This document shows, in pieces, positions 1 to 47,699 of a stretch of DNA of 47,699 nt. Numbering within the stretch: position 1 is the stretch's first letter; every line of letters begins with the position of its first letter. Source of the stretch: Ruminococcus sp. GTDB taxonomy: Bacteria; Bacillota; Clostridia; Oscillospirales; Ruminococcaceae. A program made the translations under genes and the position numbers. The notes under the pieces were generated by a model. The model was not told the origin of the DNA, did not search any database, and was given only the letters and a program-made list of their open reading frames with translations. The stretch spans positions 1 to 47,699 of the forward strand of contig JAFVCV010000021.1 of the NCBI GenBank assembly GCA_017478965.1, written 5' to 3'.

Positions 1-678
1 CTTTGCTGTGGGAAAATCTCCGCTGAAAGAGGTCAGCCCCATAAAAGGCTTCTCGGCATCGGCACGCTCATAGATCACCTCTGCCGCCGTATGACCGTGA
101 GCCGCATAGTGCAGCTTGTTCTGGACCATTTTGAAGAAAGCGACAGACTCCGAGCTTTTGTGGTCATAGTCAACGCTTGTGGCATAAAGGTCGAGCACCT
201 GTCTGTACATGACCTTTTCGGAAGAGCGGATATCTCTGATCCGGTCAAGAAGCTCTTTCCAGTAATTGCCCCCACCAAGCTCTTTTAGACGGTCGTCGTC
301 CATAGTGAAGCCCTTTATCATATATTCCTTCAGACGCTCAGTCGCCCAGCGGCGGAAATTGGTGGCTATTTTTGATCTCACTCTATATCCAAGGGAAATA
401 ATCATATCAAGATTGTAATGTGGTAGCTCCCTTTCGACAGTCCGCGAGCCCTCAAGACGAACCTGTCGGAATTTCCGACAGGTTGCTTGCTCTTCAAGTT
501 CGCCCTCTTCATAAATGTTTTTGATATGCTCAACAATATTTGTGCGTGACGATTGAAACAGCTCCGCCATCTGCTGCTGTGTCAGCCACACAGTCTCATC
601 AACGAACCGCACATCTATTTTAGTATCACCGTTGTCGTTTTGATAGATAATGATATCTCCCTGCTGTTTTTCGGACAT
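1..678 (-). CDS. RhuM-family protein, C-terminus cut by window edge
   Basis: A minus-strand frame is open from the ATG at 678 to base 1 (226 codons seen), so the gene continues to the left. It starts MSEKQQG after a good ribosome site (AAGGAG, about 8 nt upstream). The N-terminus has a DNA-binding-like segment (VWLTQQQMAELFQSSRTNI), followed by the family-typical stretch NLDMIISLGYRVRS and FRRWATERLKEYMIKGF. These are hallmarks of the RhuM family (named from a Salmonella pathogenicity-island gene), whose biochemical role is not settled. It lies 43 bp downstream of the DUF4143 ATPase on the same strand and is probably co-transcribed with it. A perfect 25-bp palindrome lies inside the gene at 460-484. 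Family assignment is confident; function is unknown. Confidence 0.8.
   Translation of the reverse strand, partial: MSEKQQGDIIIYQNDNGDTKIDVRFVDETVWLTQQQMAELFQSSRTNIVEHIKNIYEEGELEEQATCRKFRQVRLEGSRTVERELPHYNLDMIISLGYRVRSKIATNFRRWATERLKEYMIKGFTMDDDRLKELGGGNYWKELLDRIRDIRSSEKVMYRQVLDLYATSVDYDHKSSESVAFFKMVQNKLHYAAHGHTAAEVIYERADAEKPFMGLTSFSGDFPTAK
460..484. repeat. Perfect 12-bp inverted repeat inside the RhuM gene
   Basis: AACCTGTCGGAA at 460-471 and its exact reverse complement at 473-484 are separated by one base. It codes for the segment TCRKFRQV of the RhuM protein. Seen directly; any role as a hairpin or protein site is unknown. Confidence 0.9.
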
Positions 679-721
679 GGCAGTCACTCCTTGTGTTCAT
701 CTGTTTATAGTTATTATTATC

Positions 722-1948
722 TTACTCGTCTTTCCCCGTCAGCCAATCTACTGCATTGATAACTTCTATCCCCTCATAATTGCCCAATGTGAACCTGTCA
801 AGCGTCAGGATAGTTTTATCGTAGTTATCGCTGATATTTTTCAGTGGGGTGATCTCTCTCTCAAATGTATTTTGATCTGTCAGAGATGCCGTCACCTGAT
901 AGTAGTGCAGGCGGCTGTCTTTTTCGGCAATAAAATCAACTTCCGTTGTACCCAGCTTGCCGATGTTGACCTTATATCCTCTCTTAAGCAGTTCAAGATA
1001 TATGATGTTTTCAAGCGAGGACCCAAGATCGTAGTTCCGACGTGGCAGCAGATGGTTTCTGATCCCAAGATCAACGATATACAGCTTCTGATCTCTTTTC
1101 AGCGTCTGCTTGCCTATTATATCGTAACGCTCGACAGGATAGAAAATAAAAGCCTCAACCAGCGCTTCAACGTAATCGTTCACCGTGTTTGCACTGACCC
1201 TTCTGCCCGAGGACGTGATATAGTCCGAAATGCTCTTCACAGAGACAGGACTGCCCACCGAGCCTGAAAGGAACTTTGCTATATTTTTCAGAAGCGACAG
1301 ATCATTGACCTTTCGCTTGTTCAGGTCGATTTCTCTGCGTTTCTGACGTTCCTCAATATCTTTTACGATGATCGTATTGTAGATGCCCTCAAGGTACATC
1401 TCCGCCTTTTCCTTCGGGTTATCCATCTGAGCAATGTAGGGAAACCCTCCGGTCCGCATATACTCGGCAAACACTTCGTCCGCAGTACCGCTGTGAAGGC
1501 TCGCATACTCGGCAAACGAAAACGGCAGTATTGAGATCTCAACATATCTTCCCGAAAGCAAAGTCGCAAGCTCGCCGGAAAGCATATATGCATTCGAGCC
1601 GGTGATATAGATATCAGTCTTGTCCTTGACATAAAGGCTGTCAATTACCTTTTCAAAATGATCGACCTTTTGTACCTCATCGAGAAAGATGTAGGTGTAC
1701 CTATCGGGGACGAGCCTTTCAGTAATGTAGTTATACAGCCTGTGATAGTCCTGCAGCTCCTCGTATTCCAGTTCTTCAAAATTGATAAAGATGATCTGCT
1801 CGGGAGAAACACCTGTGCTGATAAGGCAGTCACGGTACTGCTGCACCAAAGTAGATTTTCCGCACCGCCTGATGCCGGTCACAACTTTGATGACCTGTTC
1901 CTCACGCCACATCTTTATCTTTTCAAGGTAATCTTTACGTTCGACCAT
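722..1948 (-). CDS. AAA ATPase with DUF4143 C-terminal domain
   Basis: A 408-aa protein of the AAA_14/DUF4143 family. The Walker A motif is GIRRCGKST (residues 25-33) and Walker B is YIFLDE (86-91), with the sensor-like YITGSNAYML segment after it. The C-terminal DUF4143 part runs from about residue 200 and holds a nuclease-fold-like strand EVDFIAEKDSRLHYYQV; in this family that domain resembles PD-(D/E)XK or Holliday-junction-resolvase folds (established for the family, not tested here). Such genes are common, patchily distributed accessory genes with no firmly known function. It has its own perfect sigma-A promoter (1974-2002), flanked by a palindrome at 2003-2030, and is followed by the RhuM gene 43 bp away. 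Length is normal for the family. Confidence 0.88.
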   Translation of the reverse strand: MVERKDYLEKIKMWREEQVIKVVTGIRRCGKSTLVQQYRDCLISTGVSPEQIIFINFEELEYEELQDYHRLYNYITERLVPDRYTYIFLDEVQKVDHFEKVIDSLYVKDKTDIYITGSNAYMLSGELATLLSGRYVEISILPFSFAEYASLHSGTADEVFAEYMRTGGFPYIAQMDNPKEKAEMYLEGIYNTIIVKDIEERQKRREIDLNKRKVNDLSLLKNIAKFLSGSVGSPVSVKSISDYITSSGRRVSANTVNDYVEALVEAFIFYPVERYDIIGKQTLKRDQKLYIVDLGIRNHLLPRRNYDLGSSLENIIYLELLKRGYKVNIGKLGTTEVDFIAEKDSRLHYYQVTASLTDQNTFEREITPLKNISDNYDKTILTLDRFTLGNYEGIEVINAVDWLTGKDE

Positions 1949-1973
1949 ATTTATGCACCTCGCTTTGATCTAT

Positions 1974-2002
1974 ATTATATCATATTTAGCAGGTCTTGTC
2001 AA
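1974..2002 (-). promoter_or_regulatory. Consensus sigma-A promoter for the DUF4143-RhuM pair
   Basis: On the minus strand TTGACA (1997-2002) and TATAAT (1974-1979) are separated by exactly 17 bp; both boxes are perfect. The ATPase ATG at 1948 lies about 20 bp past the expected start of transcription. Confidence 0.88.
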
Positions 2003-2030
2003 CTTAAAATGCCGAAATCGGAATTTTAAG
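2003..2030. promoter_or_regulatory. 28-bp near-perfect palindrome abutting the -35 box
   Basis: Outer arms CTTAAAAT (2003-2010) and ATTTTAAG (2023-2030) pair perfectly, inner arms CCGA (2012-2015) and TCGG (2018-2021) also pair, with a single G/A mismatch between them. The last base touches the -35 box. An inverted copy of AAAATGCCGAA (2006-2016) recurs at 2057-2067. This layout fits a repressor or activator site; the binding protein is unknown. The stretch from about 2068 to 2206 is AT-rich and shows no recognisable feature. Confidence 0.65.
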
Positions 2031-2206
2031 CATTTAAATCGCATGATCGTTCCAACTTCGGCATTTTGTCTGTTGCTTACTATGCAAAAATATGAACATT
2101 GCCACTTTCCTCACATTTCTAAACTAAAGATTTTCTATGTCTATTTATCACATATCACAAATACAATAAGTAAATATCGCCAAATAATTTAATATAAAAA
2201 AACCCC

Positions 2207-2455
2207 CTAAACCCCCACCTGTGCCGCTATATAAAACACCTCGCAATGCCCGCATTTACGCACGTTTGCACGGGTGAAGGTCCATTGTTGTTCTGCCCCC
2301 ATCATATTGACCATCTGGCCGCCTACGGAGCCTGCCTCACGGGAGGTCAGGTCGCCGTTATAGCCCTGTCTCAGGTTTACGCCTACCTCGTTAGCTGCCT
2401 CCATCTTGAATCTGTTGAGGGTGTCTCTGCCCTCAGGTGTAGTGATACCTTTCAT
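2207..2455 (-). CDS. Alpha/beta-type small acid-soluble spore protein with unusual C-terminus
   Basis: An 82-aa protein. The core LNRFKMEAANEVGVNL followed by GYNGDLTSREAGSVGGQMV is the typical clostridial alpha/beta SASP sequence; these proteins coat DNA in spores and are cut by the GPR protease near the EAANEVGV segment during germination. The ATG at 2455 is chosen because AAGGAGA lies 7-8 nt upstream; a longer in-frame reading has no such site. The usual family ends soon after the GGxMV motif, but here about 30 more residues follow, including CGHC. This extension may be real or may follow an old frameshift. The presence of the gene suggests that the organism has, or recently had, the ability to form spores. 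Confidence 0.85.
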   Translation of the reverse strand: MKGITTPEGRDTLNRFKMEAANEVGVNLRQGYNGDLTSREAGSVGGQMVNMMGAEQQWTFTRANVRKCGHCEVFYIAAQVGV

Positions 2456-2629
2456 TTTCGTTTCTCCTTTTCGTTTTATTCGGGCTTGCGATAATATTGT
2501 ACGAAGTTTCGGTGAAAATATCACTGGTAATAAAATGAAATGTTTTATTGAACGTATTCCCGGTCTTCGGAGGTGTGAACAGATCCAAGCGCTTTATCTG
2601 AGGCTTTCCTGAAAGGGGGCGTACTCTCA

Positions 2630-4033
2630 TCAGTTCTGAGAGACAGTGTTCACAGCACCTAAGAAAACTGGAAAGCCTGTTTCAGTATCTACTATGGCAT
2701 AGACGAAAGGTCTGTCAAGGCGGACAGTATGGCTCTCTTTCTCTTCCATTACGGCCTCGCATTTGTCCATGATGACTGCGGTAGCTGCTGCGGCTCTGGT
2801 CCCCTTACGGTCAAGCTCGATATGCGTCTTGTGCAGGACATCGCTGATATACAGCGGCTCACCGTCATAGGTGTCGCCCATCAGGCTGAAATCGGCGGCG
2901 CCGGCAGAAAACGGTATATCCATTCCCATGGCCTTCAGCGGGTCTGAAAGGCTGCTGCTGTAATCGTAGGCAAATTCCGGGATATAGGCGTATACATCAG
3001 CACTGCGTCTGCTGTTCCAGTACTCTGTCAGCTGCCCGCCGGTCAGTCCCTCAACGAAGTCGGGCAGATCTTTCCCCTCCTCAGGAAGTATTGCCATCAG
3101 AGCATAGTCATACCCCTTATAGAACTTTACAAAACCCTCGGCGCCGTTCCCGTCAAAATACAGTTCCTCCGTGCTGTAAAGAAGGGCGCAGTCCTCTTCG
3201 GTGCCGTCCTGGCAGGTGAAGATGCTGTCCTCAAATACATGGTCATCGGTATAGTCCTCAGCCCATTCGGCCTCGAAGGCGATCGCATTGACAAGTACCA
3301 TCACTGTCAAAGGGTCCAGCTCATTGATTATCTCCGGTATCATGCCGTTGGTATTATTATTGACCCAGGCGTTGATATCATTAACCGCATCTTCATTAAA
3401 ATCCACCTGATAGCTCTCGGCGTCGTAATATTTTCTTAAAGTATCTGCGAAGTCCTGGCTTATCTCAAAGACCCCGTCGTGTCTTGACCATACTGAGTTG
3501 GCTGCATTGAAGGTCAGCTCCTGGCTGCCTTTTGCACGGGAAAGGATATAGTTCAGGGACCGGTTCTGCTCCTCGGTACTTATCCCGCCGCAGAGCACCT
3601 GCTGCATCTGCTCAGAAGTCTCGCCGACGGCGCCGTTGGCAGTCATTCCCAGGGCGGAAAGTACGGAAAGGGGCGAGACAAGGACGTTCTTGCCTTCCCT
3701 CAGCTCATCTGCACAGGTGTTTTTTATCAGCTCTGCTGAAAAGTCTGCGGCGGCGTTTATGTAATCACTGTCGGCGCCGTCGGAAAGCTTAGCGAACTCT
3801 GTCTGAGAGACCGGCTCTGCGCTGACCGGAGCCTGAGTTATCTTTCCGTCGTCGTTCTCTGCGGCAGAAGAGGTGCTGTCCGGCCTGTCCGCAGCACTGT
3901 CGCTGACTGGGTCTTTTGTATTCCCCGCCGGGGAAGTCTCCGTATTTTCGACCCTGCCGCAGGCCCCGATGCTCAGGGCCATCAACATCGCTGCGGCAGC
4001 GGCTGCTGTTCTTTTAACAAAATCATTTTTCAT
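2630..4033 (-). CDS. Serpin-family protease inhibitor, lipoprotein
   Basis: A 467-aa lipoprotein. The signal peptide ends in a lipobox IGAC (Cys25), followed by an acidic Ser/Thr/Asp-rich tether to about residue 80 and then a full serpin domain: NGAVGETSEQM near the start, the breach/shutter-like LVNAIAFEAEW, and the C-terminal RPFVYAIVD and PVFLGAV. The hinge GTRAAAATAV begins at residue 411, so the inhibitory stressed-to-relaxed transition is probably intact (family knowledge). Counting from the hinge puts P1 near the Cys of MDKCEA, with uncertainty of a few residues. It is probably anchored outside the cell, protecting surface enzymes or blocking host, protist or competitor proteases. It is monocistronic; no dockerin is present. 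No strong promoter could be read upstream. Confidence 0.92.
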   Translation of the reverse strand: MKNDFVKRTAAAAAAMLMALSIGACGRVENTETSPAGNTKDPVSDSAADRPDSTSSAAENDDGKITQAPVSAEPVSQTEFAKLSDGADSDYINAAADFSAELIKNTCADELREGKNVLVSPLSVLSALGMTANGAVGETSEQMQQVLCGGISTEEQNRSLNYILSRAKGSQELTFNAANSVWSRHDGVFEISQDFADTLRKYYDAESYQVDFNEDAVNDINAWVNNNTNGMIPEIINELDPLTVMVLVNAIAFEAEWAEDYTDDHVFEDSIFTCQDGTEEDCALLYSTEELYFDGNGAEGFVKFYKGYDYALMAILPEEGKDLPDFVEGLTGGQLTEYWNSRRSADVYAYIPEFAYDYSSSLSDPLKAMGMDIPFSAGAADFSLMGDTYDGEPLYISDVLHKTHIELDRKGTRAAAATAVIMDKCEAVMEEKESHTVRLDRPFVYAIVDTETGFPVFLGAVNTVSQN

Positions 4034-4354
4034 ATTGATCTCCTCCGTGGTCTGTTTTTCTCTGTGTACGTATTGTCGCTTTCTTTCGTTTTCAATAGTT
4101 TTTTTCTTTTCCGCATTTCAGCAGCAAACGGGATATGTAGAAAAGTTTATGTCGTTTGCTGTTTGTATATACGGATAAGGATACGTAAACTTCTGGTGAT
4201 GAAATGCACAAATTTTAATATTGCTTTTTGTGCAACAGGACAATATTTTTTTCTGACCGATGAATAATCCCGTTTTCAGCGGTCATAATAGTGTTGTCAA
4301 ATCATTCGCCGTGATGACGGCTTTTGGCTAAACCACAAGAAAGGAACCTGGAAA
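4034..4354. other. Divergent intergenic region between serpin and Thr-rich lipoprotein
   Basis: A 321-bp AT-rich gap between two outward-reading genes. It holds a perfect 8-bp inverted repeat (TGCACAAA 4205-4212, TTTGTGCA 4227-4234) and a 6-bp inverted repeat (TGACCG 4254-4259, CGGTCA 4280-4285) that runs into CATAAT, a possible -10 box for the plus-strand gene. No convincing -35 box and no small gene were seen. Confidence 0.5.
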
Positions 4355-4759
4355 ATGAAAAAGTATCTTACAGTGACTGTCTGCGCCCTTTCGGCAATGG
4401 CTGTATTTACGGCCTGCTCCATGAGCGGCGACGGCAAGAACGACGGCAAGGTAGAGCTTTCGGAGCCTGCCGCTACCTCTGCTCCACGTGAGACTGAGAG
4501 AGAAAGCAGGACCACTACTGAAAGGACAACTACCACCAGCAGGACAACGACCAGAAGAGGAGACGATTCTTCAGAAAGAAGGACCACTACCACCCGTGTG
4601 ACCACCTCTTCTCCTGCTCAGAGCTATGACAGGGACGACAGCGATCCCTCAGTCGGCAACAGAGTGGAAAATGGCATAAACGATATCATCGACGGCGGTG
4701 AGGACATCATCGACGACACCCTTGACACAGGCAGAGATATCGTTGACGACGTGTTCTGA
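4355..4759 (+). CDS. Small Thr/Arg-rich lipoprotein, function unknown
   Basis: A 134-aa protein with a signal peptide ending in the lipobox FTAC (Cys21), so it is probably lipid-anchored on the outer face of the membrane. Residues about 45-90 are a low-complexity Thr/Arg/Ser tract (ERTTTTSRTTTRR-like), and the end is an acidic, amphipathic repeat-like segment (NDIIDGGEDIIDDTLDTGRDIVDDVF split over residues 109-134). The Thr-rich linker style is shared with the C39-like lipoprotein at 44693. AAAGGAA precedes the ATG by about 9 nt. It is followed by a hairpin terminator. No known domain is recognised. Confidence 0.78.
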   Translation: MKKYLTVTVCALSAMAVFTACSMSGDGKNDGKVELSEPAATSAPRETERESRTTTERTTTTSRTTTRRGDDSSERRTTTTRVTTSSPAQSYDRDDSDPSVGNRVENGINDIIDGGEDIIDDTLDTGRDIVDDVF

Positions 4760-4774
4760 GCCATTGCATGGATC

Positions 4775-4829
4775 AAATACCGTTCGCAGCTGCCGGAGCC
4801 GGCCGCTGTGGACGGTATTTCTGTTTTTT
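4775..4829 (+). terminator. Rho-independent terminator of the Thr-rich lipoprotein gene
   Basis: AAATACCGT (4775-4783) pairs with ACGGTATTT (4812-4820); a GC-rich inner part lies between them and a run of T residues follows. Confidence 0.85.
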
Positions 4830-4840
4830 TGCCCTGCGGC

Positions 4841-4869
4841 TTGACAAAAGGGACGGACAGTGGTATACT
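4841..4869 (+). promoter_or_regulatory. Sigma-A promoter of tyrA
   Basis: TTGACA (4841-4846), 17 bp, TATACT (4864-4869); the ATG of the prephenate dehydrogenase gene is at 4917 with a GAGGT site before it. Confidence 0.85.
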
Positions 4870-4916
4870 TTATTACATAAAATCGTAAAAGTACCGCCGG
4901 AAAGAGGTAATGATAA

Positions 4917-5765
4917 ATGAAGATAGGAATAGTTGGCCTTGGGCTGATAGGCGGTTCCTTCGCCAAGGCCATAAAAAAGAACACCTCCCACAGCTGTTTC
5001 GGACTTGATACAGACCGGGCAGCCATAGCTGGGGCTTTAGCACAGGAGGCCATTGACGGTGAGATAAGGCCGGAGGAGCTTGGCAGCTGCGATGTGGTCA
5101 TAGTCTGCCTTCACCCCCATCAGACGATCAGCTTTATGCTGGAAAATACCGCTAATTTCAAGAAGGGCGGCATAGTCATCGACAGCTGCGGAGTAAAGAG
5201 CAGCATAGTCACCGCTGTGGAAGAGCCGCTCTTGTCAGCCGGAGTGGACTTCCTGGGCTGTCACCCAATGGCAGGACGTGAGTTTTCCGGCTTTGCCTAC
5301 TCGGTGGACAATCTCTTTGAACGGGCCAGCTTTATAATGACCCCCACGGAAAGGACTCCGCAGAGGGCCGTCAGCACAGTCTCGGCTTTAGCAGGCGAGA
5401 CGGGGTTTGCCAAGGTAGTGATCTCCACCCCGCAGGAGCATGACAGGGTCATAGCATTTACCTCGCAGCTTGCCCACGTAGTGTCGAGCTCATACGTTAA
5501 AAGCCCCAGCCTGATGAAACAGGCTGGTTTCTCCGCAGGATCCTTCAAGGACCTGACCAGGGTCGCAAAGCTCAACGAGGATATGTGGACGGAGCTGTTC
5601 CTGATGAACAGGGAGCCGCTGGTAAGGGAGATAGACTGTATAATAGAAAGGCTCACCGAATACCGTGACGCTATCTCCGGCAGCGACGCCGCAGTTCTTC
5701 ACGACCTCCTGCGGGACGGCAGAGAGCTGAAGGAGCTTTCTAACAGCCAGAGCGCAGGTCAGTGA
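4917..5765 (+). CDS. tyrA: Prephenate dehydrogenase
   Basis: A 282-aa protein that oxidatively decarboxylates prephenate to 4-hydroxyphenylpyruvate in tyrosine synthesis, in the cytoplasm. The N-terminal Rossmann fold begins KIGIVGLGLIGGS (dinucleotide motif GLGLIGG, residues 7-13), and the diagnostic GCHPMAGRE-type motif carries the active-site His of the family. The C-terminal helical domain contains HDRVIAFTSQLAHVVSS and the GFKD-like SAGSFKDLTRVA. No ACT or chorismate mutase domain is fused, so feedback control by tyrosine through such a domain is absent. It has its own promoter and a terminator shared with the convergent citrate synthase gene, so it is a single-gene unit and not in an aromatic operon. 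Confidence 0.95.
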   Translation: MKIGIVGLGLIGGSFAKAIKKNTSHSCFGLDTDRAAIAGALAQEAIDGEIRPEELGSCDVVIVCLHPHQTISFMLENTANFKKGGIVIDSCGVKSSIVTAVEEPLLSAGVDFLGCHPMAGREFSGFAYSVDNLFERASFIMTPTERTPQRAVSTVSALAGETGFAKVVISTPQEHDRVIAFTSQLAHVVSSSYVKSPSLMKQAGFSAGSFKDLTRVAKLNEDMWTELFLMNREPLVREIDCIIERLTEYRDAISGSDAAVLHDLLRDGRELKELSNSQSAGQ

Positions 5766-5774
5766 CAAAACAAT

Positions 5775-5807
5775 AACGCTCCCCCCGTCTTCAGCGGAGG
5801 GAGCGTT
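5775..5807. terminator. Bidirectional terminator between tyrA and gltA
   Basis: AACGCTCCC (5775-5783) pairs with GGGAGCGTT (5799-5807), with CCG/CGG pairing inside. T-rich tracts occur on the plus strand side and A-rich on the other, serving both convergent genes. Confidence 0.85.
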
Positions 5808-5809
5808 TT

Positions 5810-7156
5810 TCATCTGTCGTTTATGGGAACATATCTCTTTTCCTTGGCCACAGCCTTGTATGCGGGACGGATTATCCTCTTGCCGGTGACCAGCTCCTCA
5901 AAGCGGTGAGCGCACCAGCCGGGCATTCTGGAAACTGCGAACATAGGCGTGAACAGATCCTGTGGAACGCCCAGCATCTTGTAAACGAAGCCCGAATACA
6001 TATCCACATTGGCGCACATGGCCTTGTCGCTGCCCTTGACCTTCAGGAAAAGCTCCGGAGTCAGCCTTTCTATAGTATCCAGCAGGTAGTATTCCTTCTC
6101 ATACTCGCTGCCCACCGCCATCTTCCTGGCGTTCTCCTTGAGTATGACCGCCCTGGGGTCGGAAAGGGTATAGACTGCGTGGCCCATGCCGTAGATAAGG
6201 CCGGTCTTGTCAAAGGCCTCCTTATTGAGTATCTTCGTCAGGAAATCAGCCACCTGTCCCTCGTCAGACCAGTCATCAACATTCTGCTTTATGCACTCGT
6301 GCATAGCATCGACCTTCTTGTTGGCGCCGCCGTGCTTGGGGCCTTTAAGCGAACCGATAGCGGCGGAATAAGCTGAATAGGGGTCGGTCCCCGACGAAGT
6401 GAGCACCCTGCATGCAAAGGTAGAGTTGTTGCCGCCGCCGTGCTCGGCATGGAGCATCATCAGCAGGTCCAGAAGCTTCGCCTCTTCGTCAGTGAACTGC
6501 CTGTCAGGCCTGATGGCGGCCAGTATCATCTCCGCCGTGGAATGGGCGGGATCCAGGGGGTGGAGGAACATAGTCTCATTGTCAAAAGTCCTCCTCTTGA
6601 CCTGGTAAGCCAGGGTCATTATATAGGGCAGCTTTGAGATTATGGAAATAGCAGTGGCCATCTCATATTCCGGCGACCTGTTCTCCGGATCGTCGTCATA
6701 GGAATAAAGAGATAGTATCGACCTTGCCATCTTGTTCATTATATCCTTCGAGGGCGCTTTGAGTATCATATCCGAGAAAAAATCCTGAGGCAGAGGTCTG
6801 TTCTCTGCAATGATAGACCTGAAAGCCCTCAGTTCCTCGCCGTTTGGCAGGCTGCCCATGAGCAGCAGATATACCACCTCTTCAAAGCCGAAGCGGTTCT
6901 CATTCACTGCGTTCTCCACCAGGTCCTTTATATTGTATCCTCTGTAGATGAGCTGACCCTCGATGGGCTGCTTTTCGCCTTCATTGACAACGTAGCCGTG
7001 AACGTTACATATATTTGTAAGCCCGGCGGTAACGCCTGTGCCGTCGGCATTTCTGAGTCCTCTTTTAACGCTGTATCTTTCATACAGCTTAGGGTCTATG
7101 GTATTGTTTCTGACAAACTGCTCGCAAAGCAGCTTTCTTGCGGTATCATTGACCAT
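5810..7156 (-). CDS. gltA: Citrate (or 2-methylcitrate) synthase
   Basis: A 448-aa cytoplasmic enzyme joining acetyl-CoA and oxaloacetate. Family motifs are all present: LIYRGYNIKDLV near residue 80, MLHAEHGGGNNSTFACR around the first catalytic His, GSLKGPKHGGANKKV, and GMGHAVYTLSDPRA holding the second His. The C-terminal part has ANVDMYSGFVYKMLG, with the substrate-binding region of type I enzymes. The length is that of the longer Clostridia form (about 450 aa). ATG 7156 is preferred; a GTG nine bases upstream is in frame with no better ribosome site. A perfect sigma-A promoter lies at 7191-7219. In anaerobes lacking a full citric acid cycle the enzyme feeds glutamate synthesis. Confidence 0.95.
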   Translation of the reverse strand: MVNDTARKLLCEQFVRNNTIDPKLYERYSVKRGLRNADGTGVTAGLTNICNVHGYVVNEGEKQPIEGQLIYRGYNIKDLVENAVNENRFGFEEVVYLLLMGSLPNGEELRAFRSIIAENRPLPQDFFSDMILKAPSKDIMNKMARSILSLYSYDDDPENRSPEYEMATAISIISKLPYIMTLAYQVKRRTFDNETMFLHPLDPAHSTAEMILAAIRPDRQFTDEEAKLLDLLMMLHAEHGGGNNSTFACRVLTSSGTDPYSAYSAAIGSLKGPKHGGANKKVDAMHECIKQNVDDWSDEGQVADFLTKILNKEAFDKTGLIYGMGHAVYTLSDPRAVILKENARKMAVGSEYEKEYYLLDTIERLTPELFLKVKGSDKAMCANVDMYSGFVYKMLGVPQDLFTPMFAVSRMPGWCAHRFEELVTGKRIIRPAYKAVAKEKRYVPINDR

Positions 7157-7190
7157 TCTATCCACTCGCTTTCGTTCAATGTATTATTTA

Positions 7191-7219
7191 ATTATACATC
7201 AAAACCGCCCTATTGTCAA
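7191..7219 (-). promoter_or_regulatory. Consensus sigma-A promoter of gltA
   Basis: On the minus strand TTGACA (7214-7219), 17 bp, TATAAT (7191-7196), both perfect; the start codon lies about 35 bp beyond. Confidence 0.88.
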
Positions 7220-7272
7220 GTCTGGCCCGGAAAATAACAGCAAAAACGCTGTCTTTTGACCGGAGCGCTGAG

Positions 7273-7492
7273 TCAGAACTGCTCCCTCAGGACATTTATG
7301 AGTCTCTCTGCCTGCTCTGAGCAGTTGTCGGCCCTCATAAAGGCGCAGTATCTTCTGATGACCGGGCTGCCGCTGCGAAGGAGCCTTGATCTGCTGGGAA
7401 ATGGCCGCCTGTGAGATGTAGTTCTCCTCTGCCGCCGCCGTAAAGCTCCCCAGTCTCACCACGGACTGAAAGTACCTTATCTGCTTTAACAT
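7273..7492 (-). pseudogene. LysR-type regulator gene with most of the middle deleted
   Basis: The minus-strand ATG at 7492 opens a typical LysR helix-turn-helix: LKQIRYFQSVVRLGSFTAAA and NYISQAAISQQIKA. After this (about 37 codons) the frame turns into unrelated sequence. In a neighbouring frame the sequence continues as RLLRSGSPVIRRYCAFMRADN and SEQAERLINVLREQF, then a stop at 7273-7275, which looks like the C-terminal tail of a LysR effector domain. So the head and tail of a roughly 300-aa regulator seem to be joined out of frame, with some 230 codons lost. It lies 3 bp after the flavodoxin gene. The head is clear; the identity of the tail is inference. Confidence 0.65.
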
Positions 7493-7495
7493 AAC

Positions 7496-8011
7496 TCACA
7501 CCGAATTTCTTGCCCAGACTGCCGTCTTGCTGCCGGCGCTCTCAGACTCGGCGCCGTGTACGGACAGGCCGGGTTTCAGAAGCGCCCCCTTGCAGAGCTT
7601 TTTAAGGTCTTTTTCGCTGCTGCCAAGTCCGCTGCCCTCGTTGGTGCAGAAGGGTATGACGGTCTTGCCGGTAAAGTCGTACTTTTCCAGCAATGTGAAC
7701 ATACACATTGGCATAGTCCCCCACCAGTTGGGATAGCCCACAAAGACAGTATCGTACTCCTCAAAGTTTTCAGGGTAAGCCTTCAGCTCCGGCCTTGCGC
7801 CTGCCCTCAGCTCCTGTTTTGCCTCGTCGATGCAGGTCATATAGCTTTCAGAATAGGGTCTCAGCGTTTCTACCTCGAACAGATCGCCCCCCACAGCCTT
7901 CTGGATATATTCGGCTACCCTTTCGGTATTGCCCTTGGTGATGGTCGTTATCGACCCGTTCACGTAGTTCTCGCCCTTGCGTGAATAGTAGACTATAAGT
8001 ATCTTTGCCAT
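7496..8011 (-). CDS. Flavodoxin-family protein
   Basis: A 171-aa protein of the flavodoxin-like fold. The FMN-phosphate loop region is ILIVYYSRKGEN at residues 4-15, followed by TKGNTERVAEYI; the isoalloxazine-binding loops appear as VFVGYPNWWGTMP (about residues 92-104) and FCTNEGSGLGSSEKDL. This matches the flavodoxin_4 group (NAD(P)H-dependent reductases or small electron carriers). It is cytoplasmic. A LysR gene remnant follows immediately, which suggests that the pair once formed a redox-responsive unit whose regulator has been lost. The promoter is at 8070-8098 and a GGAGGGATC ribosome site precedes the ATG. Confidence 0.88.
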   Translation of the reverse strand: MAKILIVYYSRKGENYVNGSITTITKGNTERVAEYIQKAVGGDLFEVETLRPYSESYMTCIDEAKQELRAGARPELKAYPENFEEYDTVFVGYPNWWGTMPMCMFTLLEKYDFTGKTVIPFCTNEGSGLGSSEKDLKKLCKGALLKPGLSVHGAESESAGSKTAVWARNSV

Positions 8012-8069
8012 AGTGATCCCTCCAGTTATTTTATTCCGGCCGCAGTCTTTCAGCCGCTGCTATGCTATT

Positions 8070-8098
8070 ATTCTAACACATTTCCTCAGATAAATCAA
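8070..8098 (-). promoter_or_regulatory. Sigma-A promoter of the flavodoxin gene
   Basis: TTGATT (8093-8098), 17 bp, TAGAAT (8070-8075) on the minus strand. Confidence 0.7.
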
Positions 8099-8143
8099 TC
8101 CGGTTTTCAGACTTTATGAATAAGTTTTTCTTATGTACGGATA

Positions 8144-8171
8144 TAAAAAGCCCCCGCCGTCGGGCGGGGGC
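8144..8171 (-). terminator. Terminator of the lic-like operon
   Basis: GCCCCCGCC (8150-8158) pairs with GGCGGGGGC (8163-8171) around a 4-base loop; on the minus strand the hairpin is followed by a T tract. Confidence 0.9.
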
Positions 8172-8195
8172 AAAAACTGTTCGATAGGACTGTCC

Positions 8196-9632
8196 TTATA
8201 CTATCTCTATATCCTCACGTTCTCTGAGCATATACTTTCTCAGAGGTGTAAGGCTTGCCAGGAAGTAGAGCAGGCCGCCGCAGACTGCGGTATAGCCGCT
8301 GCCGGTAAGGATAAGGAACAGGGGGCTCTTTATCTCGCCGGAGAGAGGATTGTAGATGAATGCAACGCAGGTCACGAAGGCTATGACGATGCAGCCAAGG
8401 CCAACCAGGTTAAAGCCGTGGGTGAACTCATATGCGTCGTGTCCTTTCAGCTCATACAAGGCCTTCAGGGATATCTTCCGTTTCTTGACTATGAGATAAT
8501 CCACCACAGTCATTCCGATTATAGGACCCTGTATGTAGGCGGCCATTGATATGAATGAGCCGAAGTTGTCCATTACCCAGCCCCAGATGGTCAGGGCGCT
8601 GACATAGAACATTGCGATGATGACCAGAAGCTTATAGCTGAGCTTAGGCATACCGCTCTTGACTATCATGCAGTTGACATAGGAGCCGGTGCCCTGAGTA
8701 CCGATATTGGCAAAGGCGACCAGCAGCAGGCTCAGAAGTGAGAAACCGGGGCCTGCGAGGGTCTTCAGCATGGTCGTGGGGTCGCTCTCATAGTAGCCTG
8801 CCTTGACGAACATAGCGATAGCCATAACGCCTCCGGCAGCTACGAAGAAAGGAGCAACGACGCCGTATGCAAGCGATGTGGCCCAGTAGCCCTTCTTCTC
8901 GCTCTTGGCAAGTCTCGGCATTACCAGGGCCTGCGTTGACCACGAGAATGCGAAGGCCACGTTGCCCTCAGCGGACAGCATGAAACGTCCGATAGCAGTA
9001 TCGTAAAGGCTGGTGTCGGGCTTAACGGCCAGCATATCGCTCACAGGAACAGCTGTGAAGCAGATGACCACGATTATCATGCCCACGCAAAGCAGCGCCG
9101 TTACAAGGAAACGGTTTGTCCATTTGATGACCTCAGGGCCGCCCAGAGCTATGAGCGTACCAAGGATAACACAGAGCACTCCAAGGACAGGTTTCCATAT
9201 GGCGGTATTTACCTCTATGCCGAAATAGGAGCCCAGGTTTATCATTGACGAGGCGAACAGCTGCGAGTCCACCGCATACCAGCCGAAGTTGGCCATACTG
9301 ATGACCGTGGCCAGGATAGCGACGCCTTTTCTTCCCAGCACCGACCTTAGCCATATCCAGAGGTCGATACCGTATCTTACGCTGAAAAATACGGGGATAC
9401 ATTCTACCAGTACCCAGATGATGTTAAAGCAGAAAATGTTTATCAGCATCTGCTTGAAACTCAGATACTGCGCTACATAAGCGCCCTGTGTGTAGCACCA
9501 GGTGGCGATGGAAAAGCCGCTGGTGGAAAGGAACAGGTCCCAGAACGAATACTGCCTGTCCTTTGAGGTCATAGGCACAACGCCTGTGACTGTCTCCTGT
9601 TTGATATACTCTGCGTGACTCATAGATGCCAT
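8196..9632 (-). CDS. NCS1-family permease (purine/cytosine permease-like)
   Basis: A 478-aa integral membrane protein with about 12 hydrophobic segments. It resembles the NCS1 nucleobase:cation symporters (CodB-like): YSFWDLFLSTSGFSIATW in the first segment, ISMANFGWYAVDSQLFASSM and the later NVAFAFSWSTQALVMPR. ATG 9632 is chosen because it overlaps the stop of the upstream 60-aa gene (TAATG), which implies translational coupling; a longer in-frame start lacks support. As the last gene of an operon with a LicC-LicA fusion it may import choline or another amino alcohol in place of the usual LicB permease; that substrate is inference from position, since family members mostly carry nucleobases, hydantoins or vitamins. 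Confidence 0.82.
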   Translation of the reverse strand: MASMSHAEYIKQETVTGVVPMTSKDRQYSFWDLFLSTSGFSIATWCYTQGAYVAQYLSFKQMLINIFCFNIIWVLVECIPVFFSVRYGIDLWIWLRSVLGRKGVAILATVISMANFGWYAVDSQLFASSMINLGSYFGIEVNTAIWKPVLGVLCVILGTLIALGGPEVIKWTNRFLVTALLCVGMIIVVICFTAVPVSDMLAVKPDTSLYDTAIGRFMLSAEGNVAFAFSWSTQALVMPRLAKSEKKGYWATSLAYGVVAPFFVAAGGVMAIAMFVKAGYYESDPTTMLKTLAGPGFSLLSLLLVAFANIGTQGTGSYVNCMIVKSGMPKLSYKLLVIIAMFYVSALTIWGWVMDNFGSFISMAAYIQGPIIGMTVVDYLIVKKRKISLKALYELKGHDAYEFTHGFNLVGLGCIVIAFVTCVAFIYNPLSGEIKSPLFLILTGSGYTAVCGGLLYFLASLTPLRKYMLREREDIEIV

Positions 9633-9814
9633 TATTCGATCACCCCTGTCATACAAAGTATTATCAGCAGCAGGCACACGCCTACGGCCAGTGCTATCCC
9701 GATATAGTCCTTCTTATCGGCCCTTTCCGGGAACTCATAGTCCTCCTTGGACATTTCAGCTAATCTTTTTTCAGTTTCATCATAGATTATCTGCTCTAAT
9801 GATTCGCTTGACAT
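9632..9814 (-). CDS. 60-aa single-pass membrane protein coupled to the permease
   Basis: A charged N-terminal half (SLEQIIYDETEKRLAEM, then DYEFPERADKKD) is followed by one membrane segment, IGIALAVGVCLLLIILC, near the C-terminus. The ribosome site AGGAGG is ideal. The stop codon overlaps the permease ATG by one base, and the gene begins 13 bp after the LicC-LicA fusion. Small one-segment subunits that work with secondary transporters are known in other families (for example small subunits of NSS or SSS symporters); by analogy this may be a permease accessory subunit. No family name can be given from sequence alone. Confidence 0.75.
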   Translation of the reverse strand: MSSESLEQIIYDETEKRLAEMSKEDYEFPERADKKDYIGIALAVGVCLLLIILCMTGVIE

Positions 9815-9827
9815 ATTATTCCTCCTG

Positions 9828-11603
9828 TTATTTATTCAGCAGCTCCAGGGTCTTTTCACTGTAGACCTTACTGTTTTTATACCATATATAGAGCCAGTCT
9901 CCGACAGAGTTGCCCTTGGTATCCAGATAGAGCGCCCACACGTACCAGTAGAACGACGCCAGTGCCGTATAGCCGGTAAAATGGGCCAGCTGAGCGTCAG
10001 ACTCGAACTCTCCGCCGTTATACATCCTATAGATCTCCAGGGCCTCATCATAGCTGTAGTCCGAGCAGCAGATGAAGGTGCCGAGGTCGCTGGCCACGTC
10101 ATCGTTGCCGGAATACTCCCAGTCGATAAGATACATCTTGCCGTCGCTGCCGATTATGAAATTCGGTGAATAGCAGTCGTTATGGCAAAGGCATTTCGTG
10201 CTGTACTTATCAGCGGTGACGATATCCCTGACCTGCTCTATCCTGGCGAGCAGCTCACGGAAATCCTCGTTCTCGGTCTTGCCGAGAGCTTTCAGGTTGT
10301 CTATAAAGCCCTGGGTCTTGTTCCACAGACCGAAGTCGAACTCTGAAACTATCCTCAGGTCATGCAGCTTTCTCATCATTTTCAGCGCCGTGCCCACCTC
10401 GGAGAGATTGTGATAATCCATCTCTCTTGCGTCCTCAACGAACCTGGATATCTTCCAGCCCTCATTCTCGTCCATGTAGATGAAGGTGTCGTCCAGTCCG
10501 TTGTCAGAGGCCACCTTCATGGAAAAAGCCTCGCTGGTGCGGTTTATATACTTCTCGGTACCCTTGCCCGGATGACGGTAAACATACTTGTTCCCCTTGG
10601 CAGAAAAGCTGAAAGAAGTGTTCGTCAGCCCTGCGCTGATGGCCTGGATATCGGTGATATCTCTTATCTCGCAGTCCAGCACCCGACAGATGTTCTTCAT
10701 TATCTTTGAGTCGATATTGTTTATATACTCCGGGTCGAACATCCTAAGCTCGTCGATCGAATCGAACTCCAGGACCTTGTCGGAATCGTATCTTCTGATA
10801 TACATTTCCAGCTCGTCGGTATGGCGCATAAAAACGTTTTCCCACAGCTGCTGCCTTACCTCGGGAGAACCGTATTCACGGCTCAGTATCTCCTTGAACC
10901 GGGCGCTGAACTCAGCGTCAAAATAAACGTGGCCCAGCATATACCAGGAATTCTCCCCGCCTATGGTGACCTTCTTTATCCTGTCGTCCCTGTCCGTCAC
11001 CAGGCAGTACTCAAAGGTCTTGCCGGAGGCGTAGACCGCAGAATAATAGGCACGGTATACATATTCCTCGAAAACGTTTTCCACAAAATAGTTGTCGCTG
11101 GAGCAGATATAGGTGTTTCCCAGCCTGTCCAGTACCTTCATCAGTGTGGAAGGATTGTTATACCTGTAGTAGTCGCTGTTGACCACAAGCTTTACCCCGA
11201 ACTTGTCCTCCAGATAGAAGAACCGCTCGCTCATGTAGCCCACCACGATGGTGATGTCTGTTATGCCCTTTTCTATCAGCTGTCTTATCTGTCTTTCGAT
11301 AAGCACCTCGCCCCTTACCACCAGCAGTCCCTTGGGAGTCTCGTATGAAAGGGGTGCGAAACGGCTGGACATACCCGCCGCCATTATGACCGCATTGGCG
11401 ACCTTGTAAGGCCGCAGGGCCTCGGTGCCCTTGTCGGTGACTTTCCTTGTGCTGTCAATGAGCTTTTTCTGCATAAGCTCCTTGGTCAGGGAATTGACCT
11501 TGCCAAGAGAGAACCCCAGCCTGTCGGCAAGGCTCCTCTGGGAAAGCTCACTGCCGCTGTTTTTCAGGCAAACCATCATCTCAAATTCAGATCTGCTCAG
11601 CAT
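9828..11603 (-). CDS. Fusion: winged HTH + LicC-like cytidylyltransferase + LicA-like choline kinase
   Basis: A 591-aa three-part protein. Residues 1-62 form a MarR-like winged helix (ELSQRSLADRLGFSLGKVNSLTK). Residues about 68-290 are a nucleotidyltransferase with the signature AVIMAAGMSSRFAP, then ETPKGLL, and a metal-binding Asp in CSSDNYF (D170), as in CTP:phosphocholine cytidylyltransferase LicC. Residues about 305-591 are a choline/aminoglycoside-kinase fold with the catalytic HNDCYSPNF (474 on) and metal site LIDWEYSG (D494). One chain could phosphorylate choline and form CDP-choline while binding DNA. It heads the operon with a 60-aa membrane protein and a permease. Substrate could instead be ethanolamine or a related alcohol. 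A perfect promoter and clustered half-sites precede it. Confidence 0.88.
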   Translation of the reverse strand: MLSRSEFEMMVCLKNSGSELSQRSLADRLGFSLGKVNSLTKELMQKKLIDSTRKVTDKGTEALRPYKVANAVIMAAGMSSRFAPLSYETPKGLLVVRGEVLIERQIRQLIEKGITDITIVVGYMSERFFYLEDKFGVKLVVNSDYYRYNNPSTLMKVLDRLGNTYICSSDNYFVENVFEEYVYRAYYSAVYASGKTFEYCLVTDRDDRIKKVTIGGENSWYMLGHVYFDAEFSARFKEILSREYGSPEVRQQLWENVFMRHTDELEMYIRRYDSDKVLEFDSIDELRMFDPEYINNIDSKIMKNICRVLDCEIRDITDIQAISAGLTNTSFSFSAKGNKYVYRHPGKGTEKYINRTSEAFSMKVASDNGLDDTFIYMDENEGWKISRFVEDAREMDYHNLSEVGTALKMMRKLHDLRIVSEFDFGLWNKTQGFIDNLKALGKTENEDFRELLARIEQVRDIVTADKYSTKCLCHNDCYSPNFIIGSDGKMYLIDWEYSGNDDVASDLGTFICCSDYSYDEALEIYRMYNGGEFESDAQLAHFTGYTALASFYWYVWALYLDTKGNSVGDWLYIWYKNSKVYSEKTLELLNK

Positions 11604-11632
11604 TTTTTACTATCCTCACCTCTGTTATCACG

Positions 11633-11684
11633 ATGTTCAATAATGTTCAAAAATTTTTGTTCATCGTCACTTTTTGAACATTAT
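11633..11684. promoter_or_regulatory. Cluster of TGTTCA half-sites, probable autoregulatory operator
   Basis: A 14-bp perfect inverted repeat, ATAATGTTCAAAAA (11640-11653) and its reverse complement (11671-11684), has a 17-bp spacer. Further TGTTCA copies lie at 11634-11639 and 11658-11663, giving three direct and one inverted half-site. The right arm overlaps the -10 box and the rest covers the transcription start and leader of the gene whose product begins with a winged helix. Confidence 0.75.
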
Positions 11685-11708
11685 ACCACACATATCGCCC
11701 TTTGTCAA
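11680..11708 (-). promoter_or_regulatory. Consensus sigma-A promoter of the lic-like operon
   Basis: TTGACA (11703-11708), 17 bp, TATAAT (11680-11685) on the minus strand, both perfect, with TGTGG just before the -10. The start codon is at 11603 after a GGTGAGG ribosome site, giving a leader of about 70 nt. Confidence 0.9.
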
Positions 11709-11784
11709 TCATTTTTACAAAAAATTTCACCATGCAAAGCCATGTTTTTTTGTATATTTTTACCCTTCTTCGTCTTATTTACAA

Positions 11785-11821
11785 AAATGCCCCCGCAGGA
11801 ACGCTGATATTCCTGCGGGGG
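11785..11821 (-). terminator. Terminator of the YidC-TagB/F fusion gene
   Basis: CCCCCGCAGGAA (11790-11801) pairs with TTCCTGCGGGGG (11810-11821); the minus-strand transcript then reads CATTTTTG. Confidence 0.88.
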
Positions 11822-11838
11822 TAAGATGCTTTGAGAGC

Positions 11839-13866
11839 TCACTTCCTGCTCTCTAAGGTCTTTATAACATATCTGCCGTAGAGTATCCTGCTCTTGCCGA
11901 TATTGAAAATGCGCTCGCTGCGGGTCTTTGTGATAGTCTCCTCAAAGCTCTCCCTGTTATCGAGCATATACTTCACCAGGTCATTCACGCCTTCGAGCTT
12001 ATCCGGATCGATGGAGCGGCCGATGACCTCTCTGAGGGTGATGTTTATCGGTCTGGTCTTTATCTTGTCATATTCCGGGTTCATGACCTTCATAGGGGTA
12101 TTTATGAACAGCACCGGATGCCTGGTGACAAAGGCGAACTCCCAGGAGATATCCGACCAGTCGGTGATAAGTATATCCGACTCCATGATGGGATTATTGG
12201 AGGAGAAATCCGTCTGTATCTCAACATTTTTGCGGTCTGCGTACTTCTCCTTCATGACCTTGAACTTCTCCGGCTCATGCCTTACCTGCTGGGGGTGCGG
12301 GCGCAGGATAATGTTATATTCAGTCTCGCTGAGCCTGTCTATCAGCTCATCGACGCAAAGGTCGATGATATTATCCGGCTGCCAGGAGGGTGCTATGAGT
12401 ATCCTGGGCGGGTCGTTTTTCGGGTGCTCCTCAGAGTCGTACTTCTCGATCATCTCATCTATGAGCGTATACCCTGTTTCAACAAGACGCTTTTTCGGGG
12501 TCCCGTAAAGCTCCTCGGTGTCCCTTATCTCGTCTATGGTGTCCTTGCCGGGACAAAATACGGTGTCAAAGTAGTTGAGCGCCCCCTTGCGGAAGGTCAG
12601 GGCTACGCTTCCCATTCCGTGGGAAACGAAGACATACTCGATATCGTTCCTTATTCTGGAGCGTTTGATGTGGTATTTCTCCAGGTCCGGCATGGTCATT
12701 ACGCACATATCGCAGTCCAGCTTCATGAAAAGCGGTATAAGGAACTTGTCCGAGGAAACGTAGTAGGGATGTATCTGCTCCCTTGGGTCATTGAAGATAT
12801 TGTCCTCAGGGTCGCTGGTGACGTAGTGTATCTGTATATCGGAGTTTTCGCAGATATAGTCTATCATACCCTTAAAATACTTATAGAAACCGTTGGACTC
12901 GGAATAGATCATCAGCTGCATATCCTTCACGCTGAAAAAGCGCTTATAGTCAGCCCTCTCTCTGGATACGTACTTTTTGTGTATCTTCTCCTTTTCGGCC
13001 TTCTGCTCGTTCATGAGCTTGATATAGCTCAGGTCTACATACTTCTGAGGGGGTATGATAAGGTTGACCAGATACATGAATGGAATGGAAAACAGATTGC
13101 CGAATATCCAGTAGAGCCCCACTCCCGCCGGCACAAGAAATGCAAAATAGGTGGAGAAGGCGATGAGGAAAACTGTGGTTATGAGCTTGTTCCAGAAGCC
13201 TGCGGATACCTGCAGGATATTGATCTTGTTCTGGACATAGCACAGCAGCCATGCGCTCAGCCCTGACAGCAGGGGTATCAGCAGAAGTATATAATTATCC
13301 TTAAAGGAGGGTGTAAGGCTGAGGTCGATGCCTAAGAAGTCTGTATTCAGGCCCCTTATCGCCCCTCCGGCTGCCCTCAGGCCCTCAGGCACCAGAGCGC
13401 CCTGCTTTATCATTCTGATGATCTCCGGCTGGTATGAATTCTCCTCAAGCATTTCTGCCGGCACCAGCGCCGCCATCCAGTCCTTGAGCTGAGAGATGAC
13501 GCCGCCCTCCAGCTGTACCACGTAGGACAGAGGGTGGTATATGACATACACCAGGCCAAGCACCAGGGGTATCTGTATCAGCAGCGGCACCATACCCAGA
13601 ATAGGCTTATAGTTATAGCGCTTATAGAGAGCCAGCTGCTCGTCGGCCAGCTTGTCCTTGTCGTCTATGTACTTTATTTTCAGAGCGTTCTCCTCCGGCA
13701 TGAGCCGGGCCATGTTGATAGAGTTCTTCTGCGTCACCAGATTAAGGGGCAGGAGTATGACCTTCGTCACCAGAGTGAACACGATTATACTCAGTCCGTA
13801 ATCCTTGATGATATTGAAGATCAGGCTCATCAGCTTTCCCAGCAGGCCGCCTATAAAACTTATCAT
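11839..13866 (-). CDS. Fusion: YidC/Oxa1-like insertase + CDP-glycerol glycerophosphotransferase-like domain
   Basis: A 675-aa protein. Residues 1-300 are a YidC/Oxa1 fold: first membrane segment IIVFTLVTKVILLPL with a basic Lys35 where family members carry the groove Arg, then LVTQKNSINMARLMPE, NYKPILGMVPLLIQIP, and late segments including AGVGLYWIFGNLFSIP. Residues about 330-675 match TagB/TagF CDP-glycerol transferases: VFVSHGMGSVA, ILIAPSWQPDN, NIILRPHPQQVRH and SDILITDWSDISWEFAF. The transferase half would sit in the cytoplasm and extend a teichoic-acid-like poly(alcohol phosphate). ATG 13866 has AGGAGGA 8 nt upstream. It lies just upstream of the LicC-LicA operon, which supports a shared job in cell-surface polymer synthesis; whether the YidC half inserts proteins or only anchors the enzyme is unknown. 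Confidence 0.9.
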   Translation of the reverse strand: MISFIGGLLGKLMSLIFNIIKDYGLSIIVFTLVTKVILLPLNLVTQKNSINMARLMPEENALKIKYIDDKDKLADEQLALYKRYNYKPILGMVPLLIQIPLVLGLVYVIYHPLSYVVQLEGGVISQLKDWMAALVPAEMLEENSYQPEIIRMIKQGALVPEGLRAAGGAIRGLNTDFLGIDLSLTPSFKDNYILLLIPLLSGLSAWLLCYVQNKINILQVSAGFWNKLITTVFLIAFSTYFAFLVPAGVGLYWIFGNLFSIPFMYLVNLIIPPQKYVDLSYIKLMNEQKAEKEKIHKKYVSRERADYKRFFSVKDMQLMIYSESNGFYKYFKGMIDYICENSDIQIHYVTSDPEDNIFNDPREQIHPYYVSSDKFLIPLFMKLDCDMCVMTMPDLEKYHIKRSRIRNDIEYVFVSHGMGSVALTFRKGALNYFDTVFCPGKDTIDEIRDTEELYGTPKKRLVETGYTLIDEMIEKYDSEEHPKNDPPRILIAPSWQPDNIIDLCVDELIDRLSETEYNIILRPHPQQVRHEPEKFKVMKEKYADRKNVEIQTDFSSNNPIMESDILITDWSDISWEFAFVTRHPVLFINTPMKVMNPEYDKIKTRPINITLREVIGRSIDPDKLEGVNDLVKYMLDNRESFEETITKTRSERIFNIGKSRILYGRYVIKTLESRK

Positions 13867-13919
13867 CTTTGATCCTCCTACTTGTTTCTTTCCGGTCCTG
13901 TTTAAGAACACACATTATG

Positions 13920-13925
13920 ATTATA
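13920..13925 (-). promoter_or_regulatory. Extended -10 promoter of the YidC-TagB/F gene
   Basis: The minus strand reads TGGTATAAT; the TG pair makes an extended -10 box, and no good -35 box is present 17 bp upstream. The TGTGGTATAAT string is identical to that of the adjacent lic-like promoter. Confidence 0.6.
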
Positions 13926-13992
13926 CCACAACGCCAGGCTAAGATGATTAATATTCTATTAATTTTTGGCTTTTTAGCAACAATTTTCCCGC

Positions 13993-14021
13993 AAAAAAAA
14001 GCCCGGAGAAGATCTCCGGGC
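13993..14021 (-). terminator. Terminator of the HD-GYP gene
   Basis: GCCCGGAGA (14001-14009) pairs with TCTCCGGGC (14013-14021); eight A residues at 13993-14000 give a T tract on the minus strand. Confidence 0.9.
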
Positions 14022-14031
14022 CTGTGTTCCC

Positions 14032-15747
14032 TCAACAGTCTATGCTGCTGTAATATTCTTCCAGCCTGGGCCGGGCGCTGACATAGTATTTCTCCAGGGA
14101 CGGGTCAAACTGGGTCCCCATGCCCTCCATTATGATACTGTCAGCCTTCTCAAAGGACATACGCTCCTTGTAGACCCTCTTGCTGACAAGAGCGTCATAT
14201 ACGTCCGCAACCGCCATTATCCTGGCCTCAAAGGGTATCTCCTCCCCTTTCAGTCCCTCTGGATAGCCGGAGCCGTCCCACCGCTCGTGATGGTAGTGGG
14301 CCACATTCTCCGCAAGGACCTTGAAAGGCTCGTCGTCGGTCTTTTTCAGTATCTCATGTATGACTCTTGCACCCTCGGCGGCGTGGGCCTTCATTTTCTC
14401 GAACTCCTCCGGGGTGAACCTGCCGGGCTTTCTCAGCACCGCATCGTCCACAGCTATTTTGCCAAGGTCGTGCATAGGCGCTGCCTTTGCCATATTATGG
14501 CAGAACTCCTCCGTGATCCCCGGCGCCCCGGCCTTCACCATCTCCTCTATCAGTATCCTTACGCCCACACTGGTACGCTTGATATGGCCGCCGGTGGAAT
14601 TGTCCCTGCTCTCCACCATTACCGCTAAGCTCATTATCAGATTGTCGTGCATCTCGACTATATGCCGGGTCTTTTCGCTGACCTCATTCTGAAGGTCCTC
14701 GTTGTAATTGTCCAGAAGCCGGATATAACGGCGTTTCTGGGTATCGTCTCTGAGTGTCACCATATAGCCCCTGCGCCGTCTGTCGATATAAAGATCGCTT
14801 ATAGCCACGGTGTATATCCGCTCGTCTCCCCCGTCCTCGCCATCGCATACGGTGAGGAGGAACTCGCTGTTTTTTGGGTCCTGCCGGTAGCTTTCCAGCC
14901 AGTGGTCCATCCTCCTGCCCACAGGGCTTTCACTGTCGATGACAGCGTCCACATAAAGCCTGGAAAGCTCCGGGATAATGGCCTGGGCGGCAGGGTTGCT
15001 GCCGATATATCTTTTCGCAAGGTCAAAGCTTATGAACCCGGTGTCGCCGCTGCGGACCATCGAGTCTATGACGGTATCGCTGACGTCATAAAGACTGACC
15101 TTATAGGCTATGAGAAGATACATCACCTCAGCAAAAACAAAGGCCGCCGGAACAGGCGCCTCACCTTTGAGCACTTTTTTCCCCACGGTGTAAGACAGAA
15201 GCGAGATAAGGTCCGGCAGGAAAAGCAGAAAAATGACCCTGCGGGAGACCTGTCTCTTTCTGAAATAGCTATAGACTATAGCCCCGAAGCTTGCCGCAAA
15301 CAGCAGCATCAGTATAACTACGAAGACCGTGTGCATAGGTCCGTAGGTCCTTATGAGCCGGCCGGAGCTGTTGTGCAGATCAAAGCTGATGTCCTTATAG
15401 AACCAGTCTTTGTAGCCGATCGAAAGGACCGAAAAATAGATCATGGAGCAAAGGAGGAACACCGCCCTGTTGACCCACCGGCTGACCTTTATCTCGCACA
15501 GCTTGAATATGGCCATCGTGATGAAGTACTGCAAATAGCAGCCTCCGACGTAGCTTATCTTCATGGCCATCACGGCTTCCCCCAGGGATCGTGAGCGGGA
15601 ATACATCGCATAGCCAAGACAGCAGACCGGAACGAACATAAAGACTATGGTAAAGGTCATATCGAAATGCTTATGCCACATGAAAACGTAGACCCCTGCC
15701 AGCAGCATAGACAGGACAAAAAGAGCGTCGAAGTAGATCTGTGTCAT
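14032..15747 (-). CDS. Membrane HD-GYP domain protein (probable cyclic-di-GMP phosphodiesterase)
   Basis: A 571-aa protein. The N-terminal 230 residues carry about seven membrane segments in the manner of the histidine-kinase 7TM sensor domain. A PAS-like middle part (about 240-360, with ERIYTVAISDLYI and GYMVTLRDDTQKRR) is followed by a linker helix and an HD-GYP domain: PMHDLGK (HD at 426-427), HHERWDGSGYPEGLKG (from 486), ADVYDALVSKRVYK. Metal ligands and the GYP loop are intact, so hydrolysis of cyclic-di-GMP or a related dinucleotide is likely (family knowledge). It is a single-gene unit with its own promoter and terminator, divergent from the xylanase gene. The signal sensed is unknown. 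Confidence 0.9.
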   Translation of the reverse strand: MTQIYFDALFVLSMLLAGVYVFMWHKHFDMTFTIVFMFVPVCCLGYAMYSRSRSLGEAVMAMKISYVGGCYLQYFITMAIFKLCEIKVSRWVNRAVFLLCSMIYFSVLSIGYKDWFYKDISFDLHNSSGRLIRTYGPMHTVFVVILMLLFAASFGAIVYSYFRKRQVSRRVIFLLFLPDLISLLSYTVGKKVLKGEAPVPAAFVFAEVMYLLIAYKVSLYDVSDTVIDSMVRSGDTGFISFDLAKRYIGSNPAAQAIIPELSRLYVDAVIDSESPVGRRMDHWLESYRQDPKNSEFLLTVCDGEDGGDERIYTVAISDLYIDRRRRGYMVTLRDDTQKRRYIRLLDNYNEDLQNEVSEKTRHIVEMHDNLIMSLAVMVESRDNSTGGHIKRTSVGVRILIEEMVKAGAPGITEEFCHNMAKAAPMHDLGKIAVDDAVLRKPGRFTPEEFEKMKAHAAEGARVIHEILKKTDDEPFKVLAENVAHYHHERWDGSGYPEGLKGEEIPFEARIMAVADVYDALVSKRVYKERMSFEKADSIIMEGMGTQFDPSLEKYYVSARPRLEEYYSSIDC

Positions 15748-15811
15748 TTTCTCGCCTCATTTCTATATCCGGCGGGAGCTGTGCCGCCGGAAAGTACATA
15801 TACTACGATTA

Positions 15812-15840
15812 ATTATAGCAGAGCGGGACAAAAAAGTCAA
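15812..15840 (-). promoter_or_regulatory. Sigma-A promoter of the HD-GYP gene
   Basis: TTGACT (15835-15840), 17 bp, TATAAT (15812-15817) on the minus strand; it lies back to back with the xylanase promoter. Confidence 0.85.
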
Positions 15841-15875
15841 TCCGCAGCCATATGATTTTTAACGTTTTCTGCTGA

Positions 15876-15904
15876 TTGACGGGGAGTAAAAAGTATGCTA
15901 TAAT
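15876..15904 (+). promoter_or_regulatory. Sigma-A promoter of the GH10 gene
   Basis: TTGACG (15876-15881), 17 bp, TATAAT (15899-15904). The start codon at 15952 follows AGGAGGG. Confidence 0.87.
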
Positions 15905-15951
15905 GTTGCCATAACGATCTGAAGTTCTTCACAGCAGAAGGAGGGACCCTT

Positions 15952-17013
15952 ATGAGCAGTATAATGTCGCTGGCAAAGGCATATGAAAAGTATTTTAAGA
16001 TAGGCGCAGCCGTTTCGTGCAGGAACGTGGACGGCTATTACGGGCTGCTTGAAAAGCATTTCAACAGCATCACCCCGGAAAACGATATGAAGTATTCCGA
16101 GACCGAGCCGCAGGAGGGCAGGTTCACCTTTGAGAACGCCGATAAGGTCTTTGACGCCGCAGAAAGGCTCGGCATCAAGGTCCGTGCCCATGCGCCGGTG
16201 TGGCATAACCAGACCTCTCCCTGGGTCTATAAGGACGGGGAGAAGGACGCTTCGCCTGAGCTTATCTATGAGCGGATAGACGCCCATTCAAAGGCCCTCT
16301 GCGAAAGATACGGCGGTAATGTCTACGCCTGGGACGTGGTGAACGAAGCCGCCAGGGACGACGACAAGGAGGGCGGCGACCCGGTATACCGGGACAGCGA
16401 ATATTTCAGGCTCTGCGGACCGGGGTTCATCGAGGCCGCTTTCAGGTCCATGGACAAGTATTCCCCTGATGCCCAGCTTTTCTATAACGACTACGGCGAA
16501 TGCGGTCCGGCCAAGCGGGAGCGTATCGTGAGCCTTATCAGAAGGCTGAAGGACAGGGGCTGCCGGGTGGACGGGTTCGGTATGCAGCAGCATTATTTCA
16601 CCGAGCCGGACTATGATGAGCTCAAACGCTCCATAGAGACCTACGCCGCCTTAGGCCTTCGCCTTCACATCACCGAGCTGGACATTTCCCTGATGGCCGC
16701 CGTGAACCGGAGCGACCGGCGCTTAAAGCCCGGGGATCCGGGTTTTGACGAATACATCAGGGAGGTCATGGACCCCACCCCTGAAAAGCTGGCTAAGATA
16801 AACGGTATATACGTCAGGCTGTTCGAGGTCTACCGAAGCTATTCGGACGTTATCGACTGCGTGACCACCTGGGGCGTGGCCGACGACTATACCTGGCTGG
16901 ACTTTTTCGGCAGCGACGGCAGCAGACCGAAGATAAAGCAGTATCCCCTGCTCTTCGACGAGCGCCATCAGCCAAAGCCCTGCGTCGAAGAACTCATCAG
17001 GGCAGCACAATAA
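15952..17013 (+). CDS. Intracellular GH10 endo-beta-1,4-xylanase
   Basis: A 353-aa single-domain (beta/alpha)8 enzyme hydrolysing internal beta-1,4 bonds of xylan or xylo-oligosaccharides with retention. The substrate-binding NSITPENDMKY and RAHAPVWHNQ motifs are present, the acid/base is Glu132 in WDVVNEA, and the nucleophile is Glu242 in HITELDIS. There is no signal peptide, carbohydrate-binding module or dockerin, unlike secreted xylanases of cellulosome-forming ruminococci, so it probably acts in the cytoplasm on imported oligosaccharides. It is monocistronic, with a promoter at 15876-15904 and a terminator at 17024-17048. The GH43 gene at 46211 also lacks a signal peptide and may complete the same degradation. 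Confidence 0.95.
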   Translation: MSSIMSLAKAYEKYFKIGAAVSCRNVDGYYGLLEKHFNSITPENDMKYSETEPQEGRFTFENADKVFDAAERLGIKVRAHAPVWHNQTSPWVYKDGEKDASPELIYERIDAHSKALCERYGGNVYAWDVVNEAARDDDKEGGDPVYRDSEYFRLCGPGFIEAAFRSMDKYSPDAQLFYNDYGECGPAKRERIVSLIRRLKDRGCRVDGFGMQQHYFTEPDYDELKRSIETYAALGLRLHITELDISLMAAVNRSDRRLKPGDPGFDEYIREVMDPTPEKLAKINGIYVRLFEVYRSYSDVIDCVTTWGVADDYTWLDFFGSDGSRPKIKQYPLLFDERHQPKPCVEELIRAAQ

Positions 17014-17023
17014 GAAACACTGC

Positions 17024-17048
17024 GCCGCAGGAAAGGCTTTCCTGCGGC
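17024..17048. terminator. Bidirectional terminator between GH10 and acetyltransferase genes
   Basis: GCCGCAGGAAA (17024-17034) pairs with TTTCCTGCGGC (17038-17048), followed by ATTTTTC on the plus strand. Confidence 0.88.
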
Positions 17049-17053
17049 ATTTT

Positions 17054-17650
17054 TCATATCTTTCTGACGTCGCCGATCTTTCTTATCACCCGGCAGGGGT
17101 TGCCGGCAGCCAGACAGCCGGAGGGGATATCCCTTGTGACCACGCTGCCTGCGCCGATGACGCAGCCGTCCCCTATAGTCACCCCGGCGCAGATGACCAC
17201 ATTGCTGGCTATCCAGCAGTCGCTGCCGATGGTCACGGGACTGCCGAACTCGATATCGTAGGGCGAGCCGTCTTCACGGTGTCTCATGCGTCTGAGGACC
17301 GGGTCCATGTAATGCAGGGCGGTGGCCACCGTGCAGTTGGGTCCGAAGAACACATTGTCTCCTATGACCACCGGGCAGGTGTCAAGGACGGTGAAATTGA
17401 AATTGGCGTAAAAATTATCCCCGACCTTTGTGAACACCCCATAGTCGAACTGGACCGGCCCCTGCAAATAGCAGTCCTTTCCCCGCTGGGGCAGCAGGCT
17501 GTCAAGTATCTCACTGCGTTTTTCTTCCTCAGTCTCTAAGGTCAGATCATACTCCGCACTGAGCCGGTGCGCCCTGACTCTAAGTTCCGTCAGTTCCTTA
17601 TCCGTGGGGTCATAGGGCTGACCCGACAGCATCTTTTCTTTTTCTGTCAT
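17054..17650 (-). CDS. Maltose/galactoside O-acetyltransferase-like hexapeptide protein
   Basis: A 198-aa acyltransferase of the left-handed beta-helix family that moves acetyl from acetyl-CoA to a sugar hydroxyl. The N-terminal maltose-acetyltransferase cap reads EKEKMLSGQPYDPTDKEL. The hexapeptide repeats follow, with the catalytic His in TALHYMDP and the typical end VTIGDGCVIGAGSVVTRDIP, then AAGNPCRVIRKI. Length fits Maa/LacA-type enzymes. It is a single-gene unit, convergent with GH10. A role in acetylating sugars released by the xylanase or detoxifying sugar analogues is possible but not shown. Confidence 0.92.
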   Translation of the reverse strand: MTEKEKMLSGQPYDPTDKELTELRVRAHRLSAEYDLTLETEEEKRSEILDSLLPQRGKDCYLQGPVQFDYGVFTKVGDNFYANFNFTVLDTCPVVIGDNVFFGPNCTVATALHYMDPVLRRMRHREDGSPYDIEFGSPVTIGSDCWIASNVVICAGVTIGDGCVIGAGSVVTRDIPSGCLAAGNPCRVIRKIGDVRKI

Positions 17651-17688
17651 ATGAACATCTCCTTTTCAAATAAGCGATCATATCACAT

Positions 17689-17718
17689 ATTATAGCACAC
17701 CCTGTCCCCTTTCGTCAA
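17689..17718 (-). promoter_or_regulatory. Sigma-A promoter of the acetyltransferase gene
   Basis: TTGACG (17713-17718), 18 bp, TATAAT (17689-17694) on the minus strand; AAGGAGA precedes the ATG at 17650. Confidence 0.82.
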
Positions 17719-17777
17719 TGCCCCGGGCTTTATAAAAACTGTCACTTCAACTTATAAGGCCCTATAGGCAGACTGCA

Positions 17778-17806
17778 TTGTAAACCGTGCCGGGCAATGT
17801 TATAAT
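17778..17806 (+). promoter_or_regulatory. Sigma-A promoter of the ClpP-VirD4 operon
   Basis: TTGTAA (17778-17783), 17 bp, TATAAT (17801-17806); the ClpP ATG at 17861 follows AAAGGAGGAA. Confidence 0.8.
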
Positions 17807-17860
17807 ACAGACACACTAAGACAAACGCATATCACCCAAGACAAAAAGGAGGAAATACTC

Positions 17861-18496
17861 ATGAAAGACAATATCATACTATCGGGGCCGAACGGAAAGG
17901 CACCCGACACACTTCCCACCATGGTCATAAGGGAGGACTCCACAGGAGCCAGGCAGTTTTCAGTGGAATCGGCGGCCTTTGAAAACGGAGAGCTGAGCAT
18001 CACCGGACCCATAAACGCCCTCATGGCCCAGAGGGTCAGCACTCTGCTGAGAATGAGGGCGGCGCAGAAAAAGCCGGTGGTACTCTACATCAATTCGCCG
18101 GGGGGCGAGGTACAGGCGGGACTTGCCATAGTGGACATGATACGAAACTATCCCTATGAGCTCCACGCCTTCTGCACAGGCCTGGCGGCGAGCATGGCGG
18201 CGGTGATCCTGGCGTCGGCTCCCAGGGGCCACAGGCATATCCTTCCCCACTCCAAGACCATGATACACGAGCCGCTTATCGCCGGAGATGTGGGAGGTTC
18301 GGCCTCGTCGATCGAAAGGACCGCCGCCTCTATCCTGGAGACCAAGTCCATCATAAACGCTCTTCTTGCCGAATACACCGGCAGGACCCGGGAGGAGATC
18401 GACAGGGCCACCGCCTTCGATAATTTCCTCAACGCAGAAAAGTCCGTAGAATTCGGGCTTTGCGACAACGTAGCAACAGGTTATGAGATGATATAA
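17861..18496 (+). CDS. ClpP-like serine protease subunit, partnered with a VirD4-like ATPase
   Basis: A 211-aa ClpP-fold protein. The family core is clear: VVLYINSPGGEVQAGLAIVDMI, then the nucleophile Ser111 in GLAASMAAVIL, His136 in TMIHEPL and Asp187 in AFDNFLNAEKSVEFGL, so the triad is complete. The first 40 residues differ from housekeeping ClpP and look like a separate N-terminal arm. ClpP normally forms a tetradecamer fed by ClpX, ClpA or ClpC ATPases. Here no Clp ATPase is adjacent; instead a VirD4/TraG-like ATPase begins 15 bp downstream in the same transcript. It is therefore unlikely to be the main clpP gene; self-assembly and partner are open. Confidence 0.9.
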   Translation: MKDNIILSGPNGKAPDTLPTMVIREDSTGARQFSVESAAFENGELSITGPINALMAQRVSTLLRMRAAQKKPVVLYINSPGGEVQAGLAIVDMIRNYPYELHAFCTGLAASMAAVILASAPRGHRHILPHSKTMIHEPLIAGDVGGSASSIERTAASILETKSIINALLAEYTGRTREEIDRATAFDNFLNAEKSVEFGLCDNVATGYEMI

Positions 18497-18511
18497 AAGG
18501 AGAGGATAACT

Positions 18512-19816
18512 ATGTCGGAAGTAAAACTGAATATCGCACGTGCCCACTTTTCGGGAAATACCGTACTTTCAGACGGCAGTCTGGTGGGGTACGGCAGGCT
18601 CGACGGCTCGGCCAACGATCTGATGACGGTCATCGGAGCGGCCGGCAGCGGCAAGAGCCGCAGCGTGGTCATACCCAATATCCTGGCGGCGACGGGTTCC
18701 ATGTACATAGCGGACATGAAAGGCTCGCTTTACAGCCAGTGCGCAGCTCATCTCAGAGCGCTGGGCATCCAGGTCCGAAGGTTCAACTTCGTCTCGCCTG
18801 GCGGGTCCATGAAATATAACCCCCTGGAGCCCGTCAGGACCACCAACGACATCTTAAAGCTCGCCCACCAGCTGGTCTATTTAGGTCCCGGCAGCGGCCG
18901 TGACTCAGACCCTTTCTGGGACCGAGCGGCGGAGATGCTGCTCTCTGCCATAATCGGATATATAGTGGAAGGGGGAAAGGAAGTTGAGCCGAGCCTGACA
19001 GGGGTCATAAGGTTCATGAGCTACATCGACCCAGACGCCATGGAGGAACACTCCACCTGTCAGGCAGAGCGGCTTTTCAAAAGCCACAAGCTCAGCTATT
19101 TCCAGAAGACGGGAAAGCAAAGCTGGGCCTATCAGCAGTTTGAGAAGTACCTGGGCCTTTCCCACAAGACCTTCAGCTGCGTGATGGCCACCCTCCACGG
19201 GATACTGGCGCCCCTGGACACAGAGGAGATCCGCTCTCGTATGGACGGCAGGAGCTTTGACATGACTGAGCCGGCCCGCAAAAAGACTGCGGTCTTCATC
19301 GAGATAAGCGACACGGACCGTTCAAAGGACGTTCTGGTAAACCTGTTTTTCAGCCAGGCCATGAACACCCTGTGCGAATACGCAGACAGTTCAGAGTCCA
19401 AAAGGCTCCCCATGCCGGTCAGGTTCATACTCGACGACTTCGGCACCTGCTGCAAGATAGACGGATTTGAGAACATGATCTCAAATATCCGCTCCAGGGG
19501 CATCTCCGCCATGCTGATGCTCCAGTCCCTGGCTCAGCTCCGGGCCGGCTACGGCGCCCACTGGGAGACTATCACCGACAACTGCGACACCACCATCTAC
19601 CTGGGCGGCAGCAACCTGGAAACGGCTGACTACATCGCCCGCCTGGTGAACAAGCCCATGAGCAGGATAATCGGTATGCCCCTGAGGACCTGCTGGATCT
19701 TCCGCCGTGGGGAAAGTCCCTACTTTGCCGAGACCGTTGACCTCAGCTCCTACGACCTGTCTATGTTCAGGTTTGTTGATTCAGCCAGGACCGTTCTTCC
19801 CGAACAGAAGGACTGA
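18512..19816 (+). CDS. Soluble VirD4/TraG-family ATPase, no conjugation genes nearby
   Basis: A 434-aa ATPase of the type IV coupling-protein (VirD4/TraG) family in the HerA/FtsK class. Walker A is GAAGSGKS (42-49), Walker B is RFILDDF (304-310), and family segments include KYNPLEPVRT, PFWDRAAEMLL, NIRSRGISAMLMLQSLAQL and DNCDTTIYLGGSNLETADYIA. Coupling proteins usually have one or two N-terminal membrane segments; this one starts directly before the ATPase core and has none. The gene follows the ClpP-like gene by 15 bp and ends at a terminator, and no relaxase, VirB4 or integrase lies near. It may be a hexameric DNA or protein motor that serves the protease; that role is inference. Confidence 0.88.
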   Translation: MSEVKLNIARAHFSGNTVLSDGSLVGYGRLDGSANDLMTVIGAAGSGKSRSVVIPNILAATGSMYIADMKGSLYSQCAAHLRALGIQVRRFNFVSPGGSMKYNPLEPVRTTNDILKLAHQLVYLGPGSGRDSDPFWDRAAEMLLSAIIGYIVEGGKEVEPSLTGVIRFMSYIDPDAMEEHSTCQAERLFKSHKLSYFQKTGKQSWAYQQFEKYLGLSHKTFSCVMATLHGILAPLDTEEIRSRMDGRSFDMTEPARKKTAVFIEISDTDRSKDVLVNLFFSQAMNTLCEYADSSESKRLPMPVRFILDDFGTCCKIDGFENMISNIRSRGISAMLMLQSLAQLRAGYGAHWETITDNCDTTIYLGGSNLETADYIARLVNKPMSRIIGMPLRTCWIFRRGESPYFAETVDLSSYDLSMFRFVDSARTVLPEQKD

Positions 19817-19832
19817 ACCGTCTCTTATGACA

Positions 19833-19859
19833 AACGCCCCCGCTTTATGCAGGGGCGTT
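19833..19859. terminator. Bidirectional terminator between the VirD4-like and YhaN-like genes
   Basis: AACGCCCC (19833-19840) pairs with GGGGCGTT (19852-19859), followed by a T tract; the two genes converge on it. Confidence 0.87.
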
Positions 19860-19869
19860 TTTCTGTCTG

Positions 19870-22800
19870 TTACATCGGAGCTCTTGAGGGGTGACACACG
19901 AAATAGATGACCTGTTTTTCTGCCGCCACGCTTTTTAACAGCTCCATGGCGGTCCCGAGTCTGGCCGGGTCCAGGTCAGCAAAGGGGTCGTCAAGAATGA
20001 CAAAGGGCCTTTCAGCAGTGAAAAGGGTATCTATCAGAGCCATTCTCAGGCAGATGTCTATGATGCTCTGGCTGCCGGCGCTGAAATTGCTGTGACCGAC
20101 GCCCCGCTCCTCAACTCTCAGCCTGCCGCCGGTCAGCTCGCCTTTCAGCTCCCCGGCCCCCGGCCAACGGCTCACATAGGTGTTAAAAAGCTCCTGGGCC
20201 TTTCTGAGATACCTTCCTGCCAGACTGGCCCTGGCCTTCTCCAGCAGTTCCACCGTCTTGTCAAGCACGCTCTGCTCCTCCATGTCTCTCACGCTGTCTT
20301 TCATAAGCTCGCCGATCTCACGCTTTATGTACGGATATTCCCCGGACTCACGTCCTGCGTGACGGATAAGCTCCTGCTTTGCATAAAGCTCCATCATCAG
20401 CTCCTGCCGGTGCCGCTCCTGCCCTTCTATCTCTTTGGCAAGGCGCTGCGCCCGTTCTCCTGCCCTGGCCCTTCTCAGCTTTTCTGCCTCGGCACGGGCC
20501 AGCTGCCTTTCTTTTCTGAGCCTAGCAGCCTCCCGGGAAGCGCTGATGTGCTCGGCGGTCTTTCCTTCGATCTCTTCAAGGCTCCCGCCGCCAAATCTCA
20601 GCAGAAATCCCGCCAGGTCCTTTTCTGCCAGAAAAAGCCTGTTCTTCTGCCTTTTCAGCTCGCCCTCGGCGTCCTCCAGCCTTGACTTTGACACCGTCGC
20701 CTCACGAACGTCCTTTCTGACCGCCGCCAGTCTGTCTGGCACCTCCATCCCGCTGTAAAGTCCCCCAAGGACCTCAGAGCTGTCGATGAGCTCCTGTTTA
20801 AGGTCGATAGCACGCCTGTCCAGCTCCCGCAGGCGGCGTTCTCTTTCGCCGGCTCTTTCGGTGTATTCCTGATATTCACTCAGCATCTTTTCAGCCCTGG
20901 TGAACACCGACGGGGTGTTGTCGGCGGTAAGCATCAGTCCCAGTGGCTCAAAAGCATCATCAGCCTCGCTGAAAGCCTGCTGCATCTCGATATAGGCCCC
21001 TCTGGTGAGCCTGCCAAGTTCCTTCATCCTCGGGCTGCTCTCCAGTGCGAACTGCTCCTGGGTAAGGCCCGAGCTTTCCACATAGTGCTCCTGACGGCTC
21101 ACTGCCGCTCTTGAATTTTCTTCCGCCGCTCTGTAGCGGTTCTCTCCGTCTCTGAGGGCGGCAATGGCCTCGTCAAAGTCCAGCCCGGCGATGTTCGGAT
21201 AAAGCTTTTCGTTGGTCCTCCTCTCCCGGCCGATGTTCTCGAGAGTCTCCCTGTTTATCTTCATCCGCCTGCTTATATCCCTGAGGGCTGGCCAGGTTTT
21301 TTCCTCCGGTCCGCCTTCGCCTATATCATGCTCACGGGAAAAGTTTTTCAGCTCCGTCCTTGCGGCCTTATATCTTTCCGCCGCCCTGGCAAATCCGGCG
21401 CTGCCCTCTCTTAGCAGCTCCAGCCCCTCTCTGGGGCCAAGTCCTGAAAGCTCCGGATAAAGCCCGGCAGTGCGCTCCATTTCTTCATCTATACTGCGCT
21501 GCGCCCGGTCCAGCTCCTGCTTTGCCTTTTTAAGCGTGCTCTGCCTTTTTTTAAGCTCCGCCGCCCTCTGGGAAAGCTCCCTCAGGCCCTTTAGTCCCTC
21601 CTCAGTCGGCTCCGCCCCAAAGGCTGCGAGCTTTTCGGCTAGGGCACGGCTTTTGTTTTCAGCCGCTGCCGTTTTTTCCTCCGATCGTGCTCTCAGCTCC
21701 TTTTCACTTTCTTTTGCCTTTTCCAGCTGTACCTCCAGTTCCCTTATCCTTCGGCGGTCCTCTTTGAGCTTTCCTGCTTTCAGTCTGTCCGCTGCGTTCA
21801 GGATCACCCTTGCCGCCAGGCTCCTCCTTGCGCCATCTTTACCCTCCTCAGCGCCTGAGGCAGCCCGCAGCTGCTCCAGGGCCATTTCAAGACCGGCTTT
21901 CTTTCCACTTTGTCCCTCCAGCCTTATCTCTATGTCTTTAAGCTCCCTGCGCTCCCTATCCAGGTCCCTGTGCTGCTCCTCCAGAAAAACGAGCATTTCT
22001 TCCCCCGGAAGCACCTCCGGCAGTCCCGACAGAAAGCTCCGCTCCTCCTCGCTCAGCTCCCTCTGCCCTATCTCCTCCCTCTGCATCTCAAGAGATATCT
22101 GCCGCCGGTCCAGTTCCTCCAGAACACCCACCGTCTCCCGGACCCTTTCCTGCATGAACCTGCTTTCGGCAGCGGCCTTTTCCTTTAGTGACTCGCACTG
22201 CTCCGCCAGCTGACGGTATCTATCTGCCGCCCTGTCATGACGCTGCTTTTCGTTCTCATATTCCTCCTTCAGGCGCTCGCCCTCCTGCTCGGTCCGGTCG
22301 TGCTCCTTCCTGAGCATTTTAAGGCTGGCTATTGCCGGCTCCACATATTCCGGTCTGTATTCCTCTACGTCCTGAAGCTCTCTCTTTGCGGCCCTTACCT
22401 CGCTGCAAAGCTCCTCATATTCCCTCCTGCTCTCCTGCCACCGCAGGTTTTCTTCCTGCTCCTGTCTGATCCTCTCCCGGTGGCGCTCTATGAGCTGCTG
22501 CAAATGCTCCCTGTAGCCTATCATTATCCTGAGCCTGCTCACCTGGTCCTCATCGTCCCTGGCTGCCGCCGCTATCAGCTCATAGCCCTCCGGAGCCTTT
22601 TCTCTCACGGCGGCAAGCTCCTCCCTGACGGCCTCGGTGCTTCTGAGACTGCTGTAAACGCTTTCGATATGCGAAAGCTCCTCCTGAGTCGGCAGTCTCC
22701 CGCCGAAGCGCTCCTCTGCGGCCCTGAGATCTCCTGCGAGCCTGTCCCTCAGTGCTTTCAGCTCGCCGGTCTTCTCTCTGAGGACCAGAGTGTCCCTCTT

Positions 22801-23661
22801 GTCGGCCCGGGCTTTTTCAAGCTCCTCCCTGCGTGGCACAGCGCCCCCAAGTTCCCCTAAGATCTCCCTGACCCTCTGATCGGCCTTATCTGCCCGTTCA
22901 GAGGTCAGCGCAAGGTCCCTCTGCGCCTGCTCACATCTGAGGTCCTCTTCTTTCAGTCCTTCAAGCTCGCCCTTTGCCTTTTCCAGCCTTTGGGCACTTT
23001 CTCCAAGGCTTTTCTCCAGCTCCGCAGCCCTTTTCAGAGCTGCCCTGCCCTCAGCCATCACACGCTCACATTTTATGCACTGGCGCTGTTTTTCTTCTAT
23101 CAGCCTGCTCCTTACGCCTTCCCGCCGGGCAAGCTCCTCCTGTAAAAGTTTCAGTCTTTGCGGCTCCTTCAGACCGTCCCTCCTCGCAAGGCTCACCGCA
23201 GAGTCCACCGCACTGTAGACCCTGTCGCCCTCGCCGCTGTAGGAACGGCCGATGCTGGTATAGAACACGCTCCTGATAAAGGCCTGCGAGTCCAGCCTGA
23301 ATATGCTCTCTCCCAGCCCCTCTGCGCTGATATCCTCCCGGCCGGGGCCGCTGAGAAGGGTGAGCCTTGCGCTGTCCTCTCCGGCGTTTTCCCCGAAAGC
23401 CCTGCTTATCCGATAAATACTCTCACCAAGCTCGATATCCAGGTATCCCCCGAAACCGCCGCCCTTCCAGGGAGCATAGCGCCTCCTCTCCACGTCCCCG
23501 CCCTCTGGGTCAAGGCCATAGAGCATGGCTTTTATAAAAGCGGCCTGGGTGGTCTTTCCCCAGCCGTTGTTTTCAAGGACGACGTTAAGCCCGCTCTGAA
23601 AGCTCATACTCCTGCGGTCAAGGCAGCCAAAGCCCTTTGCATATGAACCTACAAGTCTCAT
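19870..23661 (-). CDS. SbcC/Rad50/YhaN-like SMC-type ATPase
   Basis: A 1263-aa protein. The N-terminal ABC half-site contains LNVVLENNGWGKTTQAAFI (Walker A with ENNGWGKTT), then GGFGGYLDIEL. About 900 residues of charged, heptad-like coiled coil rich in Glu/Arg/Leu follow. The C-terminal half-site has the signature-like FSAGSQSIIDICLRMAL and Walker B PFVILDDPFADLDP, with Asp where classical ABC proteins have the catalytic Glu, as is common in YhaN relatives. It should fold back to join both ATPase halves, as in Rad50 or SbcC. The ATG overlaps the stop of the phosphoesterase-like gene by four bases (ATGA), so the two are translated together and probably form a complex acting on DNA ends. Assignment to the YhaN branch is likely but not certain. 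Confidence 0.85.
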   Translation of the reverse strand: MRLVGSYAKGFGCLDRRSMSFQSGLNVVLENNGWGKTTQAAFIKAMLYGLDPEGGDVERRRYAPWKGGGFGGYLDIELGESIYRISRAFGENAGEDSARLTLLSGPGREDISAEGLGESIFRLDSQAFIRSVFYTSIGRSYSGEGDRVYSAVDSAVSLARRDGLKEPQRLKLLQEELARREGVRSRLIEEKQRQCIKCERVMAEGRAALKRAAELEKSLGESAQRLEKAKGELEGLKEEDLRCEQAQRDLALTSERADKADQRVREILGELGGAVPRREELEKARADKRDTLVLREKTGELKALRDRLAGDLRAAEERFGGRLPTQEELSHIESVYSSLRSTEAVREELAAVREKAPEGYELIAAAARDDEDQVSRLRIMIGYREHLQQLIERHRERIRQEQEENLRWQESRREYEELCSEVRAAKRELQDVEEYRPEYVEPAIASLKMLRKEHDRTEQEGERLKEEYENEKQRHDRAADRYRQLAEQCESLKEKAAAESRFMQERVRETVGVLEELDRRQISLEMQREEIGQRELSEEERSFLSGLPEVLPGEEMLVFLEEQHRDLDRERRELKDIEIRLEGQSGKKAGLEMALEQLRAASGAEEGKDGARRSLAARVILNAADRLKAGKLKEDRRRIRELEVQLEKAKESEKELRARSEEKTAAAENKSRALAEKLAAFGAEPTEEGLKGLRELSQRAAELKKRQSTLKKAKQELDRAQRSIDEEMERTAGLYPELSGLGPREGLELLREGSAGFARAAERYKAARTELKNFSREHDIGEGGPEEKTWPALRDISRRMKINRETLENIGRERRTNEKLYPNIAGLDFDEAIAALRDGENRYRAAEENSRAAVSRQEHYVESSGLTQEQFALESSPRMKELGRLTRGAYIEMQQAFSEADDAFEPLGLMLTADNTPSVFTRAEKMLSEYQEYTERAGERERRLRELDRRAIDLKQELIDSSEVLGGLYSGMEVPDRLAAVRKDVREATVSKSRLEDAEGELKRQKNRLFLAEKDLAGFLLRFGGGSLEEIEGKTAEHISASREAARLRKERQLARAEAEKLRRARAGERAQRLAKEIEGQERHRQELMMELYAKQELIRHAGRESGEYPYIKREIGELMKDSVRDMEEQSVLDKTVELLEKARASLAGRYLRKAQELFNTYVSRWPGAGELKGELTGGRLRVEERGVGHSNFSAGSQSIIDICLRMALIDTLFTAERPFVILDDPFADLDPARLGTAMELLKSVAAEKQVIYFVCHPSRAPM

Positions 23662-24593
23662 TCTTCCTTCACCCCCTTATCCTCCACGGCGCTCAGACCG
23701 ATGTGAGCTATCCTCCTGCGAAAGCCCTCATCAAGGCTGCGGTCGCTGAACACTTCGTTTATAAAGCTGTCCCTCAGGGTAAGCTCCTCCCCGGCGCCGG
23801 TCCCGGCGGGAGCAAGGGCGGTCATGTCGGTGAAGTCCGCACAGAATACCTTCTCCTCCAGCCTTTTCTTTATTTCCTTCGGGTCTGCACAGACACCCGC
23901 AGAGACTGTCCCGCTCAGGACCACTGACAAAAAGCAGCGTCTGTCAAGTCCCTCTTCGCAGCCTATGAGCTTCTGCGTGATGCTGTCGCAGCTGTCCTCC
24001 GGCCCCGCTGTGACAAGCCTTTTCTCATGTCTGAAAAGCCTTTCCTCATTCACCGCCGCCGAGACTTTTCCGTCCTCGTCCCAGCTTATCTCCAGCAGAC
24101 CCTCTGTCATCTCAGGCAGCTCCTGCCTTTCTCCCAGACCGCTCATCGCATAGGCCCTGCCATCTCTTTTTATGCAGATCTGCCTGCTTCCGGAAAAGCG
24201 CATAAAGCTGCCCTCAGGACGGCAATGGATAAAAATGTTCTCATCAAGATAAGTCTCCCCGCCGTTCTCCGTAAGAACTGTCAGCTCCTCCGGGCGGGCC
24301 GGATGGGTCCCGAACCTCAGGGCCTCGCCGCCATCAAGAAAGAAAAAGCACCTTTTCAGCCCTGCGCTTTTCACAGCGTCAAGGACCCTGTGCGTCTGCT
24401 CCTCCGGAGCAAACTCCTCCCCGATGAGCCTGCCGAAGACCGCCGCATATCCGGCGCCCTCCTGCCCTGCCCGGCCAATGGCCTCCACGAACCGCTCCTC
24501 CTTTATCCTGTGCCATTCCCTTAGCTGCATGACGCTCAGCTCCGTCCCGCATTCACCCATCAGCTCAGGGTCCGTGATAATAATCATCTTCAT
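23658..24593 (-). CDS. Degenerate YhaO/SbcD/Mre11-like phosphoesterase partner
   Basis: A 311-aa protein without a clear independent match. Position and pattern suggest a calcineurin-like phosphoesterase of the YhaO type: MKMIIITDPELMG lines up with the usual start with DxH, EERFVEAIGRAGQEGAGYAAVFGRLIG (read over residues 34-60) with the helix and GDLFD strand, and FFFLDGGEALRF with the GNHD strand. In each case the metal-binding residues are replaced (DPE, GR, DGGE), so nuclease activity is probably lost. The C-terminal helical tail (SLDEGFRRRIAHIGLSAVE) resembles YhaO ends. It is the first gene of the operon and overlaps the YhaN-like ATPase gene. ATG 24593 is used because GGAGGG is well spaced from it. 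The family call is inference. Confidence 0.55.
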   Translation of the reverse strand: MKMIIITDPELMGECGTELSVMQLREWHRIKEERFVEAIGRAGQEGAGYAAVFGRLIGEEFAPEEQTHRVLDAVKSAGLKRCFFFLDGGEALRFGTHPARPEELTVLTENGGETYLDENIFIHCRPEGSFMRFSGSRQICIKRDGRAYAMSGLGERQELPEMTEGLLEISWDEDGKVSAAVNEERLFRHEKRLVTAGPEDSCDSITQKLIGCEEGLDRRCFLSVVLSGTVSAGVCADPKEIKKRLEEKVFCADFTDMTALAPAGTGAGEELTLRDSFINEVFSDRSLDEGFRRRIAHIGLSAVEDKGVKEE

Positions 24594-24632
24594 ACCGTTC
24601 ACCGCCCTCCATTCAGACTTTCACCTGATCTT

Positions 24633-24661
24633 ATGATATCATATATCCCGCCGGATTTCAA
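24633..24661 (-). promoter_or_regulatory. Sigma-A promoter of the YhaO-YhaN-like operon
   Basis: TTGAAA (24656-24661), 17 bp, TATCAT (24633-24638) on the minus strand. Confidence 0.7.
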
Positions 24662-24674
24662 GCCCCAGGCGGCA

Positions 24675-24709
24675 AAAACAAGGCCCGGACAGGTCATGCC
24701 TGTCCGGGC
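24675..24709 (-). terminator. Terminator of the AraC-ABC operon
   Basis: GCCCGGACAGG (24683-24693) pairs with CCTGTCCGGGC (24699-24709), loop of five; the minus-strand transcript continues with a T-rich tract. Confidence 0.9.
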
Positions 24710-24714
24710 GGTCA

Positions 24715-26448
24715 TCAGAGTCTCCAGGACGCTGCCTCCTGCCTGCTCTGTACAAAGCTTCGGTATATGCCCTCCTGTCCCATCAGCTCCTCATGGGTGC
24801 CCTTCTGGGAGATACGGCCCTTGTCGATGACGAAAATAGTGTCTGCGCTGCGGACCGTTTTGAGCCTGTGGGCTATCATGATGACTGTCTTCTCCTTTGT
24901 CAGGGCCTCCACTGCCTTCATAAGCTCGGCCTCGTTCTCCGGGTCAACATTTGCGGTGGCCTCGTCAAGGATTATGATGGGTGCGTCCTTCATGATGGCT
25001 CTGGCTATGGAGATCCGCTGTTTCTCTCCTCCGGAAAGGCTTGCGCCCCCCTCGCCTATCACGGTGTCATAGCCCTCGGGCAGAGACATTATGAGATCGT
25101 GGCAGCAGGCCTTCTTCGCCGCCTCTATGACCTTTTCCATAGGCGCATCCGGGTCCCCGAAGCGGATATTTTCGGCCACGGTGTTCTGGAAAAGATATAC
25201 TCTCTGGAACACAAAGCTGAAATTCCTCATAAGTGCGTCCATGCTGTAGTCCCTGACGCTGCGGCCCCCTAAGGTAACTCTGCCGCTGTCAACGTCCCAG
25301 AAACGGGAGAGAAGCGAGGTCAGAGTAGTCTTGCCGCCGCCGGAAGGACCAACTATGGCGGCGCAGGTCCTTTCAGGGATAGAAAGGCTTATGCCGTTGA
25401 TTATCTTCTTCTGCTCATATGCAAAGCTTATGTCTTCTGCCCCGATGTCAAAGCTCTCCGGCACTATGTCCTCGCCGCTTATATCCATCTGGGGCGTTTC
25501 AAGTATCTCATTGGCCTGTCTCACGCTTGCGTCAACGGTCCTCAGCAGGGCAGAGTACTTTCCGGCATTGTCCAGCTGGGCATAGATAAGATAGGAGCTT
25601 ATTATCATGACTATGCAGGTCAGCAGGTCCATAGTGCCGCCAATATAAAAAAGCACCGACGCTAGGAGTATCAGTGTCCCCACGCCCTTCAGCCAGAAGC
25701 TCTGCAAGGTCATGAATGGTATGAGTTTTAGCTCCATGGCAGAGTTTGCGTGCTCGTTCTCGTCTATGGCGGTGTTCAGCTCCCGGCTGTGCTGACCGGT
25801 CAGGCGGAAGGCCCTGACCTCAGCTATGCCCTGGATATACTCTATGACCTTTGCCACCAGAGCCGAATCCTTCTCGAGTTTTTGCTTCGCCATTGCGGCG
25901 CTTACCTTCATCATACCGCTGTTGACAGCGAAAAACACTGCCAGTCCCCCGCAGAGTATCAGGCCGATCCTGATATCATAAAACAGTATCATCACCGTTA
26001 TAACCGCCGTGGTGAGCAGTCCCGAGCATACCAGCATGACTACCCTTGTGGCCACGTTTTCCAGGTTCTGCATGGTGTTGGTGGTCACGGACATTATCCT
26101 GCCAAGGCTGTTCTCATTATAGTAGCCCATCGGAAGATAACGCAGGTGCTCGGCCAGCTTCATTCTCTTCTGGGCACAGGTCCCGTAACCGCCCTCGGTC
26201 TGGAGCATGGTCGCCTTGCTCTTCGAGATGCCGGACCCCACGATGCTGACGAGCATTATGCCAAGGCAGATAAGGCAGGTCCTTGCCTCTACCTTATCTT
26301 CTAGCAGAGCCTTCACCATGCAGGCGATAGCCGGTATTTTCAGCGCCTCGAACATAGCCTGCACAAAGCTCAGGACTATTGAGACATAGAACCGCTTTCT
26401 GTCCTCCTCGGAACAGAAACTGAAGAAGTTTTTAAGTATCCTGAACAT
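24715..26448 (-). CDS. ABC transporter half-protein (membrane domain + ATPase), second of a pair
   Basis: A 577-aa protein with a six-segment exporter-type membrane domain (about 15-310) and an ATPase domain (about 340-577). Walker A is GPSGGGKTT, the Q-loop region is FVFQRVYLFQ, the signature is LSGGEKQRISIARAI and Walker B is IIILDEATANVDPE, with the switch His in IAHRLKT. ATG 26448 is used because GGAGGTG is eight bases upstream; it overlaps the previous ABC gene by 17 bp. With that gene it probably forms a heterodimer. AraC regulator plus two such half-transporters is the layout of the YbtPQ/IrtAB-type metallophore uptake systems; drug or peptide export is the alternative. Confidence 0.92.
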   Translation of the reverse strand: MFRILKNFFSFCSEEDRKRFYVSIVLSFVQAMFEALKIPAIACMVKALLEDKVEARTCLICLGIMLVSIVGSGISKSKATMLQTEGGYGTCAQKRMKLAEHLRYLPMGYYNENSLGRIMSVTTNTMQNLENVATRVVMLVCSGLLTTAVITVMILFYDIRIGLILCGGLAVFFAVNSGMMKVSAAMAKQKLEKDSALVAKVIEYIQGIAEVRAFRLTGQHSRELNTAIDENEHANSAMELKLIPFMTLQSFWLKGVGTLILLASVLFYIGGTMDLLTCIVMIISSYLIYAQLDNAGKYSALLRTVDASVRQANEILETPQMDISGEDIVPESFDIGAEDISFAYEQKKIINGISLSIPERTCAAIVGPSGGGKTTLTSLLSRFWDVDSGRVTLGGRSVRDYSMDALMRNFSFVFQRVYLFQNTVAENIRFGDPDAPMEKVIEAAKKACCHDLIMSLPEGYDTVIGEGGASLSGGEKQRISIARAIMKDAPIIILDEATANVDPENEAELMKAVEALTKEKTVIMIAHRLKTVRSADTIFVIDKGRISQKGTHEELMGQEGIYRSFVQSRQEAASWRL

Positions 26449-28195
26449 CGTCATCACCTCCGTCTTTTGCTGAGATATGTGCAGCCCACATATCCGAATA
26501 CAGCCCGCCTTTTTCAAGCAGCTCTGCGTGTGTGCCCTCTTCTTTTATAAGGCCGTTATTTACCACATAGATACGGTCGGCGTTCTTCACCGTGGAAAGC
26601 CTGTGGGCAATGACTATAAGGGTCTTGCCCTTTATCAGCCTTGCCACGCTCCTCTGTATGAGCGCCTCGTTCTCAGGGTCGGTATAGGCCGTGGCCTCGT
26701 CAAGGATAACGACATCTGCATCTTTGAGCATTGCCCTTGCTATGGATATCCTCTGTCTTTCACCGCCGGAAAGATGCCCGCCGGAGCTGCCGACTACCGT
26801 ATCATAGCCCTTTTCCAGACCCATTATGAACTCGTGGCAGCCGCAGCGCTTTGCAGCCTCTTCGACCTCTGCGTCAGATGCGTCCCGGCGGCCAAGGCGG
26901 ATATTCTCACGTATGCTCATATCAAAAAGGAAATTGTCCTGTGAAACATAGGCTATCCTGTCATTGTAGTCATCCATAGGTATCTCTCTTATGTCTGCTC
27001 CTCCCAGAGAGATACTGCCGCCGGTAACGTCCCACAGCCCTGCGATTAGCCTGGCTATGGTGGACTTTCCGCTGCCGGAGGGTCCTACCAGGGCGACAAA
27101 TCCGCCCTCCGGGATATCAAGGCTGACGCCGTGGAGGACCTCCTTTTCGCCGTAGCCGAAGGTGACGTCCCTGACGGAGATGCTGCTGCCTGAGATCTCC
27201 TTTTCAAGCCTTTGCGGACGGATCATCTCCTCAGCGTCGATGATGCTGCGGACCTCGGTGACGATGGTGTCCATCTGCGCTATGTCGTCAGAATAGGACA
27301 TTACTCCGATGAGCGGTTCGATGAGCCCCACGGTCAGTATAATGGCCGTGATCAGATCCGCCGCAGATATGGTGCCGTGCATCGCCATTATGCCGCCGAT
27401 GGGCAGCACTGACAGCATGGTCGCCGGCATTATGCACATGGCGAACGTCATGTAGACATTGCACTTTCTCATCCAGTCCACGAAGCTTGCGGCACTCTCC
27501 TTAGCGGCGGCGGCAAATTTGTCGTAGCTGCTCTGGGCCTTGCCGAAGACCTTTATGACCTCTATGCCCCTGATGTATTCGGCGGTGACAGCATTAAGTT
27601 CCTTGGTGGCCCTTACGGTCCTTGCGTAGTTCTCTTCATAGCCGAACATCATCAGCGCATAGCAGACCAGGCCTAGAGGCACGGTGATGAGCGACGCCAG
27701 ACCCAGCTTCCAGTTGACCGCAAAAACGCAGATCAGCACTATGACCGGCGCACCGATGCCGGTGGTGAACTCCGGCAGGATATGGGCAAGCGTTGTCTCG
27801 ATGCTGTCTATCCTTTCAACAACAGTGCTCTTGAGCGAACCCGAGGGCTGGCTGATAACGGCGCCAAGGGGCATTTTAGCCAGCTTATCCAGAGCCTTTT
27901 TTCTGATGACTGCAAGTGTGTGGAAGGTGGCGAGATGAGAATTCGCCGTGGAAAGTGCGTGAAAAAGGGAATGGCCCACCCAAAGCAGCACTATCCACAA
28001 ACTGTAGAGTGCGAAGGTCCCCTTGTCCCTGCTGCCCTCCAGCAGCTCGTTCACTATCTTCGCCACAAAATAATACGGCGCTATGCCGCATAGCATACTC
28101 AGCGCCGCCAGCACGACGCTTATGATGAACCTGCCCCTGCGCTCCCCCGACTGGCTAAGCAGCCACCTAAAGGAGCCATGTTTGTCTTTTCCCAT
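26432..28195 (-). CDS. ABC transporter half-protein (membrane domain + ATPase), first of a pair
   Basis: A 587-aa protein with an exporter-type membrane domain (six segments, about residues 20-310) and a complete ATPase: Walker A GPSGSGKST, signature LSGGERQRISIARAML, Walker B VVILDEATAYTDPE and switch His in IAHRLST. ATG 28195 begins MGKDKHGSF, two bases after the stop of the AraC-family gene; an in-frame TTG six bases upstream is less likely. Its 3' end overlaps the second half-transporter, which implies coupled translation and a heterodimer. The regulator upstream and the iron-box-like palindrome in the leader suggest a role in iron or siderophore transport; this is inference. Confidence 0.92.
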   Translation of the reverse strand: MGKDKHGSFRWLLSQSGERRGRFIISVVLAALSMLCGIAPYYFVAKIVNELLEGSRDKGTFALYSLWIVLLWVGHSLFHALSTANSHLATFHTLAVIRKKALDKLAKMPLGAVISQPSGSLKSTVVERIDSIETTLAHILPEFTTGIGAPVIVLICVFAVNWKLGLASLITVPLGLVCYALMMFGYEENYARTVRATKELNAVTAEYIRGIEVIKVFGKAQSSYDKFAAAAKESAASFVDWMRKCNVYMTFAMCIMPATMLSVLPIGGIMAMHGTISAADLITAIILTVGLIEPLIGVMSYSDDIAQMDTIVTEVRSIIDAEEMIRPQRLEKEISGSSISVRDVTFGYGEKEVLHGVSLDIPEGGFVALVGPSGSGKSTIARLIAGLWDVTGGSISLGGADIREIPMDDYNDRIAYVSQDNFLFDMSIRENIRLGRRDASDAEVEEAAKRCGCHEFIMGLEKGYDTVVGSSGGHLSGGERQRISIARAMLKDADVVILDEATAYTDPENEALIQRSVARLIKGKTLIVIAHRLSTVKNADRIYVVNNGLIKEEGTHAELLEKGGLYSDMWAAHISAKDGGDDDVQDT

Positions 28196-28197
28196 TG

Positions 28198-29172
28198 TCA
28201 ATTACCCTGCTTTCTTCTGTATTCCTGCGGCGATACTCCCATCACGTCCCTGAAAGCCGCCGAGAATTTCGACGCATTTTCATAGCCTGCCTCCGCCGCT
28301 ATGTCGGATATCTTCATCTTATCCCCGCAAAGGAGCATTTGAGCCGCCATTTTCATTCGATAGACCTTCATGTACTGATAGACCGGACTGCCGTAGACCG
28401 CCCTGAATACCTTTCTCAGGGTCCCCGGCGGCATACCGAACCGCCTGGACAGCTCCTCTACAGTGTAGCTGTGAGAAAGGTCCCCGGTGAGGAAGGTATG
28501 TATCTGCCTGACCCTGTCAGTCTGGGCCGCCGGGAAATACTGACGTTCCTCCCTGAGACTGGAAGGCTCCATATTGCCCAGCACCAGCAGCAGCTCTGCG
28601 GTCTTCACCTTGAAATAGTCCTCCCTTATCTCCCTGGGGACCTGGTAAAGCTGGCTGAATAAAAGGTCCAGTGTCCTGTCCTCCCTTAGAAGGAACTCCT
28701 TATCATCCGGACAGAATTTAGCGGCCAGCGCCCCGAGGTCGATGCTCAGAGACGGGAACTCTCTTTGCAGCGACTTCTCAGCCAGCCCCCGCAAAAAGCC
28801 TATAGTCACGCCGTGATAATGGCAAAGCGGCATATGGACCTTCCCCTCATGGTGGACTCTGGTATCTATCCTCAGGTCCCCGGGCTCCATAAAATACCTT
28901 CCGCCCAGCTTGTTCTCATGCTCTATGCGGCCCTCTCTGCAATGGTCGATGCAGAGGACCGTCCCGGCGTTCTGGTACTGAGAATCGCAGCTTTTCAGAT
29001 GAAAGTCATTGTACATCAGATAGACTCCATCAAAGACCCTGTGCATCGTCATATATCCCTCGCCGGTGCTGTCCTCCAGTCTGAGTACCCGGCAGTTCCC
29101 CTCAGAGGCTACCTCATGGACGTTTTCTCCGAAACCTGTGCTGTCCAGCAGCTCGAAAAGCTCACCGGTCAA
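28198..29172 (-). CDS. AraC-family transcriptional regulator
   Basis: A 324-aa protein. The N-terminal 200 residues form a ligand-sensing domain (CREGRIEHEN and MEPGDLRIDTR). The C-terminal 100 residues hold two helix-turn-helix motifs: YTVEELSRRFGMPPGTLRKVFR and ISDIAAEAGYENASKFSAAFR, ending GVSPQEYRR. This layout matches the YbtA/PchR type, which sense a siderophore and activate uptake genes (family knowledge). TTG 29172 is taken as the start because GGAGG lies 7-8 nt upstream and no ATG is nearby in frame. The two ABC genes follow without a gap, so the regulator is probably co-expressed with its targets. The promoter is at 29263-29291, with a palindrome at 29206-29225. Confidence 0.92.
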   Translation of the reverse strand: MTGELFELLDSTGFGENVHEVASEGNCRVLRLEDSTGEGYMTMHRVFDGVYLMYNDFHLKSCDSQYQNAGTVLCIDHCREGRIEHENKLGGRYFMEPGDLRIDTRVHHEGKVHMPLCHYHGVTIGFLRGLAEKSLQREFPSLSIDLGALAAKFCPDDKEFLLREDRTLDLLFSQLYQVPREIREDYFKVKTAELLLVLGNMEPSSLREERQYFPAAQTDRVRQIHTFLTGDLSHSYTVEELSRRFGMPPGTLRKVFRAVYGSPVYQYMKVYRMKMAAQMLLCGDKMKISDIAAEAGYENASKFSAAFRDVMGVSPQEYRRKQGN

Positions 29173-29205
29173 TCCGTTTTCCTCCCTTCCCTTTATTTTT
29201 TCAAA

Positions 29206-29225
29206 AAGTTAGTTAAACCTAACTT
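29206..29225. promoter_or_regulatory. Iron-box-like palindrome in the AraC-ABC leader
   Basis: AAGTTAG (29206-29212) and CTAACTT (29219-29225) are perfect inverted arms around TTAAAC. The TTAG-CTAA arms resemble DtxR/IdeR-type metal-repressor sites. A related sequence occurs before the MacB-like gene at 39505-39525. Confidence 0.6.
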
Positions 29226-29262
29226 ATCGGTACAGACCTTGTTTTTCACGGACTACGGACAT

Positions 29263-29291
29263 ATTATATCACATCGTTTTCCTGTTTTCAA
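29263..29291 (-). promoter_or_regulatory. Sigma-A promoter of the AraC-ABC operon
   Basis: TTGAAA (29286-29291), 17 bp, TATAAT (29263-29268) on the minus strand; the palindrome at 29206-29225 lies about 30-50 bp past the expected start of transcription. Confidence 0.8.
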
Positions 29292-29394
29292 CTCTGTTTT
29301 GTCCTCTATGCTCCATTCTGTCTGAAGAATTATCAACTTTTTTACCGCATCGAAATCGTTTTCTTCAAAATTTACAAAAACCTTTACAGTGCGA

Positions 29395-29423
29395 TTGACT
29401 TTTTTGTCAGAATATGATATTAT
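29395..29423 (+). promoter_or_regulatory. Sigma-A promoter of the PP2C-like/HAD operon
   Basis: TTGACT (29395-29400), 17 bp, TATTAT (29418-29423); the GTG start is at 29490. Confidence 0.78.
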
Positions 29424-29489
29424 ATGTATATAGCGTAGCATGGCTGCCGGTCAGGCAGCGTTTATCTTGGGGGCAAGGGGTCCTGCGGT

Positions 29490-30272
29490 GTGAGGTATTA
29501 TATCTTCGGCTGCACAGATGCGGGCAGCGGACGAGAATTCAATAAAGAAACGGTGCTCATCGGCGGCAGGGTCTTTAACGAAGGCTCCGGAGAGCTGGCC
29601 TGCGAGGCGCCGTTCTCTGCGGCTTTCTCCAGGGGCGAAGGCTCGGCGGAGGAACTGAAAAAGATCGCCGCCGGCGGTGAAGGGTCCGCAGCGGCTGTCA
29701 TAAGAGTGGATGAGGACGGCACCGGCACTGTTTCAAACAGCGGCGCTGCCCTTTACAGATATGTTAACGGCCGGGCAGAGCTTATCAGGGGCGACTTCGC
29801 CATAGATGGGGAACTTGGGGCCGAGCCTGATGATATGCTTATCGTTTCTGACGGGTATTTTGCTGATTATGTTTCCATAAAGGACATCGAGAGGGCCATG
29901 GGACTGGACCTGCCCATATCGGAAAAGCTCAACGCACTGTCAAGGGTGGCCGCAATAAACGGATGCAGGGAGGACCTGACGGTACTGGGTGTAAAGCCCT
30001 TTCTTGACGACGAGGAGCTGGAAGCTCTGACAGCATACAGCATCATGGAGCAGAGGGTGAACGTCAGCGATATGCTGAAAGAGAGCGACCCGCTGAGCGA
30101 TATCCTTGACATCGACGTGCAGGAGATAATAGGAAAGAAGAAAAAGCCGGAGCCGGTGAAAAAAGCCGTTCCGGAGAAGATAGACAGCATGGAGCTGGAG
30201 TTCCACGACCTTTTCATGCAGGCTCAGGCCTCGCTGTCAAAGCTGGAAAATCTTTTTAAGGATAAAAAATGA
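29490..30272 (+). CDS. PP2C/SpoIIE-like phosphatase fold, probably catalytically impaired
   Basis: A 260-aa cytoplasmic protein starting with GTG behind AAGGGG. The order of motifs resembles PP2C phosphatases: GCTDAGSGREFNKETVLI corresponds to the usual start with NEDS, AAAVIRVDEDGTGTVSNSGAALYRY to the GDSR strand pair, DDMLIVSDGYFADYVS to the SDGL motif and CREDLTVLGVKPF to the DDxT end. The DGMGG metal loop that should follow motif I reads CEAPFSAAFSRGEG, so a key Asp is missing. The C-terminal 70 residues are a Lys/Glu/Pro linker and a helix (FHDLFMQAQASLSKLENLF). It may be a pseudophosphatase or a divergent enzyme. The HAD phosphatase gene follows 48 bp later. Confidence 0.5.
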   Translation: MRYYIFGCTDAGSGREFNKETVLIGGRVFNEGSGELACEAPFSAAFSRGEGSAEELKKIAAGGEGSAAAVIRVDEDGTGTVSNSGAALYRYVNGRAELIRGDFAIDGELGAEPDDMLIVSDGYFADYVSIKDIERAMGLDLPISEKLNALSRVAAINGCREDLTVLGVKPFLDDEELEALTAYSIMEQRVNVSDMLKESDPLSDILDIDVQEIIGKKKKPEPVKKAVPEKIDSMELEFHDLFMQAQASLSKLENLFKDKK

Positions 30273-30320
30273 ACCGTCCTGTTTTCTATGAAAGCGGGAC
30301 GTTATTTTGAGGTGGGAAAA

Positions 30321-30980
30321 ATGAAGATAAAGGGACTGATCTTTGATATGGACGGGCTGATGGTGGACACCGAGAAGCTCCTTTGCAGATTCTGGCAGGA
30401 GGCGGCAGCCTTTTACGGCTGGAGGATGGAGAAGGAGCACGTCCTTGGCATACGTTCCCTGGCGGGGAAATATGCGGCCCCGAAATTGCAGGCTCAGATC
30501 TGCCCGGAATTTGATTACGTGAAGGTCAGGCTAAAGCGCATAGAGCTTATGAACGCCTATATCGCTGAACACGGTATAGAGAAAAAGCCGGGCCTTGATG
30601 AGCTTATCGCCTACGGAAAGGATAAGGGCCTTCGGTTAGCCGTCGCCACCGCCACGGACGATAAGCGCACAGAGATGTATCTGAAAAGCGTTGGGGTCTA
30701 CGATAAGTTTGACAGGGTGATCTGCGGCAATATGGTAAAATGCTCAAAGCCTGACCCGGATATCTACCTGCGGGCCTCGGCGGCACTTGAACTTCCGGGT
30801 GAGGAATGTATCGCCCTGGAGGACAGCCCAAACGGCATAAAGTCCGCAAAGGCTGCGGGCTGTGTGCCTGTGTTCGTGCCGGACCTCTCCGGCCCGGACC
30901 CGGAAACTGAAAGGCTGATGTTCGCCTGCTGTTCCACCCTCGCAGACGTCATCGAAGTCATAGAGAAGATAAACAGCTGA
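30321..30980 (+). CDS. HAD-superfamily phosphatase (beta-phosphoglucomutase-like)
   Basis: A 219-aa cytoplasmic HAD subfamily IA protein. Motif I is FDMDGLMVDTEK (nucleophile Asp and general acid Asp near residues 8-10), motif II lies in AVATATDD, motif III is KCSKPDPDIYL and motif IV is CIALEDSPNGIKSAKAAG. This pattern fits phosphoglycolate, 2-deoxyglucose-6-phosphate and beta-phosphoglucomutase-type enzymes; the actual substrate cannot be read. ATG 30321 is chosen over an in-frame start 33 bases upstream because GAGGTGG lies about 7 nt before it. It is the second gene of the unit headed by the PP2C-like gene. Confidence 0.92.
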   Translation: MKIKGLIFDMDGLMVDTEKLLCRFWQEAAAFYGWRMEKEHVLGIRSLAGKYAAPKLQAQICPEFDYVKVRLKRIELMNAYIAEHGIEKKPGLDELIAYGKDKGLRLAVATATDDKRTEMYLKSVGVYDKFDRVICGNMVKCSKPDPDIYLRASAALELPGEECIALEDSPNGIKSAKAAGCVPVFVPDLSGPDPETERLMFACCSTLADVIEVIEKINS

Positions 30981-30983
30981 AAT

Positions 30984-31016
30984 AACGGCGGTCCCGCAAA
31001 GTGCAGGACCGCCGTT
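30984..31016. terminator. Bidirectional hairpin between the HAD and carB-dapF genes
   Basis: AACGGCGGTCC (30984-30994) pairs perfectly with GGACCGCCGTT (31006-31016). The flanking T tract is weak on either side, but its position between convergent genes fits a terminator. Confidence 0.75.
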
Positions 31017-31049
31017 ACTGTGTGTAAATTATTGTACTCTTACCAGCAT

Positions 31050-34000
31050 TCAGACGCTTATGTCGCCCTCGAACACCGTAACAGCATCGCCGGTGAGGTA
31101 AACTGCCTCATCGGTGTATTTTATCTTCAATGTGCCGCCCTTCAGTATGACGGTCACTTCCTCGTCCTTGGGGCAGAACCCGTTCAGCGCCGCAGCCACT
31201 ACCGCAGCGCAGGCACCGGTGCCGCAGGCGAAGGTCTCGCCGGAGCCTCTCTCCCACACTCTCATTTTCAGGGTGTGGCTGTCTATGACCTTTATGAACT
31301 CTGTGTTGACCCTCTCCGGGAAGATGGGGTCATGCTCGAACTTTGGCCCTACCTTCTCGATCTCCATGGAGTCAACATTGTTCATGAACACCACGCAGTG
31401 AGGATTGCCCATGGAAACGCAGGTCACTCTGTATTCGCCCTCAAGGCCGCTGATATTCACCGGCCTATCAACTACCATGCCATTCTCGTCAGGCTCCAGT
31501 GCGGTAGGGATAAGCTCAGGCTCCAGGATCGCCCTTCCCATATCCACCGTCGCCCCGTTGACCTCGCCGTAATGGCGGCTGAGACTTACCTTGATGATGC
31601 CGGAAAGAGTCTCTATGGTCATCCTGTCCCTGTCAACAAGTCCGTTGTCCCTCATGAACTTCGCCACGCACCTTATGCCGTTGCCGCACATCTTTCCCTC
31701 TGAGCCGTCAAGATTGAACATCCTCATCTTGCCGTCGGCTATCTTCGAGCGGCAGACCAGTATTACGCCGTCGCCGCCTATACCGAAATGCCTGTCTGAA
31801 AGATTGAGCGCAAAGCCCTCAGGATTGTCTACCATGCGGTCAAAGCAGTTAAAGTAAACATAGTCGTTTCCGCAGCCGTGCATCTTGGTGAAGTGGAGCT
31901 TGACCTTTTCACGGCGCATATTGTTGATATCCACTATCTCAGTATTGGACTCGTTGTACTTGCTCCTTATGGACGCAGCGATGGCATTGGCGGTGTCGAT
32001 GGAGGTAAGACAGGGAATGTTCCATTCTACGGTCTTTCGCCTTATCTTCACCGAGTCCCTGGAGGGTATCCTTCCCTTGGAAGAGGTGGAGATAACATAG
32101 GAGATCTTCCCGCTCTCGATAAGGGTCAGTGTGTTGTCGTCGCTCTCGTGTATCTTCTTCACAGGCTGGGCCTCGATGCCGTGATCGTGGAGCACCGCAG
32201 CAGTACCCTCGGTGGCATATATCTTAAATCCCAGGTCAGCAAAGAGCTTGGCGGTCTGGGGTATCTCCTTCTTGTCCGAATCCCTTACGGTGATGAACAC
32301 GCCGCCCTTCTGCTCCAGCTTGTAGCCGGCGGCCGTCAGTCCCTTATAAAGAGACTCCTCCAGAGAACTGGACACAGCCAGCACCTCGCCTGTGGACTTC
32401 ATCTCAGGCCCCAGGTGATTGTCAACGCCTATGAGCTTTTCAAAGCTGAACACCGGCACCTTCACCGCAACATAAGGAGAATTCGGGTGCAGCCCGACGC
32501 CGTAGCCCATATCCCTCAGTTTTTCGCCCAGCATGGCCTTTGTGGCAAGGTCCACCATGGGAACGCCTGTGACTTTGGAGATATACGGTATGGTCCTGGA
32601 GGATCTGGGGTTCACCTCTATGACATAAAGCTCGTCCTCATATATAAGGTACTGTATATTAACCAGGCCCTTGGTCTTCAGAGAGACTGCCAGTCTCTTC
32701 GAGCAGTCCACCACCTTGTCTATGAGCCTGTCGGAAACGTTCCATGCCGGATAAACTGCGATAGAGTCGCCGGAATGGATACCGGTCCTTTCGATGTGCT
32801 CCATTATGCCGGGGATAAGTATCTCCTCCCCGTCGCAGATAGCGTCTATCTCCAGCTCGATGCCCATGAGATACTTGTCTATGAGCACGGGGTTCTCGAT
32901 GCCCTGGTCAAGTATTATAGCCATGTATTCCCTGATATCCGCATCGTTGAAGGCGATTATCATATTCTGTCCGCCCAGCACATAGGAGGGTCTCATAAGA
33001 ACAGGATAGCCTATCCTGTTGGCTATCGTGAGAGCCTCTTCGCAGGTCATGACCGTAAAGCCCTCGGGGCGCTTGATATGCAGCTCCTCCAGCAGCTCGT
33101 CGAACCTTTCCCTGTCCTCCGCAGCGTCGATGGAATCCGGAGGTGTGCCAAGTATGTTCACCCCGTTGCTGCTGAGGAATTTAGTGAGCTTTATAGCAGT
33201 CTGTCCGCCAAAGGCCACCACTACCCCCACAGGCTTTTCCACCCTGATGATGTTCATGACGTCCTCATTGGTAAGGGGTTCAAAATAAAGCCTGTCGGCG
33301 GTGTCGAAGTCGGTGGAGACAGTCTCGGGGTTGTTGTTTACGATGACAACATCGAACCCATGCTCCTTCAGCGCCCAGACACAGTGAACCGAGGCATAGT
33401 CGAATTCGATGCCCTGCCCTATCCTGATAGGACCTGAGCCGAACACTATCACAGTGCCCTTGCTGCTTTTTTTATCAAGGCTGTCTATGAACTCCTCCGC
33501 CTCGTCCTCTTCATCGTAGGTCGAGTAGAAATACGGCGTGTTTGCCGCAAATTCCGCCGCACAGGTATCCACCATCTTGAACACTGCCTTCGCAGGCTCT
33601 GCTATCTTTTCACCGCTGAGCCTTTCGATGACCTTGTCCGGATAGCCCAGCTGTTTGGCTTTAAGATAAGTCTCACGGGATATCTGTCCCTTTGCAAGCT
33701 CCTTCTCCGTGGCGATAAGGTTTCTGAGCTTGCCTAAGAACCATTCATCTATCATGGTGATCCGGTGGATTTCCTCCACGCTGACCCCTCTGCGAAGAGC
33801 TTCGTATACCACGAACAGCCTTTCGTCGCTGGTCTCCCGGAGCTTTGCTCTTATCTCCTCATCGCTCAGCTGCTCCAGCTTGGGAGAGATCAGGCAGTCG
33901 TGTCCTATCTCTGCGCCCCTTACAGCTTTCATTATGGCCTGCTCAAAGGTGGTGCCGATAGCCATGACCTCGCCGGTGGCCTTCATCTGGGTCCCAAGCT

Positions 34001-35117
34001 CTCTCTTTGCATAAACGAACTTGTCAAAGGGCCACTTCGGCAGCTTTACCACCACGTAGTCCAGGGCCGGTTCAAAGCAGGCGTAGGTCTTGCCGGTGAC
34101 GGCATTCTTTATCTCGTCAAGAGTATAGCCTATGGCTATCTGAGCGGCCACCTTGGCTATGGGATATCCCGTAGCCTTTGAGGCCAGAGCCGACGAGCGT
34201 GATACTCTTGGGTTTACTTCGATGACCGCATACTCGAAAGTTTCCGGATCCAGTGCGAACTGACAGTTACAGCCGCCCTCAACTTTCAGGGTGTCGATTA
34301 TTTTAAGAGCCGCCGAACGCAGCATCTGATATTCCTTATCCGCCAGTGTGACTGCCGGGGCGATGACGATAGAGTCGCCGGTATGTACTCCCACCGGGTC
34401 AAAGTTCTCCATTGAGCAGACTGTGATGACGTTGCCCTTTGAGTCACGCATGACCTCGAACTCTATCTCCTTCCACCCGGCTATGCACTTCTCCACCAGC
34501 ACCTGTGTGATGGGAGAGAGATAAAGGCCGTTTCGGGTGATCTCGATAAGCTCCTCCTCGTTGTGGACGATACCGCCGCCGGTCCCGCCGAGGGTGAAGG
34601 CGGGCCTTATGATGAGCGGGTAGCCTATGCCCTCGCTCCTGGCAAACTCCACAGCGTCCTCGACGGTATTTACCACCTTAGAGGGTATACAAGGCTGACC
34701 TATGGACTCCATGGTGTCCTTGAACAGCTGCCTGTCCTCGGCCTTGTCTATGGTCTCCGGGTCTGCCCCCAGGAGCTTTACATTGTACTTTTCCAGGAAA
34801 CCTTCCTTTGCCAGCTGCATGGAAAGGGTCAGTCCAGTCTGTCCTCCCAGTGTGGAAAGCAGGCTGTCAGGCCTTTCCTTGATGATGACCCTCTTGACCG
34901 TTTCAAGTGTCAGAGGCTCTATATATATCTTATCCGCCATGGCGTTGTCAGTCATGATGGTGGCGGGGTTGGAATTAATGAGTATGACCTCCAGCCCCTG
35001 CTGTTTCAGCGCCCGGCAGGCCTGGGTGCCTGCGTAGTCGAATTCCGCAGCCTGTCCGATGACAATAGGCCCGGAGCCTATGACAAGCACACGCTGTATA
35101 TCTTTGTTCAAAGGCAT
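31050..35117 (-). CDS. carB-dapF: Fusion: carbamoyl-phosphate synthase large subunit + diaminopimelate epimerase
   Basis: A 1355-aa protein read in one frame. Residues 1-1065 are a complete CarB: two ATP-grasp halves (GSGPIVIGQAAEFDYAGTQ near the start, GSGPIRIGQGIEFDYASVH near 555) and the C-terminal MGS-like allosteric domain. From residue 1067 (base 31919) a full DapF follows: FTKMHGCGNDYVYFN, then the catalytic Cys pair Cys1144 in MCGNGIRC and Cys1298 in FACGTGACA. CarB makes carbamoyl phosphate for arginine and pyrimidines; DapF converts LL- to meso-diaminopimelate for lysine and peptidoglycan. No stop codon or ribosome site is seen at the junction. carA ends two bases upstream of the start, so the transcript is carA, carB-dapF. 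Confidence 0.93.
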   Translation of the reverse strand: MPLNKDIQRVLVIGSGPIVIGQAAEFDYAGTQACRALKQQGLEVILINSNPATIMTDNAMADKIYIEPLTLETVKRVIIKERPDSLLSTLGGQTGLTLSMQLAKEGFLEKYNVKLLGADPETIDKAEDRQLFKDTMESIGQPCIPSKVVNTVEDAVEFARSEGIGYPLIIRPAFTLGGTGGGIVHNEEELIEITRNGLYLSPITQVLVEKCIAGWKEIEFEVMRDSKGNVITVCSMENFDPVGVHTGDSIVIAPAVTLADKEYQMLRSAALKIIDTLKVEGGCNCQFALDPETFEYAVIEVNPRVSRSSALASKATGYPIAKVAAQIAIGYTLDEIKNAVTGKTYACFEPALDYVVVKLPKWPFDKFVYAKRELGTQMKATGEVMAIGTTFEQAIMKAVRGAEIGHDCLISPKLEQLSDEEIRAKLRETSDERLFVVYEALRRGVSVEEIHRITMIDEWFLGKLRNLIATEKELAKGQISRETYLKAKQLGYPDKVIERLSGEKIAEPAKAVFKMVDTCAAEFAANTPYFYSTYDEEDEAEEFIDSLDKKSSKGTVIVFGSGPIRIGQGIEFDYASVHCVWALKEHGFDVVIVNNNPETVSTDFDTADRLYFEPLTNEDVMNIIRVEKPVGVVVAFGGQTAIKLTKFLSSNGVNILGTPPDSIDAAEDRERFDELLEELHIKRPEGFTVMTCEEALTIANRIGYPVLMRPSYVLGGQNMIIAFNDADIREYMAIILDQGIENPVLIDKYLMGIELEIDAICDGEEILIPGIMEHIERTGIHSGDSIAVYPAWNVSDRLIDKVVDCSKRLAVSLKTKGLVNIQYLIYEDELYVIEVNPRSSRTIPYISKVTGVPMVDLATKAMLGEKLRDMGYGVGLHPNSPYVAVKVPVFSFEKLIGVDNHLGPEMKSTGEVLAVSSSLEESLYKGLTAAGYKLEQKGGVFITVRDSDKKEIPQTAKLFADLGFKIYATEGTAAVLHDHGIEAQPVKKIHESDDNTLTLIESGKISYVISTSSKGRIPSRDSVKIRRKTVEWNIPCLTSIDTANAIAASIRSKYNESNTEIVDINNMRREKVKLHFTKMHGCGNDYVYFNCFDRMVDNPEGFALNLSDRHFGIGGDGVILVCRSKIADGKMRMFNLDGSEGKMCGNGIRCVAKFMRDNGLVDRDRMTIETLSGIIKVSLSRHYGEVNGATVDMGRAILEPELIPTALEPDENGMVVDRPVNISGLEGEYRVTCVSMGNPHCVVFMNNVDSMEIEKVGPKFEHDPIFPERVNTEFIKVIDSHTLKMRVWERGSGETFACGTGACAAVVAAALNGFCPKDEEVTVILKGGTLKIKYTDEAVYLTGDAVTVFEGDISV

Positions 35118-35119
35118 AG

Positions 35120-36214
35120 TCAGTCCTCCTTCGACCTGTTAAGGTCTATCATCTCTATAAATTCGTCGAACAGATACCCGGTGTCCAGAGGTCCTGCGCA
35201 GGCCTCCGGGTGGAACTGCACCGAGAAGGCCGGTTCGTCAAGATACCTAATTCCCTCGCAGGTGCCGTCGTTGGCATTTATAAAGCTCTCCTCCGCATTT
35301 TCCGGAAGGGTGCTGCTCACCACCGCATAGCCGTGGTTCTGTGAGGTTATATAAACTCTCCCCGTGGCAAGGTCCTTGCAGGGCTGGTTGGCGCCTCTGT
35401 GACCGTATTTGAGCTTTTCGGTCTTCGCCCCGTGGGCAAGGGCCAGCAGCTGGTGTCCGAGACATATGCCGAAGGTGGGTATCCTCAGGCCGGAAAGCTT
35501 TCTCAGCTCTTCTATTATCCCGGTGTTCTCCGCCGGGTCGCCGGGACCGTTTGAAAGCATTATGCCGTCTGGGGCAAGCTCCTTTATCCTTTCGGCAGAA
35601 GTGCCTGCCGGCACGACTCTTACCCTGCACCCTCTTTTAACAAGGCTGCGGCAGATATTGGCCTTTGCCCCGAAGTCGTAAAGCACCACGTCTCTGAGTA
35701 CCTTTCCCTCAGGCTCGAAGACCTGCTCCTGTCCGCAGGTGGTTTTCTCCACCGCCTTGATTATCCTGTAGTCCTTTATATCCTCCGGCACCACGCCGCT
35801 GTAGTCAGCTGCTATCTTACCGTTCATGACGCCGTGCTCCCTGACTATCCTGGTGAGCCTTCTGGTATCTATGCCGTAAAGTCCCACAATGCCGTTTTTA
35901 CGCAAAAAAATGTCAAGATCACCCTGGCAGCGGAAGTTGCTGGGCTCTTGACACCATTGTCTTACGATATAACCTTTTACATGAGGACAGCTGCTCTCGA
36001 AGTCCTCCGGGATAACGCCGTAATTTCCGATCAGCGGAAAGGTCTGCACCACGATCTGTCCGTAATAGCTGGGGTCCGTCAGCGTTTCCAGATAGCCTGT
36101 CATGGCAGTAGTGAAAACGATCTCGCCCAGAGCGCCGTCACCGCTGATCTCAGCGCCGAAACTCTTCCCCTCGAAAACCGTGCCGTTTTCAAGTACAAGA
36201 TAAGCCTTGCTCAC
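35120..36214 (-). CDS. carA: Carbamoyl-phosphate synthase small (glutaminase) subunit
   Basis: A 364-aa protein that releases ammonia from glutamine and passes it to CarB. The N-terminal domain has GEIVFTTAMTGYLETLTDPSY; the class I amidotransferase domain has the nucleophile in FGICLGHQLLALA, with His and Glu in VQFHPEA. GTG 36214 is chosen because AAAGGAGG lies 7 bases upstream; reading further upstream would cross the promoter. The stop is followed after two bases by the carB-dapF ATG, within the carA-encoded ribosome site GAGGA. The promoter is at 36249-36277. No leader hairpin or PyrR site was recognised. Confidence 0.95.
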   Translation of the reverse strand: MSKAYLVLENGTVFEGKSFGAEISGDGALGEIVFTTAMTGYLETLTDPSYYGQIVVQTFPLIGNYGVIPEDFESSCPHVKGYIVRQWCQEPSNFRCQGDLDIFLRKNGIVGLYGIDTRRLTRIVREHGVMNGKIAADYSGVVPEDIKDYRIIKAVEKTTCGQEQVFEPEGKVLRDVVLYDFGAKANICRSLVKRGCRVRVVPAGTSAERIKELAPDGIMLSNGPGDPAENTGIIEELRKLSGLRIPTFGICLGHQLLALAHGAKTEKLKYGHRGANQPCKDLATGRVYITSQNHGYAVVSSTLPENAEESFINANDGTCEGIRYLDEPAFSVQFHPEACAGPLDTGYLFDEFIEMIDLNRSKED

Positions 36215-36248
36215 TATACTTCCTCCTTTAACCAAATTTTCGCATATT

Positions 36249-36277
36249 ATTATAGCATACTCGGCCCGGTTTGTAAA
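36249..36277 (-). promoter_or_regulatory. Sigma-A promoter of the car operon
   Basis: TTTACA (36272-36277), 17 bp, TATAAT (36249-36254) on the minus strand; the leader is only about 28 nt, too short for attenuation. Confidence 0.83.
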
Positions 36278-36340
36278 TACCACTTAACACAAATTTTACT
36301 TTTTTCATAAAGACAAAAATTGTTATATTTTCCCGCCTGG

Positions 36341-36378
36341 AACAAAACAGAGCGGACAGCCTGACAGGCCGCCCGCTC
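36341..36378 (-). terminator. Terminator of the MacB-like gene
   Basis: GAGCGG (36350-36355) pairs with CCGCTC (36373-36378) and GCCTG with CAGGC inside; a T-rich minus-strand tail follows. Confidence 0.75.
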
Positions 36379-36397
36379 CGGGTAAGATCTATAGTTC

Positions 36398-39300
36398 TTA
36401 TTCGGTCCTCAGTGCGATGACCGGGTCCTTCTTTGCCGCTACCCTTGACGGGAACAGACCGGCAACAAGTGTCAGCAGGACGCTTATAACTATAAGTATC
36501 AGCGCCGCCGCTACCGGTATCTGCGCCCTCATAGGCACATCGGTCAGATGGGCTATGATAGCGTTTATCGGTATGGTCAGCAGATAAGACAGCCCTATGC
36601 CGATAACTCCGGCTACCAGGCCCACGATGACAGTCTCCGCATTGAACACTCTGGAGATATCCCGCTTTGATGCGCCGATACTCCTGAGAATGCCTATCTC
36701 CTTGGTCCTTTCCAGAACAGAGATATAGGTTATTATGCCTATCATGATGGAAGATACCACCAGGGAGATAGCCACGAAGGCTATGAGCACATAGCTTATA
36801 GCGTCGATGATAGAGGTCACGGAGGACATCATCAGTCCCATATAGTCCGTATACTCTATGACGTCATTATCCTCAGCCCTGTCGTTATATCCGTCGATGA
36901 TCTCTATTATCTTCTCCTTGGCCGCAAAGTCCTTGGGGTAGATATTTATGTAACTGGGATCTTCCACCGTGGCATAGCCCAGCCTTGTCAGATTGGCCTC
37001 ATAGCTGGAGGTCGAATACTTGCCGCTGTTGGCAAGGGTCTCCTGGGTGCTGTCATTGGCCTCGGTCATCATCTGCATCATGAGCTGTATCTGCTCGTCG
37101 GTAAGAGATGCGATGTACTTCTTCTGAGTCTCGGTGAGGCCGTTCATCATACCGCCGTTCATCAGCGAACCCATGTCAAGTCCGCCCATAGCGTCCATTC
37201 CCATATCGGTCAGGTCCCCGAAGTTCTCCGTGCCGCCTGCGTCCATAAGTCCAGCCAGCTCTTCATCGCTCAGTCCCTCGCCGCCGTACACAGAGGCGTA
37301 TCGCTCCATGAGAGCCGCAGCCTCCTCATCGGTCATGCCCTCAGGGGTCTGACCGTTCATAAGGGCCTGTATCTGCTCCGGATCAAGCTCTTCCTGCTGA
37401 CCCTCAGCGCCCTGTGACTGAACATAGGCATCGTACTGCGCCTTCAGCTGCTCATACTCCTCGTCGGAAAGCATCGCTCTGACATCCTCCGGCAGCTCGC
37501 CGCCGTTGTCCATCATAAGTTTCAGCATAGAGAAGGCCTGCTCGTCTTCACCGGCTCCGGCGTTCATATGGTCAAGCTCTGCCGTCACCTCTGCGTCAGT
37601 GACCTTCTCGTCCTCTGCGGCGCTCTTGAATCTCAGCCCCGTGAAAACGTCTATATCCGGCTTATCCAGCTGCTCTCTGATTATCTCGCTCTCGTCCACC
37701 TTGCCAAGGAGGTATTCCATCAGCTCGTGCCTGTAGGATATGCCCCCCTGGATAGAAGTAGCCGCAGCGTCCTCGTTGGGCCTCAGGATACCCACGACCT
37801 TGATCTCCAGACCGTTGTTGACCACATCGGTCATGTAGTCTATATCCTCCCGCATATCGTTCCACACGCCGTCGGTCTTCTTATAGAGATCAGTGGTCGG
37901 CACCAGCCTGAACCTCAGGTCCATCAGCTCGTCGTAGGAATAGGTATGCTGCTCACTGGTGAGCTTTATCTCCTCGCCGGAAATTGCCCTTCTCACGATC
38001 CCGTTGAGTTCCGAAGGATCAAGTATACCGAGAGAATAGAGTATATAATCGTTTATCTCATTGTGCTTATCGACGATGAGCACGACCTCGTCCATCTTCT
38101 CAGGCATATGCCCGGCCAGAATGTCATACTGGGAACTTATCAGATCCTCATTGTCCAGCATCTCCGTCCATACGTCCATGCTGCCGAAGCTGCCCATAGA
38201 CATACCCATCATCTGAGTGTCGCTGATGTATCCCATGTCCAGCAGCACCTGAGAAGGATTGACCTGATACACGCCCTCGGAGGTATCGGCCTTGAAAATA
38301 TTCAGCGTGGTGGAATAGCCGTACTTTATGTCGCTGACATACTTGCCTATCTCCTCATCACTGTCCAGGAAGGACTTGAACTTCTCCAGATTATTGACCT
38401 TAGTCTCCTGCATCAGAGTGTTTATCATCTCGCTCATCTGGTTCTGGGAATAGACCTTGTCCATATCATGGTCGTGGGACTTTTCCCGGTTCTCGGCCAT
38501 GGTGTTCATTATCTCACCGATGCTGGCCGTAGTGGACTCTATCTGCAAAGGATAGGTCGAAAGAGTGTCGCTCTGCACCTGGTCGATATAGATCTGGACT
38601 CCGTTGGAGATGGAAAGGATGAGCGCTATGCCGATTATGCCTATGGAGCCTGCAAAGCTGGTCAGCAGGGTCCTGGCCTTCTTTGTCAGCAGATTGTTGC
38701 GGCTTAGCCCCAAGGCAGTGGGAAAGCTCATGGAGGTCTTGAGTTTTTTTCGCTCCTTCTTGGTGAGAGTCTCGCTCTTCTCCTCCTTGCCCTCCTTCTC
38801 CTCCTCCGTCAGCGGTCTGCTGTCGTCCACCACCTTGCCGTCAAGGAGCCTGATTATCCTGGAAGAATACTTCTCCGCAAGCTCAGGGTTGTGAGTGACC
38901 ATTATTATTAGCTTATCCTTTGATATGCTCTTTAAAAGGTCCATTATCTGCACGCTGGTCTGTGTGTCAAGTGCGCCCGTAGGCTCGTCGGCCAGCAGTA
39001 TGTCCGGGTCGTTGACCAAAGCCCTGGCTATGGCCACTCTCTGCATCTGACCGCCGGACATCTGGTTTGGCTTTTTATTCAGCTGGTCCCCTAAGCCCAC
39101 CTGTTTGAGGACCTCTATTGCCCTGCTGCGCCTTTCGCTTTTTGAAACGCCCGACAGCGTCAGCGCCAGCTCCACATTCGACAGCACCGTCTGATGCGGT
39201 ATCAGATTATAGCTCTGAAAAACAAAGCCAATGGAATGGTTGCGGTAGCTGTCCCAGTCAGAGTCCCTGAAATCCTTCGTGGACTTTCCGTTGATGTTCA

Positions 39301-39484
39301 GGTCCCCGTCAGAGTACCTGTCAAGGCCGCCGATGATGTTCAGAAGCGTGGTCTTTCCGCAGCCGGAGGGTCCTAATACTGAAACGAACTCGTTCTCTCT
39401 GAAATCTATGCTGACCCCCTTCAGGGCCTGGACCTTCTGGTCACCTACCTCATAATCCTTCTTTATATCCTTCAGACTGAGCAT
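36398..39484 (-). CDS. MacB-type ABC protein: ATPase fused to FtsX-like permease with a large external domain
   Basis: A 1028-aa protein. Residues 1-230 are a LolD/MacB-type ATPase: Walker A GPSGCGKTT, signature MSGGQMQRVAIARAL, Walker B ILLADEPTGALD. A basic, charged linker (about 230-260) leads to the first membrane segment, ARTLLTSFAGSIGIIGIALI. A very long external part (about 300-880) follows, including a Met/Gly/Glu/Asp-rich low-complexity stretch (about 650-810) with repeats such as GMTDEEAAALM and GLSDEELAGLM. Three FtsX-type segments end the protein, with the conserved ERTKEIGILRSIGASKRDI and FPSRVAAKKDPVIALR. Such proteins use ATP to drive movements outside the membrane for export of peptides, lipids or antibiotics. 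It is a single-gene unit. Confidence 0.92.
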   Translation of the reverse strand: MLSLKDIKKDYEVGDQKVQALKGVSIDFRENEFVSVLGPSGCGKTTLLNIIGGLDRYSDGDLNINGKSTKDFRDSDWDSYRNHSIGFVFQSYNLIPHQTVLSNVELALTLSGVSKSERRSRAIEVLKQVGLGDQLNKKPNQMSGGQMQRVAIARALVNDPDILLADEPTGALDTQTSVQIMDLLKSISKDKLIIMVTHNPELAEKYSSRIIRLLDGKVVDDSRPLTEEEKEGKEEKSETLTKKERKKLKTSMSFPTALGLSRNNLLTKKARTLLTSFAGSIGIIGIALILSISNGVQIYIDQVQSDTLSTYPLQIESTTASIGEIMNTMAENREKSHDHDMDKVYSQNQMSEMINTLMQETKVNNLEKFKSFLDSDEEIGKYVSDIKYGYSTTLNIFKADTSEGVYQVNPSQVLLDMGYISDTQMMGMSMGSFGSMDVWTEMLDNEDLISSQYDILAGHMPEKMDEVVLIVDKHNEINDYILYSLGILDPSELNGIVRRAISGEEIKLTSEQHTYSYDELMDLRFRLVPTTDLYKKTDGVWNDMREDIDYMTDVVNNGLEIKVVGILRPNEDAAATSIQGGISYRHELMEYLLGKVDESEIIREQLDKPDIDVFTGLRFKSAAEDEKVTDAEVTAELDHMNAGAGEDEQAFSMLKLMMDNGGELPEDVRAMLSDEEYEQLKAQYDAYVQSQGAEGQQEELDPEQIQALMNGQTPEGMTDEEAAALMERYASVYGGEGLSDEELAGLMDAGGTENFGDLTDMGMDAMGGLDMGSLMNGGMMNGLTETQKKYIASLTDEQIQLMMQMMTEANDSTQETLANSGKYSTSSYEANLTRLGYATVEDPSYINIYPKDFAAKEKIIEIIDGYNDRAEDNDVIEYTDYMGLMMSSVTSIIDAISYVLIAFVAISLVVSSIMIGIITYISVLERTKEIGILRSIGASKRDISRVFNAETVIVGLVAGVIGIGLSYLLTIPINAIIAHLTDVPMRAQIPVAAALILIVISVLLTLVAGLFPSRVAAKKDPVIALRTE

Positions 39485-39504
39485 AACATTCCCCTTTTCC
39501 TCTA

Positions 39505-39559
39505 AAGTTCAGTTAAACTAACTTGAAATATATGTAAATTAACTAACCCTGTTATTATA
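39505..39559 (-). promoter_or_regulatory. -10 box and iron-box-like elements before the MacB-like gene
   Basis: TATAAT on the minus strand (39554-39559) has no clear -35 box. Just downstream are TTAGTTAA-type elements: one at about 39536-39549 (GGTTAGTTAATTTAC on the minus strand) and one at 39505-39525 (AAGTTAGTTTAACTGAACTT on the minus strand). The second shares its core with the palindrome at 29206-29225. Confidence 0.5.
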
Positions 39560-39617
39560 ATATTTAATTATGAACATTACTGATATATTTAATGAATTAT
39601 CAATAAATTGCGCACAT

Positions 39618-40433
39618 TTAATAGATCGGCACATCAAAATCCTTGATTTTTTCAAAAAGTATATCGTCCTCCGACGGTATGTCCTCCGCAAGCTCTATCT
39701 CGCTGCGGATCGAGAGCATCTCCTTGTCAGTATCGGAGATCACGTCTGCGCAGTTTTTCAGCCTTTTCACGATCTCATCCTGGTTGCCTATGACCTGCTT
39801 GTATTTCAGCTGATGCTCCAGGCTTGCCCAGAAGTCCATGGCGATGGTCCTTATCTGCACCTCTACCCTCATGTCCCGCCGCTCCTCTGCGAAGAACACC
39901 GGCACACTGACTATCAGATGCAGGCTCCTGTAGCCGTTGGGCTTTGGCTCTGCGATATAGTCCTTGCGCTTTATGAGGGTGATGTCGTCCTGCTTTATAA
40001 GCGCATCTGCGATGGAATAGATATCGTCTATATAAGCGCAGATGACCCTTACCCCCGCCACATCGCTGATATTGTTCTCGATATTCTCAGCGCTGAGGGC
40101 CAGGCCCTTCTTTGCAAGCTTCTCCGCAATGCTGGAGGTCCTTTTCAGCCGGGTGCTGATAAACTCTATGGGGTTTCTGCGGTACCGAACGTTGAACTCA
40201 GTATTGAGCACATCGAACTTGGTCTTTACCTCCTTGATGGCGCAGGTATACATCATCATCAGCTCCCTGTACTCCACCATTGAGCCGATGATCCTCTTGG
40301 TGTGGTCGTATACCAGCTGCACCTCGCTGCTTGTAAGCGCCGGCAGTCTCAGGTCCGGCACATCGTGAAAAACGTCTCCGAATACCAGGCTGAATTCTTC
40401 CTGCCCGTTCTCTCTTCTCTCCTCGTCACTCAT
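39618..40433 (-). CDS. Small alarmone synthetase (RelP/RelQ-like (p)ppGpp synthetase)
   Basis: A 271-aa single-domain RelA/SpoT synthetase. It should transfer pyrophosphate from ATP to GDP or GTP in the cytoplasm during stress. Motifs: RTSSIAEKLAKKG, ISDVAGVRVICAYIDDIY, the G-loop-like YIAEPKPNGYRSLHLIV, and EVQIRTIAMDFWASLEHQLKYK. There is no HD hydrolase domain and no TGS/ACT regulatory part. It is somewhat longer than RelQ of Bacilli (about 210 aa), with an extra N-terminal segment of about 45 residues. It is monocistronic. A TATAAT on the minus strand lies near 40490, but no clear -35 box. Confidence 0.92.
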   Translation of the reverse strand: MSDEERRENGQEEFSLVFGDVFHDVPDLRLPALTSSEVQLVYDHTKRIIGSMVEYRELMMMYTCAIKEVKTKFDVLNTEFNVRYRRNPIEFISTRLKRTSSIAEKLAKKGLALSAENIENNISDVAGVRVICAYIDDIYSIADALIKQDDITLIKRKDYIAEPKPNGYRSLHLIVSVPVFFAEERRDMRVEVQIRTIAMDFWASLEHQLKYKQVIGNQDEIVKRLKNCADVISDTDKEMLSIRSEIELAEDIPSEDDILFEKIKDFDVPIY

Positions 40434-40568
40434 AAACGATCTCTCCTCTCCCTGGAATATCCCCTCTGAAGGGCATTACACAGAGTGATTATAAAATATT
40501 ACTTTGTGCGCTGTTTGTGAAAATTGTGTATTTACACTGAAAATAGCTGAAAAAGTTTCCCCATCTCC

Positions 40569-40597
40569 TTGACGGCGGGGAAAAATTGGAGTAAAAT
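40569..40597 (+). promoter_or_regulatory. Sigma-A promoter of the potassium-channel operon
   Basis: TTGACG (40569-40574), 17 bp, TAAAAT (40592-40597). It fixes the channel start at or after about 40604, which excludes two in-frame upstream ATG codons. Confidence 0.72.
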
Positions 40598-40649
40598 AAT
40601 GGTATCTCTAAAGACCATTGGAGCCGCAGGCTCAGACAGGGTGAACGCT

Positions 40650-41423
40650 ATGACTTTAGCTTTGAAAAACAACAGCCATAAGATATACGACGGGGCCATG
40701 GGCGCCCTGGCCGTCATAAACGCAGTGCTTATACTCATCGACGCCGCCAAGGGTCTCGGTCCCCACGAGAGGATAGTATATCTTATCTGCTATGCAGTCT
40801 TCGCCGCAGACCTCTGCATAAGGGCCGGCAGGGCGGAGGATCTAAAAAAATTCTTCCGCCGCAATTACTGGGACCTTATCGCTGTACTGCCCATCCATGG
40901 GATAATGCCAGGCTTTTCTCCACGGACGGAGCTTGTCCTGAGGATGCTGAACCTGGTGAGGATAGCCGCTCTGCTGGCCAGGCCGCTGAGAAAGGCCCGG
41001 CGGTTTTATAATACCAACGGTTTCAAATATGTGGTGATGGCCTCCGTGACCACCATCGTCACCGGCGGGGTGCTTATCCACTATGCCGAGGGCATGGAGC
41101 TTGACGACGGCATATGGTGGGCCTTCGTCACCGCCACTACCGTAGGCTACGGTGATATCTCCCCCGGGACGGTATACGGACGGCTCATAGCCATGTTCCT
41201 CATGCTGGTGGGCATAGGCCTTATCGGCTCCCTCACCAGTACTCTCACCTCTTTTTTCCTGCACCGGGGCACTAAGAGCGCCAGGGGTTCCATGCTGGAA
41301 ACGGTGAAGGAAAAACTGGAGGATTTTGACAGCCTTTCCGAGGAGGACGTGGAGGATATCTGCAATATGCTTATGGCCATGAAAACTCACAGCTGCGATA
41401 AAGGAGGCAGGAAACAGAAATGA
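40650..41423 (+). CDS. Voltage-gated-type potassium channel
   Basis: A 257-aa membrane protein with six hydrophobic segments. The pore loop carries the potassium selectivity filter TTVGYGD (163-169), followed by the inner helix IAMFLMLVGIGLIGSL. The fourth segment is Arg-rich with spaced charges (RTELVLRMLNLVRIAAL, then RPLRKARR), as in voltage sensors, though the spacing is irregular. A short acidic cytoplasmic tail follows. ATG 40650 is used because an AGGGTGA ribosome site precedes it and the promoter overlaps earlier starts. It overlaps the next gene by four bases (ATGA), so potassium flow and the metallo-beta-lactamase lipoprotein may be linked, but no common function is known. Confidence 0.88.
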   Translation: MTLALKNNSHKIYDGAMGALAVINAVLILIDAAKGLGPHERIVYLICYAVFAADLCIRAGRAEDLKKFFRRNYWDLIAVLPIHGIMPGFSPRTELVLRMLNLVRIAALLARPLRKARRFYNTNGFKYVVMASVTTIVTGGVLIHYAEGMELDDGIWWAFVTATTVGYGDISPGTVYGRLIAMFLMLVGIGLIGSLTSTLTSFFLHRGTKSARGSMLETVKEKLEDFDSLSEEDVEDICNMLMAMKTHSCDKGGRKQK

Positions 41424-42286
41424 AAAAGCTCGCTATCCTGATAATGACCGTTCTCACTGCGGTCTTCATGCTCTCTTCCTGCGCCGAAAATGAGCAGCCG
41501 CCTCAGAAGATAAGGACCCAGGTCAGCGAGGACCTGATCGTCTACAGTTTCAGCTTAGGCAAGGCAGACGCACATCTTATATACAATTCCCAGTTCGCCG
41601 TCCTCATCGACTGCGGTGAAAAAGGTCAGGGCAAGGAGATACTGGACTACATGGAAGAAAATGACATTCCCTCTCTTGACTATCTTATCATCACCCATTT
41701 TGACAAGGACCATGTTGGGGGCGCTGCAAAGATCCTCAAAGCCGGCGTGGTGAAAAACGTTCTTTGCAGTAACTACCCGAAGGAAAGCGAGGAGTACAGT
41801 TCCTACCGTGAACAGCTCTCAAAGCAGGGTCTTGAGGCAGTGACGGTCAGGGAGTCTTACCGGTTCTCCCTGGGCGGAGCCGAATTCATGGCGGACCCGC
41901 CCAGGGCAGCCGAATATCCCACGGACCCGAGCAATAATTCCTCCCTCATCGTCAGCCTTTTCTACGGCGAAAATGCCCTGCTTTTTGCCGGGGACGCAGA
42001 GGACCTGAGGTTAGCGGAATTCACCGCAGCCAACGAATTTGACTATGATTATCTGAAAGTTCCCTACCACGGTCATTTTCAGGAAAGGCTCAGAGAGTTC
42101 CTGCCGGACGTCAGAGCCGAGTCGGCAGTCATCACCTCCTCCGATAAGGAGCCTGAGGACAGCCGGACCGTAGAGCTTTTAGAAAACAGCGGCGCCGAAG
42201 TGTTCCTCACCAGGACGGCTGCGGTCAGGGCAGTATGTGACGGCAGGACCGTAAAGGTCAGCTATGACGTCCCCCAAGGGTCTTAG
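41420..42286 (+). CDS. Metallo-beta-lactamase-fold lipoprotein (ComEC C-terminal-domain-like)
   Basis: A 288-aa lipoprotein with lipobox LSSC (Cys21). The hydrolase domain resembles the extracellular part of the DNA-uptake protein ComEC: DAHLIYNSQFAVLIDCGE, metal motif THFDKDHVGG (HxDxDH form), NNSSLIVSLFYGENALLFAGDAE and VPYHGHF. ComEC-like beta-lactamase domains degrade or handle nucleic acids or cleave phosphodiesters (family knowledge); free-standing secreted copies are common in Clostridia without a known substrate. No ComEC membrane domain is present. It is translationally coupled to the upstream channel gene by an ATGA overlap. No hairpin with a T tract was seen directly after it. Confidence 0.88.
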   Translation: MKKLAILIMTVLTAVFMLSSCAENEQPPQKIRTQVSEDLIVYSFSLGKADAHLIYNSQFAVLIDCGEKGQGKEILDYMEENDIPSLDYLIITHFDKDHVGGAAKILKAGVVKNVLCSNYPKESEEYSSYREQLSKQGLEAVTVRESYRFSLGGAEFMADPPRAAEYPTDPSNNSSLIVSLFYGENALLFAGDAEDLRLAEFTAANEFDYDYLKVPYHGHFQERLREFLPDVRAESAVITSSDKEPEDSRTVELLENSGAEVFLTRTAAVRAVCDGRTVKVSYDVPQGS

Positions 42287-42338
42287 AGCCTGCGCTCAAA
42301 TTTAACATTTAGGTAATAAGTATGCCCCCTGAGCCGTA

Positions 42339-42367
42339 TTGACAAAAGCCAGGGGGTATGTTAAAAT
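42339..42367 (+). promoter_or_regulatory. Sigma-A promoter of the RCC1-like gene with flanking inverted repeat
   Basis: TTGACA (42339-42344), 17 bp, TAAAAT (42362-42367). TATGCCCCCTG (42321-42331) and CAGGGGGTATG (42350-42360) are inverted arms with one G-T wobble position; the right arm lies in the promoter spacer. Confidence 0.8.
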
Positions 42368-42401
42368 GATCATATAAAGTATTATTGTAGGGGGCTTTGA
42401 G

Positions 42402-43313
42402 ATGACTCTGGAGGAATTCCGTACTCACAGACAGCAGACCATCAATTTCTACGGACAGATCTCCGCTGCGGACGACCATTTCGTCTGCCTTCTGCCTAAC
42501 GGCGTGTGCTATGCCGTGGGTGCCAACGGCAGCAGACAGTGCGAAGTGAGCAAATGGAAGGAGCTCAAACAGATCTTTGCCGGCACAGAGGTCACTGTGG
42601 GGCTGAGCGGCGATAAGACCCTTTTTTCTACCGACAGGGAGATCGAGCTGAAAAGCGCAGTTTTAAAGGGCATAACCATGGCCACCTGCCTTACCGCAAC
42701 GGCTCATGACTGCGCCGTGGTCAATGACGACGGAAGGATAACGGTGCTGAAGCTCCCCGACGGCGAAAGCGATCCCGGTCAGGGTTATCCGATGACATCA
42801 AATATAGAAACGGTCTCTCGGTGGGATAACGTTATCTCTATAGCCTGCGGCAAGGGGCATATTGCGGCCCTGAGGACGGACGGTACGGTCCTTGCCGCCG
42901 GAGACGGCGCCTTGGGACAGACTGATGTGTCCGGTTGGAAGAACGTGGTGCAGATAACCGCATCGGATAATTTCACCGCCGGCCTGACCGAAAGCGGCCA
43001 TGTGCTCGTCACAGGCACAGGCAGCCCGGAATGGAAGAGCCTTTCCGAGAAGACCGCCGCCTGGAGGGACATCATATATATCGACGCCTCCTCCACCCAC
43101 CTTGTGGCCCTGACTCAGGGCGGCACGGTGCTCGACACCTCTGATTTCAGGTATATGAGCAGCTGGAAGAGCATGGTGATGGTGGCTGCCGGAAAGGGCT
43201 ATACCCTTGGCCTTCACACCTCCGGCAAGACCTACTACTCCGGTCAGCTGCCGGGAAAGGTGCCTATCAGGTACAAAAAGTCCTATGTGAATTTCGAGAA
43301 GATAATGAACTGA
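42402..43313 (+). CDS. RCC1-repeat-like beta-propeller protein, function unknown
   Basis: A 303-aa protein made of repeated units of about 40-50 residues with the pattern of RCC1 propellers: VISIACGKGHIAALRTDGTVLAAGDG, VVQITASDNFTAGLTESGHVLVTG (each read as partial strands), IIYIDASSTHLVALTQGGTVLDT and MVMVAAGKGYTLGLHTSGKTYYSG. Four clear repeats lie in the C-terminal half, and weaker copies are at the N-terminus (HFVCLLPNGVCYAVGANG). No signal peptide is present, so it is probably cytoplasmic. Bacterial RCC1-like proteins are mostly uncharacterised binding scaffolds. It has its own promoter with an inverted repeat and a shared terminator. Confidence 0.85.
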   Translation: MTLEEFRTHRQQTINFYGQISAADDHFVCLLPNGVCYAVGANGSRQCEVSKWKELKQIFAGTEVTVGLSGDKTLFSTDREIELKSAVLKGITMATCLTATAHDCAVVNDDGRITVLKLPDGESDPGQGYPMTSNIETVSRWDNVISIACGKGHIAALRTDGTVLAAGDGALGQTDVSGWKNVVQITASDNFTAGLTESGHVLVTGTGSPEWKSLSEKTAAWRDIIYIDASSTHLVALTQGGTVLDTSDFRYMSSWKSMVMVAAGKGYTLGLHTSGKTYYSGQLPGKVPIRYKKSYVNFEKIMN

Positions 43314-43314
43314 A

Positions 43315-43349
43315 AAAACGGCTGCTGCAAACGCAACAGCCGTTTTTTT
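43315..43349. terminator. Bidirectional terminator between the RCC1-like and rlmD-like genes
   Basis: A strong hairpin with AAAACGGCTG-type arms and CAGCCGTTTT, with A and T tracts on both sides, lies between convergent genes. Confidence 0.87.
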
Positions 43350-44527
43350 CATCTCTCCCTCCGCTCCATGAGGCAGACCGTTTCTATGCCCATGGTATGG
43401 GGGAACATATCCACCGGCTGCAGATACACCGCCCGGTAGCCCTGACGGGCGAAAAGCCTGATGTCCCTTTCAAGGCTCTCTATCTTGCAGGAAATGTAAA
43501 CTATCCTGTCCGGACCGCATATCCCGGCGCTCTTGATGAACTCCGGCGAAGCCCCTGCCCGGGGCGGATCCAGTATAAGCACATCGAAACGGCTGCCCTC
43601 CTGTGCCTGCTGCCGCATGAACTCCCCCGCATCTGCACAGCAGAAACGGACGTTTTCAAGGCCGTTGAGCTTAGCGTTGGCCACAGCGTCCCGGCAGGCC
43701 GATGGATCAAGCTCGACGCCCTCCACCTTCGCACCTCTCTTTGCACAGATGATGCCTATGGTGCCGGTGCCGCAGTAAGCGTCCAGGACCCTGATACCCT
43801 GACCTATCCCCGCCGCACTGAGGGCTGTCTCGTAGAGTTTCCCCGTCATCTTCGGGTTCACCTGATAGAAGGACTGAGGCGATATCCTGAACCGGCAGCC
43901 GCAGAGCAGGTCCTCGATAAAGCCAGGGCCGTGCATAACGATATCCCTGTCCCCAAGAGTCAGCGGCATGGGGTCCCTGCAAACGTTCTGCACTATGGTG
44001 GTCAGCTCAGGATGCTTTTCCGTCATGGCCCTAATAAAATTCTTCTTCGCCGGGAACATGGCACCCGGCGTGACCATTACCAGCATGACCTGCCCGGTGG
44101 AGGGCGAGGTCCTGATGAGGGTGTGCCGCAGTATCCCCTGACCGGTCCTGTTGTCGTAGGGAGCTATCTTCAGCGGTCTCATGAGCTTTCGTATGTCTGC
44201 CACGATGGCCTGAGCCCGCCTGTCCTCCAGCATACAGTCCTCCACCGCCGTCAGTTTCTGACCTGAGGACTGATAGACCCCGGAAATTATCCTTCCCGAG
44301 CGGTCGGTGCCGTAAACGTTCTGCACCTTGCAGCGATAGTTGTATGGGTCATCCATGGTCAGCATGGGTCTGACCTTCGTGAATTTCGACAGCATACGTT
44401 CTGCCTTGGCCTGCTTGCGCTCCACCTGCTGTTCATAGCTCTCCGACAGCTGACAGCCCCCGCAGCGCTTGAAGGCCCTGCATACCCGCTGTCCTCCCGG
44501 CCGGACTGCCGTTTTTTTCCTGTTCAT
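43349..44527 (-). CDS. TrmA/RlmD-family RNA (uracil-C5)-methyltransferase without TRAM domain
   Basis: A 392-aa cytoplasmic SAM-dependent enzyme. The cysteine cluster CRAFKRCGGCQL near the N-terminus suggests an iron-sulfur site, as in RlmD; the middle part carries ISPQSFYQVNPKM, then SAM motif I VLDAYCGTGTIGI, DVLILDPPRAG, and the nucleophile motif VYISCKIESLERDI followed by the C-terminal HTMGIETVCLM. The TRAM domain of about 60 residues usual at the start of RlmD/RumA is missing. RlmD methylates U1939 or nearby of 23S rRNA; TrmA methylates tRNA, so the exact RNA site is not certain. ATG 44527 is preferred: an upstream ATG (44551) would begin only two bases past the expected transcription start. 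Confidence 0.88.
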   Translation of the reverse strand: MNRKKTAVRPGGQRVCRAFKRCGGCQLSESYEQQVERKQAKAERMLSKFTKVRPMLTMDDPYNYRCKVQNVYGTDRSGRIISGVYQSSGQKLTAVEDCMLEDRRAQAIVADIRKLMRPLKIAPYDNRTGQGILRHTLIRTSPSTGQVMLVMVTPGAMFPAKKNFIRAMTEKHPELTTIVQNVCRDPMPLTLGDRDIVMHGPGFIEDLLCGCRFRISPQSFYQVNPKMTGKLYETALSAAGIGQGIRVLDAYCGTGTIGIICAKRGAKVEGVELDPSACRDAVANAKLNGLENVRFCCADAGEFMRQQAQEGSRFDVLILDPPRAGASPEFIKSAGICGPDRIVYISCKIESLERDIRLFARQGYRAVYLQPVDMFPHTMGIETVCLMERRER

Positions 44528-44559
44528 CATCATACCCCGCTTTTCGTTCATCTTCTGCT

Positions 44560-44588
44560 ATTTTACCATAAACCCGCTCTTCTGTCAA
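44560..44588 (-). promoter_or_regulatory. Sigma-A promoter of the methyltransferase gene
   Basis: TTGACA (44583-44588), 17 bp, TAAAAT (44560-44565) on the minus strand; back to back with the promoter at 44610. Confidence 0.82.
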
Positions 44589-44609
44589 TCATTGGCGTCT
44601 AGGCTGCGA

Positions 44610-44638
44610 TTGACATTTGTCGAAAAATGTGCTATCAT
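44610..44638 (+). promoter_or_regulatory. Sigma-A promoter of the C39-like lipoprotein gene
   Basis: TTGACA (44610-44615), 17 bp, TATCAT (44633-44638). It excludes the ATG at 44627 as a start and supports TTG 44693. Confidence 0.82.
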
Positions 44639-44692
44639 ATCCCTGATAAGATGATTTGGAAAATTTATTACGTCATCAAGGAGGGAAATATC

Positions 44693-45925
44693 TTGAAAGA
44701 ATTCAAATACATAAAAATGACGCTTAAAGCCCTCTTCCTTGCCGCTTCGGCCACGTTTGTCCTTGCCTCCTGCGGCAGCACTGACAGAGAGCTTGGGGAC
44801 GAGCACACAGTTTCGGTGAAGGACACCAGGAAGACCATAACCACCGCAGACAGCGAGGCTGTTACCGATGCTTTTACTGAGCTGACCACTGTTGTTGAAA
44901 GCAAGGACAGCTCTTCTGACACGGACTCTGACTCGTCGGCAGAAGAAACGTCGGCCAAAAAAAAGACCACGACCACCACTGCTAAGACCGGTACAGCCGT
45001 TATCCGCACCCAGGGAGCCACGACTTCAGACGCTGCCGGCAAAAGCACCGGCGGCAACACCGGAGGGAACAGCAACACCGGCGGCGGTGCTCCCACCAAT
45101 AATGACAGCGGCAGCGGGGAGCCTGCCTACAGCGAACCGGTGAACGTATATACCGCCCCGGATCCCGTGGAAGACCCCACTGTAAGCATCTATACCGACC
45201 CTGTGGTGACGGAGCCGCCTGTGACGGACCCGCCTGTTTCTGAGCCTGACAGCAGCGAACCTGACGTCAGCCAGGAGCCTCAGGTCAGCGAGGACCCACC
45301 CGCACAGGAGCCGCCCAGCTCCAACAGGCTCAGCGTGAACGTGATCTACCAGTACCCTGAGCTGCCAACAGGCTGCGAGACAACTGCACTGACCATACTA
45401 CTCAGGCACCTCGGATACAATGCTGACAAAGTCTCCATCGCCCGCTATCATCTTCCCAAGCAGGATTTCCACTGGAGCTACGGCACCATGTACGGTGCTG
45501 ATTTCCGCACTACCTTCGCCGGCAACCCCGAAAATTCCTATTCCTACGGCTGTCTGGCCCCCTGCATAGTCACTGCGGCCAACTCCTATCTTGGCTCCGT
45601 TGGAGCCGGCCAGAGCGCTTATGATATCTCCGGCCGTGAGCTGGATACCCTTTTCAGGGACTATATCGACATGGGCCGCCCGGTGCTCATCTGGATAACC
45701 AGCGACAACCTTCACCCCACCATACCCACTACCGTATGGATGACTCCATCCGGGGAGACAGTCCAGTGGCTGGCCTATGAACACTGCGTGGTGCTGACGG
45801 GTTACGACCTTGACGCCGGCCTGGTCTATGTTTCCGACCCTCTATCAGGAAACGTCAGCTATGATCTTAACACTCTGCGCCAGCGCTACAACGAGCTCGG
45901 CCGACAGAGCGTCTGCATAGGATAA
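44693..45925 (+). CDS. C39-like cysteine peptidase lipoprotein with Thr/Pro/Glu-rich linker
   Basis: A 410-aa protein starting with TTG, with AGGAGGG about 8 nt upstream. A signal peptide ends in lipobox LASC (Cys27). Residues about 50-210 are low-complexity: Ser/Thr/Asp-rich, a Gly/Asn/Thr stretch (TGGNTGGNSNTGGG) and Pro/Glu/Val-rich repeats (VTEPPVTDPPVSEP). The C-terminal 183 residues are a C39_2 papain-like domain, with probable nucleophile Cys228 in PTGCETTAL, His364 in AYEHCVVLTGYD and Asp382 in VYVSDPL. Family members cleave peptides outside the cell; the linker fits a wall-spanning tether. Substrate is unknown. The linker style matches the lipoprotein at 4355. It is a single-gene unit. 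Confidence 0.88.
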   Translation: MKEFKYIKMTLKALFLAASATFVLASCGSTDRELGDEHTVSVKDTRKTITTADSEAVTDAFTELTTVVESKDSSSDTDSDSSAEETSAKKKTTTTTAKTGTAVIRTQGATTSDAAGKSTGGNTGGNSNTGGGAPTNNDSGSGEPAYSEPVNVYTAPDPVEDPTVSIYTDPVVTEPPVTDPPVSEPDSSEPDVSQEPQVSEDPPAQEPPSSNRLSVNVIYQYPELPTGCETTALTILLRHLGYNADKVSIARYHLPKQDFHWSYGTMYGADFRTTFAGNPENSYSYGCLAPCIVTAANSYLGSVGAGQSAYDISGRELDTLFRDYIDMGRPVLIWITSDNLHPTIPTTVWMTPSGETVQWLAYEHCVVLTGYDLDAGLVYVSDPLSGNVSYDLNTLRQRYNELGRQSVCIG

Positions 45926-45940
45926 GCATCCGGTCTGTGA

Positions 45941-45975
45941 TATCCCCTCTGCCTAGTGCTGAGGGGATATTTTTT
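45941..45975 (+). terminator. Terminator of the C39-like lipoprotein gene
   Basis: TATCCCCTC (45941-45949) pairs with GAGGGGATA (45961-45969), followed by a run of T residues. Confidence 0.92.
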
Positions 45976-46050
45976 CAGACTGCGGGACGGTCTGAGATAT
46001 CAGATATGTAATATTCACAATTAATGTTTACTATCACCGCAAATAATGGC

Positions 46051-46079
46051 TTGTTAAATCATGTCGATTTGTTTATAAT
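46051..46079 (+). promoter_or_regulatory. Possible sigma-A promoter of the GH43 gene
   Basis: TTGTTA (46051-46056), 17 bp, TATAAT (46074-46079). The leader of about 125 nt to the ATG at 46211 is AT-rich and holds a small TTGCG/CGCAA hairpin near 46168-46184. Confidence 0.65.
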
Positions 46080-46210
46080 ATATTTAACAATTTTATTAAC
46101 GGACGATTTATCAGCCATGTTCCTCGCCATGGGAAAAACTCCCGCCGGCTGCATGAACATGACGGAAATTGCGCTTTGACGCAAAATTTTAGATCAGTGA
46201 GGTAAAAAGC

Positions 46211-47188
46211 ATGAGCCTGGAAAGAAAACCTTTAGTGACGCATATCTTCACAGCAGACCCTTCTGCACACGTATTCAACGACAAGATCTATATTTATCCC
46301 TCCCACGACCTGGCCCACGACGGCAAGGATACTGACGAGGGCGACGAGTACCAGATGGAGGACTACCACGTTCTTTCCATGGACAGCATCGAGGGCCCCT
46401 GCGTTGACAACGGCGAGGCCCTCCATATGAAGGACGTTCCCTGGGTCAGCAAGCAGATGTGGGCGCCTGACCTGGCTGACAAAAACGGCAGGTATTATCT
46501 CATCTTCCCCGCCCGTGACAAGGATGGACTTTTCCGCCTTGGCATGGCGCAGAGCGAAAGCCCTGTGGGTCCCTTTGCGCCGGAGCCTGACTATATCAAG
46601 GGCACCTACAGCATCGACCCCGCTGTTTTCGTTGACGACGACGGTAAGGTCTATGTTTATTACGGCGGCCTCTGGGGCGGTCAGCTGGAGAAGTGGAAAG
46701 ACGGCACCTTCGACCCCGAGGGAAAGGAACCGGACAGGGACCAGCCCGCAGTGGGACCGATGTGCGCAGAGCTGAAAGAAAACATGAAAGAGCTTGACGG
46801 CGAGCCTGTACATATAAGGATAGTTGATGAGAACGGTGAAGACATCAAGGCCGGCGATGAGGACCGCCGCTATTTTGAGGGTCCCTGGATGCACAAGTAC
46901 AACGGCACATACTATTTCTCCTATTCCACAGGCACTACCCACTATATATGCTATGCTACCAGCAAGGACCCCAAGGGTCCCTTTACCTACCGTGGCAGGG
47001 TGATGGAGCCTGTTATAGGCTGGACCACCCACCACTCCATCGTTGAGTACCACGGCAAATGGTATCTGTTCTACCATGACAGTGAGCTTTCCGGCGGAGT
47101 CAACCACAGGAGAAACGTGAAGTTCACCGAACTCAGATACGATACTGACGGCAGCATCATCACCATCAGACCCTATGAGGGACTGTAA
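46211..47188 (+). CDS. Intracellular GH43 glycosidase (beta-xylosidase/arabinofuranosidase type)
   Basis: A 325-aa five-bladed beta-propeller enzyme that inverts the anomeric centre. The catalytic set is visible: general base Asp16 in FTADPSAHVF, pKa-tuning Asp136 in YSIDPAVFVDDDG and general acid Glu223 in RYFEGPWMHKYNG; TTHHSIVEYHGKWYLFYHD is the typical last blade. There is no signal peptide or carbohydrate-binding module, so it should work in the cytoplasm on short xylo- or arabinoxylo-oligosaccharides, in step with the GH10 enzyme at 15952. Exact specificity within GH43 cannot be read. It is a single-gene unit with a terminator at 47203-47238. Confidence 0.93.
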   Translation: MSLERKPLVTHIFTADPSAHVFNDKIYIYPSHDLAHDGKDTDEGDEYQMEDYHVLSMDSIEGPCVDNGEALHMKDVPWVSKQMWAPDLADKNGRYYLIFPARDKDGLFRLGMAQSESPVGPFAPEPDYIKGTYSIDPAVFVDDDGKVYVYYGGLWGGQLEKWKDGTFDPEGKEPDRDQPAVGPMCAELKENMKELDGEPVHIRIVDENGEDIKAGDEDRRYFEGPWMHKYNGTYYFSYSTGTTHYICYATSKDPKGPFTYRGRVMEPVIGWTTHHSIVEYHGKWYLFYHDSELSGGVNHRRNVKFTELRYDTDGSIITIRPYEGL

Positions 47189-47202
47189 TCAGAAATAAAC
47201 GG

Positions 47203-47238
47203 ACTTCCCCCTGTCTATGACAGAGGGAAGTATTTTTA
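47203..47238 (+). terminator. Terminator of the GH43 gene
   Basis: ACTTCCC pairs with GGGAAGT and CTGTC with GACAG inside, around a TAT loop with one mismatch; ATTTTTA follows. Confidence 0.87.
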
Positions 47239-47323
47239 TGCCCGGCGGGCCGCTGTGTTTGTTTATATTGCTGCGTTATGTGCTGTAAAAATTGTAAGTT
47301 ATGACAAAGTTGTTGCTGACTTA

Positions 47324-47352
47324 TTGACATCGGCAGGAAAATGTATTATATT
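47324..47352 (+). promoter_or_regulatory. Sigma-A promoter of the TetR gene
   Basis: TTGACA (47324-47329), 17 bp, TATATT (47347-47352). Confidence 0.82.
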
Positions 47353-47360
47353 AAATACAG

Positions 47361-47386
47361 GTTCAGTGAATAACAATTCAACGAAC
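47361..47386. promoter_or_regulatory. 26-bp palindrome, probable TetR-family operator
   Basis: GTTCAGTGAAT (47361-47371) and ATTCAACGAAC (47376-47386) are inverted arms matching at 9 of 11 positions around AACA. It starts about at the transcription start and ends 30 bp before the TetR start codon, as expected for autorepression. Confidence 0.65.
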
Positions 47387-47415
47387 GACTGTATAACAGA
47401 TAGGAGGACAACATC

Positions 47416-47699
47416 ATGACCAGAAAGGAACAAAAAGAAATGCGGCAGAAGCAGATAATGTTCAAGGCACTGGAGCTGTTCGTGACAAAGGGTTTCAGCG
47501 AAACGAAGATATCGGATATTGCCGAGTCACTTGATATAAGCGTGGGGCTGCTGTTCCACTATTATGAATCTAAGGAGGCTCTCTACAAGTCGCTTGTTGA
47601 GATGGGCTTGGAGGCTGCAAAACGTCCCGAGAAGATAGAATTCAGTACTCCTCTCGAATACTTCACCAAGACCATAGAGGGGCTGTTCGGTGCGGCAAA
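47416..47699 (+). CDS. TetR-family regulator, cut by the window edge
   Basis: The ATG at 47416 follows TAGGAGGA, and the frame stays open to the end of the window (94 codons). The N-terminus is a standard TetR helix-turn-helix: MFKALELFVTKGFSETKISDIA and LDISVGLLFHYYESKEALYKSL. The ligand-binding part is mostly outside the window, so the signal cannot be judged. A promoter and a palindrome sit just upstream, pointing to autoregulation. Its targets may be the genes that follow beyond the window. Confidence 0.9.
   Translation, partial: MTRKEQKEMRQKQIMFKALELFVTKGFSETKISDIAESLDISVGLLFHYYESKEALYKSLVEMGLEAAKRPEKIEFSTPLEYFTKTIEGLFGAA

What the first reader, a model, noticed from the sequence alone, without database searches (positions are those of the whole stretch)
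17861..19816. ClpP-like protease in an operon with a membrane-anchor-less VirD4/TraG ATPase
Both proteins keep their catalytic residues (Ser111/His136/Asp187; Walker A and B). There is no Clp unfoldase, relaxase, VirB4 or integrase nearby, and the ATPase lacks the usual membrane anchor. A hexameric motor of the HerA/FtsK class paired with a ring-shaped protease could be a new DNA-linked proteolysis machine, a defence system, or a remnant of a conjugative element.
Basis: partly seen in the sequence, partly recalled or inferred. Interest (0 to 1): 0.8.

Follow-up and report, generated by a model that had tools for sequence, protein, structure and literature searches.

The report
Protease paired with soluble VirD4-like motor
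A gut-type bacterium carries, three times over, an old and tightly linked gene pair made of a ClpP-type protein shredder and a ring-motor ATPase related to those of DNA-transfer machines; it looks like an undescribed protein-destroying device, but what it destroys is not known.

Summary
In detail: a ClpP-like gene (17861-18496) and a VirD4/TraG-like ATPase (18512-19816) form a two-gene unit. It is not a chance neighbourhood, and a conjugation remnant is unlikely. Outside the seed set, 39 of 43 related soluble ATPases have a ClpP-like gene beside them (53 of 57 with seeds), against 0 of 99 loci of conjugative-type VirD4. The two proteins diverged together (Mantel r 0.92; best of 9,999 shuffles 0.33). 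The ATPases show no membrane segment (0 of 31) and have Asp where 20 of 20 conjugative ones have Glu in Walker B. The ClpPs keep Ser and His (54 of 54); the pocket that docks ClpX in ordinary ClpP is altered, one aromatic position being lost in all 54. The own genome has three pairs and no VirB4 or PF03432 relaxase hit. Many other copies have an upstream gene, some with helix-turn-helix, macro or MmeI_N domains; the window copy has none of these. Best reading: a dedicated ATP-driven or ATP-gated ClpP machine with a repurposed coupling-protein motor, perhaps for defence. Interaction, mechanism and role are inferred; structure prediction failed. Nine paper searches listed nothing on the pair.

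The parts
17778..17806 (+). promoter-like site TTGTAA-17-TATAAT with TG before the second hexamer
   Evidence: 10 of 12 matches; 3 such sites found in the region against a mean of 1.0 in shuffles, so suggestive only
17861..18496 (+). ClpP-like serine protease, 211 aa
18191..18193 (+). codon of catalytic Ser111
   Evidence: Ser in 54 of 54 pair ClpPs
18266..18268 (+). codon of catalytic His136
   Evidence: His in 54 of 54
18419..18421 (+). codon of catalytic Asp187
   Evidence: Asp in 26 and Asn in 5 of 31 pair ClpPs
18512..19816 (+). soluble VirD4/TraG-clade ATPase, 434 aa, no membrane segment by hydropathy
18635..18658 (+). Walker A, GAAGSGKS (residues 42-49)
19433..19438 (+). Walker B acidic pair Asp308-Asp309 (Asp-Glu in conjugative relatives)
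19841..19857 (+). terminator-like hairpin followed by T run
   Evidence: 3 found against a mean of 1.8 in shuffles; its place after the second gene is what makes it plausible

Best explanation
The two genes encode one machine: a dedicated ClpP-type protease (expected double seven-membered ring) with its own hexameric motor, a soluble relative of the VirD4/TraG coupling proteins, in place of the usual AAA+ partner. The motor would bind a target, perhaps through the variable stretch where coupling proteins carry their all-alpha domain or through an adaptor, use ATP to pull the unfolded chain through its pore or to open the ClpP gate, and so destroy it. In many relatives an upstream gene, in some with a helix-turn-helix and a macro or MmeI_N domain, would report the trigger; the window's copy is the bare core. 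The role is probably conflict or mobile-element control rather than housekeeping. Shown: gene linkage, order, co-divergence, conserved catalytic residues, purifying selection in relatives, no membrane segment, an altered ClpX-type pocket, absence of the transfer genes searched. Inferred: complex formation, ring stoichiometry, unfolding or gating, trigger and target. My odds: functional partnership 0.8; ATPase drives or gates this ClpP 0.47; role in defence or mobile-element control 0.4.
For: Linkage: 16 of 16 new loci from the order and class samples and 23 of 27 from the family sample have a ClpP-like gene beside the soluble ATPase; 0 of 99 conjugative-type loci do. Same strand, ClpP first, 31 of 31; gap about -39 to 87 nt in 27 of 31. 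In the genus sample 13 soluble ATPases and 13 pair-type ClpPs match one to one in 10 of 29 genomes (they are the seeds of the profiles). Co-divergence: Mantel r 0.92 over 29 pairs, best of 9,999 shuffles 0.33. The 13 housekeeping ClpPs form one clade (100/100) without any pair ClpP; 20 conjugative ATPases fall on one side of a 100/99 branch. ClpX-type pocket (E. coli numbering recalled): position 82 aromatic in 13 of 13 housekeeping and 0 of 54 pair ClpPs; position 112 Phe in 13 of 13 and Phe or Tyr in 23 of 54. dN/dS 0.02 to 0.15 for both genes in 10 comparisons of relatives. The only solved relative by profile is Cag-beta, 8dol, a coupling protein for a protein substrate whose soluble region forms a hexamer with a narrow channel; its authors proposed p97-like threading (PMC9886983, passages). 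Recognised upstream gene families in 35 of 57 loci.
Against: No physical interaction was tested and structure prediction failed. Walker B Glu to Asp could mean slow or no turnover; in Cag-beta the Glu is needed (E551A and E551Q inactive). The Asp-Asp form is not tied to ClpP: relatives without ClpP have it too (L154, L174, L175, L243, L257). Of the four family-sample loci without ClpP, L243 and L257 look intact, L242 and L248 broken. The pocket is only partly changed: position 62 stays aromatic in 37 of 54, Leu114 stays in 43 of 54, the window keeps Tyr62 and Leu114. In the ClpP tree the housekeeping clade branches among the pair ClpPs, so their single origin is not shown. Co-divergence would also follow from linkage alone; no linked unrelated couple was run as a control. 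Five of 31 pair ClpPs have Asn for the catalytic Asp. The window copy has none of the recognised upstream genes. Neither protein nor the upstream genes scanned match a defence family well, apart from MmeI_N of L038, which matches type IIG restriction models at 8.3e-23.
Confidence: 0.47

Rival explanations
1. Signal switch: the ATPase is a DNA- or nucleotide-sensing ring that allosterically turns on ClpP to cut one partner, such as the protein encoded upstream, releasing a gene programme or a toxin-like activity. No processive unfolding.
For: Upstream genes of helix-turn-helix-like families in 20 of 57 loci (HTH matches by Pfam in L041, L138 and L143, by similarity in the others); Asp for Glu in Walker B suggests a slow ATP switch; coupling proteins bind DNA (PMC7434980, passages).
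Against: 22 of 57 loci, the window's among them, show none of the recognised upstream families; the ClpP keeps family match and triad, and a ClpP barrel normally needs fed substrate (recalled).
Confidence: 0.25
2. Co-regulated neighbours without a joint machine: the ClpP controls the level of the ATPase, or each serves a separate step of one pathway.
For: Intact-looking ATPases without ClpP exist (L243, L257, L154, L174); co-divergence alone follows from linkage.
Against: 39 of 43 linkage outside the seeds with order kept in 31 of 31; position 82 of the docking pocket changed in 54 of 54 pair ClpPs.
Confidence: 0.14
3. Remnant or trans-acting coupling protein of a conjugative or mobilizable element, with a stray ClpP.
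For: It passes the NCBIfam cut-off for a conjugal transfer family; coupling proteins without a membrane domain exist (pIP501 TraJ type; PMC7434980, passages); a Mob_Pre gene lies near the L046 pair; the L155 pair is on a contig classed as viral.
Against: No CD1110-type VirB4 or PF03432 relaxase hit in the own genome; only one of 30 pair contigs carries either, 40 kb or more away; the membrane-free conjugative protein L288 has Asp-Glu and branches on the conjugative side; purifying selection.
Confidence: 0.05
4. Domesticated phage head-maturation protease with a packaging ATPase.
For: ClpP-like head proteases match (phrog_94, 3.6e-37).
Against: Matches Clp protease models better; the ATPase matches coupling proteins at 1.7e-47 and terminase only at 0.0036; no portal or capsid match among the 30 other window frames scanned.
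Confidence: 0.03

Closest known systems
Conjugative VirD4/TraG coupling proteins, CD1115 family (NF045973)
   Same: Nucleotide-binding domain, Walker A, conserved Arg and Gln positions; 28 to 31% identity to the conjugative rows
   Different: No membrane segment, Asp-Asp Walker B, no VirB4 or relaxase linkage found, ClpP neighbour
Membrane-domain-free coupling proteins (pIP501 TraJ type, by PMC7434980; L288 here, assigned to it by me)
   Same: VirD4-like ATPase without a membrane segment
   Different: L288 sits among transfer genes, has Asp-Glu Walker B and branches on the conjugative side
Housekeeping ClpP of ClpXP/ClpCP
   Same: Family match, Ser-His-Asp triad, amino-terminal region aligned
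   Different: AAA+-docking pocket partly changed; outside the housekeeping clade; a non-AAA+ motor next door
HerA-effector defence pairs (HerA-DUF4297 seen in the listing; HerA-SIR2 and details recalled)
   Same: Two-gene plan: an ATPase of the HerA/FtsK/VirD4 superfamily plus an enzyme
   Different: ATPase is of the VirD4 branch by Pfam and the enzyme is a ClpP protease

Membership tests
Conjugative VirD4 coupling protein | VirD4/TraG nucleotide-binding domain | tested here: met
   PF02534 1.7e-47; NF045973 287.8 bits over cut-off 250
Conjugative VirD4 coupling protein | Membrane domain, or a place in a transfer operon if absent | tested here: not met
   0 of 31 pair ATPases with a hydrophobic segment, 17 of 20 conjugative ones with one; no transfer gene among 32 window frames
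Conjugative VirD4 coupling protein | Genome carries VirB4 and relaxase for it to couple | tested here: not met
   0 hits in G000 for CD1110-type VirB4 and PF03432; other relaxase families not searched, genome 92.8% complete
Conjugative VirD4 coupling protein | Asp-Glu Walker B | tested here: not met
   Asp-Asp in 31 of 31, Asp-Glu in 20 of 20 conjugative
ClpP protease | Clp family match and catalytic triad | tested here: met
   PF00574 4.5e-45; S111, H136, D187
ClpXP/ClpCP housekeeping protease | Aromatic docking pocket for AAA+ loops | tested here: inconclusive
   position 82 changed in 54 of 54, position 112 Phe or Tyr in 23 of 54, position 62 aromatic in 37 of 54, Leu114 in 43 of 54; pocket positions recalled from E. 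coli ClpP
ClpP protease | Tetradecamer and peptidase activity | not testable with these tools
   needs purified protein
Known anti-phage defence system (PADLOC-DB 2.0.0) | Core proteins match a defence model | tested here: not met
   ClpP no match at E 0.1; ATPase only mad8 at 3.2e-7, 28 bits
Known anti-phage defence system (PADLOC-DB 2.0.0) | Location in defence islands | not tested
   Ten hand-picked neighbours gave DpdF/RecQ-like or GajB-like helicase matches near some copies, without a control; control regions were fetched and lists drawn up but the comparison was not run
HerA-effector pair | ATPase belongs to HerA proper | tested here: not met
   Pfam gives T4SS-DNA_transf, TraG-D_C and TrwB_AAD_bind and no HerA model
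Phage head-maturation protease module | Portal, terminase or capsid genes adjacent | tested here: not met
   none among the window frames scanned

The most novel reading that the evidence does not exclude
The first compartmental protease driven by a motor of the HerA/FtsK/VirD4 branch instead of an AAA+ unfoldase: a DNA- and protein-transfer motor was freed from the membrane, tuned by a Walker B change and locked to a private ClpP, with exchangeable macro- or MmeI_N-type DNA-binding sensors, making a new class of proteolytic immune or mobile-element-control system in Clostridia-like gut bacteria.
Probability: 0.3. Interest if true: 0.9.

Novelty: new variant of a known kind. Interest (0 to 1): 0.7.

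Why it matters
All ClpP partners that I know of (recalled) are AAA+ ring ATPases. A VirD4-branch motor that serves ClpP would show that a second ATPase branch can drive a protease barrel. It would also give direct access to an open question in secretion: which enzyme unfolds the protein cargo (left open in PMC5826034, passages), since degradation is an easy read-out. Practically, the ATPase passes the NCBIfam cut-off for a conjugal transfer protein, so these loci may be miscounted as mobile elements.

Tried and rejected
Conjugation remnant: rejected on whole-genome VirB4 and relaxase searches. Phage packaging module: rejected. Loss of anchor as the novelty: dropped, because membrane-free coupling proteins are known; one was fetched as a control and differs at Walker B. 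The AAA_2 gene beside L037 and L038 as the missing unfoldase: dropped as a general answer; it was found in 3 of 22 pair genomes searched, beside the pair in two of them, and not in G000; a relative lies upstream of the L258 pair. Recent foreign origin by composition: not seen, pair G+C 0.568, flanking genes 0.566 and 0.579, window 0.527. The genome-contig scan with the single protein gave only two distant hits. Plasmid and phage collections: 2,903 and 40 records matched the ATPase, 30 rows of each seen; five plasmid regions were opened and none has a ClpP gene annotated. Plasmid hits of the ClpP: 30 of 130 rows seen, annotated as ClpP or not annotated, neighbours not checked. A viral-contig scan with the ClpP profile gave ten loci, of which only the one on the contig of L155 was examined.

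Literature: nine searches listed no paper on the pair by title or abstract start; some searches showed only part of their hits (15 of 61, 15 of 119, 20 of 85, 10 of 11). Two papers were searched by terms for ClpP and VirD4 without a hit and three were read by passages for mechanism. The library is open-access only.

Selection notes: the 14 seed pairs were picked from the 31 loci because they had a ClpP neighbour, so 39 of 43 is the fairer linkage count. 'Soluble' was decided by score and reach of the profile match, so a few short-frame hits ending near position 381 were counted as conjugative type. In the order, class, phylum and family samples only the best 4 or 5 first-look candidates per genome were scored, so copies are lower bounds. 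The 99 control loci include nine second copies of the same place, and most have only 1.5 kb of flank; left out of them were pairs (L112, L113, L155, L099 and the seeds), L154, L174, L175 and L179 (three Asp-Asp relatives without ClpP and what looks like a second copy of one) and, by oversight, the conjugative locus L030. Two family-sample hits (G195, G1386; frames of 617 and 667 residues) were left out of the 27 as conjugative type. In the Mantel test L142 and L155 were dropped as near-copies of L141; they are included in the 31 and the 54. Two divergent ClpP-like sequences (L192, L193) were left out of the 13 housekeeping ones. The L043 ATPase has Asp-Asp but branches beside the conjugative clade, on a long branch.

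Full report
What is there. Window 17861-18496 (+) encodes a 211-residue ClpP-like protease and 18512-19816 (+) a 434-residue VirD4/TraG-like ATPase. The genes are 15 nt apart, each behind a ribosome-binding-site-like sequence; a TTGTAA-17-TATAAT site lies upstream and a hairpin plus T run follows, both kinds of site only modestly above shuffles. Both flanking genes point the other way (an acetyltransferase and an SMC/SbcC-like ATPase), so the pair looks like a unit of its own. Of the 32 window frames scanned with Pfam, none matched an integrase or phage-structure family and none but the ATPase itself a transfer family. Pair and flanking genes have similar G+C.

Family identity. The protease matches PF00574 at 4.5e-45 and many solved ClpPs. 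The ATPase matches PF02534 at 1.7e-47 and passes the NCBIfam cut-off for the CD1115 VirD4-like conjugal transfer family; the only solved relative found by profile is the Cag-beta coupling protein, 8dol.

The pair recurs. In 61 genomes (own and relatives) the ATPase search returned 31 loci; 13 had a ClpP-like gene within the 1.5 kb held, and a fourteenth when more flank was read. A profile of these 14 separates soluble ATPases from conjugative ones by score. In the 29-genome genus sample it finds 13 soluble copies in 10 genomes, and a ClpP profile finds 13 matching ClpPs next to them, scoring above the housekeeping ClpPs (these 13 are themselves seeds). The own genome has three: C34 (the window), C2 and C11. 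The order and class samples (394 and 391 genomes) gave 16 new soluble loci, all 16 with ClpP. The family sample gave soluble copies in 24 of 297 genomes; of 27 new loci 23 had ClpP. Of the four without, L242 lacks Walker A and L248 is truncated, while L243 and L257 look intact. In all: 53 of 57, or 39 of 43 without the seeds. Control: 0 of 99 conjugative-type loci have a ClpP-like gene. A phylum sample of 398 genomes showed no soluble copy outside the class at E 1e-110. On viral contigs one locus of 26 has the pair (L155, nearly the same as L141 and L142); L154, L174 and L175 are Asp-Asp relatives without ClpP.

Signs of joint function. ClpP precedes the ATPase on the same strand in 31 of 31 pairs, within about -39 to 87 nt in 27; in L036, L037, L046 and L153 the gap is 271 to 1,444 nt, and in the first three I read a further gene in it. 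Distances of the two proteins correlate at r 0.92 over 29 pairs, best shuffle 0.33, with identities down to 21 and 25%, so the association is old; linkage alone would also give such a correlation, and no control couple was run. Both genes show dN/dS of 0.02 to 0.15 in ten comparisons of relatives, some with saturated dS; the window pair was not among them.

What changed in each protein. ATPase: no hydrophobic segment in 31 of 31, against 17 of 20 conjugative relatives with one; Walker B Asp-Asp in 31 of 31, against Asp-Glu in 20 of 20. A membrane-free conjugative protein (L288) keeps Asp-Glu, whereas the five ClpP-less relatives looked at have Asp-Asp, so the change marks a wider orphan group rather than ClpP pairing itself. 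The tree puts the 20 conjugative proteins on one side of a 100/99 branch. ClpP: Ser and His in 54 of 54, Asp in 26 and Asn in 5 of 31. The pocket used by AAA+ partners (positions recalled for E. coli ClpP) is altered: position 82 is aromatic in 13 of 13 housekeeping and 0 of 54 pair ClpPs, position 112 is Phe in 13 of 13 and Phe or Tyr in 23 of 54, position 62 is aromatic in 13 of 13 and 37 of 54, while Leu114 stays in 43 of 54; the window has Asn82, His112, Tyr62 and Leu114. The 13 housekeeping ClpPs form one clade, but it branches among the pair ClpPs, so a single origin of the latter is not shown.

Not a transfer system. In 23 pair-bearing genomes, CD1110-type VirB4 is found in 8 and PF03432 relaxase in 12; G000 has neither. 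Of the 30 pair contigs only G421 C12 carries either, with a relaxase 40 kb and a weak VirB4-like hit 62 kb away. Contigs are fragments, so this is a bound, and the 27 family-sample loci were not tested. Some copies do lie near mobile genes: Mob_Pre beside L046 and L155 on a contig classed as viral.

Accessory genes. In 35 of 57 loci a recognised gene family lies upstream on the same strand; in the 27 family-sample loci, which gave only two of the probes, the count is 14. In 20 of 57 it belongs to a family with helix-turn-helix-like segments: MmeI_N plus such a tail in L037 and L038, a macro domain or the L041 type, whose macro likeness is weak, in ten loci, a protein of roughly 500 to 600 residues with two HTH matches in its scanned member L143 in six, and the L036 type, HTH by weak similarity only, in two. 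The others are proteins of unknown function, mostly small. The window copy has none. A constant core, exchanged upstream genes, patchy spread and several diverged copies per genome are usual marks of conflict systems (recalled); that is inference, and the PADLOC scans gave no named system for the core; of the upstream genes scanned only MmeI_N of L038 matched a defence model well, type IIG restriction enzymes at 8.3e-23.

Mechanism. Conjugation needs unfolding of the relaxase and the unfoldase is not known (PMC5826034, passages); the soluble part of Cag-beta forms a narrow-channel hexamer and its authors proposed p97-like threading of CagA (PMC9886983, passages). A freed coupling-protein ring feeding or gating a ClpP barrel is therefore reasonable.

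Verdict. Real and conserved, and not found described in nine searches of an open-access library (listings only). I file it as a new variant of the ATP-dependent compartmental protease, with the bolder reading kept as the novel case. The taxon is not named by the tools; a Ruminococcus-like genus is my guess.

Noticed in passing
window 11839-13911 (-): YidC-type membrane insertase (PF02096) joined in one frame to a CDP-glycerol glycerophosphotransferase-like domain (PF04464).
   Followed up: no
window 31050-35117 (-): Carbamoyl-phosphate synthase large subunit and diaminopimelate epimerase domains in one 1355-residue frame.
   Followed up: no
window 2630-4033 (-): Serpin-family serine protease inhibitor gene (PF00079, 1.1e-82) in the same window as the ClpP-like protease.
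   Followed up: no
window 9828-11603 (-): Winged-helix, nucleotidyltransferase and choline-kinase-like domains in one protein.
   Followed up: no
L035:1750-4599, L042:5077-7341, L145:5639-8950, L153:959-2815: DEAD-box/RecQ-like helicase genes near four pair loci; in L035 and L042 together with the small-protein accessory genes. The RecQ name is mine; may be chance.
   Followed up: partly
L154:5983-7275, L174:618-1955, L175:2567-4414: Asp-Asp VirD4-like ATPases without ClpP on contigs classed as viral; membrane segments not tested. What is their partner?
   Followed up: partly
L143, L146, L147, L148, L149: Five pair ClpPs carry Asn at the catalytic Asp position, all in loci with the two-HTH type upstream protein.
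   Followed up: no
L037:8262-9734 and L038:10879-12351: A 490-residue AAA_2 ATPase downstream is 99% identical between two genomes whose ClpP and VirD4-like ATPase are only 79% identical, which suggests separate exchange of this gene.
   Followed up: partly
L046:10223-10891: A protein with an HExxH metalloprotease-like motif (HELIH, read by eye) lies between ClpP and the ATPase; no Pfam match.
   Followed up: no
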